This document shows positions 1 through 64,000 of a stretch of 64,000 bases of DNA, one piece after another. This DNA is from Roseibium marinum. Its GTDB lineage: Bacteria > Pseudomonadota > Alphaproteobacteria > Rhizobiales > Stappiaceae. The DNA lies in contig NZ_PPCN01000002.1 in NCBI RefSeq assembly GCF_002906165.1, positions 124,001-188,000 of the forward strand. The letters are read 5' to 3'. How positions within the stretch are numbered: position 1 is the stretch's first letter; every line of letters starts with the position of its first letter. Below the pieces are notes generated by a model. That model had not been told where the DNA came from. It worked only from the letters and a program-made list of their open reading frames with translations, and made no database searches. The translations under genes and the position numbers were made by a program.

Positions 1-513
1 TGTCTCGACAGTGCGTTCCGTCGGCACGGCACCGTGCGTTGGAACAAGCGGGATCTCGGCCCGCGCGACAAGATCGGGCGAAAGTGCGTCGAGATCATCG
101 CGCGTAAAGATATCGATCGCACTTTGCCAGCGCCCGTCCAGGGCACTGCTTATGACCGGCCACTCTTCAGCCTCGGCCCCGACGCGCACGATACGAAGAA
201 AATCCAGGCCAAGCCGTTCTTCTTCCCCCGCAAGAAAATCAGCCCCGGTATCCGCCTCAAGCGCCTGGCGTAAATCGATCGACCGGGCGATCGCGTCAAT
301 CTGTTCTCCGGAAGTCTCGATCAACTTCGCCAAATATTGATCGGCGATGGTCAGATCCCCGGTAACCTTGTTCACCAGCAGGGCATCAACCTTGCCTGAC
401 CAGCGCCAGATCGTGCCGCCCAGCAGAACCGGCAACAAGACCAGCATCGGCAGCAATGCGATGACCAGCAGGCGCACTCGGACCGAGCGCATGAAGGTGT
501 GAAGGCGCGACAT
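1..513 (-). CDS. Sensor histidine kinase, N-terminal part (cut by window edge)
   Basis: Only the first ~171 residues are inside the window. The protein starts MSRLHTFMRSVRVRLL and has one strongly hydrophobic segment at about residues 14-31, followed by a tryptophan-containing loop and an extracytoplasmic region of the kind found in transmembrane two-component kinases. The kinase core itself lies beyond position 1. It begins 3 bp after the stop codon of the NtrC-like response regulator at 517-1869, in the same orientation, so the two are almost certainly one operon and a cognate pair. The kinase identity is inferred mainly from this pairing and the membrane-anchor/sensor layout, because no H-box or ATPase domain is visible here. 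The stimulus is unknown. Confidence 0.75.
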   Translation of the reverse strand, partial: MSRLHTFMRSVRVRLLVIALLPMLVLLPVLLGGTIWRWSGKVDALLVNKVTGDLTIADQYLAKLIETSGEQIDAIARSIDLRQALEADTGADFLAGEEERLGLDFLRIVRVGAEAEEWPVISSALDGRWQSAIDIFTRDDLDALSPDLVARAEIPLVPTHGAVPTERTVET

Positions 514-516
514 GAG

Positions 517-1869
517 CTACAGACCCCAGGCCGCGCATTTCCGGTCAATAGTCTTGCGCGACAAGCCCAGACGCCGCGCGGCTTCCGAGCGATTTCCATC
601 CAGTGCCTCAAGAGCAAGCAGGATCTCGCGCTTTTCCGTGTCCTTCAGTGGCGCGATTTCATCGACCAACGCTACCTTGCCCAGGGTTTCCAGGGGAAAG
701 CGCCCGAAGATCAGCGCCCGCTCGATGAAATTGTGCAATTCCCGGATATTTCCCGGCCAGTCATAGCGCAGCATTGCAGACCTGGCGGCCGCAGACATTT
801 CGACCTTTGGCAGGTTCAATGCCACCGAGATTTCCGCTTGGAACAAGTCCGCCAGTTCCAGAACATCGGTGCCACGATCTTTCAACGGCGGCATCTCGAG
901 CTCAACCACGTTGGTGCGAAACAGCAGGTCTTCGCGGAACCGTCCCGCTTCGACCTCAGCTTGCAGCGGTTTCGTCGAAGCAATGACGAACCGAAGATCA
1001 AGCTGCACGTCACGTCCCGTCCCCATTGGTCGGATCACGCCGTCTTCCAGCACGCGTAGAAAGGCTGTCTGCGCGCTTGCATTCAACTCACTCACGTCAT
1101 CGAGAAAGACGGTGCCGCCGGAGGCTTGAGTCAGCAGCCCTTCACGCCCGGACTGTGCCCCCGGAAAGGCGCCCGCTCCATGGCCGAACAACTCATACTG
1201 GATCATGTCCGCTTGAATCGCGCCGCATTGGATCGGCACGAAGGGAGCCTCGCCGCGCCCCGAATGGCCGTGAATATGCCGTGCAGCCACCTCTTTTCCG
1301 GACCCGGACGGCCCGGTGATCAAGACAGGCGTGGTCAGCGGGGCGACTCGTTCCAATAGATTTCGCACTTCGGCAATTGCGCTGGACCTTCCGATCAGCT
1401 CCCGGCGGCGATTACCGCTGGTTACAGTATCCAACTCACGCCTCAGAAGAGAATTCTCACGTTTCAGCCGGGAAAGCTCGAGGCACTTTCGTATCGCGTT
1501 CAGAACCTGGTTGGACCGGAAAGGCTTGATCAGAAAATCCGAAGCACCGGCCCGCATCGCGTCTATGGCAGTCTGAAGATCAGCATAGGCTGTAATCAGG
1601 ATCGTGTCGGTGAAACCACCGTTCTCCCGCTGATCCTTCAGCCATTCCAGGCCCTTCTGCCCAGGCATAATGTTATCGAGTATCATCACGTCGTACTGGT
1701 ATGACGACAAGAGAACTTCGGCGGAACGAGCGTCCTGCGCCTCGTCCACATGCCGACATATCGGTTGCAGCGTCTTGACCAGGAAGTGCCGCATGCCGGG
1801 TTCGTCATCAACGACAAGAATTCTCGCGGAGGCAAGCGGATTGCTTCGTTCGCTTGATCCCGCCTGCAT
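517..1869 (-). CDS. NtrC-family response regulator (receiver, AAA+, Fis-type HTH)
   Basis: This is a 450-residue cytoplasmic transcription activator. Residues ~15-130 are a receiver domain with acidic pair DDE at 21-23 and phospho-acceptor Asp65 (MILDNIMPG), and Lys115 follows in IKPF. Residues ~155-385 form a sigma-54-interaction AAA+ domain with Walker A GPSGSGKE (186-193), Walker B-like VFLDDVSE and the arginine-finger/sensor region (FREDLLFR). The C-terminus is a Fis-type helix-turn-helix (NRSEAARRLGLSRKTIDRK). The normally invariant GAFTGA loop that contacts sigma-54 reads GAFPGA (233-238), so sigma-54 contact may be altered or lost. It is the first gene of a two-gene operon with the kinase at 1-513, only 3 bp apart. 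Targets cannot be deduced. Confidence 0.93.
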   Translation of the reverse strand: MQAGSSERSNPLASARILVVDDEPGMRHFLVKTLQPICRHVDEAQDARSAEVLLSSYQYDVMILDNIMPGQKGLEWLKDQRENGGFTDTILITAYADLQTAIDAMRAGASDFLIKPFRSNQVLNAIRKCLELSRLKRENSLLRRELDTVTSGNRRRELIGRSSAIAEVRNLLERVAPLTTPVLITGPSGSGKEVAARHIHGHSGRGEAPFVPIQCGAIQADMIQYELFGHGAGAFPGAQSGREGLLTQASGGTVFLDDVSELNASAQTAFLRVLEDGVIRPMGTGRDVQLDLRFVIASTKPLQAEVEAGRFREDLLFRTNVVELEMPPLKDRGTDVLELADLFQAEISVALNLPKVEMSAAARSAMLRYDWPGNIRELHNFIERALIFGRFPLETLGKVALVDEIAPLKDTEKREILLALEALDGNRSEAARRLGLSRKTIDRKCAAWGL

Positions 1870-2086
1870 CTGCCACCGCTTGTCCTATGACCCCACAATC
1901 GGGAAACCCTAGCAAGAATACGTAAAAAGTTGCAAGGCTGGACTTGCAACGGAAAGAGTCTCCTCTTGGCTCGAGGGAGTTGTCACGTAAACCACCGCCG
2001 GTTGCCCGGGCAACGATCCAAACGGGACAGGCACGCGGTAAAGCGAGAGGTCGCTCCCAGCCTCGATTACTGGTCGCAAAAAGGCA

Positions 2087-2317
2087 TCAACAACCGTGCC
2101 GGAAACAGCCACCTGCCGTTTCGCAAGCGTGAGAGAACAGCTTCTCAGTGCGTCGATGAGCAATCGGAAATTCCGCAAGTGCCTCCCTCTCGCTATTGCC
2201 GAGGACCCGCTTGATTTCGCGCTTTCCGATTATCTCCCTGAGACGATCAGGAACCCGCCTTCGATAGTGATATGAACCGGTCTTGGTAGGTTTGATGTAC
2301 TTCAAGACGAGACCCAT
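2087..2317 (-). pseudogene. N-terminal remnant of a tyrosine-recombinase (phage-type integrase)
   Basis: The first ~50 residues (MGLVLKYIKPTKTGSYHYRRRVPDRLREIIGKREIK, split here only in description) match the N-terminal arm-binding region (DUF6538 type) of integrases that start with a short beta strand and an RRRVP motif. After about residue 55 the reading frame loses this character and stops at 76 residues, whereas complete integrases have 350-500. No catalytic R-H-R-Y region is visible nearby. It lies 88 bp from the 3' end of tRNA-Leu, the classic position for an integrase of an element that used the tRNA gene as its attachment site. It is therefore called a decayed remnant of an excised or degraded element. 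Confidence 0.6.
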
Positions 2318-2318
2318 T

Positions 2319-2349
2319 TGTGTACCCCTTGTGTACCGCGTCGTGTACC
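2319..2349. repeat. Three direct repeats (TGTGTACC) between integrase remnant and tRNA-Leu
   Basis: Octamers TGTGTACC at 2319-2326 and 2330-2337 and CGTGTACC at 2342-2349 are spaced 11 and 12 bp apart, about one helical turn. They lie immediately upstream of the integrase remnant and next to the tRNA. This resembles arm-type integrase binding sites at an attachment junction. The assignment is inferred from position and spacing. Confidence 0.5.
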
Positions 2350-2405
2350 GCTTGGAGCCTTAGGTCTATGAAATCATTGAAAGAAAAGAGGTTCAAGGTA
2401 AAAAC

Positions 2406-2490
2406 TGGTGCCCCCCGCCGGAATCGAACCGGCACTTCCGAAGAAACGGGATTTTGAATCCCGCGCGTCTACCAGTTCCGCCAGAGGGGC
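2406..2490 (-). tRNA. tRNA-Leu (CAA)
   Basis: An 85-nt cloverleaf reads on the minus strand from GCCCCTCTGGCGGAACTGG. The 7-bp acceptor stem GCCCCTC pairs with GGGGGGC (one T-G wobble), the discriminator is A and CCA is encoded. The anticodon loop is TTCAAAA within the stem CGGGA/TCCCG, giving anticodon CAA. A long class II variable arm with a TTCG turn is present, as expected for leucine. The T-loop GGTTCGATTCC is intact. An integrase remnant lies just beyond its 3' end, so it has probably served as an attachment site. Confidence 0.95.
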
Positions 2491-2774
2491 GACCGGCACC
2501 GGGAAGGGTGCCTATCATGGGCATTTGAGCGATGCAAGCGGTTCCATGGGGACCGGGGGCCGGCAGTCCTGCGGAACTGCTTTTCCGGTCGGTTCACAAG
2601 CGGGACTCCGACAATTTTAGAGGTTGTGAAAACCGGATATTCACCATGGATCGATACATGTTGGAAATTCCACCAATAGACGAACGGAATCCCGCAAGGT
2701 TTAAGACTCCTTCAAAGGCCGTTTCCTAGATTGGCCCGATAGTGAGGGCCCGATAGTGGGGGAAGGGGAGAACC

Positions 2775-3308
2775 ATGGTGTTCCGCAACAATTCGATGAC
2801 CGCAAGACCGACTGCCGCAGCACGCATTGCGGACACAGGACCGGCCGTTCAACCGGCGCCTGCGATGGCACCGGACACCGCCGCCCTACCGGAATCGGCC
2901 CTGTTCACCCTTTCGTATCTGAACAAGGACGCACTCAAACCTTCCCCGATCGAACCGAGTTGGATCCTGGAGGGCGATCCGAAGGCACGCTGCAACAACC
3001 TTTCCAGCTTCGGAGACGACTGGACATTTGTCGATCACTGGTCCTGCACCTCCGGAAAGTTCCGCTGGCGGTATTTTTACGACGAAACCATTCTCATTCT
3101 GGAAGGCGAAGCTTTCATCACGGACGACAACGGCGTGAGATATCACGCGGTGCCCGGCGCGACGCTGTCTTTCCCGGACGGATCGGCGGCCAACTGGGAG
3201 ATCCCGTCCTATGTCCGCAAGATCGCCTTCAACCAGAAGCCTGTGCCTTCTTACCTTCATAAATTCTGCCGGTTGATCAACAAGATCCAAAAAAACATCT
3301 TCAATTGA
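2775..3308 (+). CDS. Cupin-domain protein (ureidoglycine-aminohydrolase-like, DUF861 type)
   Basis: A 177-residue protein with an Ala/Pro-rich N-terminal ~40 residues followed by a small cupin barrel (~60-165). The stretch WSCTSGKFRWRYFYDETILILEGEA, seen around residues 88-112, is typical of the Cupin_3 family: Trp/Ser/Gly turn, aromatic strand, then an E-x5-G second motif. The metal-binding histidines of larger cupins are mostly absent, as is common in this subfamily. The true start may be one of several methionines in the disordered N-terminus (MVFRNNS or MTARPT). It stands alone between tRNA-Leu and the CYTH-CHAD gene. No substrate can be assigned. Confidence 0.75.
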   Translation: MVFRNNSMTARPTAAARIADTGPAVQPAPAMAPDTAALPESALFTLSYLNKDALKPSPIEPSWILEGDPKARCNNLSSFGDDWTFVDHWSCTSGKFRWRYFYDETILILEGEAFITDDNGVRYHAVPGATLSFPDGSAANWEIPSYVRKIAFNQKPVPSYLHKFCRLINKIQKNIFN

Positions 3309-3430
3309 GCCTCTGGCCCGCCACAGGCATGGCGACGGAAATTCCCGGCCGAAACGTTTAGACGGCGAACAAAAGCGCAAATTGTGCGCTTTTTCTGGAC
3401 AAGTTCTTTTTGCTTGGCTAGAAATTCCGG

Positions 3431-4996
3431 ATGAGCAAATCAGGACGCGAAATCGAGCTCAAGCTCGAACTGGATCCGATGGCGCAGGATGCGTTGAAAA
3501 GCGCCGGCACCATCGAAGGCTTCACCGCCGGACGGGCGGTCACCAAAACCTTGCAGTCAATCTATTTCGACACGCCGGACCAGGCGCTGCGCAAGGCGAA
3601 AATCTCCCTGAGGGTGCGCAAAACCGGCCGGAGCTGGGTGCAGACGGCCAAGATCGGCACCGGCGTCATGGCCGGATTGTCCACCGCAGTGGAAGCCGAG
3701 CATCCGGTCAGCGCACGGGCGCTGGATTTTTCCGTCATCGAAGATCCTGAAGTCAGGAAAAAACTGGCGGAAACCATCGGCGACGCGCCTCTGGGCGAGT
3801 GTTTTGAGACGGTGATGAAGCGGACCACCCGTCAGCTCACCCGCGGCAGCGACGGCGCGCGGATCGAACTGGCGCTCGACACCGGCAACATCCTCGCCGG
3901 CAACGGCAGCCAGCCTCTGACGGAACTTGAGATGGAGTTGAAATCCGGACCGGGCCTTGCTGTCTTCGAGGCGGCGAAGGCTTTGCTCAAGGATACCCCT
4001 TTCCGGTTTTCCCCCTTCAACAAGGCCGAACGGGGCTACCGGTTCGCCGAAGGCGTCACGGCGGCGGAAGGCGCTCCCTATTTCGCCGAGCCCGTCGAAT
4101 TCGCCTCCGGGATCAGCGCCGAGCTTGCTTTCCGGGATGTCCTGCGCTCCTGCCTCACCCAGATTGCCGAGAACCGTCTGGCGGTTCTGTCTTCCGATAA
4201 CCCGGAGGGACCGCACCAGCTTCGCGTCGGCCTCCGGCGGCTGCGCAGCGCTTTCCGGCTGTTCAGGCCGATCCTCAACCCGGCGACGCTGCTGCCTCTG
4301 GACGAGATGGCGCGCATCATCGCCACCGAGGCAGGCGCCTTGCGCGATCTCGACGTGCTGATCGACGAAATCGTCGCCCCGCTGGCCGCCAAGGCGCCGG
4401 AAAGCCTGTCCTTCGACGCGCTGCTGGAAAACCTGAACGCAACGCGGGGACAAGACACCCGCCGCACACTGAAAGAACATCTGAAGTCAGCCGAAGTGAA
4501 CGGTTTCCTGCTCGACCTTGCCGCCTACACGGAAGGCCGGGGCTGGCTGGACCCGGAGAATTTCGACCAGACGGTGCTGCTGGCGCAGCCGGTCGAGACG
4601 TTCGCCGGCAAGGCCCTCGCCAGGCAATGGAAGAAGGTCCTCAAATACGGCAAGCGGCTGGAAGACCTGTCAATTGCCGAACGCCACGAAATGCGCAAGA
4701 CGATGAAGAAGATGCGCTACGGCATCGAGTTTTTCGGCTGCCTCTATCCGCGGGACACGGTCAAGCCGTTCCTCAAGCGCATGAAGAAGCTGCAGGATAT
4801 TTTCGGTTATCTGAACGACGTCGCCATGGCCGAGAAGCTGCCGGAGACCTGCACTGCCTCCGGGCCGAAAGCCGACGCGGCGCGGCAGGCCATCGGCTTC
4901 GTCATCGGCTGGCACGAGTGCCGCTGCCAGACCATGTGGCGGCACGCCAGGGGCTATTGGGACGCCACCAGAAAGACGCCGAAATTCTGGAGCTAA
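3431..4996 (+). CDS. CYTH-CHAD domain protein (inorganic triphosphatase-like)
   Basis: A 521-residue protein with two recognisable modules. Residues ~1-200 form a CYTH triphosphate tunnel enzyme domain, shown by the starting EIELKLELD motif and the charged strands RKAKISLRVRKTG, VEAEHPV and ELEMELKSG, the alternating Glu/Lys/Arg pattern that lines the catalytic tunnel. Residues ~225-500 are a CHAD helical domain with its conserved HQLRVGLRRLRSAF histidine/arginine helix and a second helix HEMRKTMKKMRYG. In related bacterial proteins the CYTH module hydrolyses inorganic triphosphate and the CHAD module binds polyphosphate. It is monocistronic, about 120 bp upstream of an IS element. Length and domain order fit the family, so function in polyphosphate metabolism is a reasonable inference. 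Confidence 0.9.
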   Translation: MSKSGREIELKLELDPMAQDALKSAGTIEGFTAGRAVTKTLQSIYFDTPDQALRKAKISLRVRKTGRSWVQTAKIGTGVMAGLSTAVEAEHPVSARALDFSVIEDPEVRKKLAETIGDAPLGECFETVMKRTTRQLTRGSDGARIELALDTGNILAGNGSQPLTELEMELKSGPGLAVFEAAKALLKDTPFRFSPFNKAERGYRFAEGVTAAEGAPYFAEPVEFASGISAELAFRDVLRSCLTQIAENRLAVLSSDNPEGPHQLRVGLRRLRSAFRLFRPILNPATLLPLDEMARIIATEAGALRDLDVLIDEIVAPLAAKAPESLSFDALLENLNATRGQDTRRTLKEHLKSAEVNGFLLDLAAYTEGRGWLDPENFDQTVLLAQPVETFAGKALARQWKKVLKYGKRLEDLSIAERHEMRKTMKKMRYGIEFFGCLYPRDTVKPFLKRMKKLQDIFGYLNDVAMAEKLPETCTASGPKADAARQAIGFVIGWHECRCQTMWRHARGYWDATRKTPKFWS

Positions 4997-5182
4997 AACA
5001 TTTTCCGCTCATATTGAATCATTTGAATTGGCTTGTTCAGACACAACGCAATCCGAATGGCGTAGGCCGGAAAAACGGGTCAAGCGGCTCCGTATTCTTT
5101 TAAAGTGCTCTAGAGTCTGTGGACATTTAAGATTCACAGATCGTCATTTTTGTGATTCAAGCTTCCTTTTGAGGAGGCTCTT

Positions 5183-5557
5183 ATGCACAGCGAACGTTTT
5201 GTCATCTCGGATCGCAGCTGGGCGATTATAGAACCGTTACTGCCCGGCAGTATTCGTGATCGAGGCCGGACAGCAAGGGACAACCGATTGTTTCTTGAGG
5301 CGGTGCTCTGGAAGGTGCGCGTTGGCGGCCCGTGGCGAGATCTCCCATCGGGGTTTGGCGAATGGAACAGTGTGTTTCGGCGTTTCCGCCGATGGGCCCA
5401 ACGCGGTGTATTTCAGCGACTTTTCGAGGCTGTATCGGGTGATCCAGACTTTGAATATGTTCTTGTCGATGGCACGATCATCAGCGTCCACCACAAAGCG
5501 AGTGGCGCAAAAGGGGGACTCTCAATCAGGCCATCGGGCGCTCGAAAGGCGGATTAA
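5183..5557 (+). CDS. IS5-family transposase, first frame (OrfA)
   Basis: This 124-residue product is the N-terminal half of an IS5/IS427 transposase (DUF4096-like DNA-binding region then the start of the DDE domain). Recognisable blocks are WAIIEPLLPG, RDNRLFLEAVLWKVR, GGPWRDLP and FEYVLVDGTIISVHH; the Asp in VDGT is the first catalytic residue. The frame runs through a slippery heptamer A AAA GGG at 5509-5515 and stops 42 bp later. A -1 shift there would continue directly into the second frame with the expected sequence AKGGTLNQAIGRSKGG. The start ATG at 5183 is preceded by a strong GAGGAGG ribosome site. OrfA alone would be an N-terminal DNA-binding product. Confidence 0.9.
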   Translation: MHSERFVISDRSWAIIEPLLPGSIRDRGRTARDNRLFLEAVLWKVRVGGPWRDLPSGFGEWNSVFRRFRRWAQRGVFQRLFEAVSGDPDFEYVLVDGTIISVHHKASGAKGGLSIRPSGARKAD

Positions 5558-5940
5558 CCACCAAGGTTCTGGCCCTCACCGATGCGTTGGGCAATCTGGT
5601 GCGCTTCAAGCTGCTGCCCGGCCAGCGCAGTGAAATCGTTGGTGTGCCAGACCTGATCGCCGATCAGGATTTCGGCGCCATGCTGGCCGACAAGGCATTC
5701 GATGCCAATTCCTTGCGCGAAGACCTCGACACTCGCAAAGCACAAGCCGTCATTCCGGCAAAAAACAATCGTCGCGTCCACATCCCCCACGATGAAGAAA
5801 CCTACAAGTGGCGTCATCTGATTGAAAACTATTTCAGCAAAATCAAAGAGTTCAGAGGGATCAACACAAGATACGACAAGACCGATGTCAGCTATCAAGC
5901 CTCAGGGAACATGGCTGCAACAGTCATCGCATTGCGCTAA
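5515..5940 (+). CDS. IS5-family transposase, second frame (OrfB, made by -1 frameshift)
   Basis: From 5515 this frame reads GTLNQAIGRSKGGLTTKV and then LPGQRSEIVGVPDL, LADKAFDANSLRE and KWRHLIENYFSKIKEF. It holds the second catalytic Asp (ADKAFD) and the catalytic Glu (HLIENYF) of the DDE domain. It has no convincing ribosome site of its own and depends on a -1 shift at A AAA GGG (5509-5515) from the upstream frame. The combined product would be about 250 residues, normal for the IS427 group. No nonsense codons interrupt it, so the element may still be active. Confidence 0.88.
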   Translation, partial: GTLNQAIGRSKGGLTTKVLALTDALGNLVRFKLLPGQRSEIVGVPDLIADQDFGAMLADKAFDANSLREDLDTRKAQAVIPAKNNRRVHIPHDEETYKWRHLIENYFSKIKEFRGINTRYDKTDVSYQASGNMAATVIALR

Positions 5941-5953
5941 ATGTCCACAGATC

Positions 5954-8900
5954 CTAGAACCGCGCCGAGAAACTGGCGGTGAAGCCGTGGTCCTGGGCGT
6001 TGGCGCCGATATCGCCCTGGTAGCCGATGTCGAATCGGCCGACCTTGCCGAAGTCGAGCTTGACACCGGCCTCGATCAGCGCCGTGTCGCGGTCGATCGG
6101 GCTGCCTGAGACCGTAAAGGCGCTGCCGCCGTCAAGACGCATGGCTGTGTCCGGGGTGACATCGCCTATCGCGTGGCGCCAGCCGAGCGCACCGGCGAGT
6201 GACGCGGTCATGTCGCCAATGACGGCGAATTGCCTTTCGGCCCGTGCGCCCAGGGTCGTGACGCCGAGCGTCTGCGCGGTGGAGGAGACGGTAAGCGCCG
6301 CGGTACCGCCGGTCTCGGTGAAGCCGTCGCTGCGCTGGTGAATGAGCGCGAGGCCCGCAAAAGGCTCGAACCGCGCCAATTGCGTATCCATCGTGTAGCC
6401 GACCTCGCCGAAGGCCTGCGCGGTCGGGGCGGCATATTTGGCGGTAAGATGGTCGGTGAAGGCGCCGACGGTGACGTTCCGGGTCGTGCCGACATCATGC
6501 CATGTGTAAGTGGTGCCAAGCCGTACACCGAGCGGGCCGAACTGGCGCCCGGTATAGGCGCCAAGCGTGTAACTGTCGGCGTTGCCGGATGACGCGCGGG
6601 CATCGACATCGAAGCTGCTGTGGCCGTAGCCGGCGAGCACGCCGGCGCGCCAGCCGCCGAAAAGCTCGGCATCGGCGCCCATGAAGAAGCCGCCGGTGCT
6701 GCGGTCGGCGCCAGCCGTATTGGCGGTGGCGTCCGTCGACCCCCAGGCGCCATATCCCTGCCCCCAGGCCACCACGCCGCCACTGATCCCCGGCGTTTCG
6801 CCTTTGCCGTTAAAGGCGATCTGCGGCATCTCGCCGGCGGCCACGCCGTCGAAGGCGCCACGAATACGGTTGCCGATGGTGTCGCGTCCGAATTGACTGT
6901 CAGCGGCGAGCGCGCCGTGCACCGTTCCATGCACTTCGCCCGACAGCGCATCCAGCGCCTCGCGAGCCCCGGCGTCGGTCAGACCTATGAATGCGTCATA
7001 GACCGCATTGCCCGCGGTCAGGCCACCAACCCCCGCCGCAGTCGCGCGCTGGTTCGCGGTGTTCGCCGCCGAAGCGAAGTTGGTTTCATTGCGCGTCAGT
7101 GTCAAAGTGACGTTATTGGCGTCATAGCCGAGCATGGCATCGAGGAAGGCGAAGCTGTCGCTGACCGAGCCGAAGGTGCCGTTGACCGCAGTATCGGCGG
7201 TGAGGATCGTGTAGGTTGTGTCGGTGGCATAGGTGGAACCGGTGTCGGTGCCGTTTTCAGGACCCACGGTCACGCTCGCGCCGTTGTTGATTGTCACCGT
7301 ACCGGTGGCGTGCAGCAAGTCGGAGTTTCCGGCGGCATCGACTTCCACCGCATAGATGGAACCGGACGCGAAGCTGGCATCTCCGGACACGTTCAACGTG
7401 CCGATGGAATTGCCCGGCGCGATGGTGCCCCCGGAATTCGCGCTCACCATGCCGACCGTGCCCGAACCGCCTAACGTGCCGCCACTGGCGATCGTGATCG
7501 CCGAGGAACTGACGATCGAACCGTTCACGAAGAGTGTGCCGCCATTCACGGTGGTTGCGCCTGTATAGCTGCTGGTGCCCGTGAGATTTAGCGTCCCTGT
7601 ACCGGTTTTCGTGAGTGACAGTACGCCCGCTCCATCCTGTAAGGTTCCGGAAAAGGTGGTGTCTGCGTTGTTGAAATCCGTCGTCAGCACCGCCGCGGTG
7701 GCGTTTCCATTGGTTATGCTGCCGCTGCCGGAGAGTGATGGGAGCGTCGAGTCAAAACCGTTGACATCGAAAGTGGCACCCGCCGCAACCGTAACGGCGC
7801 TGGTGGATGCCAAGGCCGTCGCGGATCCCATGCGCAGGATGCCGGCATTGACGTCGGTCGAACCTGTGTAGGTATTGGTGGCCGTGAGAAGCAGGGTTCC
7901 GTCACCCGCCTTTTCCAGACTGCCCGATGATGCGCCGTCGGCAATGACACCCTGCAGCGTTGTCGTGGTGCCGCTGGCGACGTCGATCGCGGACGAACCG
8001 GCGAGGCTGAATCCCCGGCCGGAAGCCATCGTCGTGGTGCCGGTCACGGCGAGCGTTCCACCGTCCGAGATCACCACGTCGTTAGCTACGTCGCCAAGGT
8101 TGGCAGTACCGGCGATCGACAAATTGCCGCCGGCGATAGTGACGTTGCCTGTGAAGGTATTGGCCGCGGACAACACCAGGTTTCCGGTGCCGGTCTTGTT
8201 AATGGCTGTGGTAACGGATCCGGCAGTCCGACCGGTACCGGCGATGGTGTTGGCATAGGTGACCGTGCCGGAGGACACGCCTATGTTTACGGTCGTGGTG
8301 TCGATGAAGATCCCGGCACCCGCGGTGCTGCCGGTGCTGCCGGTCAAGCCGCCTGCTGCTGATGACCCCTGACCGGTGCCGCCGCCGCCGCCTGCGCCAC
8401 CGGTGACTGCCGCGCCGGAGATCGGCGTGTCGAGGATGGTCAGTGTGCCGCCGGTCGCTACATAAATCGCGCCGCCCCGCCCGCCACCGCCGTCACCGCC
8501 GTTACCACCATCCGAGCCGGGTCCAAACGAGCCAGCGTTGTTGGTAACAGCGCCGCGGCCCGAGTTGCCTTCACCCCCGCCTGCATTGCCCGCCCCGCCA
8601 TCGTTTCTGTCCGTATAACCTGAGCTGCCGGTCGTGCCGGAGCCGCCGCCGCCGCCGCCGCCGTCACCCACCGACGCGCCGCTGCTGCCCACCGTGCCCG
8701 ATGTACCGGTATTGCCGCCTTCGCCGCCGGCCCCGCCGCCGCCGACGGCGCCGCCGGCGTTCATCGCGCCGCCGTCACCACCATCGCCACCGGACGCACT
8801 GGCCGCGATATTCTGCGCCGAGCCGCCATTGCCACCAGTGCCGCCCGTAGCGGAATTGCCCGTGAAGGTGACCGATGAGAGCGTGACATCGGCGCCACTG

Positions 8901-9400
8901 CCGACCAGAAGGCCACCGCCGCCGCCAAGGCCACCGCCGCCGCCGCCGCCGGAGCCGTAGGAAAGCGCGGAGCTGTAATAACCATCCTGTCCAGCCTCGC
9001 CGTTGCCGCCAACGACCGCCGTATTGGCGACCGAGAGGTTGGAGATGTTGACGGTCGGCGCATTGGCGCCGTTGACCTGGATACCCTGGAAAGACGACGC
9101 GCCATCGATCACCTGGCTGTTGCCGGTGATGTTCACGGTGACGTTCGCGTTGCTTGCCTGCAGGCCAGCCAGTGAACTGGTGAGTGTGAAGCCGCTGGTG
9201 ATGTTGATGCTGACGGCAGAGCCGGAACCGGCTGCCGCAACAGCCGCGACCGCGGTGTTCCAATCGGTCTGGCTGGAGACGTCGATGGCCTGCGCCTCGG
9301 TGACAAGCAGAACGCCGAGGCTTGCGAAGACCGCACCAAACAGTGCGCCACGCGAACGATGTGCCGGGTCGGTGTCCGGGAGTTTCTTGTGCAGTGTCAT
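5954..9400 (-). CDS. Autotransporter (type Va) with Gly-rich passenger and C-terminal beta-barrel
   Basis: A 1148-residue outer-membrane protein from the ATG at 9400. The start is followed by a positively charged stretch and a hydrophobic core (FGAVFASLGVLLVTEAQA), a typical Sec signal peptide; in-frame codons up to 9574 have no signal-like character. The passenger begins with a region of parallel beta-helix type, then an extremely Gly-rich, low-complexity segment, then repeats of the autotransporter-associated strand type (GTGNLVLSAANTFTGNVTI, GTLLLTATNTYTGSTDV, GTLNLTGTSSYTGATTV). The last ~270 residues form an autotransporter barrel ending in the outer-membrane signature SARF. It probably presents or releases a surface adhesin-like passenger. 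An IS abuts its stop codon. A response-regulator/kinase pair lies upstream and may control it (inference). Confidence 0.9.
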   Translation of the reverse strand: MTLHKKLPDTDPAHRSRGALFGAVFASLGVLLVTEAQAIDVSSQTDWNTAVAAVAAAGSGSAVSINITSGFTLTSSLAGLQASNANVTVNITGNSQVIDGASSFQGIQVNGANAPTVNISNLSVANTAVVGGNGEAGQDGYYSSALSYGSGGGGGGGLGGGGGLLVGSGADVTLSSVTFTGNSATGGTGGNGGSAQNIAASASGGDGGDGGAMNAGGAVGGGGAGGEGGNTGTSGTVGSSGASVGDGGGGGGGSGTTGSSGYTDRNDGGAGNAGGGEGNSGRGAVTNNAGSFGPGSDGGNGGDGGGGRGGAIYVATGGTLTILDTPISGAAVTGGAGGGGGTGQGSSAAGGLTGSTGSTAGAGIFIDTTTVNIGVSSGTVTYANTIAGTGRTAGSVTTAINKTGTGNLVLSAANTFTGNVTIAGGNLSIAGTANLGDVANDVVISDGGTLAVTGTTTMASGRGFSLAGSSAIDVASGTTTTLQGVIADGASSGSLEKAGDGTLLLTATNTYTGSTDVNAGILRMGSATALASTSAVTVAAGATFDVNGFDSTLPSLSGSGSITNGNATAAVLTTDFNNADTTFSGTLQDGAGVLSLTKTGTGTLNLTGTSSYTGATTVNGGTLFVNGSIVSSSAITIASGGTLGGSGTVGMVSANSGGTIAPGNSIGTLNVSGDASFASGSIYAVEVDAAGNSDLLHATGTVTINNGASVTVGPENGTDTGSTYATDTTYTILTADTAVNGTFGSVSDSFAFLDAMLGYDANNVTLTLTRNETNFASAANTANQRATAAGVGGLTAGNAVYDAFIGLTDAGAREALDALSGEVHGTVHGALAADSQFGRDTIGNRIRGAFDGVAAGEMPQIAFNGKGETPGISGGVVAWGQGYGAWGSTDATANTAGADRSTGGFFMGADAELFGGWRAGVLAGYGHSSFDVDARASSGNADSYTLGAYTGRQFGPLGVRLGTTYTWHDVGTTRNVTVGAFTDHLTAKYAAPTAQAFGEVGYTMDTQLARFEPFAGLALIHQRSDGFTETGGTAALTVSSTAQTLGVTTLGARAERQFAVIGDMTASLAGALGWRHAIGDVTPDTAMRLDGGSAFTVSGSPIDRDTALIEAGVKLDFGKVGRFDIGYQGDIGANAQDHGFTASFSARF

Positions 9401-9851
9401 TTCATCGTCCGAATTGTCATGTGGAGAAGATAATTTGCTCTGAGCCGGAAGCGGCGCTTTTCGGCGGTCGACCGTGGCAAGGCACGATCGCCGAACCGGA
9501 ACTCCGAATGGAATTGGCAGTCCTGAACCGGGCACGCCGGAATCACGCTGCGCCATTGTGATTGTCAGCCTCACATCGCCGCCGAAGCGCGTCGGAACAT
9601 CCTGAAAGCGACTGGCCGGGTGTTGCCGATAGGGCGGTGGAGGCCGGCGGTGCTTCCGAGTTCAGTCTCAATTCCCTTAATGTCGACAGTCTCATTTCCA
9701 CACACCCTTCTGGGTGCCGGCTTTTCCGGCTCTGCCCTTGAGCCGTCCGGCAAACACCTGAATTGAATTTCAGTAACAGGCGAGGTGCCGCGCTTCCCTG
9801 AAATAACAAGTTAAAACAAGATCTAATGTAGATAGTTATATAAATCCTAAG

Positions 9852-9868
9852 TCAACATATAATGTTGA
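9852..9868. promoter_or_regulatory. Perfect inverted repeat TCAACAT-ATA-ATGTTGA (possible operator)
   Basis: Seven-base arms with a 3-bp spacer, perfectly symmetrical, in an AT-rich stretch upstream of the autotransporter gene. It shares the core CAACAT/ATGTTG with the palindrome at 9906-9921, so the two look like paired binding sites for one dimeric regulator. Binding protein unknown; the adjacent OmpR-type regulator is a candidate. Confidence 0.5.
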
Positions 9869-9905
9869 TAGAAATATCTATAAACAAATACATATGTTTT
9901 ACTTT

Positions 9906-9921
9906 TGCAACATATGTTGCA
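9906..9921. promoter_or_regulatory. 16-bp perfect palindrome TGCAACATATGTTGCA (possible operator)
   Basis: A perfect dyad centred 53-54 bp from the centre of the repeat at 9852-9868, that is about five helical turns apart. The half-site CAACAT is the same in both. It lies between the autotransporter gene and the response-regulator gene. Interpreted as a regulatory site by symmetry and position only. Confidence 0.5.
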
Positions 9922-10085
9922 GAACGAGTTTCATTAGATGAGATTCTCGCATCTCCGCCATGAAGCCTCGTTGTGTTTCGATGATCTTGTTGTAAATTGA
10001 ACACGATGAAAGCAGACCGCCAAGGCCGGCAACGCGCAACGCAGGCGTGATCAAGGGTGTTCGGAAAGAAAGGAAATGCGGGCGT

Positions 10086-10805
10086 TCAGCCGCGTCCGGC
10101 AATAACGGCGATCATCGAAAACCCGACGCCCTGGACGGTGCTGATCGGGAGGCTCAAGTCCGTGTGGCTGAGCGTTTTGGCGCGCAGGCGGCACAGCATG
10201 GAGTCCAGCTTGCGATAGGAGGAAGCGGAGGTATCGTCGCCCAGCGTGGCGATGATGTCGCCACGGCTGATGACGATGTCCCGGGAATGCACGACATGAT
10301 CAACGAACATGGCCTCGCGGCGGGTCAGGCGCACCGAGCGGCCGTTGGGCGAGGTGAGTTCCAGGTTGGTGGAGGAATAGGACCAGCCTGGCATTTCACC
10401 GGTGGTGGCCGTGTCGGTTCCAGGGATAGGGGCTGTACGCGATACGCATCTCTTCAGCACAAGACCACTGATGGCGGCGGAAAGCTCTTCCGGCTCTACC
10501 GGCTTGGTCATGTAGATGTCCGCACCGCTCTGGTAGCCGCGCACCCGGTCCTCCAGGCTCGCGCGCACGGTGGTGATGATGATGCCCGTATCGGCCTGAT
10601 CGGAAAGGTATCGGGTGATCGAATACCCGTCGTAATGCGGCAGATTGATATCGACGACGACGACATCGAAGGACTTGTCCGCCATCAGCTGATAGAGTTC
10701 GACGGCGCTGCCGGCCTCGGCAACGGTGTGCCCCAGCAGGACCAGACAATCGGCCATGCTCTCGCGCAGCGCAACGTCATCTTCTACCAACATCACCTCA
10801 GCCAT
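10086..10805 (-). CDS. OmpR-type response regulator
   Basis: A 239-residue protein from ATG 10805 (MAEVMLVEDD). The receiver domain has the acidic pair ED (8-9), phospho-acceptor Asp52 (VVVVDINLPHYDG), Thr at TTVRA and the conserved Lys in MTKPVEPEEL. Residues ~145-235 form a winged-helix DNA-binding domain of the trans_reg_C type: RLTRREAMFVDHVV, YRKLDSMLCRLRAK and TVQGVGFSM align with the recognition-helix and wing regions. An in-frame upstream start (10841) would add a 12-residue tail unlike receiver N-termini. The gene is divergent from the kinase gene at 10884, with 78 bp between them, so they probably form a regulatory pair. The autotransporter downstream is a likely target (inference). 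Confidence 0.9.
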   Translation of the reverse strand: MAEVMLVEDDVALRESMADCLVLLGHTVAEAGSAVELYQLMADKSFDVVVVDINLPHYDGYSITRYLSDQADTGIIITTVRASLEDRVRGYQSGADIYMTKPVEPEELSAAISGLVLKRCVSRTAPIPGTDTATTGEMPGWSYSSTNLELTSPNGRSVRLTRREAMFVDHVVHSRDIVISRGDIIATLGDDTSASSYRKLDSMLCRLRAKTLSHTDLSLPISTVQGVGFSMIAVIAGRG

Positions 10806-10883
10806 GGGACCAGCACGCTCGCCTGACAATTTGCTTACCAAACATGTCTATCGAGAGCCTATGTACTTTAAACAGGGACAGGA

Positions 10884-12983
10884 ATGCAATTGTCCCACGA
10901 TCAAGGCAGCAGCATGCGGCGCTTATTCCGTCCTGTACCAACCGTCGTTGATATTACACGAAGTCTCCTGTTTTTCACCGCGGTGCTTTTTGCCTCGAAC
11001 GTCACCTCGATTTGGCAATTGGAGGCGGCCGCCGGGCAACTTCCTGCCATCGGCGCCGGGCCGGAGTTCGCATCCGCGTCCCTGACCGGCCGCATGTCGG
11101 TTCTGCGCGATCCCGACCATGCGATCTCGCTTGCCGATGTCGCCTTTGGCGCCGCGGGTCAGGCCATGCATCCGGCAAGCGGCAACATCGCGCTTGGCTA
11201 TACGCAGGACGCGCTGTGGGTGAAGTTTTCGCTCAAACGCGACCGCGCATGGCCGCTCAGCCTGTTTCTCAATCTGATACCCACCTATCTCGACCGGGTG
11301 GATGTCTATGTCGCGCGGGTGGCCCACCCTGCGTCCGTCGATGATTTCGAACTGCTGCGGCTGGGCGACCATGTTCCCTCCGCCGAGCGCGCGATATTCG
11401 TACCCTCGCTCGTTGCGGAACTGACGCTGCCCGACGCCGACCTGACCGATATTTACATGCGTATGGAGACGACCAGCAACTTGGCGCTGCGGGGATGGGT
11501 TCTTTCCGGGGCGTCGATGCTGAATGTCGCGACCCAGGAAAGCATCAAACTCGGTGCGATCCTGTCGTTTTTCATCATTCTGGCGATCATTCACCTCTAC
11601 TATTTCTTCTTTCTGCGCAAACGATTGTATTTTTCCTTCAGCGCCTTCCTGGTCGCTTTGGCTTCGGTGTTTCTGTTCGACAGCGGACTGATCACCGACG
11701 GCCCCATGTTGGGGGTCTATTACGCCAGCGATCTGTACCTGGGCTGCACCATGATCATCGCGCAGCTGACAAGCTATGTATTCATGATCGATCAGCTTGA
11801 GGCCAGGGCACGCTTCCCGATACTCTATCGCGGCCTGCAGGGCATGATCGCGCTATATGCCTTTGTTCTGGTCGCAGCCATCGCCGGCTATGGCAGCACC
11901 GTCATCCCCCCGGCGCTCGCGCTCTCCACAAGCTGGATCCTGCTGGTTTCCGTCTACAATGTGATCCTGTACCGGCGCAAAAGGCCGGGCAGCGGATTGG
12001 CCACCATGGCCTATCTGATCCTGCTGGCGGGTTTTGTCGCGACCGCCGGGCGCCTGTCGGGACTGTTGCCCTTCGCCACCGCCACCGAACATGCTTTTCT
12101 GGCGGGCGTCGTCCTGTTCATCTTTTTCATGAACCTGTCGCTGTTGCAGCGGGCGCGACTGGCCGAGCAGAGAAGACGCGAAAGTCAGGCGCTGCAGGTG
12201 TCGCGCAAGGCGGAAAAAGCAGCTATGCGCCTGGTGAAAATCCGCACCGCCGAGTTGGAGACGGCAAAGGAAGAGGCCGAAACGGCTCTGGCGCATGAGC
12301 GCGCCGCCCAGGCCGAACAGCTGCGCTTCGTGGATGTGGTCACCCACCAGTATCAAACGCCGCTCGCCGTGATCCGCTCAAGTATCGCGGCCATTCTTCA
12401 AACACTTGCGCCGCAGGATGAGGGCAATCGTCAGCGGGTCAGCCAGATACGTTCCGCGGTCAAGCGGCTGATCGAGGTGCTGGACGTGTCGCTGCATCGC
12501 AGCCGTGTGGACGGCAGCACCGCCAAGGCGAACTTGCAGGATGTGGAGCTTGTCCCGACGTTGGAGGGGATTGTCGGACGAAACCGTGAACTGTCGCCCG
12601 AAAGCGGTCTTGAGATCGAATTCCAGTCGATCGGGGCACATGACAGGGGCCGGATAGATCCCGACATGCTCGGTCTGGCGCTGACCAACCTGATCGACAA
12701 TGCCGTCAAGTTCTCTGCCGCGGGCAAGCCCGTCAGGATGCGCTGCCGGCGGCAGGACGGCTCCCTCGTCATCGAAGTGGCCGATGAAGGTATCGGTATT
12801 CCCGAAGCGGAGCGGGAGGATATTTCCAAACGTTATTTTCGCGCTTCCAATACCGGCGGCATTCCCGGTACCGGATTGGGCCTGCACATCGTCAGGGCCG
12901 TTGCGGCCGCCCACGGCGGCACCTTTGCCATCGCCAATGGCGATCAAGGCGGCGTTGTCACGGCACTCACCATCCCGGCGTGA
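10884..12983 (+). CDS. 7TM (DISM-type) sensor histidine kinase
   Basis: A 699-residue membrane kinase. Residues ~22-50 contain a signal-anchor-like hydrophobic stretch. Residues ~65-210 form a periplasmic 7TMR-DISM extracellular beta domain (GYTQDALWVKFSLKR). About seven hydrophobic segments follow between ~220 and 420, the 7TMR-DISM membrane module. A coiled coil (~425-480) leads to the HisKA domain with phospho-acceptor His488 in an unusual H-box, VVTHQYQTPLAVI, in place of SHELRTP. The ATPase domain shows the N-box NLIDNAVKFS, G1 box ADEGIGIP and G2 GTGLGLHIV. Such DISM sensors often bind carbohydrate or other small ligands. It is divergent from the OmpR-type regulator gene and is its probable partner. 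Confidence 0.9.
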   Translation: MQLSHDQGSSMRRLFRPVPTVVDITRSLLFFTAVLFASNVTSIWQLEAAAGQLPAIGAGPEFASASLTGRMSVLRDPDHAISLADVAFGAAGQAMHPASGNIALGYTQDALWVKFSLKRDRAWPLSLFLNLIPTYLDRVDVYVARVAHPASVDDFELLRLGDHVPSAERAIFVPSLVAELTLPDADLTDIYMRMETTSNLALRGWVLSGASMLNVATQESIKLGAILSFFIILAIIHLYYFFFLRKRLYFSFSAFLVALASVFLFDSGLITDGPMLGVYYASDLYLGCTMIIAQLTSYVFMIDQLEARARFPILYRGLQGMIALYAFVLVAAIAGYGSTVIPPALALSTSWILLVSVYNVILYRRKRPGSGLATMAYLILLAGFVATAGRLSGLLPFATATEHAFLAGVVLFIFFMNLSLLQRARLAEQRRRESQALQVSRKAEKAAMRLVKIRTAELETAKEEAETALAHERAAQAEQLRFVDVVTHQYQTPLAVIRSSIAAILQTLAPQDEGNRQRVSQIRSAVKRLIEVLDVSLHRSRVDGSTAKANLQDVELVPTLEGIVGRNRELSPESGLEIEFQSIGAHDRGRIDPDMLGLALTNLIDNAVKFSAAGKPVRMRCRRQDGSLVIEVADEGIGIPEAEREDISKRYFRASNTGGIPGTGLGLHIVRAVAAAHGGTFAIANGDQGGVVTALTIPA

Positions 12984-13100
12984 CATTCGAAAGCCTTGCC
13001 CACCCTCCTGCGAAACAGCGCGCGGGTCCGAAAATCCGCGCGCTGTTGCAAGTTGAACGATTTTGGAGCTGGTCTGCGTCCATCCGAACGCAGACTGACG

Positions 13101-14879
13101 CTAGATCACGTCGAAGACATGATCGAGCAGCATGATACCCAGGCATCCAGACGGACTGAGCGTCTGGGCGCTCAGCAGGTGCCCGCCGATGGTCGCCGCG
13201 GCCACTTCCGGTTTCGTGCCTTCCGGAACGTTGTTGATGTTCTGAACCGTCAGATAGACATCCCACTTGCCGGGCTTCGACGTCGCCGGAATGCGCACGG
13301 ACCCCTTGAAGCAGCACTGACGGGCCTTTGCCGCATTCACCTTGATCCGCGCTTCCAGCGCATCCTTCAGGATCGCCTCGAGCTGCTCCTTGGGAAGATC
13401 GATCCGGAACTCGCCTTCCCGGTCGAGGCCGTCAACGCAATATTCGACAAGGACCGCCTCGCCGCCGCCACCGAGGACCTGCGTTGAGGAAATGCCATTG
13501 CCCTTGACGGTCAGCGTGTGAACGACGCCTTGCGTTCCGTCCGTCGCATCCTCGCCCACCAGCACGCCGCCGGCGAAGGCCCTCAGCCTGACCGGCTGAC
13601 TTGTGTATTGAACGACTTTGATCCGGACCTCGGAGACAGGCTGGTGACTGAACTGGATGCCGCGCGACGGCAGCAACAACCCCTTTGCAAGTTCGCCCCA
13701 GGACACGATCGACATATTCTGCTGCTGGGGCTGCAGATACCCGAGCCAGTCGAACCTTCCCTTGTAGACAACTTCCTGGTTTTCCATCTCGAAGAAGCGG
13801 ATGCAATCCAGTTCGCCGTCGCCAGTCCCGCCGAAGGGATCCTCGTCGCACGGAACCGGCTGAAGGATCGAGCGCACGGCCGTGGACGGCTTGTCATGGG
13901 GGATCATATGCGCGACGACGTGATAGTCGTTGCAGGTGCGCGCCAGCTGATAATCCCAGATCGAGGCGAAGATTTCCGCCCGCTCGCCCGGATTGTAGCC
14001 GGGCTTGTCGGTGACGACCTGCTTGCCGAGCAGGAACTGGGCGTTCGCGACCTTCTCGCGTTCCTCGTGAACCATGACCCGCTGGTCGGTTTCCCGTTCA
14101 TAGCGCCAGATCGTCTCGGCGCGGAACGGATATCCCGGCAGCGGCAGATCGTAGTAGAGGATCTCGTTCGAAACCCGCTCGCGCAGGGTCTTTTCCCCGG
14201 CGGGGGGGACCGTCGCGTCCTGGCCGCGGCGGGTCTGGTCCTTGTAGTCGGAGCAGGCCGCCGCAATCGCCGCTGCCGCCGCGCCGCCATAGAGGATAGC
14301 CGCGATGGGATCGGGGCTTTCCCATTCGATCAGCGACGTGACCAGCGGCCCGCAGGCAAGGACCTTCCCGATTGCCTCCACATGGTCGCCGCCGGTCGGG
14401 TGCCCGGGCTGGATGATCTGATCCCCAGCCGAACCGCCATCGGCCCACACATGCCAGTTCGACAACCCGACAGGAGCGCCCGTCACATTGTCGGTCCCTA
14501 AAATGCCGAGCGTGCCGCCGCCGTTGAACCACAGCACGTGCTGCTCGGAATTCGAGGACGCCGGGCCGCCGAGAAGAGGGTCGTATTTGCGCTCATCGCG
14601 CTGACCCACGGAGCCGCTGACGTAGTTTTCATCGCGGACATCGGTCGGAAAGCCGTCGATCTCCTTTGGAATCGGCTTCGAGCCCTTCGCTTCGATGACC
14701 CGTTCGGAGGGCAGTTTTTCCTGGACGTGAAACAGGATCGCCAATCCGTCCCGAGGCTTGCCGCCGCGTTCGGGAGACCCGAACCCGATGGCAACCACAT
14801 TGGGGTCGTCGGCATACTCTGCGCGCAAACGGCGCACGCTGGCCTGAATACGGGCAACGGTTTCGTTGATTTCAACCAT
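13101..14879 (-). CDS. Trypsin-like protease N-lobe protein (His half of a split protease)
   Basis: A 592-residue protein. Residues ~1-90 carry the leader typical of bacterial trypsin-like peptidases of the Nal1-like type (DDPNVVAIGFG, AILFHVQEKLP, IPKEIDGFPTDV). Residues ~117-178 form the N-terminal lobe: GGTLGILGTD, then the catalytic-His motif GLSNWHVW with His143, then GDQIIQPGHPTGGD and EAIGKV. At that point the fold is interrupted by a hydrophobic Ala-rich stretch (~192-209). No catalytic Asp strand and no GDSG motif follow. Residues ~230-592 are a different, largely beta-stranded Cys-containing region of unknown type. The missing C-lobe is found at the end of the upstream gene product (14895-16757). 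The gene starts 15 bp after that gene, with ribosome site GGAGGG, so both are one operon. Confidence 0.75.
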   Translation of the reverse strand: MVEINETVARIQASVRRLRAEYADDPNVVAIGFGSPERGGKPRDGLAILFHVQEKLPSERVIEAKGSKPIPKEIDGFPTDVRDENYVSGSVGQRDERKYDPLLGGPASSNSEQHVLWFNGGGTLGILGTDNVTGAPVGLSNWHVWADGGSAGDQIIQPGHPTGGDHVEAIGKVLACGPLVTSLIEWESPDPIAAILYGGAAAAAIAAACSDYKDQTRRGQDATVPPAGEKTLRERVSNEILYYDLPLPGYPFRAETIWRYERETDQRVMVHEEREKVANAQFLLGKQVVTDKPGYNPGERAEIFASIWDYQLARTCNDYHVVAHMIPHDKPSTAVRSILQPVPCDEDPFGGTGDGELDCIRFFEMENQEVVYKGRFDWLGYLQPQQQNMSIVSWGELAKGLLLPSRGIQFSHQPVSEVRIKVVQYTSQPVRLRAFAGGVLVGEDATDGTQGVVHTLTVKGNGISSTQVLGGGGEAVLVEYCVDGLDREGEFRIDLPKEQLEAILKDALEARIKVNAAKARQCCFKGSVRIPATSKPGKWDVYLTVQNINNVPEGTKPEVAAATIGGHLLSAQTLSPSGCLGIMLLDHVFDVI

Positions 14880-14894
14880 TTCTCATGCCCTCCG

Positions 14895-16757
14895 TCAGAT
14901 TGTGATGTTAAGGATGCGCTGCACGTCTTCGAGCAGCGAAGCGATGCTGAAGTTACCCGACCCGTCGGCGGCACCGGAGTGGTGCAACCCGACCGGACGC
15001 AATGTCTCGGTGTGTATCCAGACCGATCCGGAATCACCTTTCTGGCTTGTCGGCTCATCGAACGCAGGATCACGAGTGATCTGCAGCTGATCGATGCTCC
15101 AAGCGGCTTCCGAATGCCCGGTCGGAGACAGCCCGGATATGATCCCGTGGGTGAACCCGGTCGTCGCACCGGACTTGAAGACCTTGCGCTGCGGGTCGTC
15201 AATCGGCAGCACCAGCAGGTTGCTGACTTCGGCATGGGTCATCACGTTGCCGGTGACCGCGGTGACCATGCCGTTCAGGGCGGTCAGCGGGTTCAGGAAG
15301 TCCTCATCGCCCTGCGCGTCGAGAACCGTGTTCATCGCCAGCGCCCGGTCCGTATCGATCACGCACAGCGCCGCGTCGATATCGTCCTGCTGGAAAGCTC
15401 CCAATGTGCCGATGACATTGTCTTCGTCCTGATAGGCAATGTCGGCGGCTTCGGCGATCATGCCCGCGATCAGGAGGATAACGGCAATGATGATCAGCAG
15501 CACCTTCCACCACGGATCGTCATAAGGCAGAGGCCCGTACTGGCCGTCGAAAGGTTCGGACGGCGTCACGGTGTAGTCGAACTTGGTGGGAAAGGCGAGG
15601 AAGGGCGGATATTGCCATTTCCCGTCGCCGGGAAACCTCGGATCGCGACCGCCGCCCCAGGGATCGGTGGGATCGTATCCGCCGCCGCCCGGAAAGCCCG
15701 GCAGATCCCTGCAACTGCAGTAGCAGGTAAGCAGCTTCTGGATCAGGCAGGGATCGATGTCTTTGCCCTTCAGAAGCGCCTCGAGCGCACGGCGAAGGTC
15801 CCGGGCACCGGGATTGCGCCGCCGGCCTCCGCGTCGCGGCTTCTCTCCTCCACCCTTTCCGTCGGAACCGTCCAGGCGCCTGCGCTTTTTCTTGGCGGTG
15901 ACACGGTCGATGGCGACCTCGCGCAGTTGCACGCGGATTTCACCTTCCTGCACCTCCGAAACGATCTGGCCTGTGGTCTCGTCGATATAGGAAGAGGAAA
16001 CGAATATCTGTTTGGTCTTGAACCGGCGCGGATCGCCGGGATCCGCCATGCCGGCACGGTTGGTCACGGAGAAGGTGATGTCGTGCTTGCGTGGCGACGC
16101 TTCGCGCACATCGATCTTGAAATAGAACACTCGGGAGCGATCCGGTTCCAGTCCTTCAAGGCTGATACCGGTTCCCGACAGCTTCTGGCCCAGCATATCG
16201 AGTTCGCGCTGGGTGAAGCTGTCGATGACATCGATACCGCGCGCGGTAAGCTGCGCCCGGCTTTGCGGCGTGATATCGATAGCGTGATCGGGTCCGAAGG
16301 CGAGCCCCCAGTGGTTTTCCACCCGAACGCCCATGTAATAGACACCGATCGCCGTCTCGAAAATGCCGTCGGGCATTTGCCCGAGATCGAGAATACGCAC
16401 CGCGAACGGCCTGACAGGGATGTCGAAGAGCGTGTCCCCCTGCCAGCGCGCGTCCCATTCGATGTCCTCGAAGTCGAGTTGCGGCAGCGGATCTTCCGCT
16501 CCGATGGTCGCCCTGATGTCGATACGGTCTGGCGCCGCATCGATCATCATGTCCGATTCCGCCCACGGCTCGCCGGCATTCTCGCGGTATTCGGCCCGCA
16601 ATTGCCAGTGTACGCCGTCTATGACCTTGGCCGGTCCGACGACGCCGTCAAATGTGCCGCCACCCGAGGACGCCCCGTCGATCACATACCGGTTTTCCCA
16701 GTTGTGTATCGCCTTGACGACCTCAAGCCGCCATTTCCCGTATAAATTGATTGCCAT
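14895..16757 (-). CDS. Trypsin-like protease C-lobe protein (Asp/Ser half of a split protease), membrane-anchored
   Basis: A 620-residue protein from ATG 16757, chosen because GGAGG lies 6 nt upstream. Residues ~1-290 are unknown beta-rich sequence. Residues ~290-320 are a very basic Lys/Arg/Gly linker, followed by a Cys cluster (Cys337, 345, 347, 349) and a Gly/Pro-rich segment. One strong transmembrane helix lies at ~416-435 (WKVLLIIIAVILLIAGMIAEA). After it comes the C-terminal lobe of a trypsin-like protease: NVIGTLGAF, then DDIDAALCVID with probable catalytic Asp461, KSGATTGFTHGIISG, and the nucleophile motif KGDSGSVW with Ser576, then PVGLHHSG. No catalytic-His segment is present. The complementary His lobe is encoded by the next gene in the operon. 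First gene of the pair. Confidence 0.75.
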   Translation of the reverse strand: MAINLYGKWRLEVVKAIHNWENRYVIDGASSGGGTFDGVVGPAKVIDGVHWQLRAEYRENAGEPWAESDMMIDAAPDRIDIRATIGAEDPLPQLDFEDIEWDARWQGDTLFDIPVRPFAVRILDLGQMPDGIFETAIGVYYMGVRVENHWGLAFGPDHAIDITPQSRAQLTARGIDVIDSFTQRELDMLGQKLSGTGISLEGLEPDRSRVFYFKIDVREASPRKHDITFSVTNRAGMADPGDPRRFKTKQIFVSSSYIDETTGQIVSEVQEGEIRVQLREVAIDRVTAKKKRRRLDGSDGKGGGEKPRRGGRRRNPGARDLRRALEALLKGKDIDPCLIQKLLTCYCSCRDLPGFPGGGGYDPTDPWGGGRDPRFPGDGKWQYPPFLAFPTKFDYTVTPSEPFDGQYGPLPYDDPWWKVLLIIIAVILLIAGMIAEAADIAYQDEDNVIGTLGAFQQDDIDAALCVIDTDRALAMNTVLDAQGDEDFLNPLTALNGMVTAVTGNVMTHAEVSNLLVLPIDDPQRKVFKSGATTGFTHGIISGLSPTGHSEAAWSIDQLQITRDPAFDEPTSQKGDSGSVWIHTETLRPVGLHHSGAADGSGNFSIASLLEDVQRILNITI

Positions 16758-17476
16758 TGAAAACCTCCAAGCTGCAGTCAAATTCCTGCTTCAAGCCAGG
16801 CGCGGGCCTCATCGGAACATCTTTTAAAACGTTCCTTTGCGGCCGGGTCGCGACTGGCCTTCCCGGAGTGATCCCGTATTGTCTTTAACTGGCCCCCATG
16901 CGGCTGATCGCGCATGGCCATGTCTAAAAAATCGACTGCGGGGCCTGGTTGGTCTCACCCCTTGTGATCTGGCAAGATCGGCGGACATCCGGCCGGAATA
17001 GACCGGAGGCCCAAAAATTGATCGGTTTAAAGTGTCAGAGCATCCTGCATTCAGCTGAACGCAGACAAGATGCTCTGGCGGCCAAACCACAATACATTTC
17101 TGTATTTCTGAAAATGCTTCCCGGCTCCGCTTCGACCCGGTTTTACGTTCCGGCGGCCCAAAACCGCCATTCAATTAAAGAGTGTTAAAAATAAACAATA
17201 CACGCATACCATGCCGTTTTATTGGACTGTTGTAAAGTGCCTGATTACGGGGCTGGTCTCCAGCCGGACCGAGGCGGGCCAGACCAGCGCGCTGGCCGCA
17301 CCTCTTCATTGGCCGGTTTTTTTGAGCCGGACTCCGTGCCAAATGCACCTTAGGATATTGAAAGATCAACTAAACAGGAATGCGCATTACGAACCGTGCC
17401 AGACGTTCGGAACAGACGTGAAGTCAAGTTGTGACGATCGTCCGGCGACCGGCATATTCTTGCAAAAAGGTCCCCC
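16758..17476. other. Intergenic region upstream of the split-protease operon
   Basis: About 720 bp without a supportable gene. It should contain the minus-strand promoter of the protease pair near 16760-16900. A nested stem-loop at 17036-17077 is listed separately. The 17160-17240 stretch is AT-rich. Nothing else was recognised. Confidence 0.5.
17036..17077. repeat. Nested inverted repeat (CAGAGCATC ... GATGCTCTG)
   Basis: Perfect 9-bp arms at 17036-17044 and 17069-17077 enclose a second small pairing, CTGC/GCAG. The extragenic position and the AGAGCAT core, also seen beside the palindrome at 28440, suggest a dispersed extragenic palindromic repeat rather than a terminator, since no T-run follows. 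Confidence 0.45.
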
Positions 17477-18217
17477 TCACCCCGCCTCGTTCACCACCAG
17501 CTGCATCCGGTCCGCCGCCACGCGCGCCCTTGTGTACTGGATGGGGCGGCCTTCCATGTCGAGATTGACGCTTTCCATGACCATGACGGGCTGGCCCAGC
17601 GCCAGGCCGAGCTGGCGGGCGTCATTGGCCTCGACGAGTTCGGCGGTGATGCGGGTTTCCTTGCGCCGGTAGTCGGTGATCCCGGCGCGTTTCAGGGCCG
17701 TGGTGATGGAGCCGCTGTCGGCGTAGTCGGTGACGAAATTCGGCACGCGCGTCTGGTCGAACCAGCCCGTGGCGATGATCATCGGCACGCCGTCGGCAAC
17801 GCGCAGGGTTTCCACCCGCAGCAGCGCGGTGCCGAGCGGTACGTCGAGGCGATTGGCGAGCAGCGCGTCGGCCTCCTCGGACGCCGAGCCGATGAGGCGG
17901 CCGTCCGGCGCCCGGTCCTGGCCCGAGACGATTTCCGAAAACCGCGTCCTCGGTCCGATCGGATAGCTGAGCGGCGCTGAGGCGACGAAGGTGCCGCGGC
18001 CCTGGTCGGCGCGCAGGATGCCTTCGCCCGTCAGCGCGGCGATGGCGCGGCGCACGGTGTGGCGGTTGACGCCGAAGCGGGCGGCCAGCTCGGATTCCGG
18101 CGGCAGACGGCTGCCTTTACCGAAAGCACCACTGACGATCTCGGCCTTGAGCGTTTCCATGATCTGCCGCCAGACGGCGATGCCCGCGCCGCGATCGAGA
18201 GTGCTGTGGTTCGTCAT
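17477..18217 (-). CDS. phnF: GntR/HutC-family repressor of phosphonate utilisation
   Basis: A 246-residue regulator from ATG 18217 (MTNHSTLDRGAG). Residues ~10-75 are a GntR winged helix: WRQIMETLKAEIVSGAFG, KGSRLPPESELAARFGVNRHTVRRAIAAL (given here by blocks) and GRGTFV. Residues ~95-240 are a UTRA (HutC-type) ligand-binding domain, with LGTALLRVETLRVADGVPM and MEGRPIQYTRARVAADRM. It is divergent from phnGHIJKL and separated by 150 bp that contain a PhnF-like operator, which identifies it as PhnF. It likely represses the C-P lyase operon and itself, releasing on binding a phosphate or phosphonate-derived ligand (family knowledge). Confidence 0.93.
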   Translation of the reverse strand: MTNHSTLDRGAGIAVWRQIMETLKAEIVSGAFGKGSRLPPESELAARFGVNRHTVRRAIAALTGEGILRADQGRGTFVASAPLSYPIGPRTRFSEIVSGQDRAPDGRLIGSASEEADALLANRLDVPLGTALLRVETLRVADGVPMIIATGWFDQTRVPNFVTDYADSGSITTALKRAGITDYRRKETRITAELVEANDARQLGLALGQPVMVMESVNLDMEGRPIQYTRARVAADRMQLVVNEAG

Positions 18218-18259
18218 GCGCCCGTCATCAAATTTCGCTACCAAAGAGTCAATCGGATT

Positions 18260-18275
18260 ATTTGTATAGACAAAT
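18260..18275. promoter_or_regulatory. PhnF-type operator ATTTGT-ATAG-ACAAAT
   Basis: A perfect 6-4-6 inverted repeat in the phnF-phnG divergent region. Its core TATAGAC with flanking symmetric bases matches the known mycobacterial PhnF site (TGGTATAGACCA). A second AGACAAAT half-site follows directly, making an overlapping tandem. It is 43 bp from the phnF start and 94 bp from the phnG start. Confidence 0.75.
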
Positions 18276-18368
18276 AGACAAATCAAAGCTAGAGACTCCG
18301 CATAAATCGCGATCCCGTCCAACGATCGCCAAATGTCCCGACGACCGCCCAGTTCCAAAAGGCGCTTC

Positions 18369-18845
18369 ATGACCGAAACCACATTCGACGACCGGACCGG
18401 GGATGCCGCTGAGGGCGACCGGAAGAAAATCATGGCGACACTGGCGGCGGCCACGCCGGAAGCCATTGCCGGGAAATATGAAAACCTCTCCCCGCCTTCC
18501 TTCGAACTCGTACGCCAGCCCGAGACCGGCCTGGTCATGGTGCGCGGCCGCATGGGCGGCACCGGCAGCCCGTTCAATCTGGGCGAAGTCACCGTGACCC
18601 GCTGCGTCGTGCGTCTGGAGACCGGCGAAACCGGCAGCGCCTACAGCCTCGGCCGCAACAAGAAGAAGGCCTTGCATTCTGCGGTGATCGACGCACTCTG
18701 GCAACGCCCGGAAACACGTGCGCGGATCGAAAACGACATTATCGCTCCGCTCGCCGCCGCGCAGGAAACCGCCAAGGAGACGGTCCGGCAGGAAACCGGG
18801 GCGACAAGGGTCGACTTTTTCACCATGGTGCGGGGAGACAACTGA
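18369..18845 (+). CDS. phnG: Phosphonate C-P lyase system subunit PhnG
   Basis: A 158-residue subunit of the C-P lyase core complex. Start ATG 18369 (MTETTFDD) fits the family better than the upstream in-frame start. Conserved blocks are the helical N-terminus, PETGLVMVRGRMGGTGSPFNLGE (around residues 50-72), TRCVVRL and AYSLGRNKKKALHSAVIDAL. With PhnH, PhnI and PhnJ it forms the cytoplasmic (GHIJ)2 complex that attaches phosphonate to the ribose of ATP and cleaves the C-P bond. First gene of phnGHIJKL, overlapping phnH by ATGA (18842-18845 region), so translation is coupled. Probably controlled by PhnF. Confidence 0.95.
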   Translation: MTETTFDDRTGDAAEGDRKKIMATLAAATPEAIAGKYENLSPPSFELVRQPETGLVMVRGRMGGTGSPFNLGEVTVTRCVVRLETGETGSAYSLGRNKKKALHSAVIDALWQRPETRARIENDIIAPLAAAQETAKETVRQETGATRVDFFTMVRGDN

Positions 18846-19501
18846 TGACGACCGCTCCCGAGACAAATGCAACGCAGGAAAGCCGGAAAACCCCGGCGAC
18901 ACCACCGCTCGCAGCCGGGTTTCAGGACCCGGTTCACGACGCCCAGGCCTGCTTCCGGGCCGCAATGAACGCCATCGCCCGTCCGGGCACCCGGCAGGCG
19001 GTTGACGCGGGTGGCCTCACCCCGCCAGCACCGCTGACACCCGTTGCGGCGGCGCTCGCGCTGACCCTCCTCGACTACGACACGCCCGTCTGGCTCGACA
19101 AGCCGCTGATGGCGTCCGACGCGGTCAAGGCCTTCCTGCGCTTCCACACCGGAGCGCCGATCGTCAGCGAACCGGTGGAGGCCGCCTTCGCGCTGGTCGG
19201 CAATCCGGGGCAGATGATCCCCCTGGCAAGTTTCAACCAGGGCTCAGCCGAATATCCGGACCGCTCGGCAACCGTCATCCTTCTGGGCCAGGACTTCGGC
19301 GCGGTGCAGGCGGTAACCCTGCAAGGACCCGGCATTCAGGACAGCGCGGCTTTTTCGGTCAGCCCTGTTCCCCCCGTGTTCTGGGAGCAGGTTGCCGCCA
19401 ACAGCCGGCAGTTCCCGCGCGGGATCGACCTGATATTCGCCGGGGATGCGGAAATTGCCGCGCTTCCCCGGTCCACCCGCATCATGCCGACGGAGGTCTG
19501 A
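18845..19501 (+). CDS. phnH: Phosphonate C-P lyase system subunit PhnH
   Basis: A 218-residue PhnH. Recognisable blocks are GFQDPVHDAQACFRAAMNAI, RPGTRQAV, LALTLLDYDTPVWL and GSAEYPDRSATVI, and the C-terminal FPRGIDLIFAG. PhnH is a PLP-transferase-like fold without catalytic function and belongs to the C-P lyase core complex. Its ATG overlaps the phnG stop by one base. A 4-bp gap separates it from phnI. Length is slightly above E. coli PhnH (194) because of a variable N-terminal extension rich in Thr/Pro. Confidence 0.95.
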   Translation: MTTAPETNATQESRKTPATPPLAAGFQDPVHDAQACFRAAMNAIARPGTRQAVDAGGLTPPAPLTPVAAALALTLLDYDTPVWLDKPLMASDAVKAFLRFHTGAPIVSEPVEAAFALVGNPGQMIPLASFNQGSAEYPDRSATVILLGQDFGAVQAVTLQGPGIQDSAAFSVSPVPPVFWEQVAANSRQFPRGIDLIFAGDAEIAALPRSTRIMPTEV

Positions 19502-19505
19502 CGCC

Positions 19506-20627
19506 ATGTATGTTGCCGTCAAGGGTGGCGAAAAGGCCATCCGCAACGCCCACAAACTCACGGCGAAGCGCCGCAGGGGCGACACCTCCGTTCCGGCGCT
19601 GACGCTGGAGCAGATCGCCCAGCAGCTGTCGCATTCGGTCGCGCGGGTGATGGGCGAAGGCTCGCTCTACGACGAAACGCTGGCCGCTCTGGCGATCAAG
19701 CAGGCGCGCGGCGACCTGATCGAGGCAGCGTTCCTGATGCGCGCCTACCGCACCACACTGCCGCGCTTCGGCTACAGCACGCCGGTCGATACCGGCGCCA
19801 TGCTGGTCGAGCGCCGTGTCTCGGCCACCTACAAGGATCTTCCGGGCGGCCAGGTTCTGGGCCCCACCTTCGACTACAGCCACCGCCTGCTCGACTTTGC
19901 TCTTGCCGCGGAAGACGACGGCGCGCAGCTACCTGTCGAAACGGCACAAAGCGAAGACCGGCCCATGCCGCGCGTCACCGACCTGCTGGGCGACGAGGGC
20001 CTGATGGAACCGGATCCCGTCACCGACGAGGACGCCCCTGTCGGCGACCTGACCCGCGAGCCGCTGTCCTTTCCCGCCGACCGGGACCTGAGGCTGCAGA
20101 ACCTTGCCCGCGGCGACGAAGGCTTTCTGCTGGCGCTCGCCTATTCCACCCAGCGCGGCTACGGCCGCACGCATCCCTTCGCCGGTGAAATCCGCTATGG
20201 CGAGGTCGAAGTGGAATTCTTCGCCGAGGAGCTCGGGTTCGCCGTCACGCTCGGCGCCATCAAGGTCACCGAGTGCCAGATGGTCAACCAGTTCGCAGGC
20301 TCCGCCCAGGCCGCCCCGACCTTCACGCGCGGCTACGGACTTGTCTTCGGCCAGGTGGAGCGCAAGGCCATGTCGATGGCGATGGTCGACCGGTCGATGC
20401 GCTGGCAGGAGCTTGGCGAGGAACAGGTCGCGCCTGCGCAGGACATCGAATTCGTCCTGTCCCATTCAGACAACATCCAGGCGACGGGTTTTGTCGAGCA
20501 CCTGAAACTGCCGCATTACGTCGATTTCCAGGCCGAGCTCGACCTGGTGCGCCGCATGCGCGCCGAATGGTTCGGCAGACGCGAACAGCAGGAAGAAGGC
20601 GAAGCCGCCACGGAGGCCGCGCAATGA
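19506..20627 (+). CDS. phnI: Phosphonate C-P lyase system subunit PhnI
   Basis: A 373-residue PhnI, catalysing with PhnG, H and L the transfer of phosphonate to the anomeric carbon of ATP ribose with release of adenine. Start ATG 19506 gives the family N-terminus MYVAVKGGEKAI. Conserved segments are EQIAQQLSHSVARVMGEGSLYDE, LIEAAFLMRAYRTTLPR, and the C-terminal ATGFVEHLKLPHYVDFQAELD (shown in part). Overlaps phnJ by 4 bp (ATGA). The acidic Glu-rich tail (EEGEAATEAAQ) is variable in the family. Confidence 0.95.
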   Translation: MYVAVKGGEKAIRNAHKLTAKRRRGDTSVPALTLEQIAQQLSHSVARVMGEGSLYDETLAALAIKQARGDLIEAAFLMRAYRTTLPRFGYSTPVDTGAMLVERRVSATYKDLPGGQVLGPTFDYSHRLLDFALAAEDDGAQLPVETAQSEDRPMPRVTDLLGDEGLMEPDPVTDEDAPVGDLTREPLSFPADRDLRLQNLARGDEGFLLALAYSTQRGYGRTHPFAGEIRYGEVEVEFFAEELGFAVTLGAIKVTECQMVNQFAGSAQAAPTFTRGYGLVFGQVERKAMSMAMVDRSMRWQELGEEQVAPAQDIEFVLSHSDNIQATGFVEHLKLPHYVDFQAELDLVRRMRAEWFGRREQQEEGEAATEAAQ

Positions 20628-21580
20628 CCGATACGGCACAAATCCCGGACAGCGTTTATGAGCAGGGCGAATACAATTTCGCCTATCTGGACGAACAGAC
20701 CAAACGCATGATCCGCCGCGCGATCCTCAAGGGCATCGCCATTCCCGGCTATCAGGTGCCCTTCGCCTCCCGCGAGATGCCGATGCCCTATGGCTGGGGC
20801 ACCGGCGGTGTGCAAGTGACGGCGGCAATCCTCGGGCGGGACGATTGCCTGAAGATGATCGACCAGGGGTCCGACGACACCACCAACGCTGTCTCCCTGC
20901 GCGGCTTTTTCGAAAAGACCGCCGAGGTCAGGACGACCTGCGAGACGGCGGAGGCCACCATCATCCAGACCCGCCACCGCATTCCGGAAAAGCCCCTGAC
21001 CGGGGATCAGATCCTGGTGTTTCAGGTGCCGATCCCCGAACCCCTGCGCTTTCTGGAACCGCGCGAGACCGAGACCCGCAAGATGCACGCGCTGGAGGAT
21101 TACGGGCTCATGCATGTGAAGCTCTACGAGGACATCGCCAAAAACGGCCATATCGCCACCACCTATGCCTATCCGGTCAAGGTCAACGACCGCTATGTGA
21201 TGGACCCCTCGCCGACGCCGAAATTCGACAATCCGAAGATCGACCGGATGGCCGCGCTGCAGCTCTACGGCGCGGGCCGGGAAAAACGCATCTACGCCAT
21301 ACCGCCCTATACGAAGGTCAAGAGCCTCGATTTCGAGGATTATCCCTTCGAGATCCAGAAATTCGACAAGCCCTGCGGCCTGTGCGGCGCGGAAAACGTC
21401 TATCTCGACGAGGTCATCCTCGATGACAGGGGCGGGCGCATGTTCGTCTGTTCCGACAGCGACTATTGCGAGGAACGCCGCGCGGACGGTCATCTCGGAC
21501 CGATGGCGGCGGATCCGGCGGCCGCCCGTATCAGCAGTACCGGCATCGATGGCGCGAAAACCGGGGAGACAGTCCGATGA
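20624..21580 (+). CDS. phnJ: Phosphonate C-P lyase PhnJ (radical SAM, C-P bond cleavage)
   Basis: A 318-residue C-P lyase that cleaves 5-phosphoribosyl-1-phosphonate. The iron-sulfur cysteines are intact: Cys251 and Cys254 (KPCGLCGAE), Cys276 (FVCSD) and Cys282 (DYCEE), with the same spacing as Cys241, 244, 266 and 272 of E. coli. The 10-residue offset reflects a longer N-terminus. Other signature blocks are FAYLDEQTKRMIRRA, PYGWGTGGVQVTAA and GSDDTTNAVSLRGFF. ATGA overlaps on both sides (phnI and phnK) show tight coupling. All residues expected for activity are present. Confidence 0.97.
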   Translation: MTDTAQIPDSVYEQGEYNFAYLDEQTKRMIRRAILKGIAIPGYQVPFASREMPMPYGWGTGGVQVTAAILGRDDCLKMIDQGSDDTTNAVSLRGFFEKTAEVRTTCETAEATIIQTRHRIPEKPLTGDQILVFQVPIPEPLRFLEPRETETRKMHALEDYGLMHVKLYEDIAKNGHIATTYAYPVKVNDRYVMDPSPTPKFDNPKIDRMAALQLYGAGREKRIYAIPPYTKVKSLDFEDYPFEIQKFDKPCGLCGAENVYLDEVILDDRGGRMFVCSDSDYCEERRADGHLGPMAADPAAARISSTGIDGAKTGETVR

Positions 21581-22365
21581 ACCTGTTTCACGGGGAGGAC
21601 CCGCTGCTGCAGGTCCATAACGTCACCCGCTATTACGGCGACCGTGTCGGCTGCTCGGAGGTCTCCTTCGATCTCTGGCCGGGCGAGGTTCTGGCGATCG
21701 TCGGCGAGAGTGGTTCCGGCAAGACCACCTTGCTCAACTGCCTTTCCACCCGCCTCGCACCGACGGCCGGCGCCATCGAATACCGCATGCGCGACGGCGC
21801 CATGCGCAATCTCTATCAGCTCAGCGAAGCAGAGCGCCGGTTGTTGATGCGCACGGACTGGGGCTTCGTGCACCAGAACGCCGCCGACGGCCTGCGCATG
21901 AATGTCTCCGCCGGGGCGAATGTCGGCGAGCGGCTGATGGCGGTCGGCGCGCGCCATTACGGCAATATCCGCTCCACGGCGGACGACTGGCTTGGCCGGG
22001 TGGAAATCGACAGCGACCGGATCGACGACGATCCGCGCTCCTTCTCCGGCGGCATGCGCCAGCGGTTGCAGATCGCCCGCAACCTCGTCACCCAGCCAAG
22101 ACTCGTCTTCATGGACGAACCCACCGGCGGTCTCGATGTTTCGGTGCAGGCCCGCCTGCTGGATCTCCTGCGCCGTCTGGTGGCCGATCTCGGGCTGTCG
22201 GTGGTGATCGTCACCCACGACCTTGCCGTTGCCCGGCTGCTGTCCCACCGGATCATGGTGATGCGCCACGGCAATGTCATCGAAACCGGGCTGACCGATC
22301 AGGTGCTGGACGATCCGCGCGAGCCCTACACCCAGCTTCTCGTCTCTTCCATTCTCCAGGTGTAA
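21577..22365 (+). CDS. phnK: Phosphonate C-P lyase ABC-type subunit PhnK
   Basis: A 262-residue ATP-binding-cassette protein with Walker A GESGSGKTT, the signature SGGMRQRLQIARNL, Walker B LVFMDEPTGGLDV and the switch His in VTHDL. PhnK binds the PhnJ dimer of the C-P lyase core and is not a membrane transporter ATPase in this context. Start ATG 21577 overlaps the phnJ stop by ATGA. Length equals E. coli PhnK (252) within normal variation. Confidence 0.96.
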   Translation: MNLFHGEDPLLQVHNVTRYYGDRVGCSEVSFDLWPGEVLAIVGESGSGKTTLLNCLSTRLAPTAGAIEYRMRDGAMRNLYQLSEAERRLLMRTDWGFVHQNAADGLRMNVSAGANVGERLMAVGARHYGNIRSTADDWLGRVEIDSDRIDDDPRSFSGGMRQRLQIARNLVTQPRLVFMDEPTGGLDVSVQARLLDLLRRLVADLGLSVVIVTHDLAVARLLSHRIMVMRHGNVIETGLTDQVLDDPREPYTQLLVSSILQV

Positions 22366-22377
22366 AGGACGCTTCAG

Positions 22378-23082
22378 ATGCCAGTCCGTCTCTACCTCAA
22401 CAATGTCGGCAAGGCCTTCACCATGCATCTGCAGGGCGGAACCGTCATTCCGGTGGTCGAAAACGTCGAGTTCTCGGTCAATGCCGGAGAATGCGTCGTG
22501 CTCGGCGGTCCCTCGGGCGCCGGCAAGAGTTCGATCCTGAAGATGATCTACGGCAATTACCGCTGCGACGAGGGTCAGATCCTTGTCACGGCCGGCGACG
22601 AGATCATCAACGTGGCCGGGGCCGAACCGCGCCGGGTCCTCAGCCTGCGCGAAAGCACCATCGGCTATGTCAGCCAGTTCCTGCGCACCATCCCGCGCGT
22701 GTCCGCCGAGGATGTGGTTGCCGAACCGTTGATGACGCAAGGGGCAGGCGAGACGGAAGGACGGAACACGGCGCGCGCGCTGCTGTCGCGGCTCAACGTG
22801 CCCGAACGCCTGTGGACCCTGCCGCCCGCGACCTTTTCCGGCGGCGAGCAGCAGCGGGTCAACATCGCGCGCGGCTTCATCGCCCATTATCCGATCCTGC
22901 TTCTGGACGAACCGACCGCCTCGCTCGACGCCGTCAACCGGGCCGTTGTCGTCCGGCTGGTGGAGGAGAAAAAGGCGCAGGGGGTTGCCATGGTCGGCAT
23001 TCTGCACGATCAGGATGTGCGCACCGAAATCGCCGACCGGATTATCGACGTTACCAGGTTCGGTTCCGAGGCCGCCGCCTGA
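22378..23082 (+). CDS. phnL: Phosphonate C-P lyase ABC-type subunit PhnL
   Basis: A 234-residue ATP-binding-cassette protein, Walker A GPSGAGKSS, signature SGGEQQRVNIARGF, Walker B ILLLDEPTASLDA. It begins with the typical PhnL N-terminus (LYLNNVGKAFTMHLQGG). PhnL is needed with PhnGHI for the nucleophilic displacement of adenine. It lies 12 bp after phnK with ribosome site AAAGGA. A 116-bp gap with a Pho-box-like sequence separates it from the following DUF1045 gene. Confidence 0.96.
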   Translation: MPVRLYLNNVGKAFTMHLQGGTVIPVVENVEFSVNAGECVVLGGPSGAGKSSILKMIYGNYRCDEGQILVTAGDEIINVAGAEPRRVLSLRESTIGYVSQFLRTIPRVSAEDVVAEPLMTQGAGETEGRNTARALLSRLNVPERLWTLPPATFSGGEQQRVNIARGFIAHYPILLLDEPTASLDAVNRAVVVRLVEEKKAQGVAMVGILHDQDVRTEIADRIIDVTRFGSEAAA

Positions 23083-23129
23083 GGCAAGTCGGCTCGAAAA
23101 ATGAGGAAAGCCTTGCGAGCAAATGAAAT

Positions 23130-23147
23130 CTGTCACAGAAAAGTCAC
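23130..23147 (+). promoter_or_regulatory. Pho-box-like sequence (CTGTCAC-AGAA-AAGTCAC)
   Basis: Two 7-bp direct repeats separated by 4 bp, CTGTCAC (perfect to the PhoB half-site) and AAGTCAC (5 of 7 identical to the first). The 11-bp period matches the canonical PhoB box. It sits 52 bp upstream of the DUF1045/phnM/phnN start. It would give these genes their own phosphate-starvation promoter inside the phn locus. Judged by eye only. Confidence 0.55.
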
Positions 23148-23198
23148 CGCCTTTCTTTAGGTCACGAACTCCCCAGATATGAAGTCGTAATTCCGGAC

Positions 23199-23948
23199 AT
23201 GCGCTACGCCATCTATTTCGCCGCCGAAGCCGACGACCGCCTGATGCAGCTCGGCAATGCCTGGCTCGGGCGCGATCCCTTTTCGGACAGAGACCTTTCG
23301 CAGCCGGAGATTGCCGGATTGTCGCCGGAGAAGGTTCGCGAACTCACCGCCAGCCCGCGCCGCTACGGCTTTCACGGCACGCTGAAAGCGCCGTTCTATC
23401 TCCGTGGCGGAGAAAGCGAAGCGGCTCTACTGGAAACCTGCGCGGAGTTTGCGGGCCGGACTGCGCCATTTGAAATCCAGGGGTTCGACGTCAACCGGCT
23501 CGGCAGGTTCCTGGCCCTGACCCCGAACGAAAGCGAACCGGCGCTGCAAGCCTTTGCCGCCCAGTGCCTGCGGACCTTCGAACCGTTCCGCGCCCCCCTG
23601 AGCGCCGCCGATCTGGAACGCCGCCGCAAAAGCGGTCTGACCTCCAGGCAGGACGCCTATCTGACGGCATGGGGTTATCCGTATGTGTTCGAAGAATTCC
23701 GCTTTCACATGACGCTTTCCAACAAGCTGGAAAACGATGCGGAAGCGGACGCACTGGCACAGGCTGCACGATCCTTTTTCGCCGAAGTCACCGGCCGGCC
23801 GCGCACCTGCCGGACCTTCGGGCTTTATGTCGAGCCGCAAGCGGGCGATCCGTTTCAGGTGTTGAAAGTGTTTGCGCTGACCGGCAGCGTCACGCCGCAG
23901 GCAGCGGAAGAACAGACAGGCGGAACCGCCCGCGAGGAGAACGCATGA
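23199..23948 (+). CDS. DUF1045 phosphonate-locus protein (2H phosphoesterase)
   Basis: A 249-residue protein with the two HxT motifs of the 2H phosphoesterase superfamily: His59-Gly-Thr61 in RRYGFHGTLKAPF and His170-Met-Thr172 in RFHMTLSNKL. This family replaces or supplements PhnP-like cyclic phosphodiesterase functions in phn loci of many alphaproteobacteria. The likely substrate is a phosphoribosyl cyclic phosphate formed by PhnJ (5-phosphoribosyl-1,2-cyclic phosphate), but this is inference: no phnP is present in the window. It overlaps phnM by 4 bp (ATGA). Spacing from phnL and the Pho-box-like element suggest a secondary promoter. Confidence 0.88.
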   Translation: MRYAIYFAAEADDRLMQLGNAWLGRDPFSDRDLSQPEIAGLSPEKVRELTASPRRYGFHGTLKAPFYLRGGESEAALLETCAEFAGRTAPFEIQGFDVNRLGRFLALTPNESEPALQAFAAQCLRTFEPFRAPLSAADLERRRKSGLTSRQDAYLTAWGYPYVFEEFRFHMTLSNKLENDAEADALAQAARSFFAEVTGRPRTCRTFGLYVEPQAGDPFQVLKVFALTGSVTPQAAEEQTGGTAREENA

Positions 23949-25090
23949 GCACGCATCCGAAAGTCTTCAGGAACGCCAGGCTTGTTCTGGCGGATGAAGT
24001 CATTGACGGATCTCTTTCGCTCGACGGCAACGGCCTGATCGAAGCGATCGGATCTCCGACGGAGGCCGACGGGCACGATTGCGACGGCGACTACCTGCTG
24101 CCCGGGCTGATCGAGCTTCACACCGATCACCTCGAGACCCATTACGCGCCGCGACCCAAAGTTCGCTGGAACGCCATCTCCGCCGTCCAGGCCCATGACG
24201 CGCAGATTGCCTGCGCGGGTATCACGACGGTGTTCGACGCCCTCAGGGTCGGCATGGACGAGGATGCGGACCTGCGCTATCCCGACATGCGCATTCTCGC
24301 CGACGCCATCGAGACCGGCCAGAAGGAACATCGCCTCAGGGCCGATCACTTCATTCACCTGCGCTGTGAGGTCTCCGCCCCGGACGTTCTGGAAGCCTTC
24401 GAGGTGTTCCGGGACGATGACAGCATCCGGCTGATTTCCCTGATGGATCACACACCCGGACAGCGGCAGTTCGTTTCGCTGGACTCCTACAAGATCTACT
24501 ACCAGGGCAAGAAGGGTTTTTCCGACGCCGAGATGGACGAGTTCATCCGCCGCAGAAAGGAACGTGCCAGCGGATTGGCGCCGGAGAACCGCAAGCAGCT
24601 GTCCGCGATCGCGCAGAAGCGCGGCATCACCATCGCCAGCCATGACGATGCAACCCGCGACCATGTTGACGAAGCGATCGACCTGCACACCAGAATCGCC
24701 GAATTCCCGACCACCGCGGAGGCCGCCAAGGCGTCGCATGAAGCCGGCATGGCCGTGCTGATGGGCGCGCCGAACGTGGTGCGCGGCGGGTCCCATTCCG
24801 GCAATGTCTCGGCGAAGGAGCTGGCGGAAGCCGGTTATCTCGACGTGCTGTCCTCCGATTATGTCCCGGTATCCCTGATCCAGGCGGCATTCCAGCTCGC
24901 CGACGAAGTCGAGGCGATTTCCCTGCCAAAGGCTGTCGCCATGGTCACCTCGACTCCGGCGAAAGCCATCGGCCTGAAGGATCGCGGCGTGCTGCAGCCT
25001 GGACTGAGGGCGGATCTCATCCAGGTGAAGCTGGTCGGCGACGTTCCCATCGTGCGCGGTGTCTGGCGCCAGGGACGGCGCGTTGCCTGA
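23945..25090 (+). CDS. phnM: Alpha-D-ribose-1-methylphosphonate 5-triphosphate diphosphatase PhnM
   Basis: A 381-residue amidohydrolase that removes pyrophosphate from ribose-1-phosphonate-5-triphosphate before PhnJ acts. Metal-binding residues are seen in LLPGLIELHTDHLETH (PhnM signature with clustered His and Asp), HDDATRDH and the terminal SSDYVPVS. PhnM-specific blocks are HFIHLRCEVS, DHTPGQRQF and APNVVRGGSHSGN. Start ATG 23945 overlaps the preceding gene by ATGA. It is followed closely, or overlapped, by phnN. Confidence 0.95.
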   Translation: MSTHPKVFRNARLVLADEVIDGSLSLDGNGLIEAIGSPTEADGHDCDGDYLLPGLIELHTDHLETHYAPRPKVRWNAISAVQAHDAQIACAGITTVFDALRVGMDEDADLRYPDMRILADAIETGQKEHRLRADHFIHLRCEVSAPDVLEAFEVFRDDDSIRLISLMDHTPGQRQFVSLDSYKIYYQGKKGFSDAEMDEFIRRRKERASGLAPENRKQLSAIAQKRGITIASHDDATRDHVDEAIDLHTRIAEFPTTAEAAKASHEAGMAVLMGAPNVVRGGSHSGNVSAKELAEAGYLDVLSSDYVPVSLIQAAFQLADEVEAISLPKAVAMVTSTPAKAIGLKDRGVLQPGLRADLIQVKLVGDVPIVRGVWRQGRRVA

Positions 25091-25664
25091 GGAAACGCCA
25101 GGCGCGCCAGTGCCAAAACTCGGCCCCGGCCGCATGGTGCTTGTCGTCGGTCCGAGCGGGGCCGGCAAGGATACGCTGATGGCCGCACTGAAAGCCCGGC
25201 TCCGGGGCCGGAGCGATGTGCAATTCGCCCGAAGGGCCATCACCCGGCAGGCGGATGCGGACGCGGAGGACCACGATACGCTGGACCGGGCCGGGTTCGA
25301 GCGGCTGGTCGCCACCGGCGAGGTGGCGCTCGCCTGGGAAGCCCATGGTCTCGGTTATGTCATCCCGAAAGCCTGTGACGAGATCATCCGCACCGGCGGC
25401 ACCGTCATTGCCAACGGCTCCCGCCGGGTCCTGAAACAGGCTGAACGGAAATACGAAAACGCCGTCGTTCTTCTGATCACGGCTCCGGTCGAAATTCTCG
25501 CCGAGCGTCTCGCTGCCCGCGGCCGCGAAACCCGTCAGGAGATCCGGAAGCGGCTGGAACGTGCGGATCTGGAACCGGAAAACGTCGCCAATCTCATCCG
25601 CATCGAAAACACCGGCACGGTGGAAGGTGCCGTCGAGAGGATGATGGCGGCGCTGGCGTTTTGA
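25083..25664 (+). CDS. phnN: Ribose 1,5-bisphosphate phosphokinase PhnN
   Basis: A ~193-residue P-loop kinase converting ribose 1,5-bisphosphate to PRPP, the last step of the C-P lyase route. Walker A is GPSGAGKDT, followed by FARRAITRQAD, EAHGLGYVIP and VIANGSRRVL, typical of PhnN/guanylate-kinase-like enzymes. The start is uncertain: TTG 25083 overlaps the phnM stop (TTGCCTGA) and has AGGGA 7 nt upstream; GTG 25059 and ATG 25134 are alternatives, the last leaving only 5 residues before the P-loop. Its presence means the locus encodes the complete path from phosphonate to PRPP. Confidence 0.93.
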   Translation: MPEETPGAPVPKLGPGRMVLVVGPSGAGKDTLMAALKARLRGRSDVQFARRAITRQADADAEDHDTLDRAGFERLVATGEVALAWEAHGLGYVIPKACDEIIRTGGTVIANGSRRVLKQAERKYENAVVLLITAPVEILAERLAARGRETRQEIRKRLERADLEPENVANLIRIENTGTVEGAVERMMAALAF

Positions 25665-25816
25665 ACCGGCCTACGCCCGAAGAGTATTCCCACCTGTAAA
25701 AATACCGATGATTTTTTGCGGATTGAACCAACATTTAAGAAAATTGGGTTTCAGTCCAGGCATCGCTCGCCATATGCGCGAATGGACAAAACAGAATTTA
25801 AAGGCCAAGGCTTTCC

Positions 25817-26653
25817 ATGAGGATGAAGCTGGACAATTTCAAATCAGCCGTCATCGTCATGGCCCATCCCGACGATGAGGTGCTGTGGGCGAGCTCAATT
25901 CTGTCTACGGCCAGAAAGGTCGTTCTGTGTTACGGCGAAGCACCAAACGACCCCCTGACAACCGAAGGGCGGCAGACCGTCTTCGACGATTTCCCGTTGA
26001 GCAATGCCCTCAGCCTGGAGATTCCCGAATCCCATTGTTACGACTCCACGCACTGGCGCGAGCCGGTAGAGACCGGCTACGGCGTTCGTTGCGGCCGAAA
26101 CAAGGTCGTCTACAAGAAAAACTTCCACCTGCTTGTGAAGGCCCTCGAAGCGCACATTGAGGACGGAGACCTCGTCGTCACCCACAATCCCTGGGGCGAA
26201 TATGGGCACGAGGAACATATTCAGGTCTTCCGGGCCGTCGCGCATCTCCGCAAGCGACGGAACATCAGGCTATTCGTTTCCAGCTATGCCAGCGATCGTG
26301 TGCTCTATTTCATGGAGAGAAACACGCCGCGCATCGGCACTGCTTCCGATTTGCTGCCGACGGACAAGAAGCTCGGCGAAAAGCTGATGCGCCACTACCA
26401 GGATCACAATTGCTGGACCTGGGAAGACGGATACCAATGGCCGGACTATGAGTGCTTCTACGAGGTCGTCGATCCGGATACGGCCCTGCGGTCCGACAAG
26501 CTGACCATGTCTTCCATGCCGGTCAACGTGATCTGGCTGGATGAACAGTCGCCGACATATTCCAATGCCCTCCGCGCTACAAAAAAGCGGCTCGTCGGCC
26601 GGCTCCGGGATTTCCTGCAGCGCATCGGCAACAAGAGCGTTTCACGCTCATAG
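25817..26653 (+). CDS. PIG-L/LmbE-family deacetylase
   Basis: A 278-residue hydrolase with the zinc motif AHPDDE (His17, Asp19/20) near the N-terminus and the third-ligand motif GEYGHEEHIQVFRA with HEEH at ~135. The fold is that of the GlcNAc-PI de-N-acetylase (PIG-L) family, which deacetylates amino-sugar conjugates or acts as an antibiotic-modifying hydrolase. The tail (SNALRATKKRLVGRL...) is basic and variable. The substrate is unknown. It is followed by the globin-cyclase pair after a 330-bp gap, so it is probably its own transcription unit. Confidence 0.85.
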   Translation: MRMKLDNFKSAVIVMAHPDDEVLWASSILSTARKVVLCYGEAPNDPLTTEGRQTVFDDFPLSNALSLEIPESHCYDSTHWREPVETGYGVRCGRNKVVYKKNFHLLVKALEAHIEDGDLVVTHNPWGEYGHEEHIQVFRAVAHLRKRRNIRLFVSSYASDRVLYFMERNTPRIGTASDLLPTDKKLGEKLMRHYQDHNCWTWEDGYQWPDYECFYEVVDPDTALRSDKLTMSSMPVNVIWLDEQSPTYSNALRATKKRLVGRLRDFLQRIGNKSVSRS

Positions 26654-26986
26654 TGAACACGTGCCGGCGAAACCGATTGACTCCGGCGTCGATGCGATGA
26701 TGGAGGCCTTGGGCTTTTGAGCCTCCTCGCTCGATCCTTCCGATACCGGCACTCCCTTGGAGCATCTGAAAACAAGTCTGAATTACGGTCCGCCCAGCTC
26801 TCCTGTCCGCATATCCCTGTGCACAGGTGCCGCGAGACCGGCTGCAATCGCCGACGACGTGAGGTCGTTCCACCCGTGACGACAAGAAGGTCCGGCGCTT
26901 GATGATAAGTAATCGAACCCTGTAATGGACGTTCCAAACGGCTTTTCTTTGAGGCCCCGGTCGCCTACTCTCAAACTTATTTGATC
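26654..26986. other. Intergenic, no gene recognised
   Basis: About 330 bp between the deacetylase and the globin gene. No open frame shows coding character. It should include the promoter for the globin-cyclase operon, but no clear box was identified. Confidence 0.4.
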
Positions 26987-27385
26987 GTGGCTAACCAGGA
27001 ATTGAGTTTCGCGGATATGGCAAAGGCCCTTTTTGACAAATATGGCGGTTTTAAATCCGTCAGCCGCATCGTTATGGCCTTTTATGAAAAGGTACTCGAT
27101 TCCGATGAGATCGGTGATTTTTTCGACAACGTCGATATGCCAAGTCTCATAGATCATCAGACAAAGTTCATTGCCTCGCTTCTAGGAGGCCCGGTCTCCT
27201 ATTCCGATGAGCGCATCAAAAAGGCCCATGCATCGCTGGACCTCACGCACGAGGATTTTGACGAGGTGGGAAGGCTTCTGAAGGAGACGCTCACCGAGCA
27301 GGGTATCGAGCCGCAGGACATCGATACCGTCATGAGGGAAATCGAATCCCGCCGGACTTCCATTCTGTCGGTCGGCACTCCATGA
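26987..27385 (+). CDS. Group I-like truncated (2/2) hemoglobin
   Basis: About 132 residues from GTG 26987; ATG 27017 (MAKALFDKYGG) is an equally good choice and a TTG at 26981 is possible. Family features are LFDKYGGFKSVSRIVMAFYEKVLDSDE (seen as blocks), FFDNVDM, IDHQTKFIASLLGGPVSY and the proximal-His region IKKAHASLDLTHEDF. The protein should bind heme and O2 or NO. The last codons overlap the start of the cyclase gene by 4 bp (ATGA), so expression is coupled. That pairing suggests it senses gas or redox state for the cyclase, or protects it (inference). Confidence 0.85.
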   Translation: MANQELSFADMAKALFDKYGGFKSVSRIVMAFYEKVLDSDEIGDFFDNVDMPSLIDHQTKFIASLLGGPVSYSDERIKKAHASLDLTHEDFDEVGRLLKETLTEQGIEPQDIDTVMREIESRRTSILSVGTP

Positions 27386-28440
27386 GCATCACCGCGATCA
27401 GCCAGCAACTCCTGCGCGCCATCGGCGTCGGCATTGCCGTTCTGCGGGGAGACGATTTGCATTTTCTTTTTTGGAACGAACCGTTTTCGGAATGGTTCGG
27501 CAAGCCGGATTCCGGATCGTCCCTTCCAGACGTCCTTCGGGATGTCGACATGGAAGAAATCCGCGCGGCTCTTCAGCAAAATGGCCGCTACACCGGAGAA
27601 CTCTCTGTCAAGGTGAAGCGCCGGACTCTGGTCATTGCGCTGTCAATTGCGCCTGCCAACGCGGACGTGCAGGACCTGTATGTTGCCGAGTGTCAGAACA
27701 TCACGCGAATCCGTGAACTGGAATCGATGATCGACAGCTATTCGTCGATGGTCGAACGGAACACGCGGGATTTGGAGCGCGAGAAGGAACGTGTTGAACG
27801 CCTGCTGCTCAACCTCATGCCACGCTCGGTCTATGAGGAGTTCAAGACCTTCGGAGTTGTCACGCCCCAGCTCTACGAAAGCGTATCGGTAGTGATGCTG
27901 GATTTCGTCGGTTTCACCCGGTTTGCGTCAGAACATGACCCGACGGTCACACTTGGCGAATTGAACGACATTTTCACTGCCTTCGACCGCATCGCCGAAC
28001 AATTCGGCTGCGAGAGGATCAAGACCATCGGCGACGCTTATCTTGCCGTTGCAGGAATGCCGGAACCCTCGCCGGATCATGCGCGCGCGGTCGCCAATTG
28101 CGCCGTCCGTTTCGTCCGGTATCTGGAACGCCGAAACCAGAGCCACCAGCACAAATGGGAGGCACGCATCGGCCTCGGCACCGGTTCCGCCGTCGGATCG
28201 GTGGTCGGTATACAAAAATATGTCTATGACGTTTTCGGATCGGCTGTGAACCTGGCAGCACGCCTGCAGGCGTTTGCCAGTCCCATGTGTGTCGTCGCAC
28301 CCGGCACCATGGAGGAATTCCTCGCCGACGAGTTTCATCTCACGGATCTCGGCAAACAGGACATCCGCAGTTTCGGCGAACTGCGCCTGATGCGTGTCAG
28401 CCCTGGCACCGAACTGGCCCGGAAGGCCAGACAGTTTTAG
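27382..28440 (+). CDS. PAS-linked class III adenylate cyclase
   Basis: A 352-residue soluble cyclase. Residues ~8-105 form a PAS-like domain (GVGIAVLRGDDLHFLFWNEPF), followed by a signalling helix/coiled coil at ~108-150 (RELESMIDSYSSMVERN...). The catalytic domain (~163-340) has metal-binding Asp174 (MLDFVGFT) and Asp218 (IGDAY), purine-specifying Lys214 and Asp283 (the adenylate combination), and transition-state Asn290 and Arg294 (VNLAARL). All catalytic residues are present, so it should make cAMP. Its start ATG overlaps the globin stop codon. The layout is like heme-associated cyclases of eukaryotic soluble guanylate cyclase type, but with an independent globin as partner. Confidence 0.92.
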   Translation: MSITAISQQLLRAIGVGIAVLRGDDLHFLFWNEPFSEWFGKPDSGSSLPDVLRDVDMEEIRAALQQNGRYTGELSVKVKRRTLVIALSIAPANADVQDLYVAECQNITRIRELESMIDSYSSMVERNTRDLEREKERVERLLLNLMPRSVYEEFKTFGVVTPQLYESVSVVMLDFVGFTRFASEHDPTVTLGELNDIFTAFDRIAEQFGCERIKTIGDAYLAVAGMPEPSPDHARAVANCAVRFVRYLERRNQSHQHKWEARIGLGTGSAVGSVVGIQKYVYDVFGSAVNLAARLQAFASPMCVVAPGTMEEFLADEFHLTDLGKQDIRSFGELRLMRVSPGTELARKARQF

Positions 28441-28470
28441 AGCATGCGATTACATGCATGTAATCGTTCG
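28440..28470. repeat. Palindromic extragenic repeat (core CGATTACATGCATGTAATCG)
   Basis: A perfect 20-bp palindrome (28447-28466) preceded by AGAGCATG lies directly after the cyclase stop codon. The convergent AsmA gene ends at 28526. It may act as a bidirectional transcription barrier or be a dispersed repeat. No T-run is present. Confidence 0.6.
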
Positions 28471-28525
28471 ATTTCGAAGTCCCGAAGCAGGATAAACCGG
28501 TTCCCGGGAACCGGTCGAAGACACC

Positions 28526-31423
28526 TTAATTCTTCTTTTTCTTGTTCCCGAACACGTTCCCCAGCAGGCCGGCCGGCAGGCCGAAGCCTTCCTCGACGGC
28601 CTTGAGAACTTCCTCGTCGTCGACGTCGCCCTCGATAACCTTCTGGACATCGATCTGGGTGCGGCCGCCCGTCGCCTTCTGGATCGCCTTGTTTGCGGTA
28701 TCGACCAGCGCCTCGGAAGGCTCTTTCTTGCCCTGGAGGATCGAAATCAGTTCCCCGCCGGATTTCTGCAGCTGTTTGTAGGCCGCTTCCGGGTCGTCCA
28801 GGATTCCCTTGATGTCCGGATAGATGCGCGGATCGTTCCAGGAACCCTCGATCACGATCGGCACGCCCAGCCCGGCGAGCTTCTTGTCCTCGCCCTTGCG
28901 GCGCGGCCGCGGCGCCTGGCCTTCGAGCGTCGGCACGATTTTCGGCTCCACCCTCCAGGCAAGGCTCTGCTTCGGCATGTCGGTCGTGCCCTTGCCGCTC
29001 ATGCGGACCAGCGGGCCGACCAGCGAAAGGTCTTTTGTCGTGGCAACGCCATTCTTGATCTGGAACGTCGCCCCGAGAGAGCTGAAATCGGTTTTCGCCG
29101 ACGAAGCCTCCTGCCAGCCGAGCAAGGTATCGAGGGACAGGCCCCTGACCATTTGGGGAATGTTGATGCCCCGGATCGCCCCATCGGCGAACTGGTAGCT
29201 CACCGTGCCGTTCAACCCCTGGACAAGCGCCATTTCGCTTCCACCCTTGGAAGTCACATCCAGGCTGATCGCCGCCTTGCCCTCGATCCAGTCAAATCCC
29301 GCCGCGTCGCGCAACAGGGGATAGGCGTTCAGTTTGGCGAGCGAAACCTTGGCGGCGATTTGCGGCGTTGCCGACGCGCCGTTCAGCGTCACGGTTCCGC
29401 TTCCCGTGCCCCCGTAAAGCGCGAACTTCTCCAGATTGGCGGTCAGGACACCGTTCTTGATAGTGGTTGACAGCGCGCTTTCGTCGATCTTGATCTTCTC
29501 CCAGCGGATTTCGCGGGTCGTGAGCTTGAGGTCGGCATCCACAGCCTGCAGGCCGGAAAAATCGATCGGCGCCGTGCTCCAGTTGGAAGCGCTTCCCTTT
29601 TTGCCGCCGTTGCCATTGCTCTTGCCGCCGCCGGAAGACCCGGAGGACCTTGCCGCACCGCCACCCGATCCGGAAGTTCCGCCCAGATAGGGGTCAAGCA
29701 CCAGCTCACGCAGCGCAAGCCGCGCCGTGACGCTAGGTTTGCCGCCCAGCCGAACCTTGCCGTTCGCCTCTCCGGAGGTCGCGTCCAGCGTGAAGCGGGT
29801 TTCCTCAAATGTGAGCGTGTCCCCCTGCATGCCGAAAATGCCGGAGGCCTTGAAGGTCTTCAGTCCGTTGCCCGCGCCGATCGGCTGGCCCATCCAGGCC
29901 ATCAGTCCGCGCAGATCCGCTGTTTCGACGTTTACAGCGCCATCAAGTGCGCCCGACGTTGACGCCTTGCCGTCAAATCCGGCACTCAGCCGCTTGCCCT
30001 TCACGGTCAACGACACCGGCGCGGCGTTTCCGGCAAGCAGCTTGGCCGTGTCCGCCCGCCCCGTAAGACTGAACGCTTCACCGCGCCAGGAAAGCGCGCC
30101 ACTGAGGGCAATCGGCTTTTCAAGACCCTGCAGCTCCACATCCATGGCAAGGTTTGTCAGTCTGTCGGCTTCCGGGTCGCCGCCCATGGCGGACGCCAGT
30201 CCGAGACCGCCGATCTCGCCGCCGGCGATCGAGACGGATCCGTTGAGGTCAAGACCTGCCACCAGTTCCTCACCGGTCATGCCGACCGTTTCAAACGCCA
30301 GATCCGCGCTCAATTTGCCGCTGGCCGGCAGATCCTGTCCCGCGAGCAGCAGAAGGTCCGATATGGATCCGTCCTTCAGAACAAGCCGGCCGGAGACTTC
30401 CGGCACCAGTCCGGAAAGATCCGCATCCGCCGCCCCGCCCAGGGAAAGCTCACCGAGGACCAGATGAAGGTCCGCGATCGAAACGGCTGCTTCGCTGCCA
30501 GAAACCTTCGCGTCCAGTTGATAAGCGCCCGGATCGGTCGCTATCTGCTGCCCCGCCAGAGCGGCAAGCGCCTTCAGGGAAGGTCCTCCGCCTTCAAGCG
30601 CCAGATCCGCCCGCAGCGGGCCCAGACCGGCCTCGCCCGTAACCTTCACCGTGTTCTCCCCGGAGGAGACGGTCAGGGAGACGGGCGTCTGTTCGCCCGC
30701 GCTCAAGCCGAGGGGATCGGTCAATGTGCCGGCCACGCTGATCGGCATGTCCTGAAATGTGAAGCTCGCGGTAAGATCCACATCGCCGCCAAGGTCCGGA
30801 GCCCGCAGCGCCAGGTCCAGATTGCCAACCTTGAGCGGCTGCCCGCCGGATTGATCCTTGTAGGTCAGCGTGCCGCCGGTAATCTTCAGACTGTCGACGC
30901 CGATGCTTTTCAGATATCCTTCCGAAGGCGATCCGGCCTGACCGCCTGTTTCGGCAGGCGTGTCCTCAGCGGTGCTATCCACGACACGCGGTGCGGCGGT
31001 CCCTGCGTCCGACGCTGGCGTTTCGCCTTCCAGATCTCTGCGAGGTTCCCAGCTTGTGGCGCCGTCAGGGCCGATCTCCAGATAGATGTCGGGCTTGTCG
31101 AGCGCAATTGCGGTCACCTGAACATTGCCTGAGATCAACCCGGCCCAGGCCAGCCCGAACTCGACCCGCTCGGCCTTGGCGAATTCAATCCCGTCCGCGC
31201 CTGCTTCACCGGAGAGTCCGATATTTTCCGCAACGAGAGAAAACCCCGGGAACAGGGACAGGGACACAGGCCCGTCGAGACGGACACGCCAGCCGAGACG
31301 TTTGTCCACTTCTTCGACTACCTGACGCTTGATTTCGTCCTTGGGCAGGAACAGTGGAACCACCAGGACGATGGTCACAAGCATGAATACCAGACTGCCC
31401 AGTCCGATCAAAAGCCGCCGCAT
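28526..31423 (-). CDS. AsmA-family inner-membrane protein
   Basis: A 965-residue protein from ATG 31423, chosen because GGGAG precedes it and it starts with the N-terminal transmembrane helix MRRLLIGLGSLVFMLVTIVLV; an upstream in-frame start would only add unrelated residues. After the anchor comes the AsmA N-terminal domain (KRLGWRVRLDGPVSLSLFPG), then a long repetitive beta-rich, largely periplasmic region and the AsmA C-terminal domain (YQFADGAIRGINIPQMVRGL, SLVGPLVRMSGKGTTDM). A Ser/Gly-rich low-complexity linker is near residues ~600-625. AsmA proteins form bridge-like grooves between membranes and affect phospholipid transport and outer-membrane assembly (family knowledge). Monocistronic, convergent to the cyclase. 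Confidence 0.93.
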   Translation of the reverse strand: MRRLLIGLGSLVFMLVTIVLVVPLFLPKDEIKRQVVEEVDKRLGWRVRLDGPVSLSLFPGFSLVAENIGLSGEAGADGIEFAKAERVEFGLAWAGLISGNVQVTAIALDKPDIYLEIGPDGATSWEPRRDLEGETPASDAGTAAPRVVDSTAEDTPAETGGQAGSPSEGYLKSIGVDSLKITGGTLTYKDQSGGQPLKVGNLDLALRAPDLGGDVDLTASFTFQDMPISVAGTLTDPLGLSAGEQTPVSLTVSSGENTVKVTGEAGLGPLRADLALEGGGPSLKALAALAGQQIATDPGAYQLDAKVSGSEAAVSIADLHLVLGELSLGGAADADLSGLVPEVSGRLVLKDGSISDLLLLAGQDLPASGKLSADLAFETVGMTGEELVAGLDLNGSVSIAGGEIGGLGLASAMGGDPEADRLTNLAMDVELQGLEKPIALSGALSWRGEAFSLTGRADTAKLLAGNAAPVSLTVKGKRLSAGFDGKASTSGALDGAVNVETADLRGLMAWMGQPIGAGNGLKTFKASGIFGMQGDTLTFEETRFTLDATSGEANGKVRLGGKPSVTARLALRELVLDPYLGGTSGSGGGAARSSGSSGGGKSNGNGGKKGSASNWSTAPIDFSGLQAVDADLKLTTREIRWEKIKIDESALSTTIKNGVLTANLEKFALYGGTGSGTVTLNGASATPQIAAKVSLAKLNAYPLLRDAAGFDWIEGKAAISLDVTSKGGSEMALVQGLNGTVSYQFADGAIRGINIPQMVRGLSLDTLLGWQEASSAKTDFSSLGATFQIKNGVATTKDLSLVGPLVRMSGKGTTDMPKQSLAWRVEPKIVPTLEGQAPRPRRKGEDKKLAGLGVPIVIEGSWNDPRIYPDIKGILDDPEAAYKQLQKSGGELISILQGKKEPSEALVDTANKAIQKATGGRTQIDVQKVIEGDVDDEEVLKAVEEGFGLPAGLLGNVFGNKKKKN

Positions 31424-31534
31424 TTCAACGTCTCCCTTTCGCGAATCGGCCCCAATGTAGACCAATCCGAACTTAAAGATGCCCGTTGAATTTGACAAAA
31501 GCAGGAAAAGTGCGGGTTTGTGACCGTTTAAATG

Positions 31535-32698
31535 TTACGCAGCGTCGATCTTTGCGAGATTAAACAGGTGATTGTCCCAGGAAATACCCGGCGGACGAGC
31601 CAGGATTTCCGCCGGAGCGGCCGGATCGCTCACCAGGGAAAGCGCGCCGTTTCCATCCGAGATCAGAAAACTGCCCTGATCGATCGGGGCAACGCCGCAG
31701 CCGTCCGGGATCGACCGGGCGCCGAGATACGCGCCGGTGGATGCGTTCCAGAACAGCGTCTGCCCGCCGCGCGGCGCGGAGGCCGCAATCACCTCACCAC
31801 CGGCATTGGCCGCAACCGAACCGATATAGTTCTGCAGGCCGGAAGCGACAGGTTCCGGGATGGCGGTAAGTTTCGGCGCCGCATCCCGGGAGAAAACCCC
31901 GACCAGTGGCGGCACCTCGTCAAGCGGACCTTCGAACTGGCCACCGGCCCAGACCCGGCCTTCGGCATCCAGCGCCATGTGGCGGAGCGAAAGCTGGTGC
32001 AGCTCCTTGTCCAGCGCATGCTGGGCGAGAATATCCCCGCTGCGGCTGTCGATGAACACCACGGACGGCGCCATCGTATCCAGGTTGAGTTTCTCGCGGC
32101 CCATGTCGGGACGAGTTTCAATTCCGCCATTGGCAACGATCAGGGTGCGATAATCTGGCCCAAGAAGAACGTCATGCGGTCCGATACCGTTGGTCTCGAA
32201 CTCGCCGATACGCCGTGTCGCACTGCCGCTCGTGTCGTAGATGCCGACGACACCGCGTGCGGCGGCGAAATCGTTCTCCACCGCATAGAGCAACCGGCCG
32301 TCGGCCGAAAAACACCCATGTCCGTAAAAATGCCTGCCGGGTTCGGAGGTGATCAGTTCGGGCTGGACATCCTCGAAAGGTCTCACGACGACGGCGAAGG
32401 TTCCCGGCCGTCTGGCAAAGGCGACGAACCGGGACCCCTCCGGCGCGACCGCGATACCGTGCCCCCGGCCCGGCAACGTGATCTGCGCGAGGATCTGGCC
32501 AAGGTCATCGACAATGCCGACGCCGAATTCGCCATCGGCTTTCCGGTAGGCGCTGGCGAAAAGCGGAACGCCGTCGGCCGCCTCCCGGTTCAGCAGGCTC
32601 GCCGCAAGCGTGGACCCGGAAAAGACCGGCGCCGCCGCCAGACTGCCCATGGCGGCAAGAAAACTTCTTCTGGAAACGGTCTTGATTGCGTGGGTCAT
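31535..32698 (-). CDS. DUF1513 periplasmic protein of the imelysin operon
   Basis: A 387-residue protein with a Tat signal (SRRSFLAAMGSLAAAPVFSG) and a beta-propeller-like sequence: repeated short strands such as GHGIAVAPEGSRFVAFARR, GHGCFSADGRLLYAVEN and GPHDVLLGPDYRTLIVANGG. This is the DUF1513 (COG3490) family, regularly the last member of iron-regulated operons with two imelysins and a di-heme oxidoreductase. Its function is unknown; it may take part in periplasmic iron acquisition. It is the fourth gene of the operon, separated from the second imelysin by a 273-bp inverted-repeat element. Confidence 0.9.
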   Translation of the reverse strand: MTHAIKTVSRRSFLAAMGSLAAAPVFSGSTLAASLLNREAADGVPLFASAYRKADGEFGVGIVDDLGQILAQITLPGRGHGIAVAPEGSRFVAFARRPGTFAVVVRPFEDVQPELITSEPGRHFYGHGCFSADGRLLYAVENDFAAARGVVGIYDTSGSATRRIGEFETNGIGPHDVLLGPDYRTLIVANGGIETRPDMGREKLNLDTMAPSVVFIDSRSGDILAQHALDKELHQLSLRHMALDAEGRVWAGGQFEGPLDEVPPLVGVFSRDAAPKLTAIPEPVASGLQNYIGSVAANAGGEVIAASAPRGGQTLFWNASTGAYLGARSIPDGCGVAPIDQGSFLISDGNGALSLVSDPAAPAEILARPPGISWDNHLFNLAKIDAA

Positions 32699-32704
32699 CT
32701 CGTT

Positions 32705-32977
32705 CTAGGCCGTGTGCACGAATTGGAGATGCATTTCGCCGGGAGCTGCATCGTTCAAGATCAAGTCAATCCGGCGCAGGTGATGCGGGCGCATCATCAA
32801 GACGGATTGGCGCGGGGATTGGGCGCTGCGGGCCCGGGTCTTCAGGTGAGACAAGAGACTTCGACCTGACGCCAAAGGACCCTTGAACGCATCGCCGATA
32901 CGCTCCGCGGATCTTTCGCCGCAATCTCTCGCCTCTTTTTTCACGAAATGCGTCCCCAATTCGTCCACACGGCCTAG
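32705..32977. repeat. MITE-like element with ~37-bp terminal inverted repeats
   Basis: The ends are inverted copies: CTAGGCCGTGTGCACGAATT at the left and, read from the right, CTAGGCCGTGTGGACGAATT, continuing as TGGAGATGCATTTCG and TGGGGACGCATTTCG. Both ends carry CTAG, which could be a duplicated target. There is no credible coding sequence inside. It separates two operon genes, and its right end overlaps the stop codon (TAG at 32974-32976) of the second imelysin gene. A non-autonomous mobile element or dispersed intergenic repeat is the best explanation. Confidence 0.75.
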
Positions 32978-34062
32978 TCACCGTCTAGAGCATTGAAACC
33001 GCCGGCAAGTTCCAGGGCGCCTGCGAGTTCGAGCGCCATGGTATCGCGGATGGACTTCAGCGTGATTGCCAGCACCGATATCTGCGAATAACTGTCGCCT
33101 TCTCCGAAGGTCCGCCGCAGCGGCGGTTCCAGTCCGCTCAAAAACGCCTGAGCGTTGCCGAATTCAAAGTCGAGCGCGGCAAAGATCCACTGAAAATCGG
33201 TTGGCGTCATGTCTTCCAGCTCAAGGCTGGCAACGGCATCCTGGATGCCGTGCAATTCACCGGAAAGAAACACGATGGAATTGCCGGACCGGGAAAACGG
33301 CAAGCGGTTCGCTTTGGCCTTGGCCGCGGATGCGCCAAGCGCCGGAAGAAGATCCTGGTCGCGGACAATGATCAGGCCGGTGACCAGCGCATTGAACACA
33401 TCTTCCATCGCTTCCTTGGACGTCCTGTACCGGTCATTCCGGGGGCCGCCCGACAACAGCACCGCCCGATATCCGTCCGGGTCCGACCAGTCGGCATCGA
33501 GTCCGGCCGCAATCGCGGCAAGGTTCCGGGCAATCGCCAGCGCATAACCGCAAGTGTAGTCCTTGTCATCGTCCGGGCTGCCGAGAACCACTTCGCTCTC
33601 AGTGTCGAAGGCGATCATCTGCAGCGCCGTCAGTCCCTGAACCGCCACGCTCTTGTCCCTCAGACTTTCCGCGGACCCGACACTTGGATCTTTTTGCGCA
33701 TAGATCTTGCGGATCTGGCGCTGTGCGATGCCGCGCGGGTCGGGAAGAAAGGCAAGCCGGCTGAGCCGGTCATCGTCGAGAAGCGGACCGAACCTCAGAA
33801 AGTGAACTCTCGAGAAGGCACGAAGACTATCCGAATAGGCGGCCTGGAACCCGGCAATCTCCGCCGGGCCGGCACTGGAACAAACGGAAGCCACCGCATC
33901 CGGGAGCCTGTCCGTGACTGCGGCAAATTCCGTCATCGCCGGACGGATATAGTTCGAAATCAGCCGGTCGATCGGCGGGTTGAAATCCGCAGCCATCGCC
34001 GGCGCGGCAGAAAACACGGCGAAGGCCGCCAAAAACCAAAAACGCATTACCCAAAAACGCAT
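32974..34062 (-). CDS. Imelysin-family periplasmic protein (second copy in operon)
   Basis: A 362-residue protein with a signal peptide (FWFLAAFAVFSAAPAMA). It belongs to the imelysin/insulin-cleaving-like family (COG3489), with features such as FSRVHFLRFGPLL, GLTALQMIAFDTESE in place of the GxHxxE signature of the true IrpA, and IVFLSGELHGIQDAV. It is thought to contribute to periplasmic iron handling. Two tandem near-identical octamers at the start give MRFWVMRFW; either Met could be used. Its ATG overlaps the stop of the upstream oxidoreductase gene (TAATG). The stop codon lies within the right arm of the MITE-like element. Confidence 0.9.
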   Translation of the reverse strand: MRFWVMRFWFLAAFAVFSAAPAMAADFNPPIDRLISNYIRPAMTEFAAVTDRLPDAVASVCSSAGPAEIAGFQAAYSDSLRAFSRVHFLRFGPLLDDDRLSRLAFLPDPRGIAQRQIRKIYAQKDPSVGSAESLRDKSVAVQGLTALQMIAFDTESEVVLGSPDDDKDYTCGYALAIARNLAAIAAGLDADWSDPDGYRAVLLSGGPRNDRYRTSKEAMEDVFNALVTGLIIVRDQDLLPALGASAAKAKANRLPFSRSGNSIVFLSGELHGIQDAVASLELEDMTPTDFQWIFAALDFEFGNAQAFLSGLEPPLRRTFGEGDSYSQISVLAITLKSIRDTMALELAGALELAGGFNALDGD

Positions 34063-35588
34063 TACAAGGACTCCAGGAACTTGATCAGAGACTGACGATC
34101 CCCGGGACTTAATGCAATGACGTTGTCACGCGCCTGCGTCGCTTCGCCGCCATGCCACAGGATCGCTTCCAGCAGGTTCCGCGCGCGCCCGTCATGCAGG
34201 AACCGCGTGTGATCGTTGACCGTCCGCGTCAGGCCGATCCCCCAGAGCGGCGGCGTGCGCCATTCGCGCCCGTCCGCGTCGCCCACCGGCCGCCCGTCCG
34301 CGAGACCCTCGCCCATGTCATGCAGCAGCAGATCGGTATAGGGCCAGATCAGCTGAAACCTGTGCGCCGGATTTTCCGCGTCGCGGCTGGTCACGTATTT
34401 CGGTCGATGGCACGAGGCGCAGCCGGAGCCGTAGAAAATCTGCTTGCCCCTGAGAACATCCGGGTCGTCGACGTCGCGCCGCATCGGCACCGCCAGGTTT
34501 TCCGAATAGAACGTCACCAGATCCATGACCGGATCTGGAGTTTCCGTCTCACCCAACCGGGCCTGCTCGCCATGCGGCAGCGCGCGGCAGCCCGTCTGGG
34601 CCGGTGTGCAATCGCCGTAATTATCCGGCTCATCAGGCGAGCTCAGACCGATATCGCCTGAAAATGCGGCCGCCGACTGCGCCCGGATCGTCGGTTTCGA
34701 CGCCTTCCAGCCAAAGCGGCCGAGGGTGATTTCACCGGACTTCGGATCTGGCACATGGCTGATCCGGCCGGAAATTCCGTCCCCGTCGAGATCCTCCGGA
34801 TCGGCAAGATCTTCCATATCGCCCGGATGTATCGCCTGCAGCAGACCAAGGCCCATCATCGGCGGCGCGACACGCGGTGAAATCATCGTCTCCGGATGCA
34901 TCTCGCCGTATCCGAGATCCCGCATCGTGTAGACCGGCTTGTGAAGCACCGCTGTCTCGCCGCCGTTGAGCGGTATTTCGATGTTTTCATGCTCGATGTC
35001 GAACCGCCCTTCGGCCTGAAGTCCGGTGACGGCGAACGTCTGGAACTGGCCGCCATAGGTGGGCTCGGGAACCGACAGGATCTTCCTCGCGGCAAGCTCC
35101 CGGCGCTGCTCTTCGCTCTGCGGCGGAACGGAAAGCCGCAGGAACAGCGAGACGGCCTCATCCCCGGGCCGGGGCGGTCGCCCGCGTCCGTCCTTCAGAT
35201 GGCATCCCTGGCAGGAGCGGGCGTTGAACAGCGGCCCGAGACCGTCGGAGGCCTGTGTCGAGGATGGGGAAGAGGTCCACAACTTCTTGAACAGCCCGTT
35301 GCCGAGTTTGAAGGTCTGTTCTTCTTCGAAGGTGAGATTGGCGTTTGACTGGGAATAGGCGTCCCGCCCGGGCCGCCGGGTTGACGTTCCCGCGCCGCCC
35401 TGCATCGGTTCGAATGGTTCTGGCCGGTCGAATTCACTTGGCAGCCGGAGCACTTGCGCCGCCTTCGCGCGGTCCGCCACCGACAGGTCTGTCCGGTGCG
35501 CCAGAGGCTCTTCCGCCGACAGGCACCCTGCCGAAAAACAAACAAGCGCCGCTGCGGCAGCAGCGCCCGGTATCGGGAATAATCCCAT
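34062..35588 (-). CDS. Di-heme c-type cytochrome oxidoreductase (DHOR family)
   Basis: A 508-residue periplasmic protein with an N-terminal signal ending near a Cys-Leu-Ser site (FSAGCLSAEE, possibly a lipoprotein). Two heme-c sites CQGCH (residue ~130) and CASCH (~395) mark the COG3488 di-heme thiol-oxidoreductase-like family. Further blocks are DGRGRPPRPGDE, DLDGDGISGRISHV and HDMGEGLADGRP. In this operon type it is believed to act with imelysins in iron acquisition, perhaps by changing the iron oxidation state (inference from family and context). Middle gene of the operon, overlapping the next start by one base. Confidence 0.92.
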   Translation of the reverse strand: MGLFPIPGAAAAAALVCFSAGCLSAEEPLAHRTDLSVADRAKAAQVLRLPSEFDRPEPFEPMQGGAGTSTRRPGRDAYSQSNANLTFEEEQTFKLGNGLFKKLWTSSPSSTQASDGLGPLFNARSCQGCHLKDGRGRPPRPGDEAVSLFLRLSVPPQSEEQRRELAARKILSVPEPTYGGQFQTFAVTGLQAEGRFDIEHENIEIPLNGGETAVLHKPVYTMRDLGYGEMHPETMISPRVAPPMMGLGLLQAIHPGDMEDLADPEDLDGDGISGRISHVPDPKSGEITLGRFGWKASKPTIRAQSAAAFSGDIGLSSPDEPDNYGDCTPAQTGCRALPHGEQARLGETETPDPVMDLVTFYSENLAVPMRRDVDDPDVLRGKQIFYGSGCASCHRPKYVTSRDAENPAHRFQLIWPYTDLLLHDMGEGLADGRPVGDADGREWRTPPLWGIGLTRTVNDHTRFLHDGRARNLLEAILWHGGEATQARDNVIALSPGDRQSLIKFLESL

Positions 35589-35674
35589 ATTCGCATCCTG
35601 ATTTTCTTCCGCGGGCCCCTATTCCGCGAAAGTTTAGGGTCAGGTGGTTTTCGTCACCACCCGACCCCTGGTTC

Positions 35675-36937
35675 TTATTGGAAAACGGCGGTCGGATTGT
35701 CCAGGCTGTCGGATCCTTCGAAAGCAATGTCGTGCAACTCGAGCACTTTCACAACGCGTTCGATTGAAGCAGTCTGGTCGACCAGGGCATCGACGGCGGC
35801 CTGAACGACGGCGTTGCCCTCGTCATTGCCTTCGCCGATCATCTGGTCATAGGCTTCACCGCCTTCGGCGCGGGCCTTCATGACCTCGAATGCGACCAGC
35901 GTGGCGTCCAGCTTCGCCTTCATCTCTTCCGCCAGGGCCGGATCCTTTTCCGCGACCATTTCCGCCAGAGACGCGCCGGTAACATCGTTTCCGAGCGGGC
36001 TCTTGTATTCGCCGAAATAGACGTTCCGGATACCGACCACGTCATTGTAGTGGGACATGTGTGTGTTGTCGGAGAAACAGTCGTGCTCTTCTTCCGGATC
36101 GTGCAGCATCAGGCCGAGCTTGATACGCTCACCGGCCAGCTCTCCATAGGAAAGGGAACCCATGCCGGTCAGGATCGTTGCGAGACCGCCTTCATCGCCC
36201 TTGCCGGCCAGGTCCTCACGGGCGGCACCGCCCGGAGCCCATGCCGCCGACATTTCTTCCAGATCGGAAATCAGCAGATCGGTCGCGGCCTGAAGATACT
36301 GGATGCGGCGCTCGCAATTGCCGCCGGTGCAATTGGCCGCATCGAAATCCGTCGCCGGACGGTTGCCCGCGCCCGCGTCGGTGCCGTTCAGGTCCTGGCC
36401 CCAGAGAAGGAATTCGATGGCATGATAGCCGGTCGCGACATTCGCTTCGACTTCGCCGGCTTCCTGCAGGGTTTCGGCAAGCAGCTCGGCCGTGATCACG
36501 CTGGCATCGATCGTCTCGCCGCCGACCTTCAGGCTCGGATTGGCGACGACATTCGCGGTGTAGAAGGCGTTTTCTTCGGAATCCTCGCCATAGGATGTGT
36601 CGACATAGTCGATCAGGCCCTCGTCCAGAGGCCAGGCATTCACCTTGCCTTCCCAGTCATCGACGATGGCATTGCCGAAGCGGTAGGCTTCGGTCTGCTG
36701 GTAGGGATTGCGTGCTTCGACCCAGGCAGCGCGGGCAGCAGTCAGATTGGCTTCGGTCGGCTCGGCAACCAGCGCTTCAATGGCGGCTTTGAGCGTCTTG
36801 GCGCTTTCCAGGGAATCTTCATATTTCGCCTGGGCGATATCGCCATAGGTCGACAGGACGTCCGCGGGGCCCGCGGCCAATGCCGGGCTGACGAAAAGGG
36901 CGGTGGCGGCCAGAAGGCCAAGTTTGAAAGAATTCAT
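35675..36937 (-). CDS. Imelysin-family iron-regulated protein (IrpA-like)
   Basis: A 420-residue secreted protein with a clean signal peptide (MNSFKLGLLAATALFVSPALA). It carries the imelysin motif GYHAIEFLLWGQD (GxHxxE), and RNPYQQTEAYRF and AWPLDEGLIDYVD are typical of IrpA. It is acidic throughout. The family binds iron in the periplasm or at the cell surface and is expressed under iron limitation. First gene of the operon (followed by di-heme oxidoreductase, second imelysin, DUF1513). An Irr-type box lies 155 bp upstream of its start. Confidence 0.92.
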   Translation of the reverse strand: MNSFKLGLLAATALFVSPALAAGPADVLSTYGDIAQAKYEDSLESAKTLKAAIEALVAEPTEANLTAARAAWVEARNPYQQTEAYRFGNAIVDDWEGKVNAWPLDEGLIDYVDTSYGEDSEENAFYTANVVANPSLKVGGETIDASVITAELLAETLQEAGEVEANVATGYHAIEFLLWGQDLNGTDAGAGNRPATDFDAANCTGGNCERRIQYLQAATDLLISDLEEMSAAWAPGGAAREDLAGKGDEGGLATILTGMGSLSYGELAGERIKLGLMLHDPEEEHDCFSDNTHMSHYNDVVGIRNVYFGEYKSPLGNDVTGASLAEMVAEKDPALAEEMKAKLDATLVAFEVMKARAEGGEAYDQMIGEGNDEGNAVVQAAVDALVDQTASIERVVKVLELHDIAFEGSDSLDNPTAVFQ

Positions 36938-37347
36938 TTTTCCATCCCGATTTAAATGCCGCCCGCGGCAGGTAAAGGTCAGTCCACAGGCGAAAACTGA
37001 ATGATTTCGACGCGCCGGAAGCGCTTTTCAGAAACCGGTCAAAACATTTTATGAGGCTTGAAGTCAAGTTAAAAATCCAAAAAAATCAATAGTTTAGAAC
37101 GATTCAAAAAAGCTGATTATGAAATGCCGGTTTCTGTTCCCGTGTCATTCGTTTAAAGTCATCATCAACTCTTTGATGCTAAAGAAACTTTGTTATGGCT
37201 ATCTGGATCAGCCCGCTTTGTTATGGAACCTCAGCAGAGCGGAAGAGTTGATTGATCTTGGAAGGCAGGAGCGTCTTTGCTTGGTTTGAATGAGAGCGGG
37301 ATACTCCAGGTTGCCGGGGGCGCGGCCGGGAAAAAGGGACGAAAGAC
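36938..37347. other. Divergent promoter region of imelysin operon and TerB-like gene
   Basis: A 410-bp gap with an AT-rich centre (37040-37210). It holds an ICE-like iron box (listed separately). No gene is seen inside. Promoters for both neighbours should be here. Confidence 0.5.
37092..37108. promoter_or_regulatory. Irr-type iron control element (TTTAGAA-CGA-TTCAAAA)
   Basis: It differs at one position from the rhizobial ICE consensus TTTAGAANNNTTCTAAA and is almost perfectly symmetrical. It lies upstream of the imelysin operon, a known class of iron-responsive targets. Assigned by eye; the regulator gene is not in the window. Confidence 0.65.
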
Positions 37348-37824
37348 ATGCTGGATTCGCTGAAAAGCTTTGTTCGCGAACTGACTTTTGGCGACAGTGG
37401 GGACAAGACCTTCGCAGAGGACGACAAACGTCTGGCGGCGGCGGCCTTGTTGTTTCATCTGATCGATATTGACGGCGTCATCGAGGAGAGCGAGAGCGAA
37501 AAGCTCCGTCAGATCCTGCAGCAACGCTACGAGCTGACGGACAAGGAAACCACGGAGCTCATCAACATCGCCAGGCAGCGCGATGAGGAGGCCGTGGATC
37601 TTTACGGTTTCACATCCATCCTGAAGCGCACTACCGACGAGACAGAACGCCTCGCCATTGTCGAGATGATGTGGGAAATCGTCTATGCGGACGGTCAGGT
37701 CCACGAATTCGAGGACAACACCATCTGGCGGGTGGCCGAACTGCTCGGTGTCTCCACGCGGGACCGGATGACCCTCCGGCACAAGGTGGCCAAGACCGCT
37801 CCGGAGATGGACGAACTTGACTGA
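37348..37824 (+). CDS. TerB-family (tellurite-resistance-like) protein
   Basis: A 158-residue all-alpha acidic cytoplasmic protein. Features of the TerB/DjlA-N superfamily are two repeated acidic-helix motifs: LFHLIDIDGVIEESESEK and MMWEIVYADGQVHEFEDN, each with a D/E-rich metal-binding loop. These domains are found in stress-response proteins and may bind divalent metal. The ribosome site GAAAG precedes ATG 37348. It is transcribed away from the imelysin operon and sits ahead of an amidotransferase gene. Biological role unknown. Confidence 0.85.
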   Translation: MLDSLKSFVRELTFGDSGDKTFAEDDKRLAAAALLFHLIDIDGVIEESESEKLRQILQQRYELTDKETTELINIARQRDEEAVDLYGFTSILKRTTDETERLAIVEMMWEIVYADGQVHEFEDNTIWRVAELLGVSTRDRMTLRHKVAKTAPEMDELD

Positions 37825-37918
37825 CACCTGGACCGTCAATCGCCTGTGACAATCCTTTGCGCAGCCTGCACAGACAACGGGACTCGATTTTCAATCGCGC
37901 CTGCAGCATATTAAGGCC

Positions 37919-38674
37919 ATGCATTTCCAAACTGATCACACGGGGAATCGTCCCAGGATACTGGTCGTTCTCCACCAGGAACATTCCTCACCCGGCCGCG
38001 TCGGCCGCGAACTGGTGAAACGCGGCTTTGCCCTGGATATCCGCAAACCGCGCTTCGGCGACCTGCTGCCGGACACCATGGACGGACACGCGGGCGCTGT
38101 CATTTTCGGCGGCCCGATGAGCGCCAACGATCCCGACGCCTTCGTTCTCAAGGAAATCGACTGGATCAAGGTCCCGCTCAAGGAGCAAAAGCCCTTCCTG
38201 GGGATTTGTCTGGGCGCGCAATTGATGGTGAGGCATCTGGGCGGCCAGGTCACCGGGCATCACGACGCTCTTGTCGAAATCGGCTATTATCCGCTGCAGC
38301 CGACCGCGGCGGGCGAGTCCCTCATGGACTGGCCGAAAAAGGTCTATCAGTGGCACCGGGAGGGCTTCGACCTGCCCCGAGGCGCGGACCTTCTTGCCGA
38401 AGGCCCTACCTATCCGAATCAGGCGATCCGTGTCGGCCCTTGCGCCTACGGCATCCAGTTCCATCCGGAACTCACCCACCAGATGATGGTGCGCTGGACC
38501 ACCAAGGGTGCGCCGCGCATGGAGCTTCCCGGCGCTCAACAACGCCGCGATCATTTCGCCGGCCGCTTCGTCTATGATCCCGCGGTCCGCCAATGGCTCG
38601 ACCGGTTTCTGGACCTGTGGATCGGCACGGCGGAAGCTCCCGTGCAACACGGCATGCTGAAAGCGGCGGAATAG
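37919..38674 (+). CDS. Class I glutamine amidotransferase
   Basis: A 251-residue GATase1-like protein. The nucleophile elbow is FLGICLGAQL with Cys97, and the catalytic pair is FHPELTH (His and Glu near residue 185). Oxyanion strand: GAVIFGGPMSAND. The family includes GMP-synthase-like amidotransferases that hydrolyse glutamine or gamma-glutamyl compounds; no synthetase partner is visible, so its acceptor is unknown. It lies 94 bp after the TerB-like gene and may be co-transcribed. Confidence 0.9.
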   Translation: MHFQTDHTGNRPRILVVLHQEHSSPGRVGRELVKRGFALDIRKPRFGDLLPDTMDGHAGAVIFGGPMSANDPDAFVLKEIDWIKVPLKEQKPFLGICLGAQLMVRHLGGQVTGHHDALVEIGYYPLQPTAAGESLMDWPKKVYQWHREGFDLPRGADLLAEGPTYPNQAIRVGPCAYGIQFHPELTHQMMVRWTTKGAPRMELPGAQQRRDHFAGRFVYDPAVRQWLDRFLDLWIGTAEAPVQHGMLKAAE

Positions 38675-38710
38675 GACGCAAGCAGGTTCCCCACCGGGTC
38701 GCCCGGTTCA

Positions 38711-38730
38711 AGGCCGCCCTTGAGCGGCCT
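38711..38730. terminator. Stem-loop after amidotransferase gene (AGGCCGC-CTTGA-type)
   Basis: A 7-bp perfect stem AGGCCGC/GCGGCCT with a 6-nt loop, 37 bp after the stop codon. The T-run typical of intrinsic terminators is missing, so it is only a possible terminator. Confidence 0.35.
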
Positions 38731-38800
38731 CAGACCGCTGACCACCCCCGGGCGTCATCAACTCTGTTGAATGAAGAAGAGGCTGAGTACCACCCTCGGC

Positions 38801-39015
38801 TGTCACCCCGGTCAAGCGCGGCGCTGAGCCGGGGCCCACTCGTTTGCAGAGGCTCTGTTGGGTGTCTGCAAGGCCGCTTCACACACAGCCCGGGACAAAC
38901 AATACGGCGCGCAGGCCCGAAGCGGGTAGCGACCGCCGATGAACAATTCCCTTGCTTCAGCAAGCGGCACCGCGAGTGGGCCCCGGGTCTCCGCTTCGCT
39001 GCGCCCGCGGTGACA
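38801..39015. repeat. Large imperfect inverted repeat, intergenic
   Basis: Left arm 38801-38842 (from TGTCACCCCGG to GGGGCCCACTCG) and right arm 38973-39015 (CGAGTGGGCCCCGGG to GGTGACA) are inverted copies with a ~130-bp spacer. Such CCGGG-TGACA elements are common dispersed repeats in alphaproteobacterial intergenic regions (general knowledge). There is no coding sequence between the arms. Confidence 0.6.
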
Positions 39016-39339
39016 CCCGGTGCAGGGGAGCGTTGCCAAATCAACAACGTAACCGTCCGGGCTTCCCCAGAGAAGCGGAACGCCTCATCCGGATACCGCT
39101 GACCCGATTGCAGCAGCAGCCCCCCTGCGGTCATTCCGGACGGTCTGCAGCGCTAGCTGCATGGCCAGATCCGGGAACCAGACATATTTCGCGCCATAGG
39201 CGCATCTTGTTTCATGATTTCAAAGGCTTGACTGGCTGAGTGCTCGCTTGCGCTCGTGCTGACACGCTGGCGTCCGGATCAGCGTGCAGCGACGCTGCTC
39301 TTGTCCGGAATGTCGCGCTGCGGGCTTTGTCATCAGGCC

Positions 39340-39361
39340 AAGGCCGCCCTTGGGCAGCCTT
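39340..39361. terminator. Stem-loop downstream of pyc
   Basis: A 9-pair stem with one mismatch and a tight 2-nt turn, 18 bp after the pyc stop codon on the minus strand. No T-run follows, so termination here is plausible but not certain. Confidence 0.35.
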
Positions 39362-39378
39362 GTTGTTGTCATCTGTTG

Positions 39379-42300
39379 TCAGGCCTCGAACACCACCAGA
39401 AGATCCTTGGCGTCGATCTGGGAGCCCGGCGAGACCAGAACCTCCTTGACCTTGCCATCACGCTCGGCATGAAGCGCGGTTTCCATCTTCATCGCTTCGA
39501 TGGAGACCAGCACGTCGCCGGCCTTGACGTCCTGTCCGGCGGCGATCGCAACGGTGGAGATCACGCCGGGCATCGGCGCGCCGACATGAGCGGCATTGCC
39601 ATCCTCCGCCTTGCGCATGGCCGCCGCGCCGGACGCGCCATGGGCCCGGTCCGGGACCTTGACGCTGCGCGGCTGGCCGTTGAGTTCGAAAAAGACCTTT
39701 TTCTCCCCCTTCTCGTCCGTCTCGCCGATGGCCTGACAGCGCAGGACCAGGGTTTTGCCGGGTTCGAGGTCGACAAAAATCTCCTGACCCTGTTCGAGGC
39801 CATAGAAATAAACCGGCGTCGGCAGGACGGATGTCGGGCCGTATTGCTGCTGCGCCTTGTCGAAATCCGTGAACACTTTCGGATACATCAGATAGGAGGC
39901 CAGCTCCGTGTCGCTGATCTCGCGCCCGGTCTTGTCCGCCGCCTCTTTGCGTTCCGCCTCCAGGTCGGCCTCCTTCAGCAGCGAACCGGGCCGCACAGTG
40001 ATGGGTTTTTCGCCTTTCAGGACCTTCTTCTGCAGGGCTTCCGGCCAGCCGCCGGGGGACTGGCCGAGATCGCCATGCAGCATCTGCACGACACTGTCGG
40101 GAAAGGCGACGTCCTTGGCCGGATCCTCGACCTCTTCAACCGTGAGGCCCTGACTGACCATCATCAGCGCCATGTCGCCGACCACCTTGGACGACGGCGT
40201 CACCTTGACGATGTCGCCGAACATCATGTTGACGTCCGCATAAGCCTGGGCGACCTCGTGCCAGCGGGTTTCGAGACCAAGCGAGCGTGCCTGTTCCTTG
40301 AGGTTGGTGAACTGGCCGCCGGGCATCTCGTGCAGGTAGACCTCGGAGGCGCCGAAGCGCAGGTCGCTCTCGAAGGCCCGGTACTGGGTACGCACGGCCT
40401 CCCAGTAGAAGGAGATCTGGCGGATCGCCTTGGCGTCGAGACCGGTGTCCCGCTCGCTGCCGCGCAAGGCTTCGACGATGGAACCGAGGCAGGGCTGCGA
40501 GGTCAGGCCGGAAAGCGCGTCCATCGCCGCGTCGACCGCATCCGCCCCCGCTTCGACCGCCGCCAGAACGGTTGCCGCCGCGATGCCGGACGTATCGTGG
40601 GTGTGGAAGTGGATCGGCAGATCGACCTCCTCCTTCAGTGTCCGGATCAGGATCTTCGCCGCTTCCGGCTTCATGAGGCCGGCCATGTCCTTCAGGCCGA
40701 GGATATGCGCGCCGGCGGCTTCCAGTTCCTTTGCGAGCCCGACGTAGTATTTCAGGTCGTATTTCGGCCGGGCGCTGTCCAGCATGTCGCCGGTGTAGCA
40801 CAGCACGCCCTCGCACAGCTTGCCCGCTTCCTGGACCGCATCCATCGACACGCGCATGTTCTCGACCCAGTTCAGGCAGTCGAACACCCGGAAGAGATCG
40901 ATGCCGTTTTCCGCCGCCTGGGCAACGAAGAACCGGACCACATTGTCCGGATAATTGGTGTAACCAACGCCGTTGGAGCCGCGCAGCAGCATTTGGAGCA
41001 GGATGTTCGGTGCTTTTTCACGGATATTGTGCAAACGCTCCCACGGACTTTCGGTCAGAAAGCGCATGGCCACATCGAAGGTTGCCCCGCCCCAGCACTC
41101 CAGCGAGAACAGTGTCGGCAGGCCTGAGGCGTAAGCCTCCGCGACGCTGACGATGTCATGGCTGCGCATGCGGGTGGCGACCAGCGACTGATGCGCATCG
41201 CGCATGGTGGTATCGGTGATCAGGGCCCGGTTCTGCCCCTTCATCCAGCCGGCAAAGCCTTTCGGCCCGAGTTCATCGAGCAACTGCCTGGTCCCGTCCG
41301 GCCTTGCATTGCCGAAATCCGGCACCACCGGGGCGGCCACGTCTTTCGGCGGCCGCACGCGGGTCTTCGTTTCCGGATGACCGTTGACCGACACATCGGC
41401 GATATATCTCAACAGTTTGGTGGCCCGGTCCTGGCGCCTGGTCTGCTGGAACAGCTCCGGCGTATCGTCGATGAACCGGGTCGTATAGTTGTTGGCCTTG
41501 AAATCCGGATGGCCGATGATGTTTTCCAGAAACACCAGATTGGTCGCGACACCGCGGATACGGAATTCGCGCAGGGCACGATCCATGCGCTTGCGCGCAT
41601 CTTCCGCGGTCGGCGCCCAGGCGGTGACCTTTTCCAGAAGCGGGTCGTAAAAACGCGTGATCACTGCGCCGGAATAGGCGGTGCCCCCGTCCAGACGGAT
41701 ACCAAAGCCCGTCGCGCCGCGATAGGCGGTGATGCGGCCGTAGTCGGGAATGAAATTCTGGTCCGGGTCCTCGGTCGTGATGCGGCACTGCAGGGCGTTG
41801 CCGTGGAGGTGGATATTCTCCTGCTCCGGCACCCCGCTTTCCGGCGTGCCGATCTTCGCTCCTTCGGCGATCTTGATCTGCGCCTGGACGATGTCGATGC
41901 CGGTGACTTCCTCGGTCACCGTGTGCTCCACCTGAACGCGCGGATTGACCTCGATGAAATAGACGGCGCCGGTATCGGCATCCATAAGAAACTCGACCGT
42001 ACCCGCGCCGCGGTAATTCACAGCCCGGCCGATCTTCAGGCCGTATGCGCAGAGTTCAGCCCGTTTTTCCTCGGCAAGAAAAGGCGCCGGCGCGCGCTCC
42101 ACCACTTTCTGGTGGCGGCGCTGAATGGAACAATCCCGCTCGAACAGGTGAACCAGTCCGCCCTGGCCGTCGCCGAGGATCTGCACCTCCACGTGCCGCG
42201 CGCGCTGCACCAGCTTTTCCAGATAGATCTCGTCCTTGCCGAAAGCCGCCATGGCTTCGCGCTTGGCCGCCAGAACGACCTTTTCCAGCGTCGCTTCGTC

Positions 42301-42822
42301 CGGGATCACCCGCATGCCGCGGCCGCCGCCGCCCCAGGACGCCTTCAGCATCACCGGATACCCGACTCCTTCGGCAAGCCGCTTGATTTCTTCCATATCG
42401 TCCGGCAGCGGATCGGTGGCCGGCATAACCGGCACACCGGCCTCGATCGCCAGATTGCGCGCGGCGACCTTGTTGCCGAGCCGGCGCATGGTTTCAGACT
42501 TCGGTCCGATGAAGATGATGCCCGCCCCTTCGCAGGCATCAACGAATTCCGGGCTCTCCGACAGGAGACCGTATCCCGGATGGATCGCATCGGCGCCGGA
42601 AAGCTTGGCCACACGGATAATCTCGTCGATGGACAGATACGCTTCGATCGGACCAAGACCCTTGCCGACCTGATAGGCCTCGTCGGACTTGAACCGGTGC
42701 AGCGCCAACTTGTCCTGTTCGGCATAGATCGCCACGGTTTTCAGACCGAGCTCGTTGGCCGCCCTGAAAACCCGGATCGCGATTTCGGACCTGTTTGCAA
42801 CGAGAATTTTCGCTATCGCCAA
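39379..42822 (-). CDS. pyc: Pyruvate carboxylase
   Basis: A 1147-residue biotin enzyme that carboxylates pyruvate to oxaloacetate. Domains in order: biotin carboxylase (AKILVANRSEIAIRVFRAANE at the start, GGGGRGMRVI ATP loop, EVNPRVQVEHTVTE), carboxyltransferase (LITDTTMRDAHQS, LECWGGATFDVA, HFHTHDTSG with metal-binding His), allosteric/PC tetramerisation region, and biotinyl carrier with the lysine motif SIEAMKMETAL. The start is TTG at 42822, with GGGGAGAAGG just upstream; an earlier in-frame TTG at 42837 lies within that ribosome site. Monocistronic; downstream hairpin at 39340-39361. An anaplerotic role is expected. The protein is full length. Confidence 0.97.
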   Translation of the reverse strand: MAIAKILVANRSEIAIRVFRAANELGLKTVAIYAEQDKLALHRFKSDEAYQVGKGLGPIEAYLSIDEIIRVAKLSGADAIHPGYGLLSESPEFVDACEGAGIIFIGPKSETMRRLGNKVAARNLAIEAGVPVMPATDPLPDDMEEIKRLAEGVGYPVMLKASWGGGGRGMRVIPDEATLEKVVLAAKREAMAAFGKDEIYLEKLVQRARHVEVQILGDGQGGLVHLFERDCSIQRRHQKVVERAPAPFLAEEKRAELCAYGLKIGRAVNYRGAGTVEFLMDADTGAVYFIEVNPRVQVEHTVTEEVTGIDIVQAQIKIAEGAKIGTPESGVPEQENIHLHGNALQCRITTEDPDQNFIPDYGRITAYRGATGFGIRLDGGTAYSGAVITRFYDPLLEKVTAWAPTAEDARKRMDRALREFRIRGVATNLVFLENIIGHPDFKANNYTTRFIDDTPELFQQTRRQDRATKLLRYIADVSVNGHPETKTRVRPPKDVAAPVVPDFGNARPDGTRQLLDELGPKGFAGWMKGQNRALITDTTMRDAHQSLVATRMRSHDIVSVAEAYASGLPTLFSLECWGGATFDVAMRFLTESPWERLHNIREKAPNILLQMLLRGSNGVGYTNYPDNVVRFFVAQAAENGIDLFRVFDCLNWVENMRVSMDAVQEAGKLCEGVLCYTGDMLDSARPKYDLKYYVGLAKELEAAGAHILGLKDMAGLMKPEAAKILIRTLKEEVDLPIHFHTHDTSGIAAATVLAAVEAGADAVDAAMDALSGLTSQPCLGSIVEALRGSERDTGLDAKAIRQISFYWEAVRTQYRAFESDLRFGASEVYLHEMPGGQFTNLKEQARSLGLETRWHEVAQAYADVNMMFGDIVKVTPSSKVVGDMALMMVSQGLTVEEVEDPAKDVAFPDSVVQMLHGDLGQSPGGWPEALQKKVLKGEKPITVRPGSLLKEADLEAERKEAADKTGREISDTELASYLMYPKVFTDFDKAQQQYGPTSVLPTPVYFYGLEQGQEIFVDLEPGKTLVLRCQAIGETDEKGEKKVFFELNGQPRSVKVPDRAHGASGAAAMRKAEDGNAAHVGAPMPGVISTVAIAAGQDVKAGDVLVSIEAMKMETALHAERDGKVKEVLVSPGSQIDAKDLLVVFEA

Positions 42823-43630
42823 ACGCCTTCTCCCCAATATTACCTAAAAATGAAGCCTGTTTCGGCAAGATTTCTACTTTGGACGGATGCGATTGGAAAG
42901 GGGCGGAAGTCATGCTCCCTTTTCAATCGCCTGTCCCGGCCGGCAGAATATTTTGCACCTGCTCCGGCAACTCCCGGATACCGGAAGGTTATTCCGGCGA
43001 AGTTCCCGCAGCAACTCGGCTTTCAAAATATTTGCGGCGCAACAAAAAGCCACACGGATCCAGATGGCCCCGCGAAAAGTCCGGCCGGAACGGCGCCTGG
43101 TTCATTTCAGCACAAATTCGCGACCCGGTCCGTTCAGGAGACTATCGCTTCCGGTGGAAGCGGGAACCCGGTTACGCCCTGAAAGCAGCCCCCCTACTAG
43201 ATATTGTGAGAACAGAACAAAAACACCTTTGAAACAGCGATTCGTCCAGCTTTCGTTCACCCTGTGTCCGTACGTTAACGCCGACGCCGCGCGCACCGAA
43301 TGGGCGATTATGTTGAAATTAACTCTTGACAGGGCTTCGGCTCAAATCGCCACGAAACTGAGTTCGAGACTCAAATCCTTGACCTGATTCACGATTTCGT
43401 GGCGAGCCGCGCTTTGCAAACCACATCTCGTAGGGAACAAATCCTGAATCTTCCGGAGTCGCCGATTCGGTTACGGTTTGTTCCAGAGTCGTTCTCCACA
43501 GCTTATTTTCACCCCTGAAAATCCCTGCCCCCATCCGAAAAGAAAGGGGACACGTCCCTCTTGCCTGTGGTAGACACGCCGCACCAGATATAGGCGACGC
43601 GCCCCAAGAAAGCCGGTCACGACTATTTCC
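42823..43630. other. Intergenic region between pyc and the helicase gene
   Basis: About 810 bp between divergent genes. Several open frames exist on both strands, but none has a ribosome site or recognisable protein features. It should hold both promoters. Confidence 0.45.
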
Positions 43631-46600
43631 ATGCCCCGTCCTCAAACCTTGCCGCTGCCGCCATCGGCACGGTCCCGTACCGTTACGGCGGTCCTTGGAC
43701 CGACCAATACCGGAAAAACCCACCTTGCGATCGAGCGCATGCTGGCGCACTCGTCCGGACTGATCGGGCTTCCGTTGCGCCTGCTGGCGCGCGAGGTTTA
43801 CGGCCGTGTTGCCGAACGCGCCGGCACGGACTCGGTGGCGCTGATCACCGGCGAAGAAAAAATCATTCCGAAAAATCCCCGCTTCTGGGTGTCGACGGTC
43901 GAGGCGATGCCGCTCGACCTGAATACGGAATTCGTCGCGATCGACGAGGTGCAGCTTGCGGGAAACCTGGATCGCGGCCATGTCTTCACCGACCGGATCC
44001 TGAACCTGCGCGGCAGATCCGAAACGTTACTGCTTGGCGCGGCCACCATCCGCCCGCTTCTGGAAAGACTTGTCCCGGGCCTCAATGTCGTCACAAGGCC
44101 GCGCATGTCCGTTCTGGAATATGCAGGCTCGAAAAAGGTATCGAGGCTGCCGGCGCGTTCCGCCGTGGTCGCCTTTTCCTCCGACGAGGTCTATTCGATC
44201 GCCGAACTGCTTCGCCGTCAGCGCGGCGGCGCGGCCGTGGTTCTGGGTTCCCTGAGCCCGCGCACCCGAAATGCCCAGGTGGAGCTCTTTCAGAACGGCG
44301 ATGTCGATCATCTGGTCGCCACCGACGCCATCGGCATGGGCCTGAACCTCGACCTCCAACACATCGCCTTCGCGGGCAACCGCAAATATGACGGTTATCA
44401 GTACCGCCAGCTCACCCCGTCGGAGATGGGGCAGATTGCCGGACGCGCCGGGCGGCACACAAGGGACGGCACCTTCGGTGTGACCGGCCGCGTCGATCCG
44501 CTGAGCGACGACCTGGTCGAACAGATTGAAAGTCACCACTTCGACAGCCTGAAAGTGCTGCAATGGCGCAACAGTGCGCTGGATTTTTCATCCGCCGCAG
44601 CGCTGCGGCGGAGCCTCGATACGGTCCCCACAGAAGACGGTCTGGCAAGGACCCCTACAGGAGACGATATCACCGCTCTTGAACATTTATTGCGCGATCC
44701 CGCAATATCCGACATGGTCAGGGGTGAAAAAGCTGTCGAATTGGTGTGGGACGTGTGTCAGGTCCCGGACTATCGTAAGATCGCGCCGGCGAACCACGCA
44801 GACCTGCTGAACACGATTTACACGCATTTGATGCAGGACAACGCTATCGCCGACGACTGGTTTAAACGTCAATTGGCCTTCGCAGACCGCACAGATGGTG
44901 ATATCGACACTCTCGCGAACCGGATTGCTCACATCCGGACGTGGACTTATGTCGCCAATCGCCCTGACTGGCTGGCCGATCCGGCCCACTGGCAAGGCGA
45001 GACGAGCGCCATTGAAGACAAACTATCTGACGCCCTTCATGAACGGCTGACACAGCGGTTCGTGGATCGGCGGACAAGTGTATTGATGCGACGTCTGAGA
45101 GAGAATGCAATGCTGGAAGCGGAAATTACGTCGAGCGGTGATGTGCTCGTCGAAGGTCAGCACATCGGAAATCTGCTTGGCTTCCGGTTTGCCCCCGACT
45201 CGGCGGCCGAGGGCCCCGACGGCAAGACGGTCCGCGCCGCCGCGCAGAAAGCCTTGACGACGGAGATCGAATCCCGCGCGGAAAAGCTGGGCAAATCCGA
45301 AAACGGCGACTTCGTGCTGACGTCGGAAGGCGTAGTTCGCTGGCGCGGTGAGCCGGTCGCCAAACTGGTCGCCGGCGAGGACGTGTTGTCCCCTACGGTT
45401 CTGTTGCTTGCCGACGAACATCTGACCGGTCCGGCCCGCGACGCGGTCCAGGCCCGCATCGATCTCTGGATCAAGGCACAGATCGAGACTTTGCTGAAGC
45501 CGCTCGCGGATCTGAAGACCGGCGAAAGCCTTGAGGGCCTCGCCCGCGGCATTGCCTTCCGGATCGTCGAGGGCCTTGGCATTCTGGAGCGCCAGGATGC
45601 CTCCGATGAAATCCGCCAGCTTGACCAGGACATGCGCGCCTCGCTACGCAAGCACGGTGTGCGTTTCGGTGCCTATACGGTTTTCGTGCCGGCATTGCTG
45701 AAACCGGCGCCGAGCCAGCTTCTTGCCCAGCTCTGGGCTCTCAAGCACGGCTCTCTGGACATGAACGGCATGGCCGAGCTGCCGCAGCTTTCCGCCTCCG
45801 GCCGCACGTCCATTCCCGTCGATGAGACCATCGACAAGGCACTTTACAAGGTCGTCGGCTTCCGCGTCTGCGGCCCGAGGGCCGTACGCGTCGACATTCT
45901 GGAACGCCTCGCGGATCTCATCCGGCCGCTGATCGCCTGGAAACCGCTCGATGCGGAAGTCAGCCCGCCGGATGGAGCGATCGCCCAGGGCGGCGGTTTC
46001 ACGGTGACTGTCGCCATGACCTCCCTGCTCGGCTGCGCCGGCGAGGATTTCACCGCCGTTCTCAAATCCCTCGGCTACCGGGTGGAGACCAAAGAGGTTC
46101 AGCGTCCGGTAGCGGTGAAACCGGCGGCGGAGCAGGACAAGGCGCCGATCGCGGATCCGGCAGTGGAAGCCTCCGCGGTAACTCCGGCGGAAACCGCTTC
46201 TGAACCGGCGGAAGAAATGCAGGACGCGCGCCCCGCCGAAGAGGCGGCCAACCCCGATGGGTCCGAGGCGCCGACCGCTGAGCCGGAAGCAACGGTGCCG
46301 GCGGCAACCGCGGAGCCGGCATCACCGCAGCCGGAGACAACCGAAACCGCGACAGTAGAGCCGGCAACCGAACCGGCCGCAGAAGCCGCCGCGGAACCGG
46401 TGGACGAGACCGCTGTACCGGAACCAACCGGAGAAGCAGCAGCTTCTTCCGAAGAAGTGACGGCAACAGCCGGAACGCCGAGCGAACCGCTGGCCGAAAC
46501 GCAAAGCGAACCATCTGCCGATACGCCGGGCGAGGTGTCTGGCGAAACACGGAATGAAGCGACGGAAGCCGAGGCGTCTTCCGGGACCGCTGCGGCGGAC

Positions 46601-46960
46601 GCCGCGACGGAAACGGTCACCATTGAAGTCTGGCGGCCCGGCCGCCCGGACCGGCGGCCGCGCGGCCGGCAGGACCAACGCCGCGGCGGAGACCGTAAAG
46701 GACAGGACCCCAAGAGCGCCGGACCTGGTGAAAAGCGCCAGGGCAAGGGCGGCCCCAACCGCAACCGCGGCGGTCAGCCCGACGGCCGGCCCGGTGGCAA
46801 ACATGGTGGCAAGCACGGCGGTCAACATGGGGGTCAGAGAGGCTCCGACGGCGGCAACCGGCGTGACAAGCCCCCCAGGGAAAAGCCGATTGATCCCAAT
46901 TCACCCTTCGCGGCGCTGCTGGCGCTGAAGGCGAACATGGACAGCAAGGACAAGAAGTAA
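43631..46960 (+). CDS. SUV3-like DExH RNA helicase with long disordered C-terminus
   Basis: A 1109-residue superfamily 2 helicase. Walker A is GPTNTGKTHLA (~23-33), motif II is IDEVQL (~105), and the C-terminal helicase half has VATDAIGMGLNLDLQHIAF and QIAGRAGRH (motif VI). This composition matches the mitochondrial SUV3/MgpS-like helicases found across alphaproteobacteria, likely in RNA processing. Residues ~830-990 are low-complexity, acidic Ala/Glu/Pro/Thr repeats. The final ~110 residues switch to a basic Arg/Gly/Lys/His tail (GRPGGKHGGKHGGQHGGQ). Such tails often bind RNA. It is followed 41 bp later by an S4-domain gene, a widespread gene pair. Confidence 0.93.
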   Translation: MPRPQTLPLPPSARSRTVTAVLGPTNTGKTHLAIERMLAHSSGLIGLPLRLLAREVYGRVAERAGTDSVALITGEEKIIPKNPRFWVSTVEAMPLDLNTEFVAIDEVQLAGNLDRGHVFTDRILNLRGRSETLLLGAATIRPLLERLVPGLNVVTRPRMSVLEYAGSKKVSRLPARSAVVAFSSDEVYSIAELLRRQRGGAAVVLGSLSPRTRNAQVELFQNGDVDHLVATDAIGMGLNLDLQHIAFAGNRKYDGYQYRQLTPSEMGQIAGRAGRHTRDGTFGVTGRVDPLSDDLVEQIESHHFDSLKVLQWRNSALDFSSAAALRRSLDTVPTEDGLARTPTGDDITALEHLLRDPAISDMVRGEKAVELVWDVCQVPDYRKIAPANHADLLNTIYTHLMQDNAIADDWFKRQLAFADRTDGDIDTLANRIAHIRTWTYVANRPDWLADPAHWQGETSAIEDKLSDALHERLTQRFVDRRTSVLMRRLRENAMLEAEITSSGDVLVEGQHIGNLLGFRFAPDSAAEGPDGKTVRAAAQKALTTEIESRAEKLGKSENGDFVLTSEGVVRWRGEPVAKLVAGEDVLSPTVLLLADEHLTGPARDAVQARIDLWIKAQIETLLKPLADLKTGESLEGLARGIAFRIVEGLGILERQDASDEIRQLDQDMRASLRKHGVRFGAYTVFVPALLKPAPSQLLAQLWALKHGSLDMNGMAELPQLSASGRTSIPVDETIDKALYKVVGFRVCGPRAVRVDILERLADLIRPLIAWKPLDAEVSPPDGAIAQGGGFTVTVAMTSLLGCAGEDFTAVLKSLGYRVETKEVQRPVAVKPAAEQDKAPIADPAVEASAVTPAETASEPAEEMQDARPAEEAANPDGSEAPTAEPEATVPAATAEPASPQPETTETATVEPATEPAAEAAAEPVDETAVPEPTGEAAASSEEVTATAGTPSEPLAETQSEPSADTPGEVSGETRNEATEAEASSGTAAADAATETVTIEVWRPGRPDRRPRGRQDQRRGGDRKGQDPKSAGPGEKRQGKGGPNRNRGGQPDGRPGGKHGGKHGGQHGGQRGSDGGNRRDKPPREKPIDPNSPFAALLALKANMDSKDKK

Positions 46961-47001
46961 TTCCTGCGCCCGACCCACAAGCTGCCGGTGGCAGCCTGCG
47001 T

Positions 47002-47358
47002 TTGGACAAGTGGCTCTGGTACGCCAGGGTCACCAAATCCCGCTCCCTTGCCCAGAAACTGATCTCGTCGAGACATGTCAGGGTCAACAGCGACAAGATA
47101 TCTTCCGCCAGCAAGACCGTCAGGATCGGCGACGTCCTCACCATTACCCTGGACAGGCGTATCCTGGTTCTGAAGGTAGCGGTGCTCGGCACCCGCCGCG
47201 GCCCCTTCGAGGAGGCCCGCAAGCTCTACGAGGACCTGTCTCCGCCGCCGCCGCCCAGGCAGGCCCCGCCTTCGCATCCGGCGCTGCGTGAAGCCGGCGC
47301 GGGCCGCCCGACCAAGCGGGACAGACGCAAGATTGACGCCTGGCGCGGCGACAGCTGA
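47002..47358 (+). CDS. S4-domain RNA-binding protein (Hsp15-like)
   Basis: A ~118-residue protein. Residues ~1-60 are an S4 domain (LDKWLWYARVTKSRSLAQKLI, HVRVNSDKI, VRIGDVLTI). The rest is Pro-rich and basic, like heat-shock protein 15 (HslR), which binds stalled 50S subunits carrying nascent chains. The start is unusual: the only candidate in-frame initiators are TTG 47002 or an upstream CTG at 46996; the family N-terminus is MRLDKWLW, and RLDKW is in frame here, so initiation a codon or two upstream of 47002 is likely. It probably belongs to the helicase transcript. Confidence 0.88.
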   Translation: MDKWLWYARVTKSRSLAQKLISSRHVRVNSDKISSASKTVRIGDVLTITLDRRILVLKVAVLGTRRGPFEEARKLYEDLSPPPPPRQAPPSHPALREAGAGRPTKRDRRKIDAWRGDS

Positions 47359-47579
47359 GGCCAAATCTCGTAATGCGCTCAAAAACAGAATAACTTTCTC
47401 ATATCATCGCGGATTGCGTCATCCTGTGCGCTTGCGCGCGCTTGCCAAAAACGATACCCAACATCGGCAAGAAATTTAACGCTGCGGCTCCACATGCGAG
47501 CAGGCCGCGCAAGGAACTGCCGGACCGGAGCTGGAGGGCCGACCCCTCTTCCTGGGACCGGCACCGAATGAGGATACCG

Positions 47580-47912
47580 ATGACCTACGTCGTCACAGAC
47601 AACTGCATCAAGTGCAAATACACCGACTGTGTTGAAGTTTGTCCCGTGGATTGCTTCTATGAAGGCGAGAACATGCTCGTCATCAATCCGGACGAATGCA
47701 TCGATTGCGGTGTCTGTGAACCGGAATGCCCGGCCGAGGCCATTTTGCCCGATACCGATCCCGGCCTGGAAAAATGGATCGAGCTGAACGCCGAATACTC
47801 CGAAAAGTGGCCGAACATTACCGAAAAGAAAGATGCGCTTCCCGAAGCCGAAGAGTTCGACGGCAAGGAAAATAAACTCGCGCAGTACTTCTCGCCGGAA
47901 CCCCCCAAGTGA
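47580..47912 (+). CDS. fdxA: 7Fe ferredoxin FdxA
   Basis: A 110-residue ferredoxin starting at ATG 47580 (AGGA 6 nt upstream); an in-frame upstream extension lacks ferredoxin character. The two cluster motifs are [17 protein letters not shown] and [12 protein letters not shown], giving a [3Fe-4S] plus [4Fe-4S] 7Fe-type protein as in the FdxA family of alphaproteobacteria. The C-terminal extension (~65-110) is typical. Soluble electron carrier. Conserved position between S4-domain gene and carD. Confidence 0.95.
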
Positions 47913-48371
47913 TTCGCCCATTTCTTGCCGCGGCGGACTGACGCAAGTCTGACGGCTTCCCGGAAACGCAGCGATTCCGCAAGATGTTTCAGGCACCTGG
48001 AGGATCGTTTCAGGAAGACGGTCTGTGCCTTTTGCGCATCAGAAAAGCGCAACACTTTAATTTTCCACAAAAGTATGTTATATATACGGGAATAGTCGCC
48101 AACCACGAGAACAACCCCAAAAAACGGAGTCTTTGAACCGCGTCCCGGTCCGAAATTTACCGGACAGCGCAAGACCCCGGCAGCTCATCTGAGCCAACAA
48201 GGTTCTAAAGTGGAATTTGACGACTGACCAGCCCTGACACGCCGCACATCCACAGGCGTTCCACTTCGGATCGCTTCGACAGGGCGCGTGTCACAAAAAA
48301 ACAGAGGACCGCACCGCGGTCCATCACCGGTCCTGACCGGACCGATCAACTGCGCAGGAGAGAATACAAAT
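47913..48371. other. fdxA-carD intergenic region
   Basis: 459 bp with no supportable gene. An AT-rich block (48058-48090, TATGTTATATATACGGG) could contain a promoter for carD. Nothing else recognised. Confidence 0.4.
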
Positions 48372-48968
48372 ATGGCAACGAATCCCAAAAAGACCGCGCA
48401 GCGTCAAGGTTTCAAAACCGGCGAGTACATCGTTTATCCGTCTCACGGCGTCGGCCAGATTACCGCCATTGAAGAACAGAACGTTGCAGGTCACTCTTTG
48501 GAGTTGCTCGTCATCCTATTCGAACAGGACAAGATGACCCTGCGTGTTCCGGTCGCCAAGATCGTGTCCGTCGGCATGCGCAAGCTCGGCGATCCGGCAG
48601 CGGTCAAGAAGGCGTTCGAAACCGTTCGCGGCCGCCCGCGCGTCAAACGGACCATGTGGAGCCGCCGTGCCCAGGAATACGAGGCGAAAATCAATTCCGG
48701 CGATCTGAACTCGATCTCCGAAGTTGTCCGCGATCTCTTCCGGTCCGACACCCAGCCGGAGCAGTCCTATTCCGAACGCCAGCTCTATGAAGCGGCCCTC
48801 GACCGCATGGCACGTGAGATCGCAGCCGTGAACAAATGTTCGGAAACCGAAGCGGTCAAGCAGATCGAACAGAATCTGGCGAAATCTCCGAGCCGCCTGA
48901 AGGCGGCGGCTGAAGCCGAAGCGGAAGCGGAAGCCGAAGAGAGCGACGGCAAGGAGGAAGCCGCCTGA
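48372..48968 (+). CDS. carD: CarD-family transcriptional regulator
   Basis: A 198-residue protein from ATG 48372, preceded by GCAGGAGAG. Residues ~15-75 form the RNA-polymerase-interacting (RID/Tudor-like) domain: KTGEYIVYPSHGVGQITAIEEQ, LELLVILFEQDKMTLRVPVAKI. Residues ~85-175 are the helical DNA-binding domain with KRTMWSRRAQEYEAKINSGD and LNSISEVVRDLFR. The Glu/Ala-rich tail (AEAEAEAEESDGKEEAA) is variable. CarD proteins stabilise the open complex at rRNA and other promoters. A clear intrinsic terminator follows (49004-49029). Confidence 0.95.
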   Translation: MATNPKKTAQRQGFKTGEYIVYPSHGVGQITAIEEQNVAGHSLELLVILFEQDKMTLRVPVAKIVSVGMRKLGDPAAVKKAFETVRGRPRVKRTMWSRRAQEYEAKINSGDLNSISEVVRDLFRSDTQPEQSYSERQLYEAALDRMAREIAAVNKCSETEAVKQIEQNLAKSPSRLKAAAEAEAEAEAEESDGKEEAA

Positions 48969-49003
48969 ACAATCGGCGGTTTTTACCTTGAAAGAATGAA
49001 GGA

Positions 49004-49029
49004 GGGTCCGGAGAAATCCGGACCCTTTT
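49004..49029 (+). terminator. Intrinsic terminator after carD
   Basis: A perfect 8-bp stem GGGTCCGG/CCGGACCC with loop AGAAAT followed directly by TTTT. It is 35 bp after the carD stop codon. All features of a rho-independent terminator are present. Confidence 0.9.
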
Positions 49030-49169
49030 CCTTTTCAGGACGTTAGCCGGCGTTCCACTCGCGCGCAAATCACGCAGAAGTGCACATTTTCCGCCCCAAC
49101 GGAGGGCGGAAGTGATCTACCCTGACCTCCGCTACGTAATCCCCCCGATAACATATCGGAGTGTCGGCC

Positions 49170-50033
49170 ATGTCCTTTAGCGAAAAACGGCAGCTCGTGC
49201 GGGCGGCGATGAAGGCCCCCTACCTCAGCCGCGAAGAGGAATTGCAACTTGCGTACCGATGGCGGGACGATCGGGACGAAAAGGCGCTTGAAAAGCTCTC
49301 CCTGTCTCATATGCGTCTGGTGATCGCGGTTGCCTCCCGCTTCCGGAACTTCGGCCTGCCGCTGGGCGATATGATCCAGGAAGGGCATGTCGGGCTGCTG
49401 GAAGCCGCTGCCCGTTTCGAGCCGGAACGGGAAGTGCGGTTCTCCACCTACGCCACATGGTGGATCCGGGCCTCGATCCAGGATTACATCCTTCGTAACT
49501 GGTCAATCGTGCGTGGCGGGACATCTTCCACCCAGAAGGCCCTGTTCTTCAATCTGCGCCGGCTGCGCGCGAAACTCTCCAACAGTCAAACCCCGCTCAC
49601 CGACAGCGAACTGCATCGCAAGATCGCCGACGCCATCGGCGTCAAACAGTCCGATGTGGCGCTGATGAATGCCCGGTTGTCCGGACCGGACACCTCCCTG
49701 AACGCACCTATCACCGACAGCGATGGCTCCAGTGCCGATCGGCAGGACTTTCTCGTTTCGAACGAGCCCTTGCCCGACGAGATCGTCACCGGACAAATCG
49801 ACACCGAACGCCGCAACCGCTGGCTTTCCTCCGCGCTTGAGGTCCTGAGCGAACGGGAGCTGAAAATCGTCCGCGAGCGGCGCCTTTCGGAAGAAGGCGC
49901 CACATTGGAGGCGCTCGGCGCGAAACTCGGCATTTCCAAGGAACGCGTGCGCCAGATCGAGAGCCGGGCGATGGAGAAACTCAAATCCGCCCTTCTCGCA
50001 GCCCAGCCGGACCAGGCTGTCTACAGCACTTGA
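49170..50033 (+). CDS. rpoH: RNA polymerase sigma factor RpoH (sigma-32 family)
   Basis: A 287-residue sigma factor from ATG 49170 (GGAG 8 nt upstream; GTG 49161 would add three residues). Region 2 shows LVIAVASRFRNFGLPLGDMIQEGHVGLLEAAARFEP (by blocks) and STYATWWIRASIQDYILRNWSIV. The RpoH-box-like motif is QKALFFNLRRLRAKL, and region 4 is ELKIVRERRLSEEGATLEALG with SKERVRQIESRAMEKLKSAL. This is the heat-shock sigma type. Alphaproteobacteria often have more than one RpoH, and the divergence from consensus suggests an RpoH2-type paralogue (inference). Monocistronic after the carD terminator. Confidence 0.93.
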   Translation: MSFSEKRQLVRAAMKAPYLSREEELQLAYRWRDDRDEKALEKLSLSHMRLVIAVASRFRNFGLPLGDMIQEGHVGLLEAAARFEPEREVRFSTYATWWIRASIQDYILRNWSIVRGGTSSTQKALFFNLRRLRAKLSNSQTPLTDSELHRKIADAIGVKQSDVALMNARLSGPDTSLNAPITDSDGSSADRQDFLVSNEPLPDEIVTGQIDTERRNRWLSSALEVLSERELKIVRERRLSEEGATLEALGAKLGISKERVRQIESRAMEKLKSALLAAQPDQAVYST

Positions 50034-50063
50034 AGCACTTCACCATCCGCAATCCGCTGCGGA

Positions 50064-51224
50064 TCAATCGCGGTTTCCGGCAAGGAAATTCCTCAAGAGA
50101 TCGTCGAAGGGAGCATTCAGGGCACCGAGCGCTTCGCGTCCACGGTCAATTTCACCCACTGTCACCCGGATCCGGTCGACCGACTTGATCAGCGGCGAGA
50201 CCCCGATGGCATCGACGAATTCGCGGAAGATCTCCGGGTTTTGCACGAAGGGGCCCGTCAGGATGATCCGGTCGGGAAACAGTAACCGGCACAGGTTCGC
50301 CGTCAGCCGCAGCAGCTGAGTCAATCCCGCACGGAACAGGGCATGGTCCTGCAGGTCGAGATGCCGGATTTCCGCCGCCAGGCCGTGCTCGTCGAGCGGC
50401 AGATCCGGATAATCCGCCTTCAGGGCCGGGCGTAGCGCCCACAGTGCCGCCACCGTTTCCAGACAATCCGTATTTCCGCAGGTACAGGGGCGCCCCTTTG
50501 CATCCCCCAGACCCCAATGGCCGATTTCGCAGAATCGTCCCCGGTCCCGGTTGATGACCGATCCGCCACTGCAGAACGCCGCGCCGATGCCGTAGCCCCA
50601 ATGGAGCAGAAGGGTGTTTTCGCTCTCGTCCAGCCGTTCCTTGAGCCGGATCCCGCTCAGCTCGGCGTCGAGATTGCGGATCAGGACGATTTCCCACGGA
50701 AGATGCGCAAGGGCATCCGCGATCTGCAGATTCTGCAGATTGGGCCAGCGTGAGGAGAAACACCACATCCGGCGCGGAACGTCCAGGAGACCGGAGAGAG
50801 ACAGCACCACCACCCCGAGCTCGACGCCCGCCGGCAGGGCGCCCGCGATCCCTGTGATAAGATCCTGAAAACACGAAGCCATTTCCGCGTTTCCCGCATC
50901 GTGCGGCGGTTCCACGGACCTTTCCAGCAGCACGCCGTAATCCATGTCGACGGCTCTGGCGACGAGTTTTCGGTCGATCACGCTGATGAGGACCGCGCAA
51001 AACCGGCGCGCGTTGAAATGCAGCGCCACGGCGGGACGGCCGCGCCCTTTGAGCTTGATCACCGCCTCGTGCAGGATGGTCTTGTCGACCAGCTCGCCGA
51101 CCAGGTCGGACACGCTGGTCGGCCGCATGGACAACTGGTCGGCGACGTCGCTGCGCGTGCGGGCGCGGCCGTCGCGAACCAGACGGGCAATGGTCATCAA
51201 ATCCGATAGGCGTGTTGAATCCAT
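50064..51224 (-). CDS. ROK-family transcriptional regulator (NagC-like)
   Basis: A 386-residue protein. Residues ~10-65 form a winged helix-turn-helix (RTRSDVADQLSMRPTSVSDLVGELV). Residues ~75-380 are a ROK sugar-binding domain with HWGLGDAKGRPCTCGNTDCLE, whose Cys cluster is the ROK zinc site, and NLDAELSG. The family includes NagC and XylR. It lies at the 3' end of the TRAP transporter operon (9 bp after dctM), all on the minus strand next to nagBA, so control of amino-sugar use is likely. The sugar ligand is not proven. Confidence 0.88.
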   Translation of the reverse strand: MDSTRLSDLMTIARLVRDGRARTRSDVADQLSMRPTSVSDLVGELVDKTILHEAVIKLKGRGRPAVALHFNARRFCAVLISVIDRKLVARAVDMDYGVLLERSVEPPHDAGNAEMASCFQDLITGIAGALPAGVELGVVVLSLSGLLDVPRRMWCFSSRWPNLQNLQIADALAHLPWEIVLIRNLDAELSGIRLKERLDESENTLLLHWGYGIGAAFCSGGSVINRDRGRFCEIGHWGLGDAKGRPCTCGNTDCLETVAALWALRPALKADYPDLPLDEHGLAAEIRHLDLQDHALFRAGLTQLLRLTANLCRLLFPDRIILTGPFVQNPEIFREFVDAIGVSPLIKSVDRIRVTVGEIDRGREALGALNAPFDDLLRNFLAGNRD

Positions 51225-51233
51225 GAGCCGGGT

Positions 51234-52526
51234 TTATCGCATGAGGTTCGGCAATGTCATCGAAATTGCGGGAATGTAGGTGGTCAATAAAAGCACGACA
51301 AGCATGACGAGATAAAACGGCAACATGCTTCTGGCGGCTTTCTCCAGCTTGATCCGTCCGATGCTGGACCCGACCAGCAGGGAGACTCCGACCGGAGGCG
51401 TGCACAGGCCGATGCCCAGATTCAGGATCATGATGATGCCGAACTGGATCGGGTCCACGCCGACCTTGGTGACGATCGGCAGCAGGATGGGCGTCAGCAG
51501 CAGGATCAGGACGCCCATGTCCATGAGCATGCCGAGGACAAGCAGCAGCACGTTCACCGCCAGGAGAACGAAGACCGGTTCGCCGGACACCGAGAAGATC
51601 GCATTCGCGAGCACCGCGGGCACCCGAAGGTAGGACAGCAGAAAGCCGAACACCGCCGAGGTCATGATGATGGCGGTCACCACCGCCAGCGTCGACAACG
51701 TACCGGACAGGATCCGCCAGACCGCGGCCATGCTGAGGCTGCGGTACCAGAAGAGTGTGACGCCAAGCGCATAGACCACCGCGACGGCGGCGGATTCCGT
51801 CGCGGTGAACACTCCGGTCAGGATGCCGCCGATGATGATCACGATGGTAAACAGCCCGATGGCCGCATCCCCCACGATGCGCAGGCCTTCGCCCAGATTA
51901 TAGGCACCGCTGCGGGGATGCCCGTCCCGCCGGGCGATCGCGTAGCAGATGATCATCAGCGACAGACCGAGCAGCAGGCCCGGAAAATAACCTGCGAGAA
52001 AGAGTGTCGAGATGGGAAGACCGCCTGCCGCCAGCGCGTAATAGATCATGTTCTGGCTGGGCGGAATGAGAACCCCCTGCACGGACGAGGTCACGGTGAC
52101 GGCAACCGAATAGCCGGAGGGATAGCCGTTCCGCTTCATCGCGGGGATGAGAAACGATCCGATGGAGGCGACATCCGCGACCGAGGAACCGGAAATGCCG
52201 CCGAACAACGTGCTGGCGACGACATTGCCCTGCGCCAGACCGCCGCGGAACCGGCCGACCAGCACGTCGGAAACGCGCACGAGCTTGTCCGAGATACCGC
52301 CCTCGGTCATGATATTGCCGACCAGAATGAAAAAGGGAACAGCCAGAAACGTGAACGAATTCAATCCGTTCACCATGCGTTGCGCGATGACGAGGGGTGG
52401 CAGTCCCAGATAGGTCACCGTCGCGAGCGAGGAAAGGCCCAAGGAAAAGGCGATCGGAACGCGCAGGATCATCAGTCCGAGGAACCCGCCGAGCAGCAGC
52501 GAGATTCCAATCCAGTCAATCGACAT
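51234..52526 (-). CDS. TRAP transporter large permease subunit (DctM type)
   Basis: A 430-residue polytopic membrane protein with ~12 hydrophobic segments. The start is ATG 52526 (MSIDWIGISLLL). TRAP-DctM hallmarks: PLGLPPLVIAQRMVNGLNSF region, FGGISGSSVADVASIGS, PPSQNMIYYALAAGG and GIGLCTPPVGVSLLVG. It imports a solute with Na+ in concert with the small DctQ and periplasmic DctP subunits. It overlaps dctQ by 11 bp. In the same operon: dctP, dctQ and a ROK regulator. Substrate is likely an amino sugar or acidic sugar, because nagB and nagA are adjacent and divergent. Confidence 0.92.
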   Translation of the reverse strand: MSIDWIGISLLLGGFLGLMILRVPIAFSLGLSSLATVTYLGLPPLVIAQRMVNGLNSFTFLAVPFFILVGNIMTEGGISDKLVRVSDVLVGRFRGGLAQGNVVASTLFGGISGSSVADVASIGSFLIPAMKRNGYPSGYSVAVTVTSSVQGVLIPPSQNMIYYALAAGGLPISTLFLAGYFPGLLLGLSLMIICYAIARRDGHPRSGAYNLGEGLRIVGDAAIGLFTIVIIIGGILTGVFTATESAAVAVVYALGVTLFWYRSLSMAAVWRILSGTLSTLAVVTAIIMTSAVFGFLLSYLRVPAVLANAIFSVSGEPVFVLLAVNVLLLVLGMLMDMGVLILLLTPILLPIVTKVGVDPIQFGIIMILNLGIGLCTPPVGVSLLVGSSIGRIKLEKAARSMLPFYLVMLVVLLLTTYIPAISMTLPNLMR

Positions 52527-53034
52527 GCGCGACCTCCGGGATTTCGGTCTCCGCCGTATGGACATCCCGCAGCAGGATGTTGGCGGCGGCATTGGCGACG
52601 CCGAGCCCGCCTCCGGCCAGGGCCGGCAGATAAAGAAGATATTTTGGCAGCAAGGACGCCGGCAGGACCTGGGCGCCCGCCAGCGCGATCAGATCGCCGC
52701 CGTAGAGCATGACGACGAACATGAAAAGCCCCATGGCGAGCTGGGCGAAATAGTCGAGCGTCACGGCAGCCGGTTCGGGCAGCCGGTCCCGCAGAAAGGT
52801 GATGGCCACATGCTCGTGACGGCGGATGCCGATGGCAACCGCCAGCATGCCGAACCAGACGAGGCAGAGAAGCGCGACTTCCTCCGACCAGCTGGTCGGA
52901 CTGTTCACCGCGAAGCGCAGGAAGACCTGCATCACGGTCACGACCGTGATCACGGCCAGAAGCGTATGGCAGGCGAATGAAAAAAGCCGGTTGGTTCCGT
53001 CGATGACCGCCTTAAGTGACCTTCGCCATGCCAT
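52516..53034 (-). CDS. TRAP transporter small permease subunit (DctQ type)
   Basis: A 172-residue protein with four hydrophobic segments (FACHTLLAVITVVTVMQVFLR, LLCLVWFGMLAVAIGI, LAMGLFMFVVMLYGG, LLYLPALAGGGLGVA). SPTSWSEEVALLCLVWFGMLA with REHEHVAI-like RRHEHVAI fits DctQ. It sits between dctP (18 bp gap) and dctM (overlap). It stabilises the complex with DctM. Confidence 0.9.
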   Translation of the reverse strand: MAWRRSLKAVIDGTNRLFSFACHTLLAVITVVTVMQVFLRFAVNSPTSWSEEVALLCLVWFGMLAVAIGIRRHEHVAITFLRDRLPEPAAVTLDYFAQLAMGLFMFVVMLYGGDLIALAGAQVLPASLLPKYLLYLPALAGGGLGVANAAANILLRDVHTAETEIPEVAHVD

Positions 53035-53052
53035 TGAATGCCCTCCGGTTGC

Positions 53053-54027
53053 CTATTTCGCCTGATTGATCTTGTCGATCAGGGGCTTCAGTTCGGAAAA
53101 CTCATCATAGATGGGCATGACCGCTTCCTGGAAAGGGCCATTGTCGATCTCCACGACGGTCGCGCCACCTTCTTCGACGGTCTTGCGCGCCTTCTCGTTG
53201 GCTTCGCGCATGATTTCGCGTTCGTAAAGAACCGCTTCGGCCGCCGCCTTCTTCAGGGCAGCCTGCTGATCGGCCGGCAGGGACTCGAATTTGGCCTTGT
53301 TCATCAGGAGCAGCGCCGGCGGGCTGAGATGGGCATCTTCGACATAATTGGGTGCAACCTCGTAGTGGGCCGAGGTGTGATAGCTTACATAGTCGTTTTC
53401 GGCACCGTCGATCACTCCCGTCTGCAGCGCGGAATAAACCTCGCCGTAGTTCATGGGAGTCGGAACCGCCCCGAGAAGTTCGACCATCCGGATGGATATC
53501 GGCGCTGGCTGGACGCGGATCTTCAGTCCTTCGAGATCCTCCAGCTTGGTGACCGGCTTGCCTTCGACCGTGTAGAACGACCGGGATCCGGCATCCATGT
53601 AGCCGAGACCGATCAGGCCGACATCGTTCAGGTCCTCAAGGACCTCCGTGCCGACTTCTCCATCGAGAACCTTGTACTTGTGGTCCCAGTCGGCAAAAAT
53701 ATAGGGTAGGGCGAAAACGCCCATGCTCGGACTGACATTGGCCAGGACGACGGAATTGACGCGGGTCATGTCGATGACGCCGGCCTGCGCCTGCTCTATC
53801 GTTTCCGGTTCCTGCCCGAGCTGGCCTCCATAGATGACATCGACGGTGATTTCGCCATTGGAGTATTCCTTCGCCAGGTCGGCGAATTTCAGCATCGCGA
53901 TCGTAACCGGATTGGTATCGGGCTGGTTTTCCGCCAGCCGCAGAACGGTTTCGGCCGATACGGCCGACCCGCTGAGAGCTATCGCGGCAACAGCCCCTGC
54001 GAGTGTCTTGAGTATTTTCTTGTTCAT
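53053..54027 (-). CDS. TRAP transporter substrate-binding protein (DctP type)
   Basis: A 324-residue periplasmic protein with a Sec signal (MNKKILKTLAGAVAAIALSGSAVSA). DctP-family residues are visible in LEDLEGLKIRVQPAPISIRMVELLGAVPTPMNY and ALQTGVIDGAENDYVSYH, where the conserved Arg of IRVQ would bind a ligand carboxylate. First gene of the dctPQM operon; the divergent start of nagB is 173 bp away. Ligand presumably an acidic amino sugar derivative (inference from context). Confidence 0.92.
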   Translation of the reverse strand: MNKKILKTLAGAVAAIALSGSAVSAETVLRLAENQPDTNPVTIAMLKFADLAKEYSNGEITVDVIYGGQLGQEPETIEQAQAGVIDMTRVNSVVLANVSPSMGVFALPYIFADWDHKYKVLDGEVGTEVLEDLNDVGLIGLGYMDAGSRSFYTVEGKPVTKLEDLEGLKIRVQPAPISIRMVELLGAVPTPMNYGEVYSALQTGVIDGAENDYVSYHTSAHYEVAPNYVEDAHLSPPALLLMNKAKFESLPADQQAALKKAAAEAVLYEREIMREANEKARKTVEEGGATVVEIDNGPFQEAVMPIYDEFSELKPLIDKINQAK

Positions 54028-54199
54028 ACCGTGTCTCCTCAGGAAAGTGCCCGGTCAGGCTTTCACGCCGGCGCGCACGAGTCAATATTAAGATCACTTT
54101 TGATAAAAAAAGAAACTCCTGAAAATCAGTGTAAATTGACATATGAACTCAGAGGATACATTAATTAGAAACACAATTGATATTAAATATGGGACAAAC

Positions 54200-54940
54200 A
54201 TGCGCATCGAGATCCACGAAGACGGAGAGACATTGGGACAGGCGGCGGCGGAGGAGGGTGCCCGGGCCATTGGCGCGGCACTGGCAACGAAGGGCCGGGC
54301 GGCCATTATCGTGGCGACCGGCGCCAGCCAGTTCGAAACGCTGCAGGCACTCGTCACCAGGGATCTGGACTGGTCGCGGGTGACGGCGTTCCATCTCGAC
54401 GAATATGTCGGTATCGGCACCGGGCATCCCGCAAGCTTCCGCCGCTATCTGCGCGAAAGGTTCACCGGCCCGCTCGGCAACCTGGGAGAATTCGTCGAGG
54501 TGAACGGCGATGCCGGCGACCTGGAGGCGGAAATCGCCCGTCTCAATGCCCGCATCGCCGAAGAAACCATCGATGTCTGCTTCGCGGGCATCGGTGAGAA
54601 TTGCCACCTGGCCTTCAACGATCCGCCCGCCGATTTCGAGACGGTGGCACCTTATATTACCGTTGAACTCGATGAGGCGTGCCGGCGCCAGCAGTTCGGC
54701 GAAGGCTGGTTTCCCGCTCTGGAGGATGTTCCAGCCCGGGCAATCTCCATGTCGATCCGCCGGATCGCGGCGTCACGCAAGATCATCCTGTCCGTTCCCG
54801 ACGAACGCAAGGCGAAGGCTGTCGCGAATGCGGTTGAGGGGGAGGTGACCAACATGCATCCTGCGTCCATTCTGCAGCGCCATGCGGATTGCAGCCTTCA
54901 TCTCGACAGGGCTTCGGCCGGTCTGCTCTCCACAGCATGA
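54200..54940 (+). CDS. nagB: Glucosamine-6-phosphate deaminase
   Basis: A 246-residue NagB-type enzyme converting glucosamine-6-P to fructose-6-P and ammonia. Start ATG 54200 ([12 protein letters not shown] 6 nt upstream) is preferred; an upstream in-frame ATG at 54143 would add 19 unlike residues. Active-site features: [13 protein letters not shown] for phosphate binding, [11 protein letters not shown] (catalytic Asp), and [14 protein letters not shown] (catalytic His). Overall similarity is to the NagB/6-phosphogluconolactonase superfamily; the HLDEY and [10 protein letters not shown] motifs favour the deaminase. Followed 13 bp later by nagA. Confidence 0.9.
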
Positions 54941-54953
54941 AAAAGCGGATATC

Positions 54954-55970
54954 ATGATTACCGACGGTTTGTTCGATCTGCAGGTGAACGGCTTCGCGGG
55001 TGTCGATTTCAACGATCCCTCCATCACCGCGTCCGCTCTGGACCAGGCTCTTGAAGCAATGCTCGTCTGCGGGGTTACCGGCTGTCTGCCCACGCTCATC
55101 ACGGCGACCCCGGAAGCGCTTGCCGAGCGCATCCGGGCGCTCGACGCGGCGGTGGCGGGCAGCCGGTTCGGCCCCGCCATGGTTCCGGGATATCATCTGG
55201 AAGGCCCCTTTCTGAACGCGGCGGCCGGCTATTGCGGCTGCCATCCCGCCCAGGCCATGTCGGATCCGGACGCCAACCTCGTCGCAACCCTCGAGGCGGG
55301 CCTCACACGGCCGATCCTGCTGGTCACGCTTGCCCCGGAGCGGAGCGGCGGCGCGCAGACTGTCAGGCAGCTCCTGTCCGCCGGCAAGGTGGTTTCCATC
55401 GGCCATAGCGCGGCCGGCTTTGCGGCCGTCAAGGCGGCGGCCGACGCGGGCGCCACGCTCTCCACCCATCTGGGCAACGGCCTTCCGGCCGAGTTGCCGA
55501 AGCTGGACAACACACTGCTTGCCCAGCTTGCCGAGCCCCGGCTGAAAGCGTGTTTCATCGCGGACGGCATCCATATTCCGCCGGACGCGTTCGCCGCTCT
55601 GGTGCATCTCAAGGGCACCGGCAACACCATACTCGTTTCCGACGCCGTCATGGCCGCCGCCGCCCCTCCCGGCCGCTACAGCTTCGCCGGAATGGACATC
55701 CTTGCCGACGAAACCGGCAAGGTGACGCGGCCTGACGGAGCCGGACTGGCCGGCTCGTCGCTCCGGCTCGACCAGGCGGTCCGCAACGTGATTGCATGGA
55801 AGGTGGCAAGTCCGGACACCGCCGTTCGGATGGCAAGCCAACACCCCAGAACGGTGCTGGCCGCCGCGCCCGGCTTTGCCGGACCGGCCTTCGACCCTGG
55901 CCGGATCCGATGGAATTCCGCTATGGAACCCACCGTGCTGCGCAAGGGCGCGCCTGCCGGAAGAGATTGA
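54954..55970 (+). CDS. nagA: N-acetylglucosamine-6-phosphate deacetylase
   Basis: A 338-residue amidohydrolase that removes acetate from GlcNAc-6-P. Start ATG 54954 (MITDGLFDLQVNGFAGVDFN). Motifs: LDLQVNGF-like N-terminus, VPGYHLEGPFLN (metal-binding Glu), STHLGNG (His), IADGIHIPPDAF and VSDAVMAAAAPPG (catalytic Asp). The protein is shorter than E. coli NagA (382) because it lacks the small N-terminal beta domain strands, as in several alphaproteobacterial homologues. Second gene of nagBA. Together with the TRAP transporter it defines an amino-sugar module. Confidence 0.92.
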   Translation: MITDGLFDLQVNGFAGVDFNDPSITASALDQALEAMLVCGVTGCLPTLITATPEALAERIRALDAAVAGSRFGPAMVPGYHLEGPFLNAAAGYCGCHPAQAMSDPDANLVATLEAGLTRPILLVTLAPERSGGAQTVRQLLSAGKVVSIGHSAAGFAAVKAAADAGATLSTHLGNGLPAELPKLDNTLLAQLAEPRLKACFIADGIHIPPDAFAALVHLKGTGNTILVSDAVMAAAAPPGRYSFAGMDILADETGKVTRPDGAGLAGSSLRLDQAVRNVIAWKVASPDTAVRMASQHPRTVLAAAPGFAGPAFDPGRIRWNSAMEPTVLRKGAPAGRD

Positions 55971-55994
55971 CGACAGGCGTTTTTTCAAAAGGCC

Positions 55995-57542
55995 CTAATC
56001 CACGATCAGCTTCACCGACGTGCCCGTCGGGATCGCGTTGTCCCGCTCCAGATCGTTCAGAATCGAGAAGAATTCCAGGCGCCGCGACGGCTCGACGCCG
56101 CTCATGCCGATGGCGAGCTTGCGCGGTGTATCCCCGGGCCTGGACTTGACCACCTTGATCCTGAGCGAGCGGAGCCGCGCCCGCTCTGTCGGCGTCAGCT
56201 GCGTGAAGCTCTCCATCGTTTCGCGGAAATCCCTGTCGAAGGTATCGTTCGGCGAGCGGCTGGCGAAGATGAACCGGTAACCGGTCTTGCCGATGCGCAG
56301 CACCGCGATGCGGAAGGACCAGCCCTGCGTGATCGCCGCGCCCGTGACACCGGGCAGCCCGTTGATCGTGGTCTGGCGGACGCTTTCCGGCAGCAGCCCG
56401 TTGATCCAGCCCGACTTCATGTATTCGACAAGATCCGTATAGCCGCTGACATCGGCGCCGTCGAAGCGGATCGCGGTTCCGTCGCCGTTGCTGGCGAGCA
56501 CCGCTTCCGGAGAATTTTCAAGGATGTAGCCCGAGGGAACGGTAAACCCGATGCCCAGCGCCTTGTGCAGGAACGACCGGCCGCGGACGAACCCTTCCAG
56601 CGGATCGTCGCCGAACAGCATGCCGTCGATCTGGCCGAGATAGCGGCCCCTGTCGCGCTCGCCGATCCCCGGCGCGCCGATCTGGCGGGCGGAGCGCACG
56701 GCGATCTGCAGGCGTTCCGGCGTCGAGGGGTGCGAGGACAGGAAGTCCGGCGCGGAAGAACCCGACTTGTCCGCCGACTGGTAACGCGCGAAGGCCGCCA
56801 TGGAGCGCAGGAACCTGGCGGCCGCATAAGGATCGAAGCCGGCCTTGGCGAGCGTCTTGACGCCGATCGCATCCGCTTCCAGCTCCTGCACCTGGCTGAA
56901 CCGGGCGAAGGAAAGCTGCGAGGAGATGATCGCCTTGCGGGCTTCCTCGGAATCCTGAACCACATCGGTGAGGATCCGGTTCGCAAGCTGCTTGGCTTCC
57001 GCCCTCTCCTGACGCTTGATCGCATGGTTGGCGGTCACATGCGCCATCTCATGTGAAAGCACCGCCGCGACTTCCGACGTGTCGTTCGCAAGGGCCAGCA
57101 GGCCGCGCGTCACATAAAGATAGCCGCCCGGCAGGGCGAACGCGTTGATCGCCGGCGAATTCAGAATGGTGATCTTGTAGCTTTGCGACGGGTCTTCCGA
57201 TGCTGCCACGAGACGGCCGACCACACTGGCGACGGCCCGTTCCGCGCCCGGATCGTTGTAGACGCCGCCATAGGTGGCGACGACGCGCGGGTGTTCCCGC
57301 TCGCCGATGTCGTTGGCAAGATTGGGACGCAGGGTGCCCGGCGACACCGCACCCACCGTCGCACCGTCGCCCAAAAGCTGGCAAGAGGCCACCAGAAGCG
57401 CCAGACCGCAGGCCATGGCGGTCCGCAACCAGCGGCGCGCACCCGCGCGTCCAGCCGTTTTCCGCGTCTCGACGAGAGACAACTGACGATAATCAGTTCC
57501 TGTCCTGGCCGTCACGTCCTGCCCTTTTGCCTTCAGGATCAC
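55995..57542 (-). CDS. M48-family metalloprotease, outer-membrane lipoprotein (BepA/LoiP-like)
   Basis: A ~515-residue protein. The hydrophobic segment and lipobox LLVASC give lipidation at Cys54 if translation starts at 57542; the true start may be further in. The zinc protease motif is SHEMAHV (His164, Glu165, His168) and the third ligand lies in QELEADAIGVKTLAKAG. The C-terminal ~70 residues resemble a LysM-like or TPR-free tail (LRIKVVKSRPGDTPRKLA). The family degrades or assembles misfolded outer-membrane proteins. Convergent with nagBA; the next gene, for a nuclease-like protein, is 75 bp upstream in the same orientation. Confidence 0.9.
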   Translation of the reverse strand: MILKAKGQDVTARTGTDYRQLSLVETRKTAGRAGARRWLRTAMACGLALLVASCQLLGDGATVGAVSPGTLRPNLANDIGEREHPRVVATYGGVYNDPGAERAVASVVGRLVAASEDPSQSYKITILNSPAINAFALPGGYLYVTRGLLALANDTSEVAAVLSHEMAHVTANHAIKRQERAEAKQLANRILTDVVQDSEEARKAIISSQLSFARFSQVQELEADAIGVKTLAKAGFDPYAAARFLRSMAAFARYQSADKSGSSAPDFLSSHPSTPERLQIAVRSARQIGAPGIGERDRGRYLGQIDGMLFGDDPLEGFVRGRSFLHKALGIGFTVPSGYILENSPEAVLASNGDGTAIRFDGADVSGYTDLVEYMKSGWINGLLPESVRQTTINGLPGVTGAAITQGWSFRIAVLRIGKTGYRFIFASRSPNDTFDRDFRETMESFTQLTPTERARLRSLRIKVVKSRPGDTPRKLAIGMSGVEPSRRLEFFSILNDLERDNAIPTGTSVKLIVD

Positions 57543-57616
57543 CCTGCTTTCATCACGTTTCGCATGAAAGCAGAAAAGTTGATCGATTCCAAAATCTTAA
57601 GAAGCTTTCTCCTCGC

Positions 57617-58519
57617 TCAGTCGAACGCAGGATGCTCCAGTACCACCAGTTGCTCCGGATGAGGGAGCGCGATATGCGGGCCGTCCCGCACCTGCACGAA
57701 GCCGCGCAGTTCGACGAACTTTCCCGCCAGTTCCTCCACCTTCCAGCCCGAACGGCCGAGAGCCGCATTGAAGATCGCCTCGTCGGAGGTCTTCAGCGTG
57801 GCGGTGAAGTCCGTTTTCCAGTATTTTCCGAAATTCAGATAGCGGGTGCTTTCGGTTTTTCCAAGGGAAACAACGCGCCCCCTCACTATCACATAGTCTC
57901 CGGTCTTTTCTTCGATGAGACCCGGCCTTGCGGCAGAATAGACGGGCGCCGCCGTCTTGTCTGCCCACAGGCCGCGATGATCGCGGCGCGCCGCCGTTTC
58001 CGCCAGCCGCAGCAGGCCCGCGCAGGCGCTGTCCGCCTGTTCGGGCGCGAACACCGCCGCCCCCTCCATCAGCTGGACGGCCTGCAGAAGCTCTCCCGCG
58101 TCTCCATCCCTCAGAACGATCCAGGCCGGCGTCAGACCCCAGCGGTTCGCCGGTCCGTTCGGAAACGCCTCAAATCCGGATACAGCGCCCGTTACTCCAT
58201 CTGTTCCGGAATCCTCCGGGGCTGGCCGGGGGTCCGGAAAATACAGGTCGCTGGTGAAATAGCGTTGACCCGTCGGAGCGATAAAAACACCGTCTTCCGC
58301 AGACTTTTCGATGTTTACAGGAGCGGTGTCCGTGGGCACACAGGTTTCAGCGGCGGCCCGGGCAAACGGCTGATCTCTTTCTTCCGCCTGGGCGGACCCG
58401 GCTGCAAGCACAAGTCCGGCAAGACAGAGCACCCACCTCGGGTTTATCCGCCCGCGGCCGCCGTGTCCCGCCCTGGTCCTGCCGCTCAAGCGCCCGCTCG
58501 ACACCCGCTGTCCTCTCAA
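57617..58519 (-). CDS. Secreted thermonuclease-like protein of unknown function
   Basis: A 300-residue protein with a basic N-terminus and signal-like segment (WVLCLAGLVLAAGSAQA). Residues ~140-200 resemble the staphylococcal-nuclease fold (QLMEGAAVFAPEQADSACAGLLRLAETAARRDHRGLW). The C-terminus (~205-300) is beta-rich with an OB-like strand pattern (VIVRGRVVSLGKTESTRYLNFG). The catalytic Arg/Asp set of true nucleases is not clear, so enzymatic activity is uncertain. It is upstream of the M48 protease gene and may share its transcript. Confidence 0.6.
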   Translation of the reverse strand: MRGQRVSSGRLSGRTRAGHGGRGRINPRWVLCLAGLVLAAGSAQAEERDQPFARAAAETCVPTDTAPVNIEKSAEDGVFIAPTGQRYFTSDLYFPDPRPAPEDSGTDGVTGAVSGFEAFPNGPANRWGLTPAWIVLRDGDAGELLQAVQLMEGAAVFAPEQADSACAGLLRLAETAARRDHRGLWADKTAAPVYSAARPGLIEEKTGDYVIVRGRVVSLGKTESTRYLNFGKYWKTDFTATLKTSDEAIFNAALGRSGWKVEELAGKFVELRGFVQVRDGPHIALPHPEQLVVLEHPAFD

Positions 58520-58855
58520 CCGATCCGCTCGATCAACCTGCTTTGCTGTGTGATCACAGGAAAGCAGACAAGTTGCCCTGGCCTCTCCCCGAGATCCGTC
58601 CGCTCAGGCTTGCTCATCGCAATGAGAACACCTTCGCGCACGCGTCGTTCCGCGCGCAGCGGGAAAAAGGCAGTTTCAGGAAAGACTTGCTAAGCAGCGA
58701 TTAAGGCAAGCCGAAGACACGACGGAAAAAAGGCGCGGCAGAAGGCCCTGGACCAGGGTGTGGTTCTCCGCCGGGCGCCGCGAAACAGCTTTCCAGGCCT
58801 CCCTTTGCCGGAGGGCTCGCAATGACAGAAAAATCATGCTAAGCGACCGTTTCGG
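58520..58855. other. Intergenic region before tRNA-Arg
   Basis: 336 bp, no gene or repeat recognised. Some GC-rich hairpins are possible in 58715-58800 but none is convincing. Confidence 0.4.
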
Positions 58856-58932
58856 GACCCCGTAGCTCAGCAGGATAGAGCATCAGATTCCTAATCTGAG
58901 GGTCACGCGTTCGAATCGCGTCGGGGTCACCA
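58856..58932 (+). tRNA. tRNA-Arg (CCT)
   Basis: A 77-nt cloverleaf, GACCCCGTAGCTCAGCAGGA at its start. The acceptor stem GACCCCG pairs with CGGGGTC; discriminator A and encoded CCA (58930-58932). The anticodon loop TTCCTAA in stem TCAGA/TCTGA gives CCT. The T-loop GTTCGAATC is intact. Foreign, AT-richer DNA begins right after its 3' end. Confidence 0.95.
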
Positions 58933-58967
58933 TTTTTTCAATCACTTAGCTCAAATCAGTTGTTGCC

Positions 58968-59027
58968 TTAGTCGCGCGTTAGTCGCGGTAATCGCTTAGT
59001 TATGCACAGGTTTCAATTGTTAGTCGC
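58968..59027. repeat. Three TTAGTCGC direct repeats just downstream of tRNA-Arg
   Basis: TTAGTCGC occurs at 58968-58975, 58979-58986 (11 bp apart) and 59020-59027. The position beyond an integration-prone tRNA 3' end and the helical-turn spacing of the first pair resemble integrase arm sites. No integrase gene survives nearby. Confidence 0.5.
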
Positions 59028-59160
59028 TCCCAATGTGGGACTAAAGAAAACCCGCCGTTTCACAAAACCGCTGAGCCTGCACCGTGCAGATAAGGGACAG
59101 GTTCCTGTTGATGGGTTTCAATCGTTTCGCTACCAACAGTTGGCAAGGTCGGAGTGTTGC

Positions 59161-59988
59161 ATGTTTAGTTTGATCGTATCGGGTGGCCTGACGAACCCAC
59201 ATAGGGACACCATCAGCGCTGGACGTGTTTTCGAACACACTGACGATGGAATCAAAGCACGATATAAGCCCAGCGGAAGCCTGGATATTTCGGCAGTAAC
59301 GTCATTGCCTACATTATTCATGGAGGAAGGCACCTCAAATGAGGTAGCTGGTATAGGTTGGATATCTCGAATTGAATTGCGGGGCCAAGAATACCATCTT
59401 TACTTCACAATTGATCCGGAGCTTCCACTCCTAACCAATGCTGACATTAAAGCGTTAGCTCCAGAACTCGATATGATTGATTGGGAATTCTCGCGCAATC
59501 ATTGGGCCATCAAAGACGTTGACTTATTCCGCGTACTGTACCGCCAAAAGGTAACACAACGTCCTGCACCAACTGTTTTCCAACTGAGTCAGAATCCAGT
59601 GAATCAAAAGCTGATCTCGATGATGATGCCATTTTCATCCGACTTTAGCTTAGCCCATTCAAAGATCAAAACCGCAATTGAAGCCATAGGTTATGAATGC
59701 CGTCGTGCTGATGATTTTTGGCTTCATCAACACATTATGCAGGACATTCTCGAGCTAATTTGCACTTCTAAAGTTGTTATTTGTGATCTTTCAGGCAAGA
59801 ACCCAAACGTGTTTTATGAAGCTGGCATTGCCCATACACTAGGTAAAGAAGTAATCCTCATTACTAGACATATGGAAGATGTACCTTTTGATCTTCGCTC
59901 ATTGCGTTGCATTACTTATCTAAACAATCAAGAAGGTTGTGAGAAGTTGGCTCTTGAGGTGGTCGACAGGCTTAAAACGATTGCTTAG
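59161..59988 (+). CDS. TIR/nucleoside-deoxyribosyltransferase-like protein (candidate defence effector)
   Basis: About 275 residues from ATG 59161 (GGAG upstream); an earlier in-frame ATG at 59002 would include unlike residues. Residues ~1-130 are a beta-rich domain of unknown type. Residues ~150-255 form a Rossmann-like domain related to NDT and TIR families: MMPFSSDFSLAHSKIK, ADDFWLHQHIMQDILE, VVICDLSGKNPNVFYEAGIAH and PFDLRSLRCITYL. Glu220 in NVFYEAGIAH is the probable catalytic residue, as in deoxyribosyltransferases and NADases. Such domains are common nucleotide-processing effectors in bacterial immunity. It is convergent with the KAP NTPase gene, in AT-richer DNA at tRNA-Arg. Confidence 0.8.
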   Translation: MFSLIVSGGLTNPHRDTISAGRVFEHTDDGIKARYKPSGSLDISAVTSLPTLFMEEGTSNEVAGIGWISRIELRGQEYHLYFTIDPELPLLTNADIKALAPELDMIDWEFSRNHWAIKDVDLFRVLYRQKVTQRPAPTVFQLSQNPVNQKLISMMMPFSSDFSLAHSKIKTAIEAIGYECRRADDFWLHQHIMQDILELICTSKVVICDLSGKNPNVFYEAGIAHTLGKEVILITRHMEDVPFDLRSLRCITYLNNQEGCEKLALEVVDRLKTIA

Positions 59989-60030
59989 AAAGAGCCGTAC
60001 TTCTAAGAGAAGTATGTCTCTAAAGAAATT

Positions 60031-61536
60031 TTATTCTTGACCGTCGATATTGCTCATCAATCTTCCGGCGCTTCGTACGAACTCTGGATACTGCTTCACT
60101 ACTGAGCTTGGCTCATTCCCAACAATAGAACCACCTCCGTATAAAGTGTGATACTCTTCAGAGTACTGCCTGCGCACCCAATCTGCCCAAGCACTTCCAA
60201 GCTGTTCAGATGTCAATTCTGGTAGATTTTTAGCGCCAGCAGAAACAAAGTACTTAAAAATATTTGCAATATTAACTCGCTCTGGAGCTTGGCCATGTTG
60301 GTGGTGCATAGAGTAAGATCTAAAATCCATTTTTCGCTTGCTCTTTTGCACGAGTGTCAAAAAATCTTCATAAATTTCCCTAAGGCTATTGCGGAGACCT
60401 AATTGTTGGAAGGTTACCACAATTGGCACTAGCACTGACATTTGTATTGGTAGATGACCGTACGGCCAAACAGTGACGACACTCCGCAAAATATCCATAC
60501 ACTGTTCAACGTCCCGCAAACTCAAATCCAAGCCAGTGAAACAATCAGCCAAGAAGGTTGCTAATCCTTCATCGTTCTCCAACGGAATACGTAATACCTC
60601 ATCTGACTCAGATAAGGTTTCACAGAGTAAGTCAACGTATTTGTCTATCTCAGGAGGTTCAAATAGGTAGGTGCGGTCAAAAAAGCGTTTAAGATAGCGT
60701 TGACTATCAAAGCCATTTCCGTAAATTGCATTGATTGAATGCTGAAGTTGGTCAGTATCTGTTGCGACAATGAAGACGACGTCATCGATTTCAAAAATAT
60801 GCTTCACACGTTCAAGTAATTGAATTGCGTATATCGGTCGACAGCGGTCAAGCTCGTCAATCAGTATGAATAGAGGCGTTTTCTTGTTTCCACTACTTAT
60901 CAATTGAATTGTTTTTTCCATCTGTCCTTTAAAATTCTCTATCGCCTGCTGACTTTTTCTAAATTGAGAAAACAAAGAATCGGTTTTACTATTCAAAACT
61001 TTAATTATTTCATTAGCGCCTGATTTTCCTGAGGCGTCGATCATTGAGTTTTCGTTTTCTTCAACTTCTAAATTTAGAAATTCTTCAACAGCATCAGCAC
61101 CGTCCCCTATCGCTTTGTGTAACCAGTGGCGAAATGCACCTTTGGAAATTGCGGTAAGTACTCTTGCTGTATCCCGTTTCATCCTTTGTAGTTGCTGTTT
61201 TGCGAATTGATCATCGGGCAAGTGTTTCGTCAATTCAGAATCGGCAGCAGACATTACTGCTAACAAGGGATCTTCAGCGTGATCATCTTTCCAGGCATTT
61301 ACCGAAACGACTAGGTAGTCCTCTGCGATTAGGTGCTCAGTTAATCTCTTCATAAAAAAAGATTTTCCGCGCCCCCATCCAGCATCAATATTCAGAACAT
61401 AAGATTTCTTTTGCCCTGATTTCTGTCGTTCGGATAGTCTATTTCTAAGGAATGTGATCAGAAATTTCGCATCATTTTTACGGCTGAGCTTATCTTCTTT
61501 CCAGATATCCTGAATTTTCGTATCTAGATTTGACAT
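60031..61536 (-). CDS. KAP-family P-loop NTPase
   Basis: A 501-residue STAND-related NTPase. Walker A is AGWGRGKSFF (Gly53-Ser59), and Walker B with the KAP signature is PLFILIDELDRCRP (222-233). ERVKHIFEIDDVVFIVATD and RYLKRFFDRTYLF follow, as in KAP proteins. Unlike many KAP members there is no membrane-helix insert between the Walker motifs; instead a ~150-residue charged helical region is present. KAP NTPases occur in mobile-element-borne defence loci. The neighbouring effector-like gene is convergent with 42 bp between the stop codons. Codon use is AT-rich compared with the core genes. Confidence 0.88.
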   Translation of the reverse strand: MSNLDTKIQDIWKEDKLSRKNDAKFLITFLRNRLSERQKSGQKKSYVLNIDAGWGRGKSFFMKRLTEHLIAEDYLVVSVNAWKDDHAEDPLLAVMSAADSELTKHLPDDQFAKQQLQRMKRDTARVLTAISKGAFRHWLHKAIGDGADAVEEFLNLEVEENENSMIDASGKSGANEIIKVLNSKTDSLFSQFRKSQQAIENFKGQMEKTIQLISSGNKKTPLFILIDELDRCRPIYAIQLLERVKHIFEIDDVVFIVATDTDQLQHSINAIYGNGFDSQRYLKRFFDRTYLFEPPEIDKYVDLLCETLSESDEVLRIPLENDEGLATFLADCFTGLDLSLRDVEQCMDILRSVVTVWPYGHLPIQMSVLVPIVVTFQQLGLRNSLREIYEDFLTLVQKSKRKMDFRSYSMHHQHGQAPERVNIANIFKYFVSAGAKNLPELTSEQLGSAWADWVRRQYSEEYHTLYGGGSIVGNEPSSVVKQYPEFVRSAGRLMSNIDGQE

Positions 61537-61727
61537 CTATTCTCTTTCTTTAAGATCCGACGGAATCCGATTTCCGTCAGGACTGTTATTGAAAGAATAC
61601 ATAACTTGGTGCTCGTCTTCACCACAGTTGACGAGAAGATTAAGCCTATCATAAGCAATTCGCAACTCATGGTTCAGAAGCTAACTAGCTAAGATGTTAT
61701 GTTTGCGTATCCCGAAAACGCTTTAGT

Positions 61728-62039
61728 TTAACTTCCGTTCACCACCAGCTTCAGGAACATCTCGAAGTTTGGTAGATTGGTTAGGTCTGCCGGCGTCGGC
61801 ACATTCGAGCCAAACTGCCTAGCGAGAATGCCCGCGTCGGTCGCTCCTACCCTGAACGAAATGAGCGTTCCCACCTTCCCGAAGATGGCCTCAAGCACTG
61901 GATCTTCTAATCGCGAGCTATGTTGCGTGGCCATCGTCAAAGCCAATTTGTATTTGCGCATTTCGGAAAGGGCGTCCGCCAACGATTGTGTCGATAGGTT
62001 ATGGAACTAATCGACCGAGTGCAGAAAAGCTCTCCTGGA
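61728..62039 (-). pseudogene. Remnant of conjugative coupling/HerA-type ATPase (TraD/VirD4-like)
   Basis: The minus strand reads SVD*FHNLSTQSLADALSEMR and then KYKLALTMATQHSSRLED, GKVGTLISFRVGATDAGILARQF and NLPNFEMFLKLVVNG. This is the C-terminal part of a TraM-recognition/coupling-protein-type ATPase. A TAG replaces the expected Glu codon of the DEF Walker B motif at 62007-62009, and the gene is truncated at both ends. It is a fossil of the element that brought in the island. Confidence 0.7.
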
Positions 62040-62268
62040 AATTCAAAAAATTCCAGTTTTTCCCGTAGAGCCAATACAAGCGACCAGCCTTTTCCCTGTA
62101 TGTCCGTCGCCGAATTCACGGCCTCATAGCCACGCGCGGGACACTCGAGTATTTTTGCCGCGGAGCTGAATTTTCCGGCCGGGCCAAGGACGGACCGTCC
62201 CGGAGTCCATGACCTGGTGTAAGCTCCAGGAAAGAAAATACGGAATCAACCAACCTGGAGGAGGAGAC

Positions 62269-62802
62269 ATGTCGAACGAAAATCCGAGCGAGTTCTGGCG
62301 AGACATCAAACCGATAGACAAGGTTTTTCAACCCGACGCCCTGCCCGAGGTCTATATGGCCAATGCCGCGACGGAGGATGAAAGATACTATGTGCCTTTC
62401 ACCGAAACGGTGTCGTCGCGCCCCTTGTGGATTTCGCCGTCACAGAACAAGTGGTGCGACATCCTCATGGCGAAAGGCCCCGGTCTGGTGAACCGGCACT
62501 ATCACCCGCACGAGGTGTTCGCCTATACGATCTCCGGCAAATGGGGGTACCTGGAACATGACTGGATCGCCACCGCCGGCGACTTCGTCTACGAGACGCC
62601 GGGTGAGGGACACACACTTGTCGCCTATGAGCACGAAGATCCGATGAAAGTGTTTTTCCAGGTCCACGGACCCTTGATCTGGCTCGATGAGTCTGGTGAG
62701 CCGGACGGCTATTTCGATGTCCACATGTACATCGATTTGTGCAGAAAGCATTATGAGAGCGTCGGCCTGGGCGCGGACGCCATCGACAAGCTCTTTCGTT
62801 GA
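62269..62802 (+). CDS. Cupin, 2,4'-dihydroxyacetophenone-dioxygenase-like
   Basis: A 177-residue protein from ATG 62269 (strong GGAGGAGGAG upstream). The cupin has a His cluster (NRHYHPHEVFAYTISGKWGYLEHDW) and the second motif PGEGHTLVAYEHED, giving the usual metal triad of His residues plus Glu. The family cleaves the C-C bond of 2,4'-dihydroxyacetophenone-like ketones, but many members have unknown substrates. GC-rich again, so it lies outside the island. Apparently monocistronic. Confidence 0.85.
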   Translation: MSNENPSEFWRDIKPIDKVFQPDALPEVYMANAATEDERYYVPFTETVSSRPLWISPSQNKWCDILMAKGPGLVNRHYHPHEVFAYTISGKWGYLEHDWIATAGDFVYETPGEGHTLVAYEHEDPMKVFFQVHGPLIWLDESGEPDGYFDVHMYIDLCRKHYESVGLGADAIDKLFR

Positions 62803-62933
62803 CGAACGCCCTGGCATCAAGGTGGGTCGAGTGAGATGCTCTTCGGGCAGGCTGCTCCTGCGTCTGGCCTGCCCTTAGGGTACGGAACCGACGGTCAAAT
62901 CCGGTGCCGGGTACGGGCTACAGGACCCGCGCC

Positions 62934-63080
62934 TTACGGCGTTACAGGCGTGTGCAACGTCGTGACGGGGACGCCGGAATTGGTGGTCGCGCCGGTCAGT
63001 TCACTGTTCGGATTGGTATGCTTGACTGCGGCGACACCCACGATCAACAGCGCAACGACGGCAAGGCTCCAGAATTTCAT
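62934..63080 (-). CDS. Small single-pass membrane protein (48 aa)
   Basis: A 48-residue product from ATG 63080, preceded by AAAGGAGCG with 8-nt spacing. Residues 4-19 are hydrophobic (WSLAVVALLIVGVAAV), followed by a short polar tail rich in Thr, Pro and Asn. It looks like a real small membrane or secreted peptide. No family recognised. Its upstream region has a perfect dyad at 63148-63173 that may be an operator. Confidence 0.6.
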   Translation of the reverse strand: MKFWSLAVVALLIVGVAAVKHTNPNSELTGATTNSGVPVTTLHTPVTP

Positions 63081-63147
63081 CGTGATCGCTCCTTTGAAAG
63101 CGCGGCACTGCGGTGCCGCTTTCTCCAAGCCGATTCGATATTCGACT

Positions 63148-63173
63148 TTCGTCTATATTAGACTTTAGACGAA
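63148..63173. promoter_or_regulatory. Operator-like inverted repeat TTCGTCTA ... TAGACGAA
   Basis: Perfect 8-bp arms (63148-63155 and 63166-63173) with a 10-bp centre; an internal GTCTA-TAT-TAGAC dyad overlaps. Located 68 bp before the start of the 48-aa gene. Resembles TetR-type binding sites. Regulator unknown. Confidence 0.5.
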
Positions 63174-63205
63174 GGAAACGCAACGACAAGGTATGCTGCA
63201 AACGC

Positions 63206-63230
63206 GCCGCACACGTAAAACGTGTGCGGC
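63206..63230. terminator. Strong 11-bp hairpin GCCGCACACGT-AAA-ACGTGTGCGGC
   Basis: A perfect 11-bp stem with a 3-nt loop. It could terminate transcripts or protect an RNA end. No T-run follows on either strand, so its role as a terminator is uncertain. Confidence 0.45.
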
Positions 63231-63394
63231 CTTCCGCGTTCAAGCCCCGGCACGTGCCGGTATTCGAGAGCTTGCGTAAAGCGAAGACCGCGGTACGGAA
63301 CGCCGGAAGCTGGCGGAATTCACTGCGCTCTTTCGCGGTTTTACGGCGCATCTCAGCAGGACAGGAATGAGTCCACCCTAAAACGCAAAACGCC

Positions 63395-63934
63395 TTAACC
63401 GTCCGGATTGTCCGCGAAATAATACTCGCCTGTCTCCCGATGCGGGCCGAGTTTCGCGATGCTCCGGCTCCGGATATCCCGGACAAGGCTGACGCCTTCC
63501 TGATAGGACACGGGCTCCAGACTGGCACGCGAGCGGTGCGACCATTCGGTGGTCACTTCGAGCAGCACCAGACCGTCGCGGTTCTGCCCCAAAGGCGGCG
63601 GCCCGACTTCGCAGGCACGGCCCGAATCGTCGGTATAGGTCGTAATCAGGCTGCGGTAGTAGGCCAGTCCGAACGCCCGCCTGTCACTGTTGCCGGGCTC
63701 GCCGGCAAGCGCCTTGCGCATCTTGTCGAGGGCGGCGGCATCGACATTGCCGAAAAACAGGTGTCGGCCGGGCGGCGGGTGGTAACCGATATTGTCTTGC
63801 CTGCGGTGCGACTGGGTGAAATGCGAACCGGTGGCGAAATAGACCGTCGGCCGTATCTTGTTCGCGCCGCGAGTGACACCGATGACATGGACGGCAGTGT
63901 AATTGCTTGGCAGGTCCAGGCGGGCAGCCGGCAT
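63395..63934 (-). CDS. Hypothetical protein of unknown family (179 aa)
   Basis: A 179-residue protein from ATG 63934 (MPAARLDLPSNY), chosen because GGGAGGA lies 6 nt upstream; the upstream in-frame ATG at 63973 has no ribosome site. No domain was recognised. It is rich in Arg, His and Tyr, with no signal or membrane segment: e.g. GVTRGANKIRPTVYFATGSHF and GRHLFFGNVDAAALDKMR. The gene has core-like GC content and a good start, so it is probably expressed. Confidence 0.6.
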   Translation of the reverse strand: MPAARLDLPSNYTAVHVIGVTRGANKIRPTVYFATGSHFTQSHRRQDNIGYHPPPGRHLFFGNVDAAALDKMRKALAGEPGNSDRRAFGLAYYRSLITTYTDDSGRACEVGPPPLGQNRDGLVLLEVTTEWSHRSRASLEPVSYQEGVSLVRDIRSRSIAKLGPHRETGEYYFADNPDG

Positions 63935-64000
63935 GGCGTATCCTCCCTTTTCGAAAACCACATGATATTGCACTTGGGCAATAAAAATTGCACGGCCAAA

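What the first reader, a model, noticed from the sequence alone, without database searches (positions are those of the whole stretch)
13101..16757. Trypsin-like protease apparently split into two co-transcribed proteins with the lobes in reversed gene order
The upstream gene product (620 aa) ends in a C-lobe with a probable Asp461 strand and Ser576 in KGDSGS, but has no catalytic-His segment. The downstream product (592 aa) has the N-lobe with His143 in GLSNWHVW, but no Asp strand and no GDSG. The homology breaks at the same point in both (EAIGKV in one, NVIGTL in the other). Each protein carries a hydrophobic segment at the break, a clear transmembrane helix in the C-lobe protein. The order is C-lobe gene then N-lobe gene, so a simple frameshift or stop cannot explain it. 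A heterodimeric protease assembled at the membrane would be new to me.
Basis: partly seen in the sequence, partly recalled or inferred. Interest (0 to 1): 0.88.

Follow-up and report, generated by a model that had tools for sequence, protein, structure and literature searches.

The report
Trypsin-like protease split across two genes
Two neighbouring genes each encode a protein that matches a different half of one trypsin-like protease, with the conserved catalytic residues divided between them, so the two proteins likely have to join to make a single working enzyme, an arrangement I found no report of for this class of proteases.

Summary
On the minus strand, 14898-16757 (620 aa) carries Asp461 and Ser576 (GDSGS) but no catalytic-His segment; 13104-14879 (592 aa) carries His143 (SNWHV) but no Asp strand or GDSG. 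Both belong to broad families: on alignments of 122 and 121 members, where a residue is present, His143 is 121/121, Asp461 121/121, Ser576 119/120. In all ten genomes where I saw the pair (four phyla among the named ones) the genes are adjacent, C-half gene first. Single-chain relatives (NARROW LEAF 1-like), one in the same genome, match the N-half profile and then the C-half profile in one reading frame, so the two proteins tile one protease. The break lies inside the first beta-barrel, not between the lobes: the Asp strand travels with the Ser half. Covariation between the chains is concentrated on the two protease halves (26 of the top 50 column pairs, 4.6 expected), also at matched gene distance, though from few independent events. 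Joined models are only moderately confident (pTM 0.56 and 0.63), no coordinates could be measured, and no activity is shown. A composite two-chain protease is the best reading; assembly at a membrane is unproven.

The parts
14895..16757 (-). C-half gene (P0001, 620 aa; stop TGA 14895-14897)
15888..16757 (-). P0001 residues 1-290: beta-rich N-terminal domain, no family found
   Evidence: no Pfam match there; pLDDT mostly 75-95 in the joined model, which starts at residue 21
15447..15503 (-). P0001 residues 419-437: hydrophobic helix just before the C-half
   Evidence: helix but with pLDDT under 50
14898..15422 (-). P0001 residues 446-620: C-half of the protease (last strands of barrel 1 plus barrel 2)
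15375..15377 (-). Asp461 codon
   Evidence: D in 121/121 rows with a residue
15030..15032 (-). Ser576 codon (GDSGS)
   Evidence: S in 119/120 rows with a residue
14888..14893 (-). GGAGGG, ribosome-site-like, in the 15-base gap before the N-half gene
   Evidence: sequence
13101..14879 (-). N-half gene (P0002, 592 aa; stop 13101-13103)
14316..14879 (-). P0002 residues 1-188: N-half of the protease (NAL1_N-like segment and first strands of barrel 1)
14451..14453 (-). His143 codon (SNWHV)
   Evidence: H in 121/121 rows
14361..14372 (-). IGKV, the N-chain copy of the break-point strand (IGTL in P0001 residues 449-452)
14250..14306 (-). P0002 residues 192-210: Ala-rich hydrophobic segment after the break
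13824..14204 (-). P0002 residues 226-352: beta-rich middle region
   Evidence: secondary structure
13419..13820 (-). P0002 residues 354-487: jelly-roll domain resembling carbohydrate-binding modules

Best explanation
The two genes encode complementary halves of one NARROW LEAF 1-like, trypsin-fold serine protease, and the two chains are predicted to join so that His143 of one chain and Asp461 and Ser576 of the other likely form a single composite active site. Shown: each protein matches a different, nearly non-overlapping half of single-chain relatives; the residues are conserved in trans; the genes go together. Inferred: the two chains complete barrel 1 jointly, so neither would fold into an active enzyme alone, which would make activity conditional on both proteins being present. 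Also inferred: the pair arose by tandem duplication of a single-chain gene followed by loss of the N-half from the first copy and of the C-half from the second. That would explain the reversed order and the IGxL strand in both chains. Which substrate is cut, and whether the helix before the C-half anchors the complex in a membrane, is unknown.
Against: pTM of the joined models is 0.56 (1198 aa, with other domains) and 0.63 (380 aa), short of a confident interface, and no coordinates were available for His-Asp-Ser distances. The window proteins pass no Pfam or NCBIfam cut-off and have no PADLOC match. The covariation rests on 54 pairs (effective 39): it persists when partners are swapped inside 15 close clusters (mean 31 of 50) and vanishes inside 9 or 6 broader ones (1.7 and 1.8 of 50), so it reflects differences between subfamilies and few independent events (6 shuffles each). 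The C-half tree support is below the usual threshold and long branches meet. By eye neither N-terminus looks like a signal peptide (no predictor run) while one chain has a likely membrane helix, so how both would meet on one side of a membrane is unexplained.
Confidence: 0.78

Rival explanations
1. The two chains do join, but as a non-catalytic scaffold or binding protein that keeps a protease fold.
For: Carbohydrate-binding-like and other beta domains are attached. Trypsin-like pseudoproteases used as scaffolds exist, for example PflC of the Campylobacter flagellar motor, which lacks the triad (passages read in PMC12222027).
Against: All three triad residues and GDSGS are conserved in nearly all relatives, whereas PflC has lost them.
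Confidence: 0.12
2. The halves do not pair with each other; each works alone or pairs with a single-chain relative in the same cell.
For: The window's genome and G049 also hold a single-chain relative. Model confidence for the join is moderate.
Against: G062 has the pair without a single-chain match at E 0.001. Full-length copies of the two genes were never found apart in the 924 genomes searched with both profiles, and covariation falls on the two halves.
Confidence: 0.08
3. Artefact: a frameshift, stop or assembly error in one ordinary protease gene.
For: In five of the ten loci the two genes happen to be in the same frame (window, L008, L050, L011, L052).
Against: Order is C-half then N-half, both genes have their own domains and starts, the arrangement repeats in ten genomes, and five of the ten pairs are out of frame (L009, L010, L012, L013; L049 from the coordinates).
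Confidence: 0.01

Closest known systems
NARROW LEAF 1 (NAL1) and single-chain bacterial NAL1-like proteases
   Same: Homologous in both halves by profile comparison; SN.HV-, D.A- and GDSG-type motifs in the same relative positions.
   Different: NAL1 is one chain in N-to-C order. Here the halves are two genes in C-then-N order, each with extra domains.
Flavivirus NS2B-NS3 protease
   Same: A second polypeptide adds strands to the barrels of a chymotrypsin-like protease and carries hydrophobic helices (passages read in PMC3918146, section 19).
   Different: The triad residues are all in NS3; NS2B gives strands only.
Heterodimeric M16B peptidases (MPP, SPH2681/2682, TTHA1264/1265)
   Same: Two chains, some encoded by neighbouring bacterial genes, needed for one enzyme (abstract and passages read in PMC12731061).
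   Different: Metallopeptidases made of two clam-shell halves, each a multi-domain subunit; not one two-barrel fold cut in two.
Engineered split TEV protease
   Same: A trypsin-fold protease reassembled from two fragments (recalled; only lists papers on engineered TEV protease).
   Different: Man-made; here the split is natural and widespread.

Membership tests
NAL1-like protease (Pfam NAL1_N, Nal1_C) | Passes the curated Pfam cut-offs | tested here: not met
   No cut-off passed by the window proteins. Among relatives only weak hits: NAL1_N in 2 of 47 (best E 0.072), Nal1_C in 2 of 47 (best E 0.03).
NAL1-like protease (Pfam NAL1_N, Nal1_C) | Homology of both halves at profile level | tested here: met
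   hhalign 99.7% and 98.7% against 11 single-chain relatives; L040 among them passes both Pfam cut-offs.
NAL1-like protease (Pfam NAL1_N, Nal1_C) | One polypeptide, N-half before C-half | tested here: not met
   Two genes, C-half first.
PA clan (trypsin-like) serine protease | His-Asp-Ser triad residues present | tested here: met
   Met only across the two chains together.
PA clan (trypsin-like) serine protease | Two beta-barrels with the triad between them | tested here: inconclusive
PA clan (trypsin-like) serine protease | Peptide-bond cleavage | not testable with these tools
   Needs purified protein.
Trypsin_2 (PF13365) / HtrA-type proteases | Match to the Trypsin_2 family | tested here: not met
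   Not listed for either window protein at E up to 10; the seven PF13365 places in the genome lie on other contigs.

The most novel reading that the evidence does not exclude
A naturally split trypsin-fold protease, spread over bacteria and archaea, in which the cut runs through the first beta-barrel and the catalytic triad is completed only when two separately encoded chains meet: a two-key enzyme made by tandem duplication and reciprocal loss.
Probability: 0.68. Interest if true: 0.88.

Novelty: new variant of a known kind. Interest (0 to 1): 0.82.

Why it matters
If the two chains form one active site, this is a natural and widespread case of a chymotrypsin-type enzyme that works only as two gene products. 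It would show that barrel 1 can be completed in trans, give a ready-made conditional protease, and offer a test of how a single-chain enzyme becomes an obligate heterodimer with reversed gene order. It also gives functions to test for two protein families whose listed members carry, where named at all, only 'hypothetical' or 'uncharacterized' names.

Tried and rejected

Literature: ten searches of an open-access library were answered. Five of them looked for split or two-gene serine proteases, and their listings showed no natural split trypsin-like protease; the others looked for NAL1 and M16 papers. Subscription papers are not held.

Full report
What is there. Two genes on the minus strand, 16757-14895 and 14879-13101, are 15 bases apart, each with its own ATG and ribosome-site-like sequence. 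The first product (620 aa) has a beta-rich N-terminal domain, a hydrophobic helix (419-437) and then IGTL, DIDAALC with Asp461, KSGATTG and KGDSGS with Ser576. The second (592 aa) has an N-terminal segment like that of NARROW LEAF 1, then GTLG, SNWHV with His143, GDQIIQP, IGKV, an Ala-rich hydrophobic stretch, and after it beta domains including a carbohydrate-binding-like jelly roll (354-487). A weak MG2 (macroglobulin-type) signal, under the cut-off in the window protein, occurs in 35 of 47 N-half relatives (best E 1.7e-5).

Families. Protein searches gave 149 relatives of the first and 138 of the second, 120 of each listed. Source names among the listed include Cellulomonas, Streptomyces, Archangium, Saprospirales and the haloarchaeon Salinigranum for both proteins, Nostoc for the C-half and a Thorarchaeota bin for the N-half only. 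On alignments of the listed proteins, the window proteins and a Methylocystis plasmid pair (122 and 121 rows), Asp461 is D in 121 and a gap in 1; Ser576 is S in 119, T in 1 and a gap in 2; His143 is H in 121 of 121. The T is in P0094, whose C-terminus reads like an out-of-frame translation; P0111 ends before the site and P0120 is short.

Two halves of one enzyme. Searching the window's own genome with each profile found the pair and one further place, the same single reading frame both times: N-half profile positions 4-162 (E 1.3e-16), then C-half positions 501-595 (E 3.4e-10). Of the single ORFs examined, eight (L017, L020, L021, L023, L024, L037, L040, L045) are matched by both profiles, in each with the N-half match first. 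Six others (L022, L043, L044, L046-L048) matched only the N-half profile in its protease part, L036 only the C-half one (it is complete by reading), and L041 and L042 only the jelly-roll part of the N-half chain. An alignment of 11 single-chain proteins compared with the two families gives 99.7% (E 1e-26) and 98.7% (E 2.5e-16), with the matches meeting at the IGxL strand. One of these 11, L040, passes the Pfam cut-offs of NAL1_N and Nal1_C, and the N-half family finds rice NAL1 among solved structures (E 0.0085). The window proteins themselves pass no family cut-off.

Co-occurrence. Nine genomes were found through the N-half protein or profile (L008-L013; G062; G136; the Methylocystis plasmid), and all nine hold the C-half gene directly upstream (whole-genome check of the six). 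With the window that makes ten distinct genomes, ten of ten in the order C-half, N-half. G049 is the same genome as L008 (same contig and coordinates). In the four groups searched with both profiles, full-length N-half genes occur in 3 of 87 genomes of the host's family, 2 of 145 of an Archangium's order, 1 of 297 of a Cellulomonas's order and 1 of 395 of the class of a Bacteroidota bin, and full-length C-half genes in exactly the same 7 genomes. Four of the seven were the centres of these searches, the thresholds differed (1e-3 to 1e-30), and not all first-look candidates were scored. In the protein lists 59 of 120 C-half proteins share an exact longest-contig length with an N-half protein, a lower bound, since clusters and list limits hide partners.

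Covariation. From 53 contig-matched pairs (6 of the 59 dropped as ambiguous, short or with a duplicated domain) plus the window pair, corrected mutual information was computed for all variable column pairs between the chains. C-half x N-half holds 26 of the top 50 and 46 of the top 100, with 4.6 and 9.1 expected from its share of pairs; after matching for column entropy 18 of 50 and 32 of 100. The only other quadrant above twofold in the top 50 is the C-chain helix with the N-half (3 pairs, 0.8 expected). Random re-pairing over all rows, two runs of six, gave means of 3.8 and 5.5 of 50. Swapping partners within 15 close clusters leaves the signal (31 of 50), and within 9 broader clusters removes it (1.7 of 50): it lies between subfamilies and rests on few events. 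Because the two halves are also neighbours on the DNA, I compared equal codon distances: 180-360 codons apart, rates are 36-54 per 10,000 inside the quadrant (35 pairs) and 6-12 outside (16 pairs), with no distance trend inside (r -0.04). A block of shared history with edges exactly at the domain edges is not fully excluded.

Models. The two genes are in frame, so a read-through translation served to model both chains together: 1198 aa, pLDDT 72, pTM 0.56; 380 aa of only the two halves, pLDDT 74, pTM 0.63. The best Foldseek hit of the latter is NAL1 (E 5.2e-4).

Origin. N-halves of split proteins form one side of a branch (100/99, in 100% of bootstrap trees); C-halves likewise with 87/92 (88%), against only 11 and 10 single-chain rows and with long branches. 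One split event is therefore the simplest reading, though the root is not known and the Methylocystis pair was not in these trees. Tandem duplication with reciprocal loss would explain the reversed order and the IGxL strand in both chains; this is inference.

Membrane. The helix before the C-half is strongly hydrophobic in 120 of 121 relatives, the N-chain segment in only 44 of 121. No topology or signal-peptide predictor was run. Membrane assembly is possible but not supported by more than this.

Known relatives. NS2B-NS3 of flaviviruses shows strand completion by a second polypeptide with the triad in one chain (PMC3918146, passages). M16B peptidases include two-gene enzymes of another class (PMC12731061, abstract and passages). 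PflC shows that trypsin-like folds can become scaffolds, with loss of the triad (PMC12222027, passages). For PMC6524800 I saw passages only. Five searches aimed at split or two-gene serine proteases listed no natural split trypsin-like protease.

Verdict.

Noticed in passing
L020, L023 (single-chain relatives); plasmid hits H3-H7: Single-chain NAL1-like proteases are fused to a DNA/RNA non-specific endonuclease (PF01223, E 4.8e-41 and 1.9e-43; same product name under five plasmid hits). In G090 a small single-chain protease lies next to a gene that by eye reads like such an endonuclease (L036).
   Followed up: partly
L022 1465-3282: A close relative of the L020 protease-nuclease fusion lacks the stretch holding GDSG while the rest stays in frame, so its protease part would be dead.
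   Followed up: no
P0134 (747 aa): An N-half protein in which the jelly-roll domain appears twice in tandem by reading. The same module is matched apart from the protease in L041 and L042.
   Followed up: partly
L052 (Methylocystis parvus plasmid pMpar-2): The most divergent pair seen (about 30% identity) lies on a plasmid within about 10 kb of TniQ, TniB and Mu-type transposase genes on one side and a methanobactin gene on the other.
   Followed up: no
window 10089-12980: A response regulator gene on the minus strand diverges from a 7TMR-DISM histidine kinase gene on the plus strand, beside a large ORF that by eye looks like an autotransporter (5954-9574).
   Followed up: no
window 17477-21580, L008 and L050: By eye the pair has the same phosphonate-type neighbours (names recalled) on one side in the window and in L008 but different ones on the other side, and unrelated neighbours in L050, so it sits at differing places within one genus.
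   Followed up: partly
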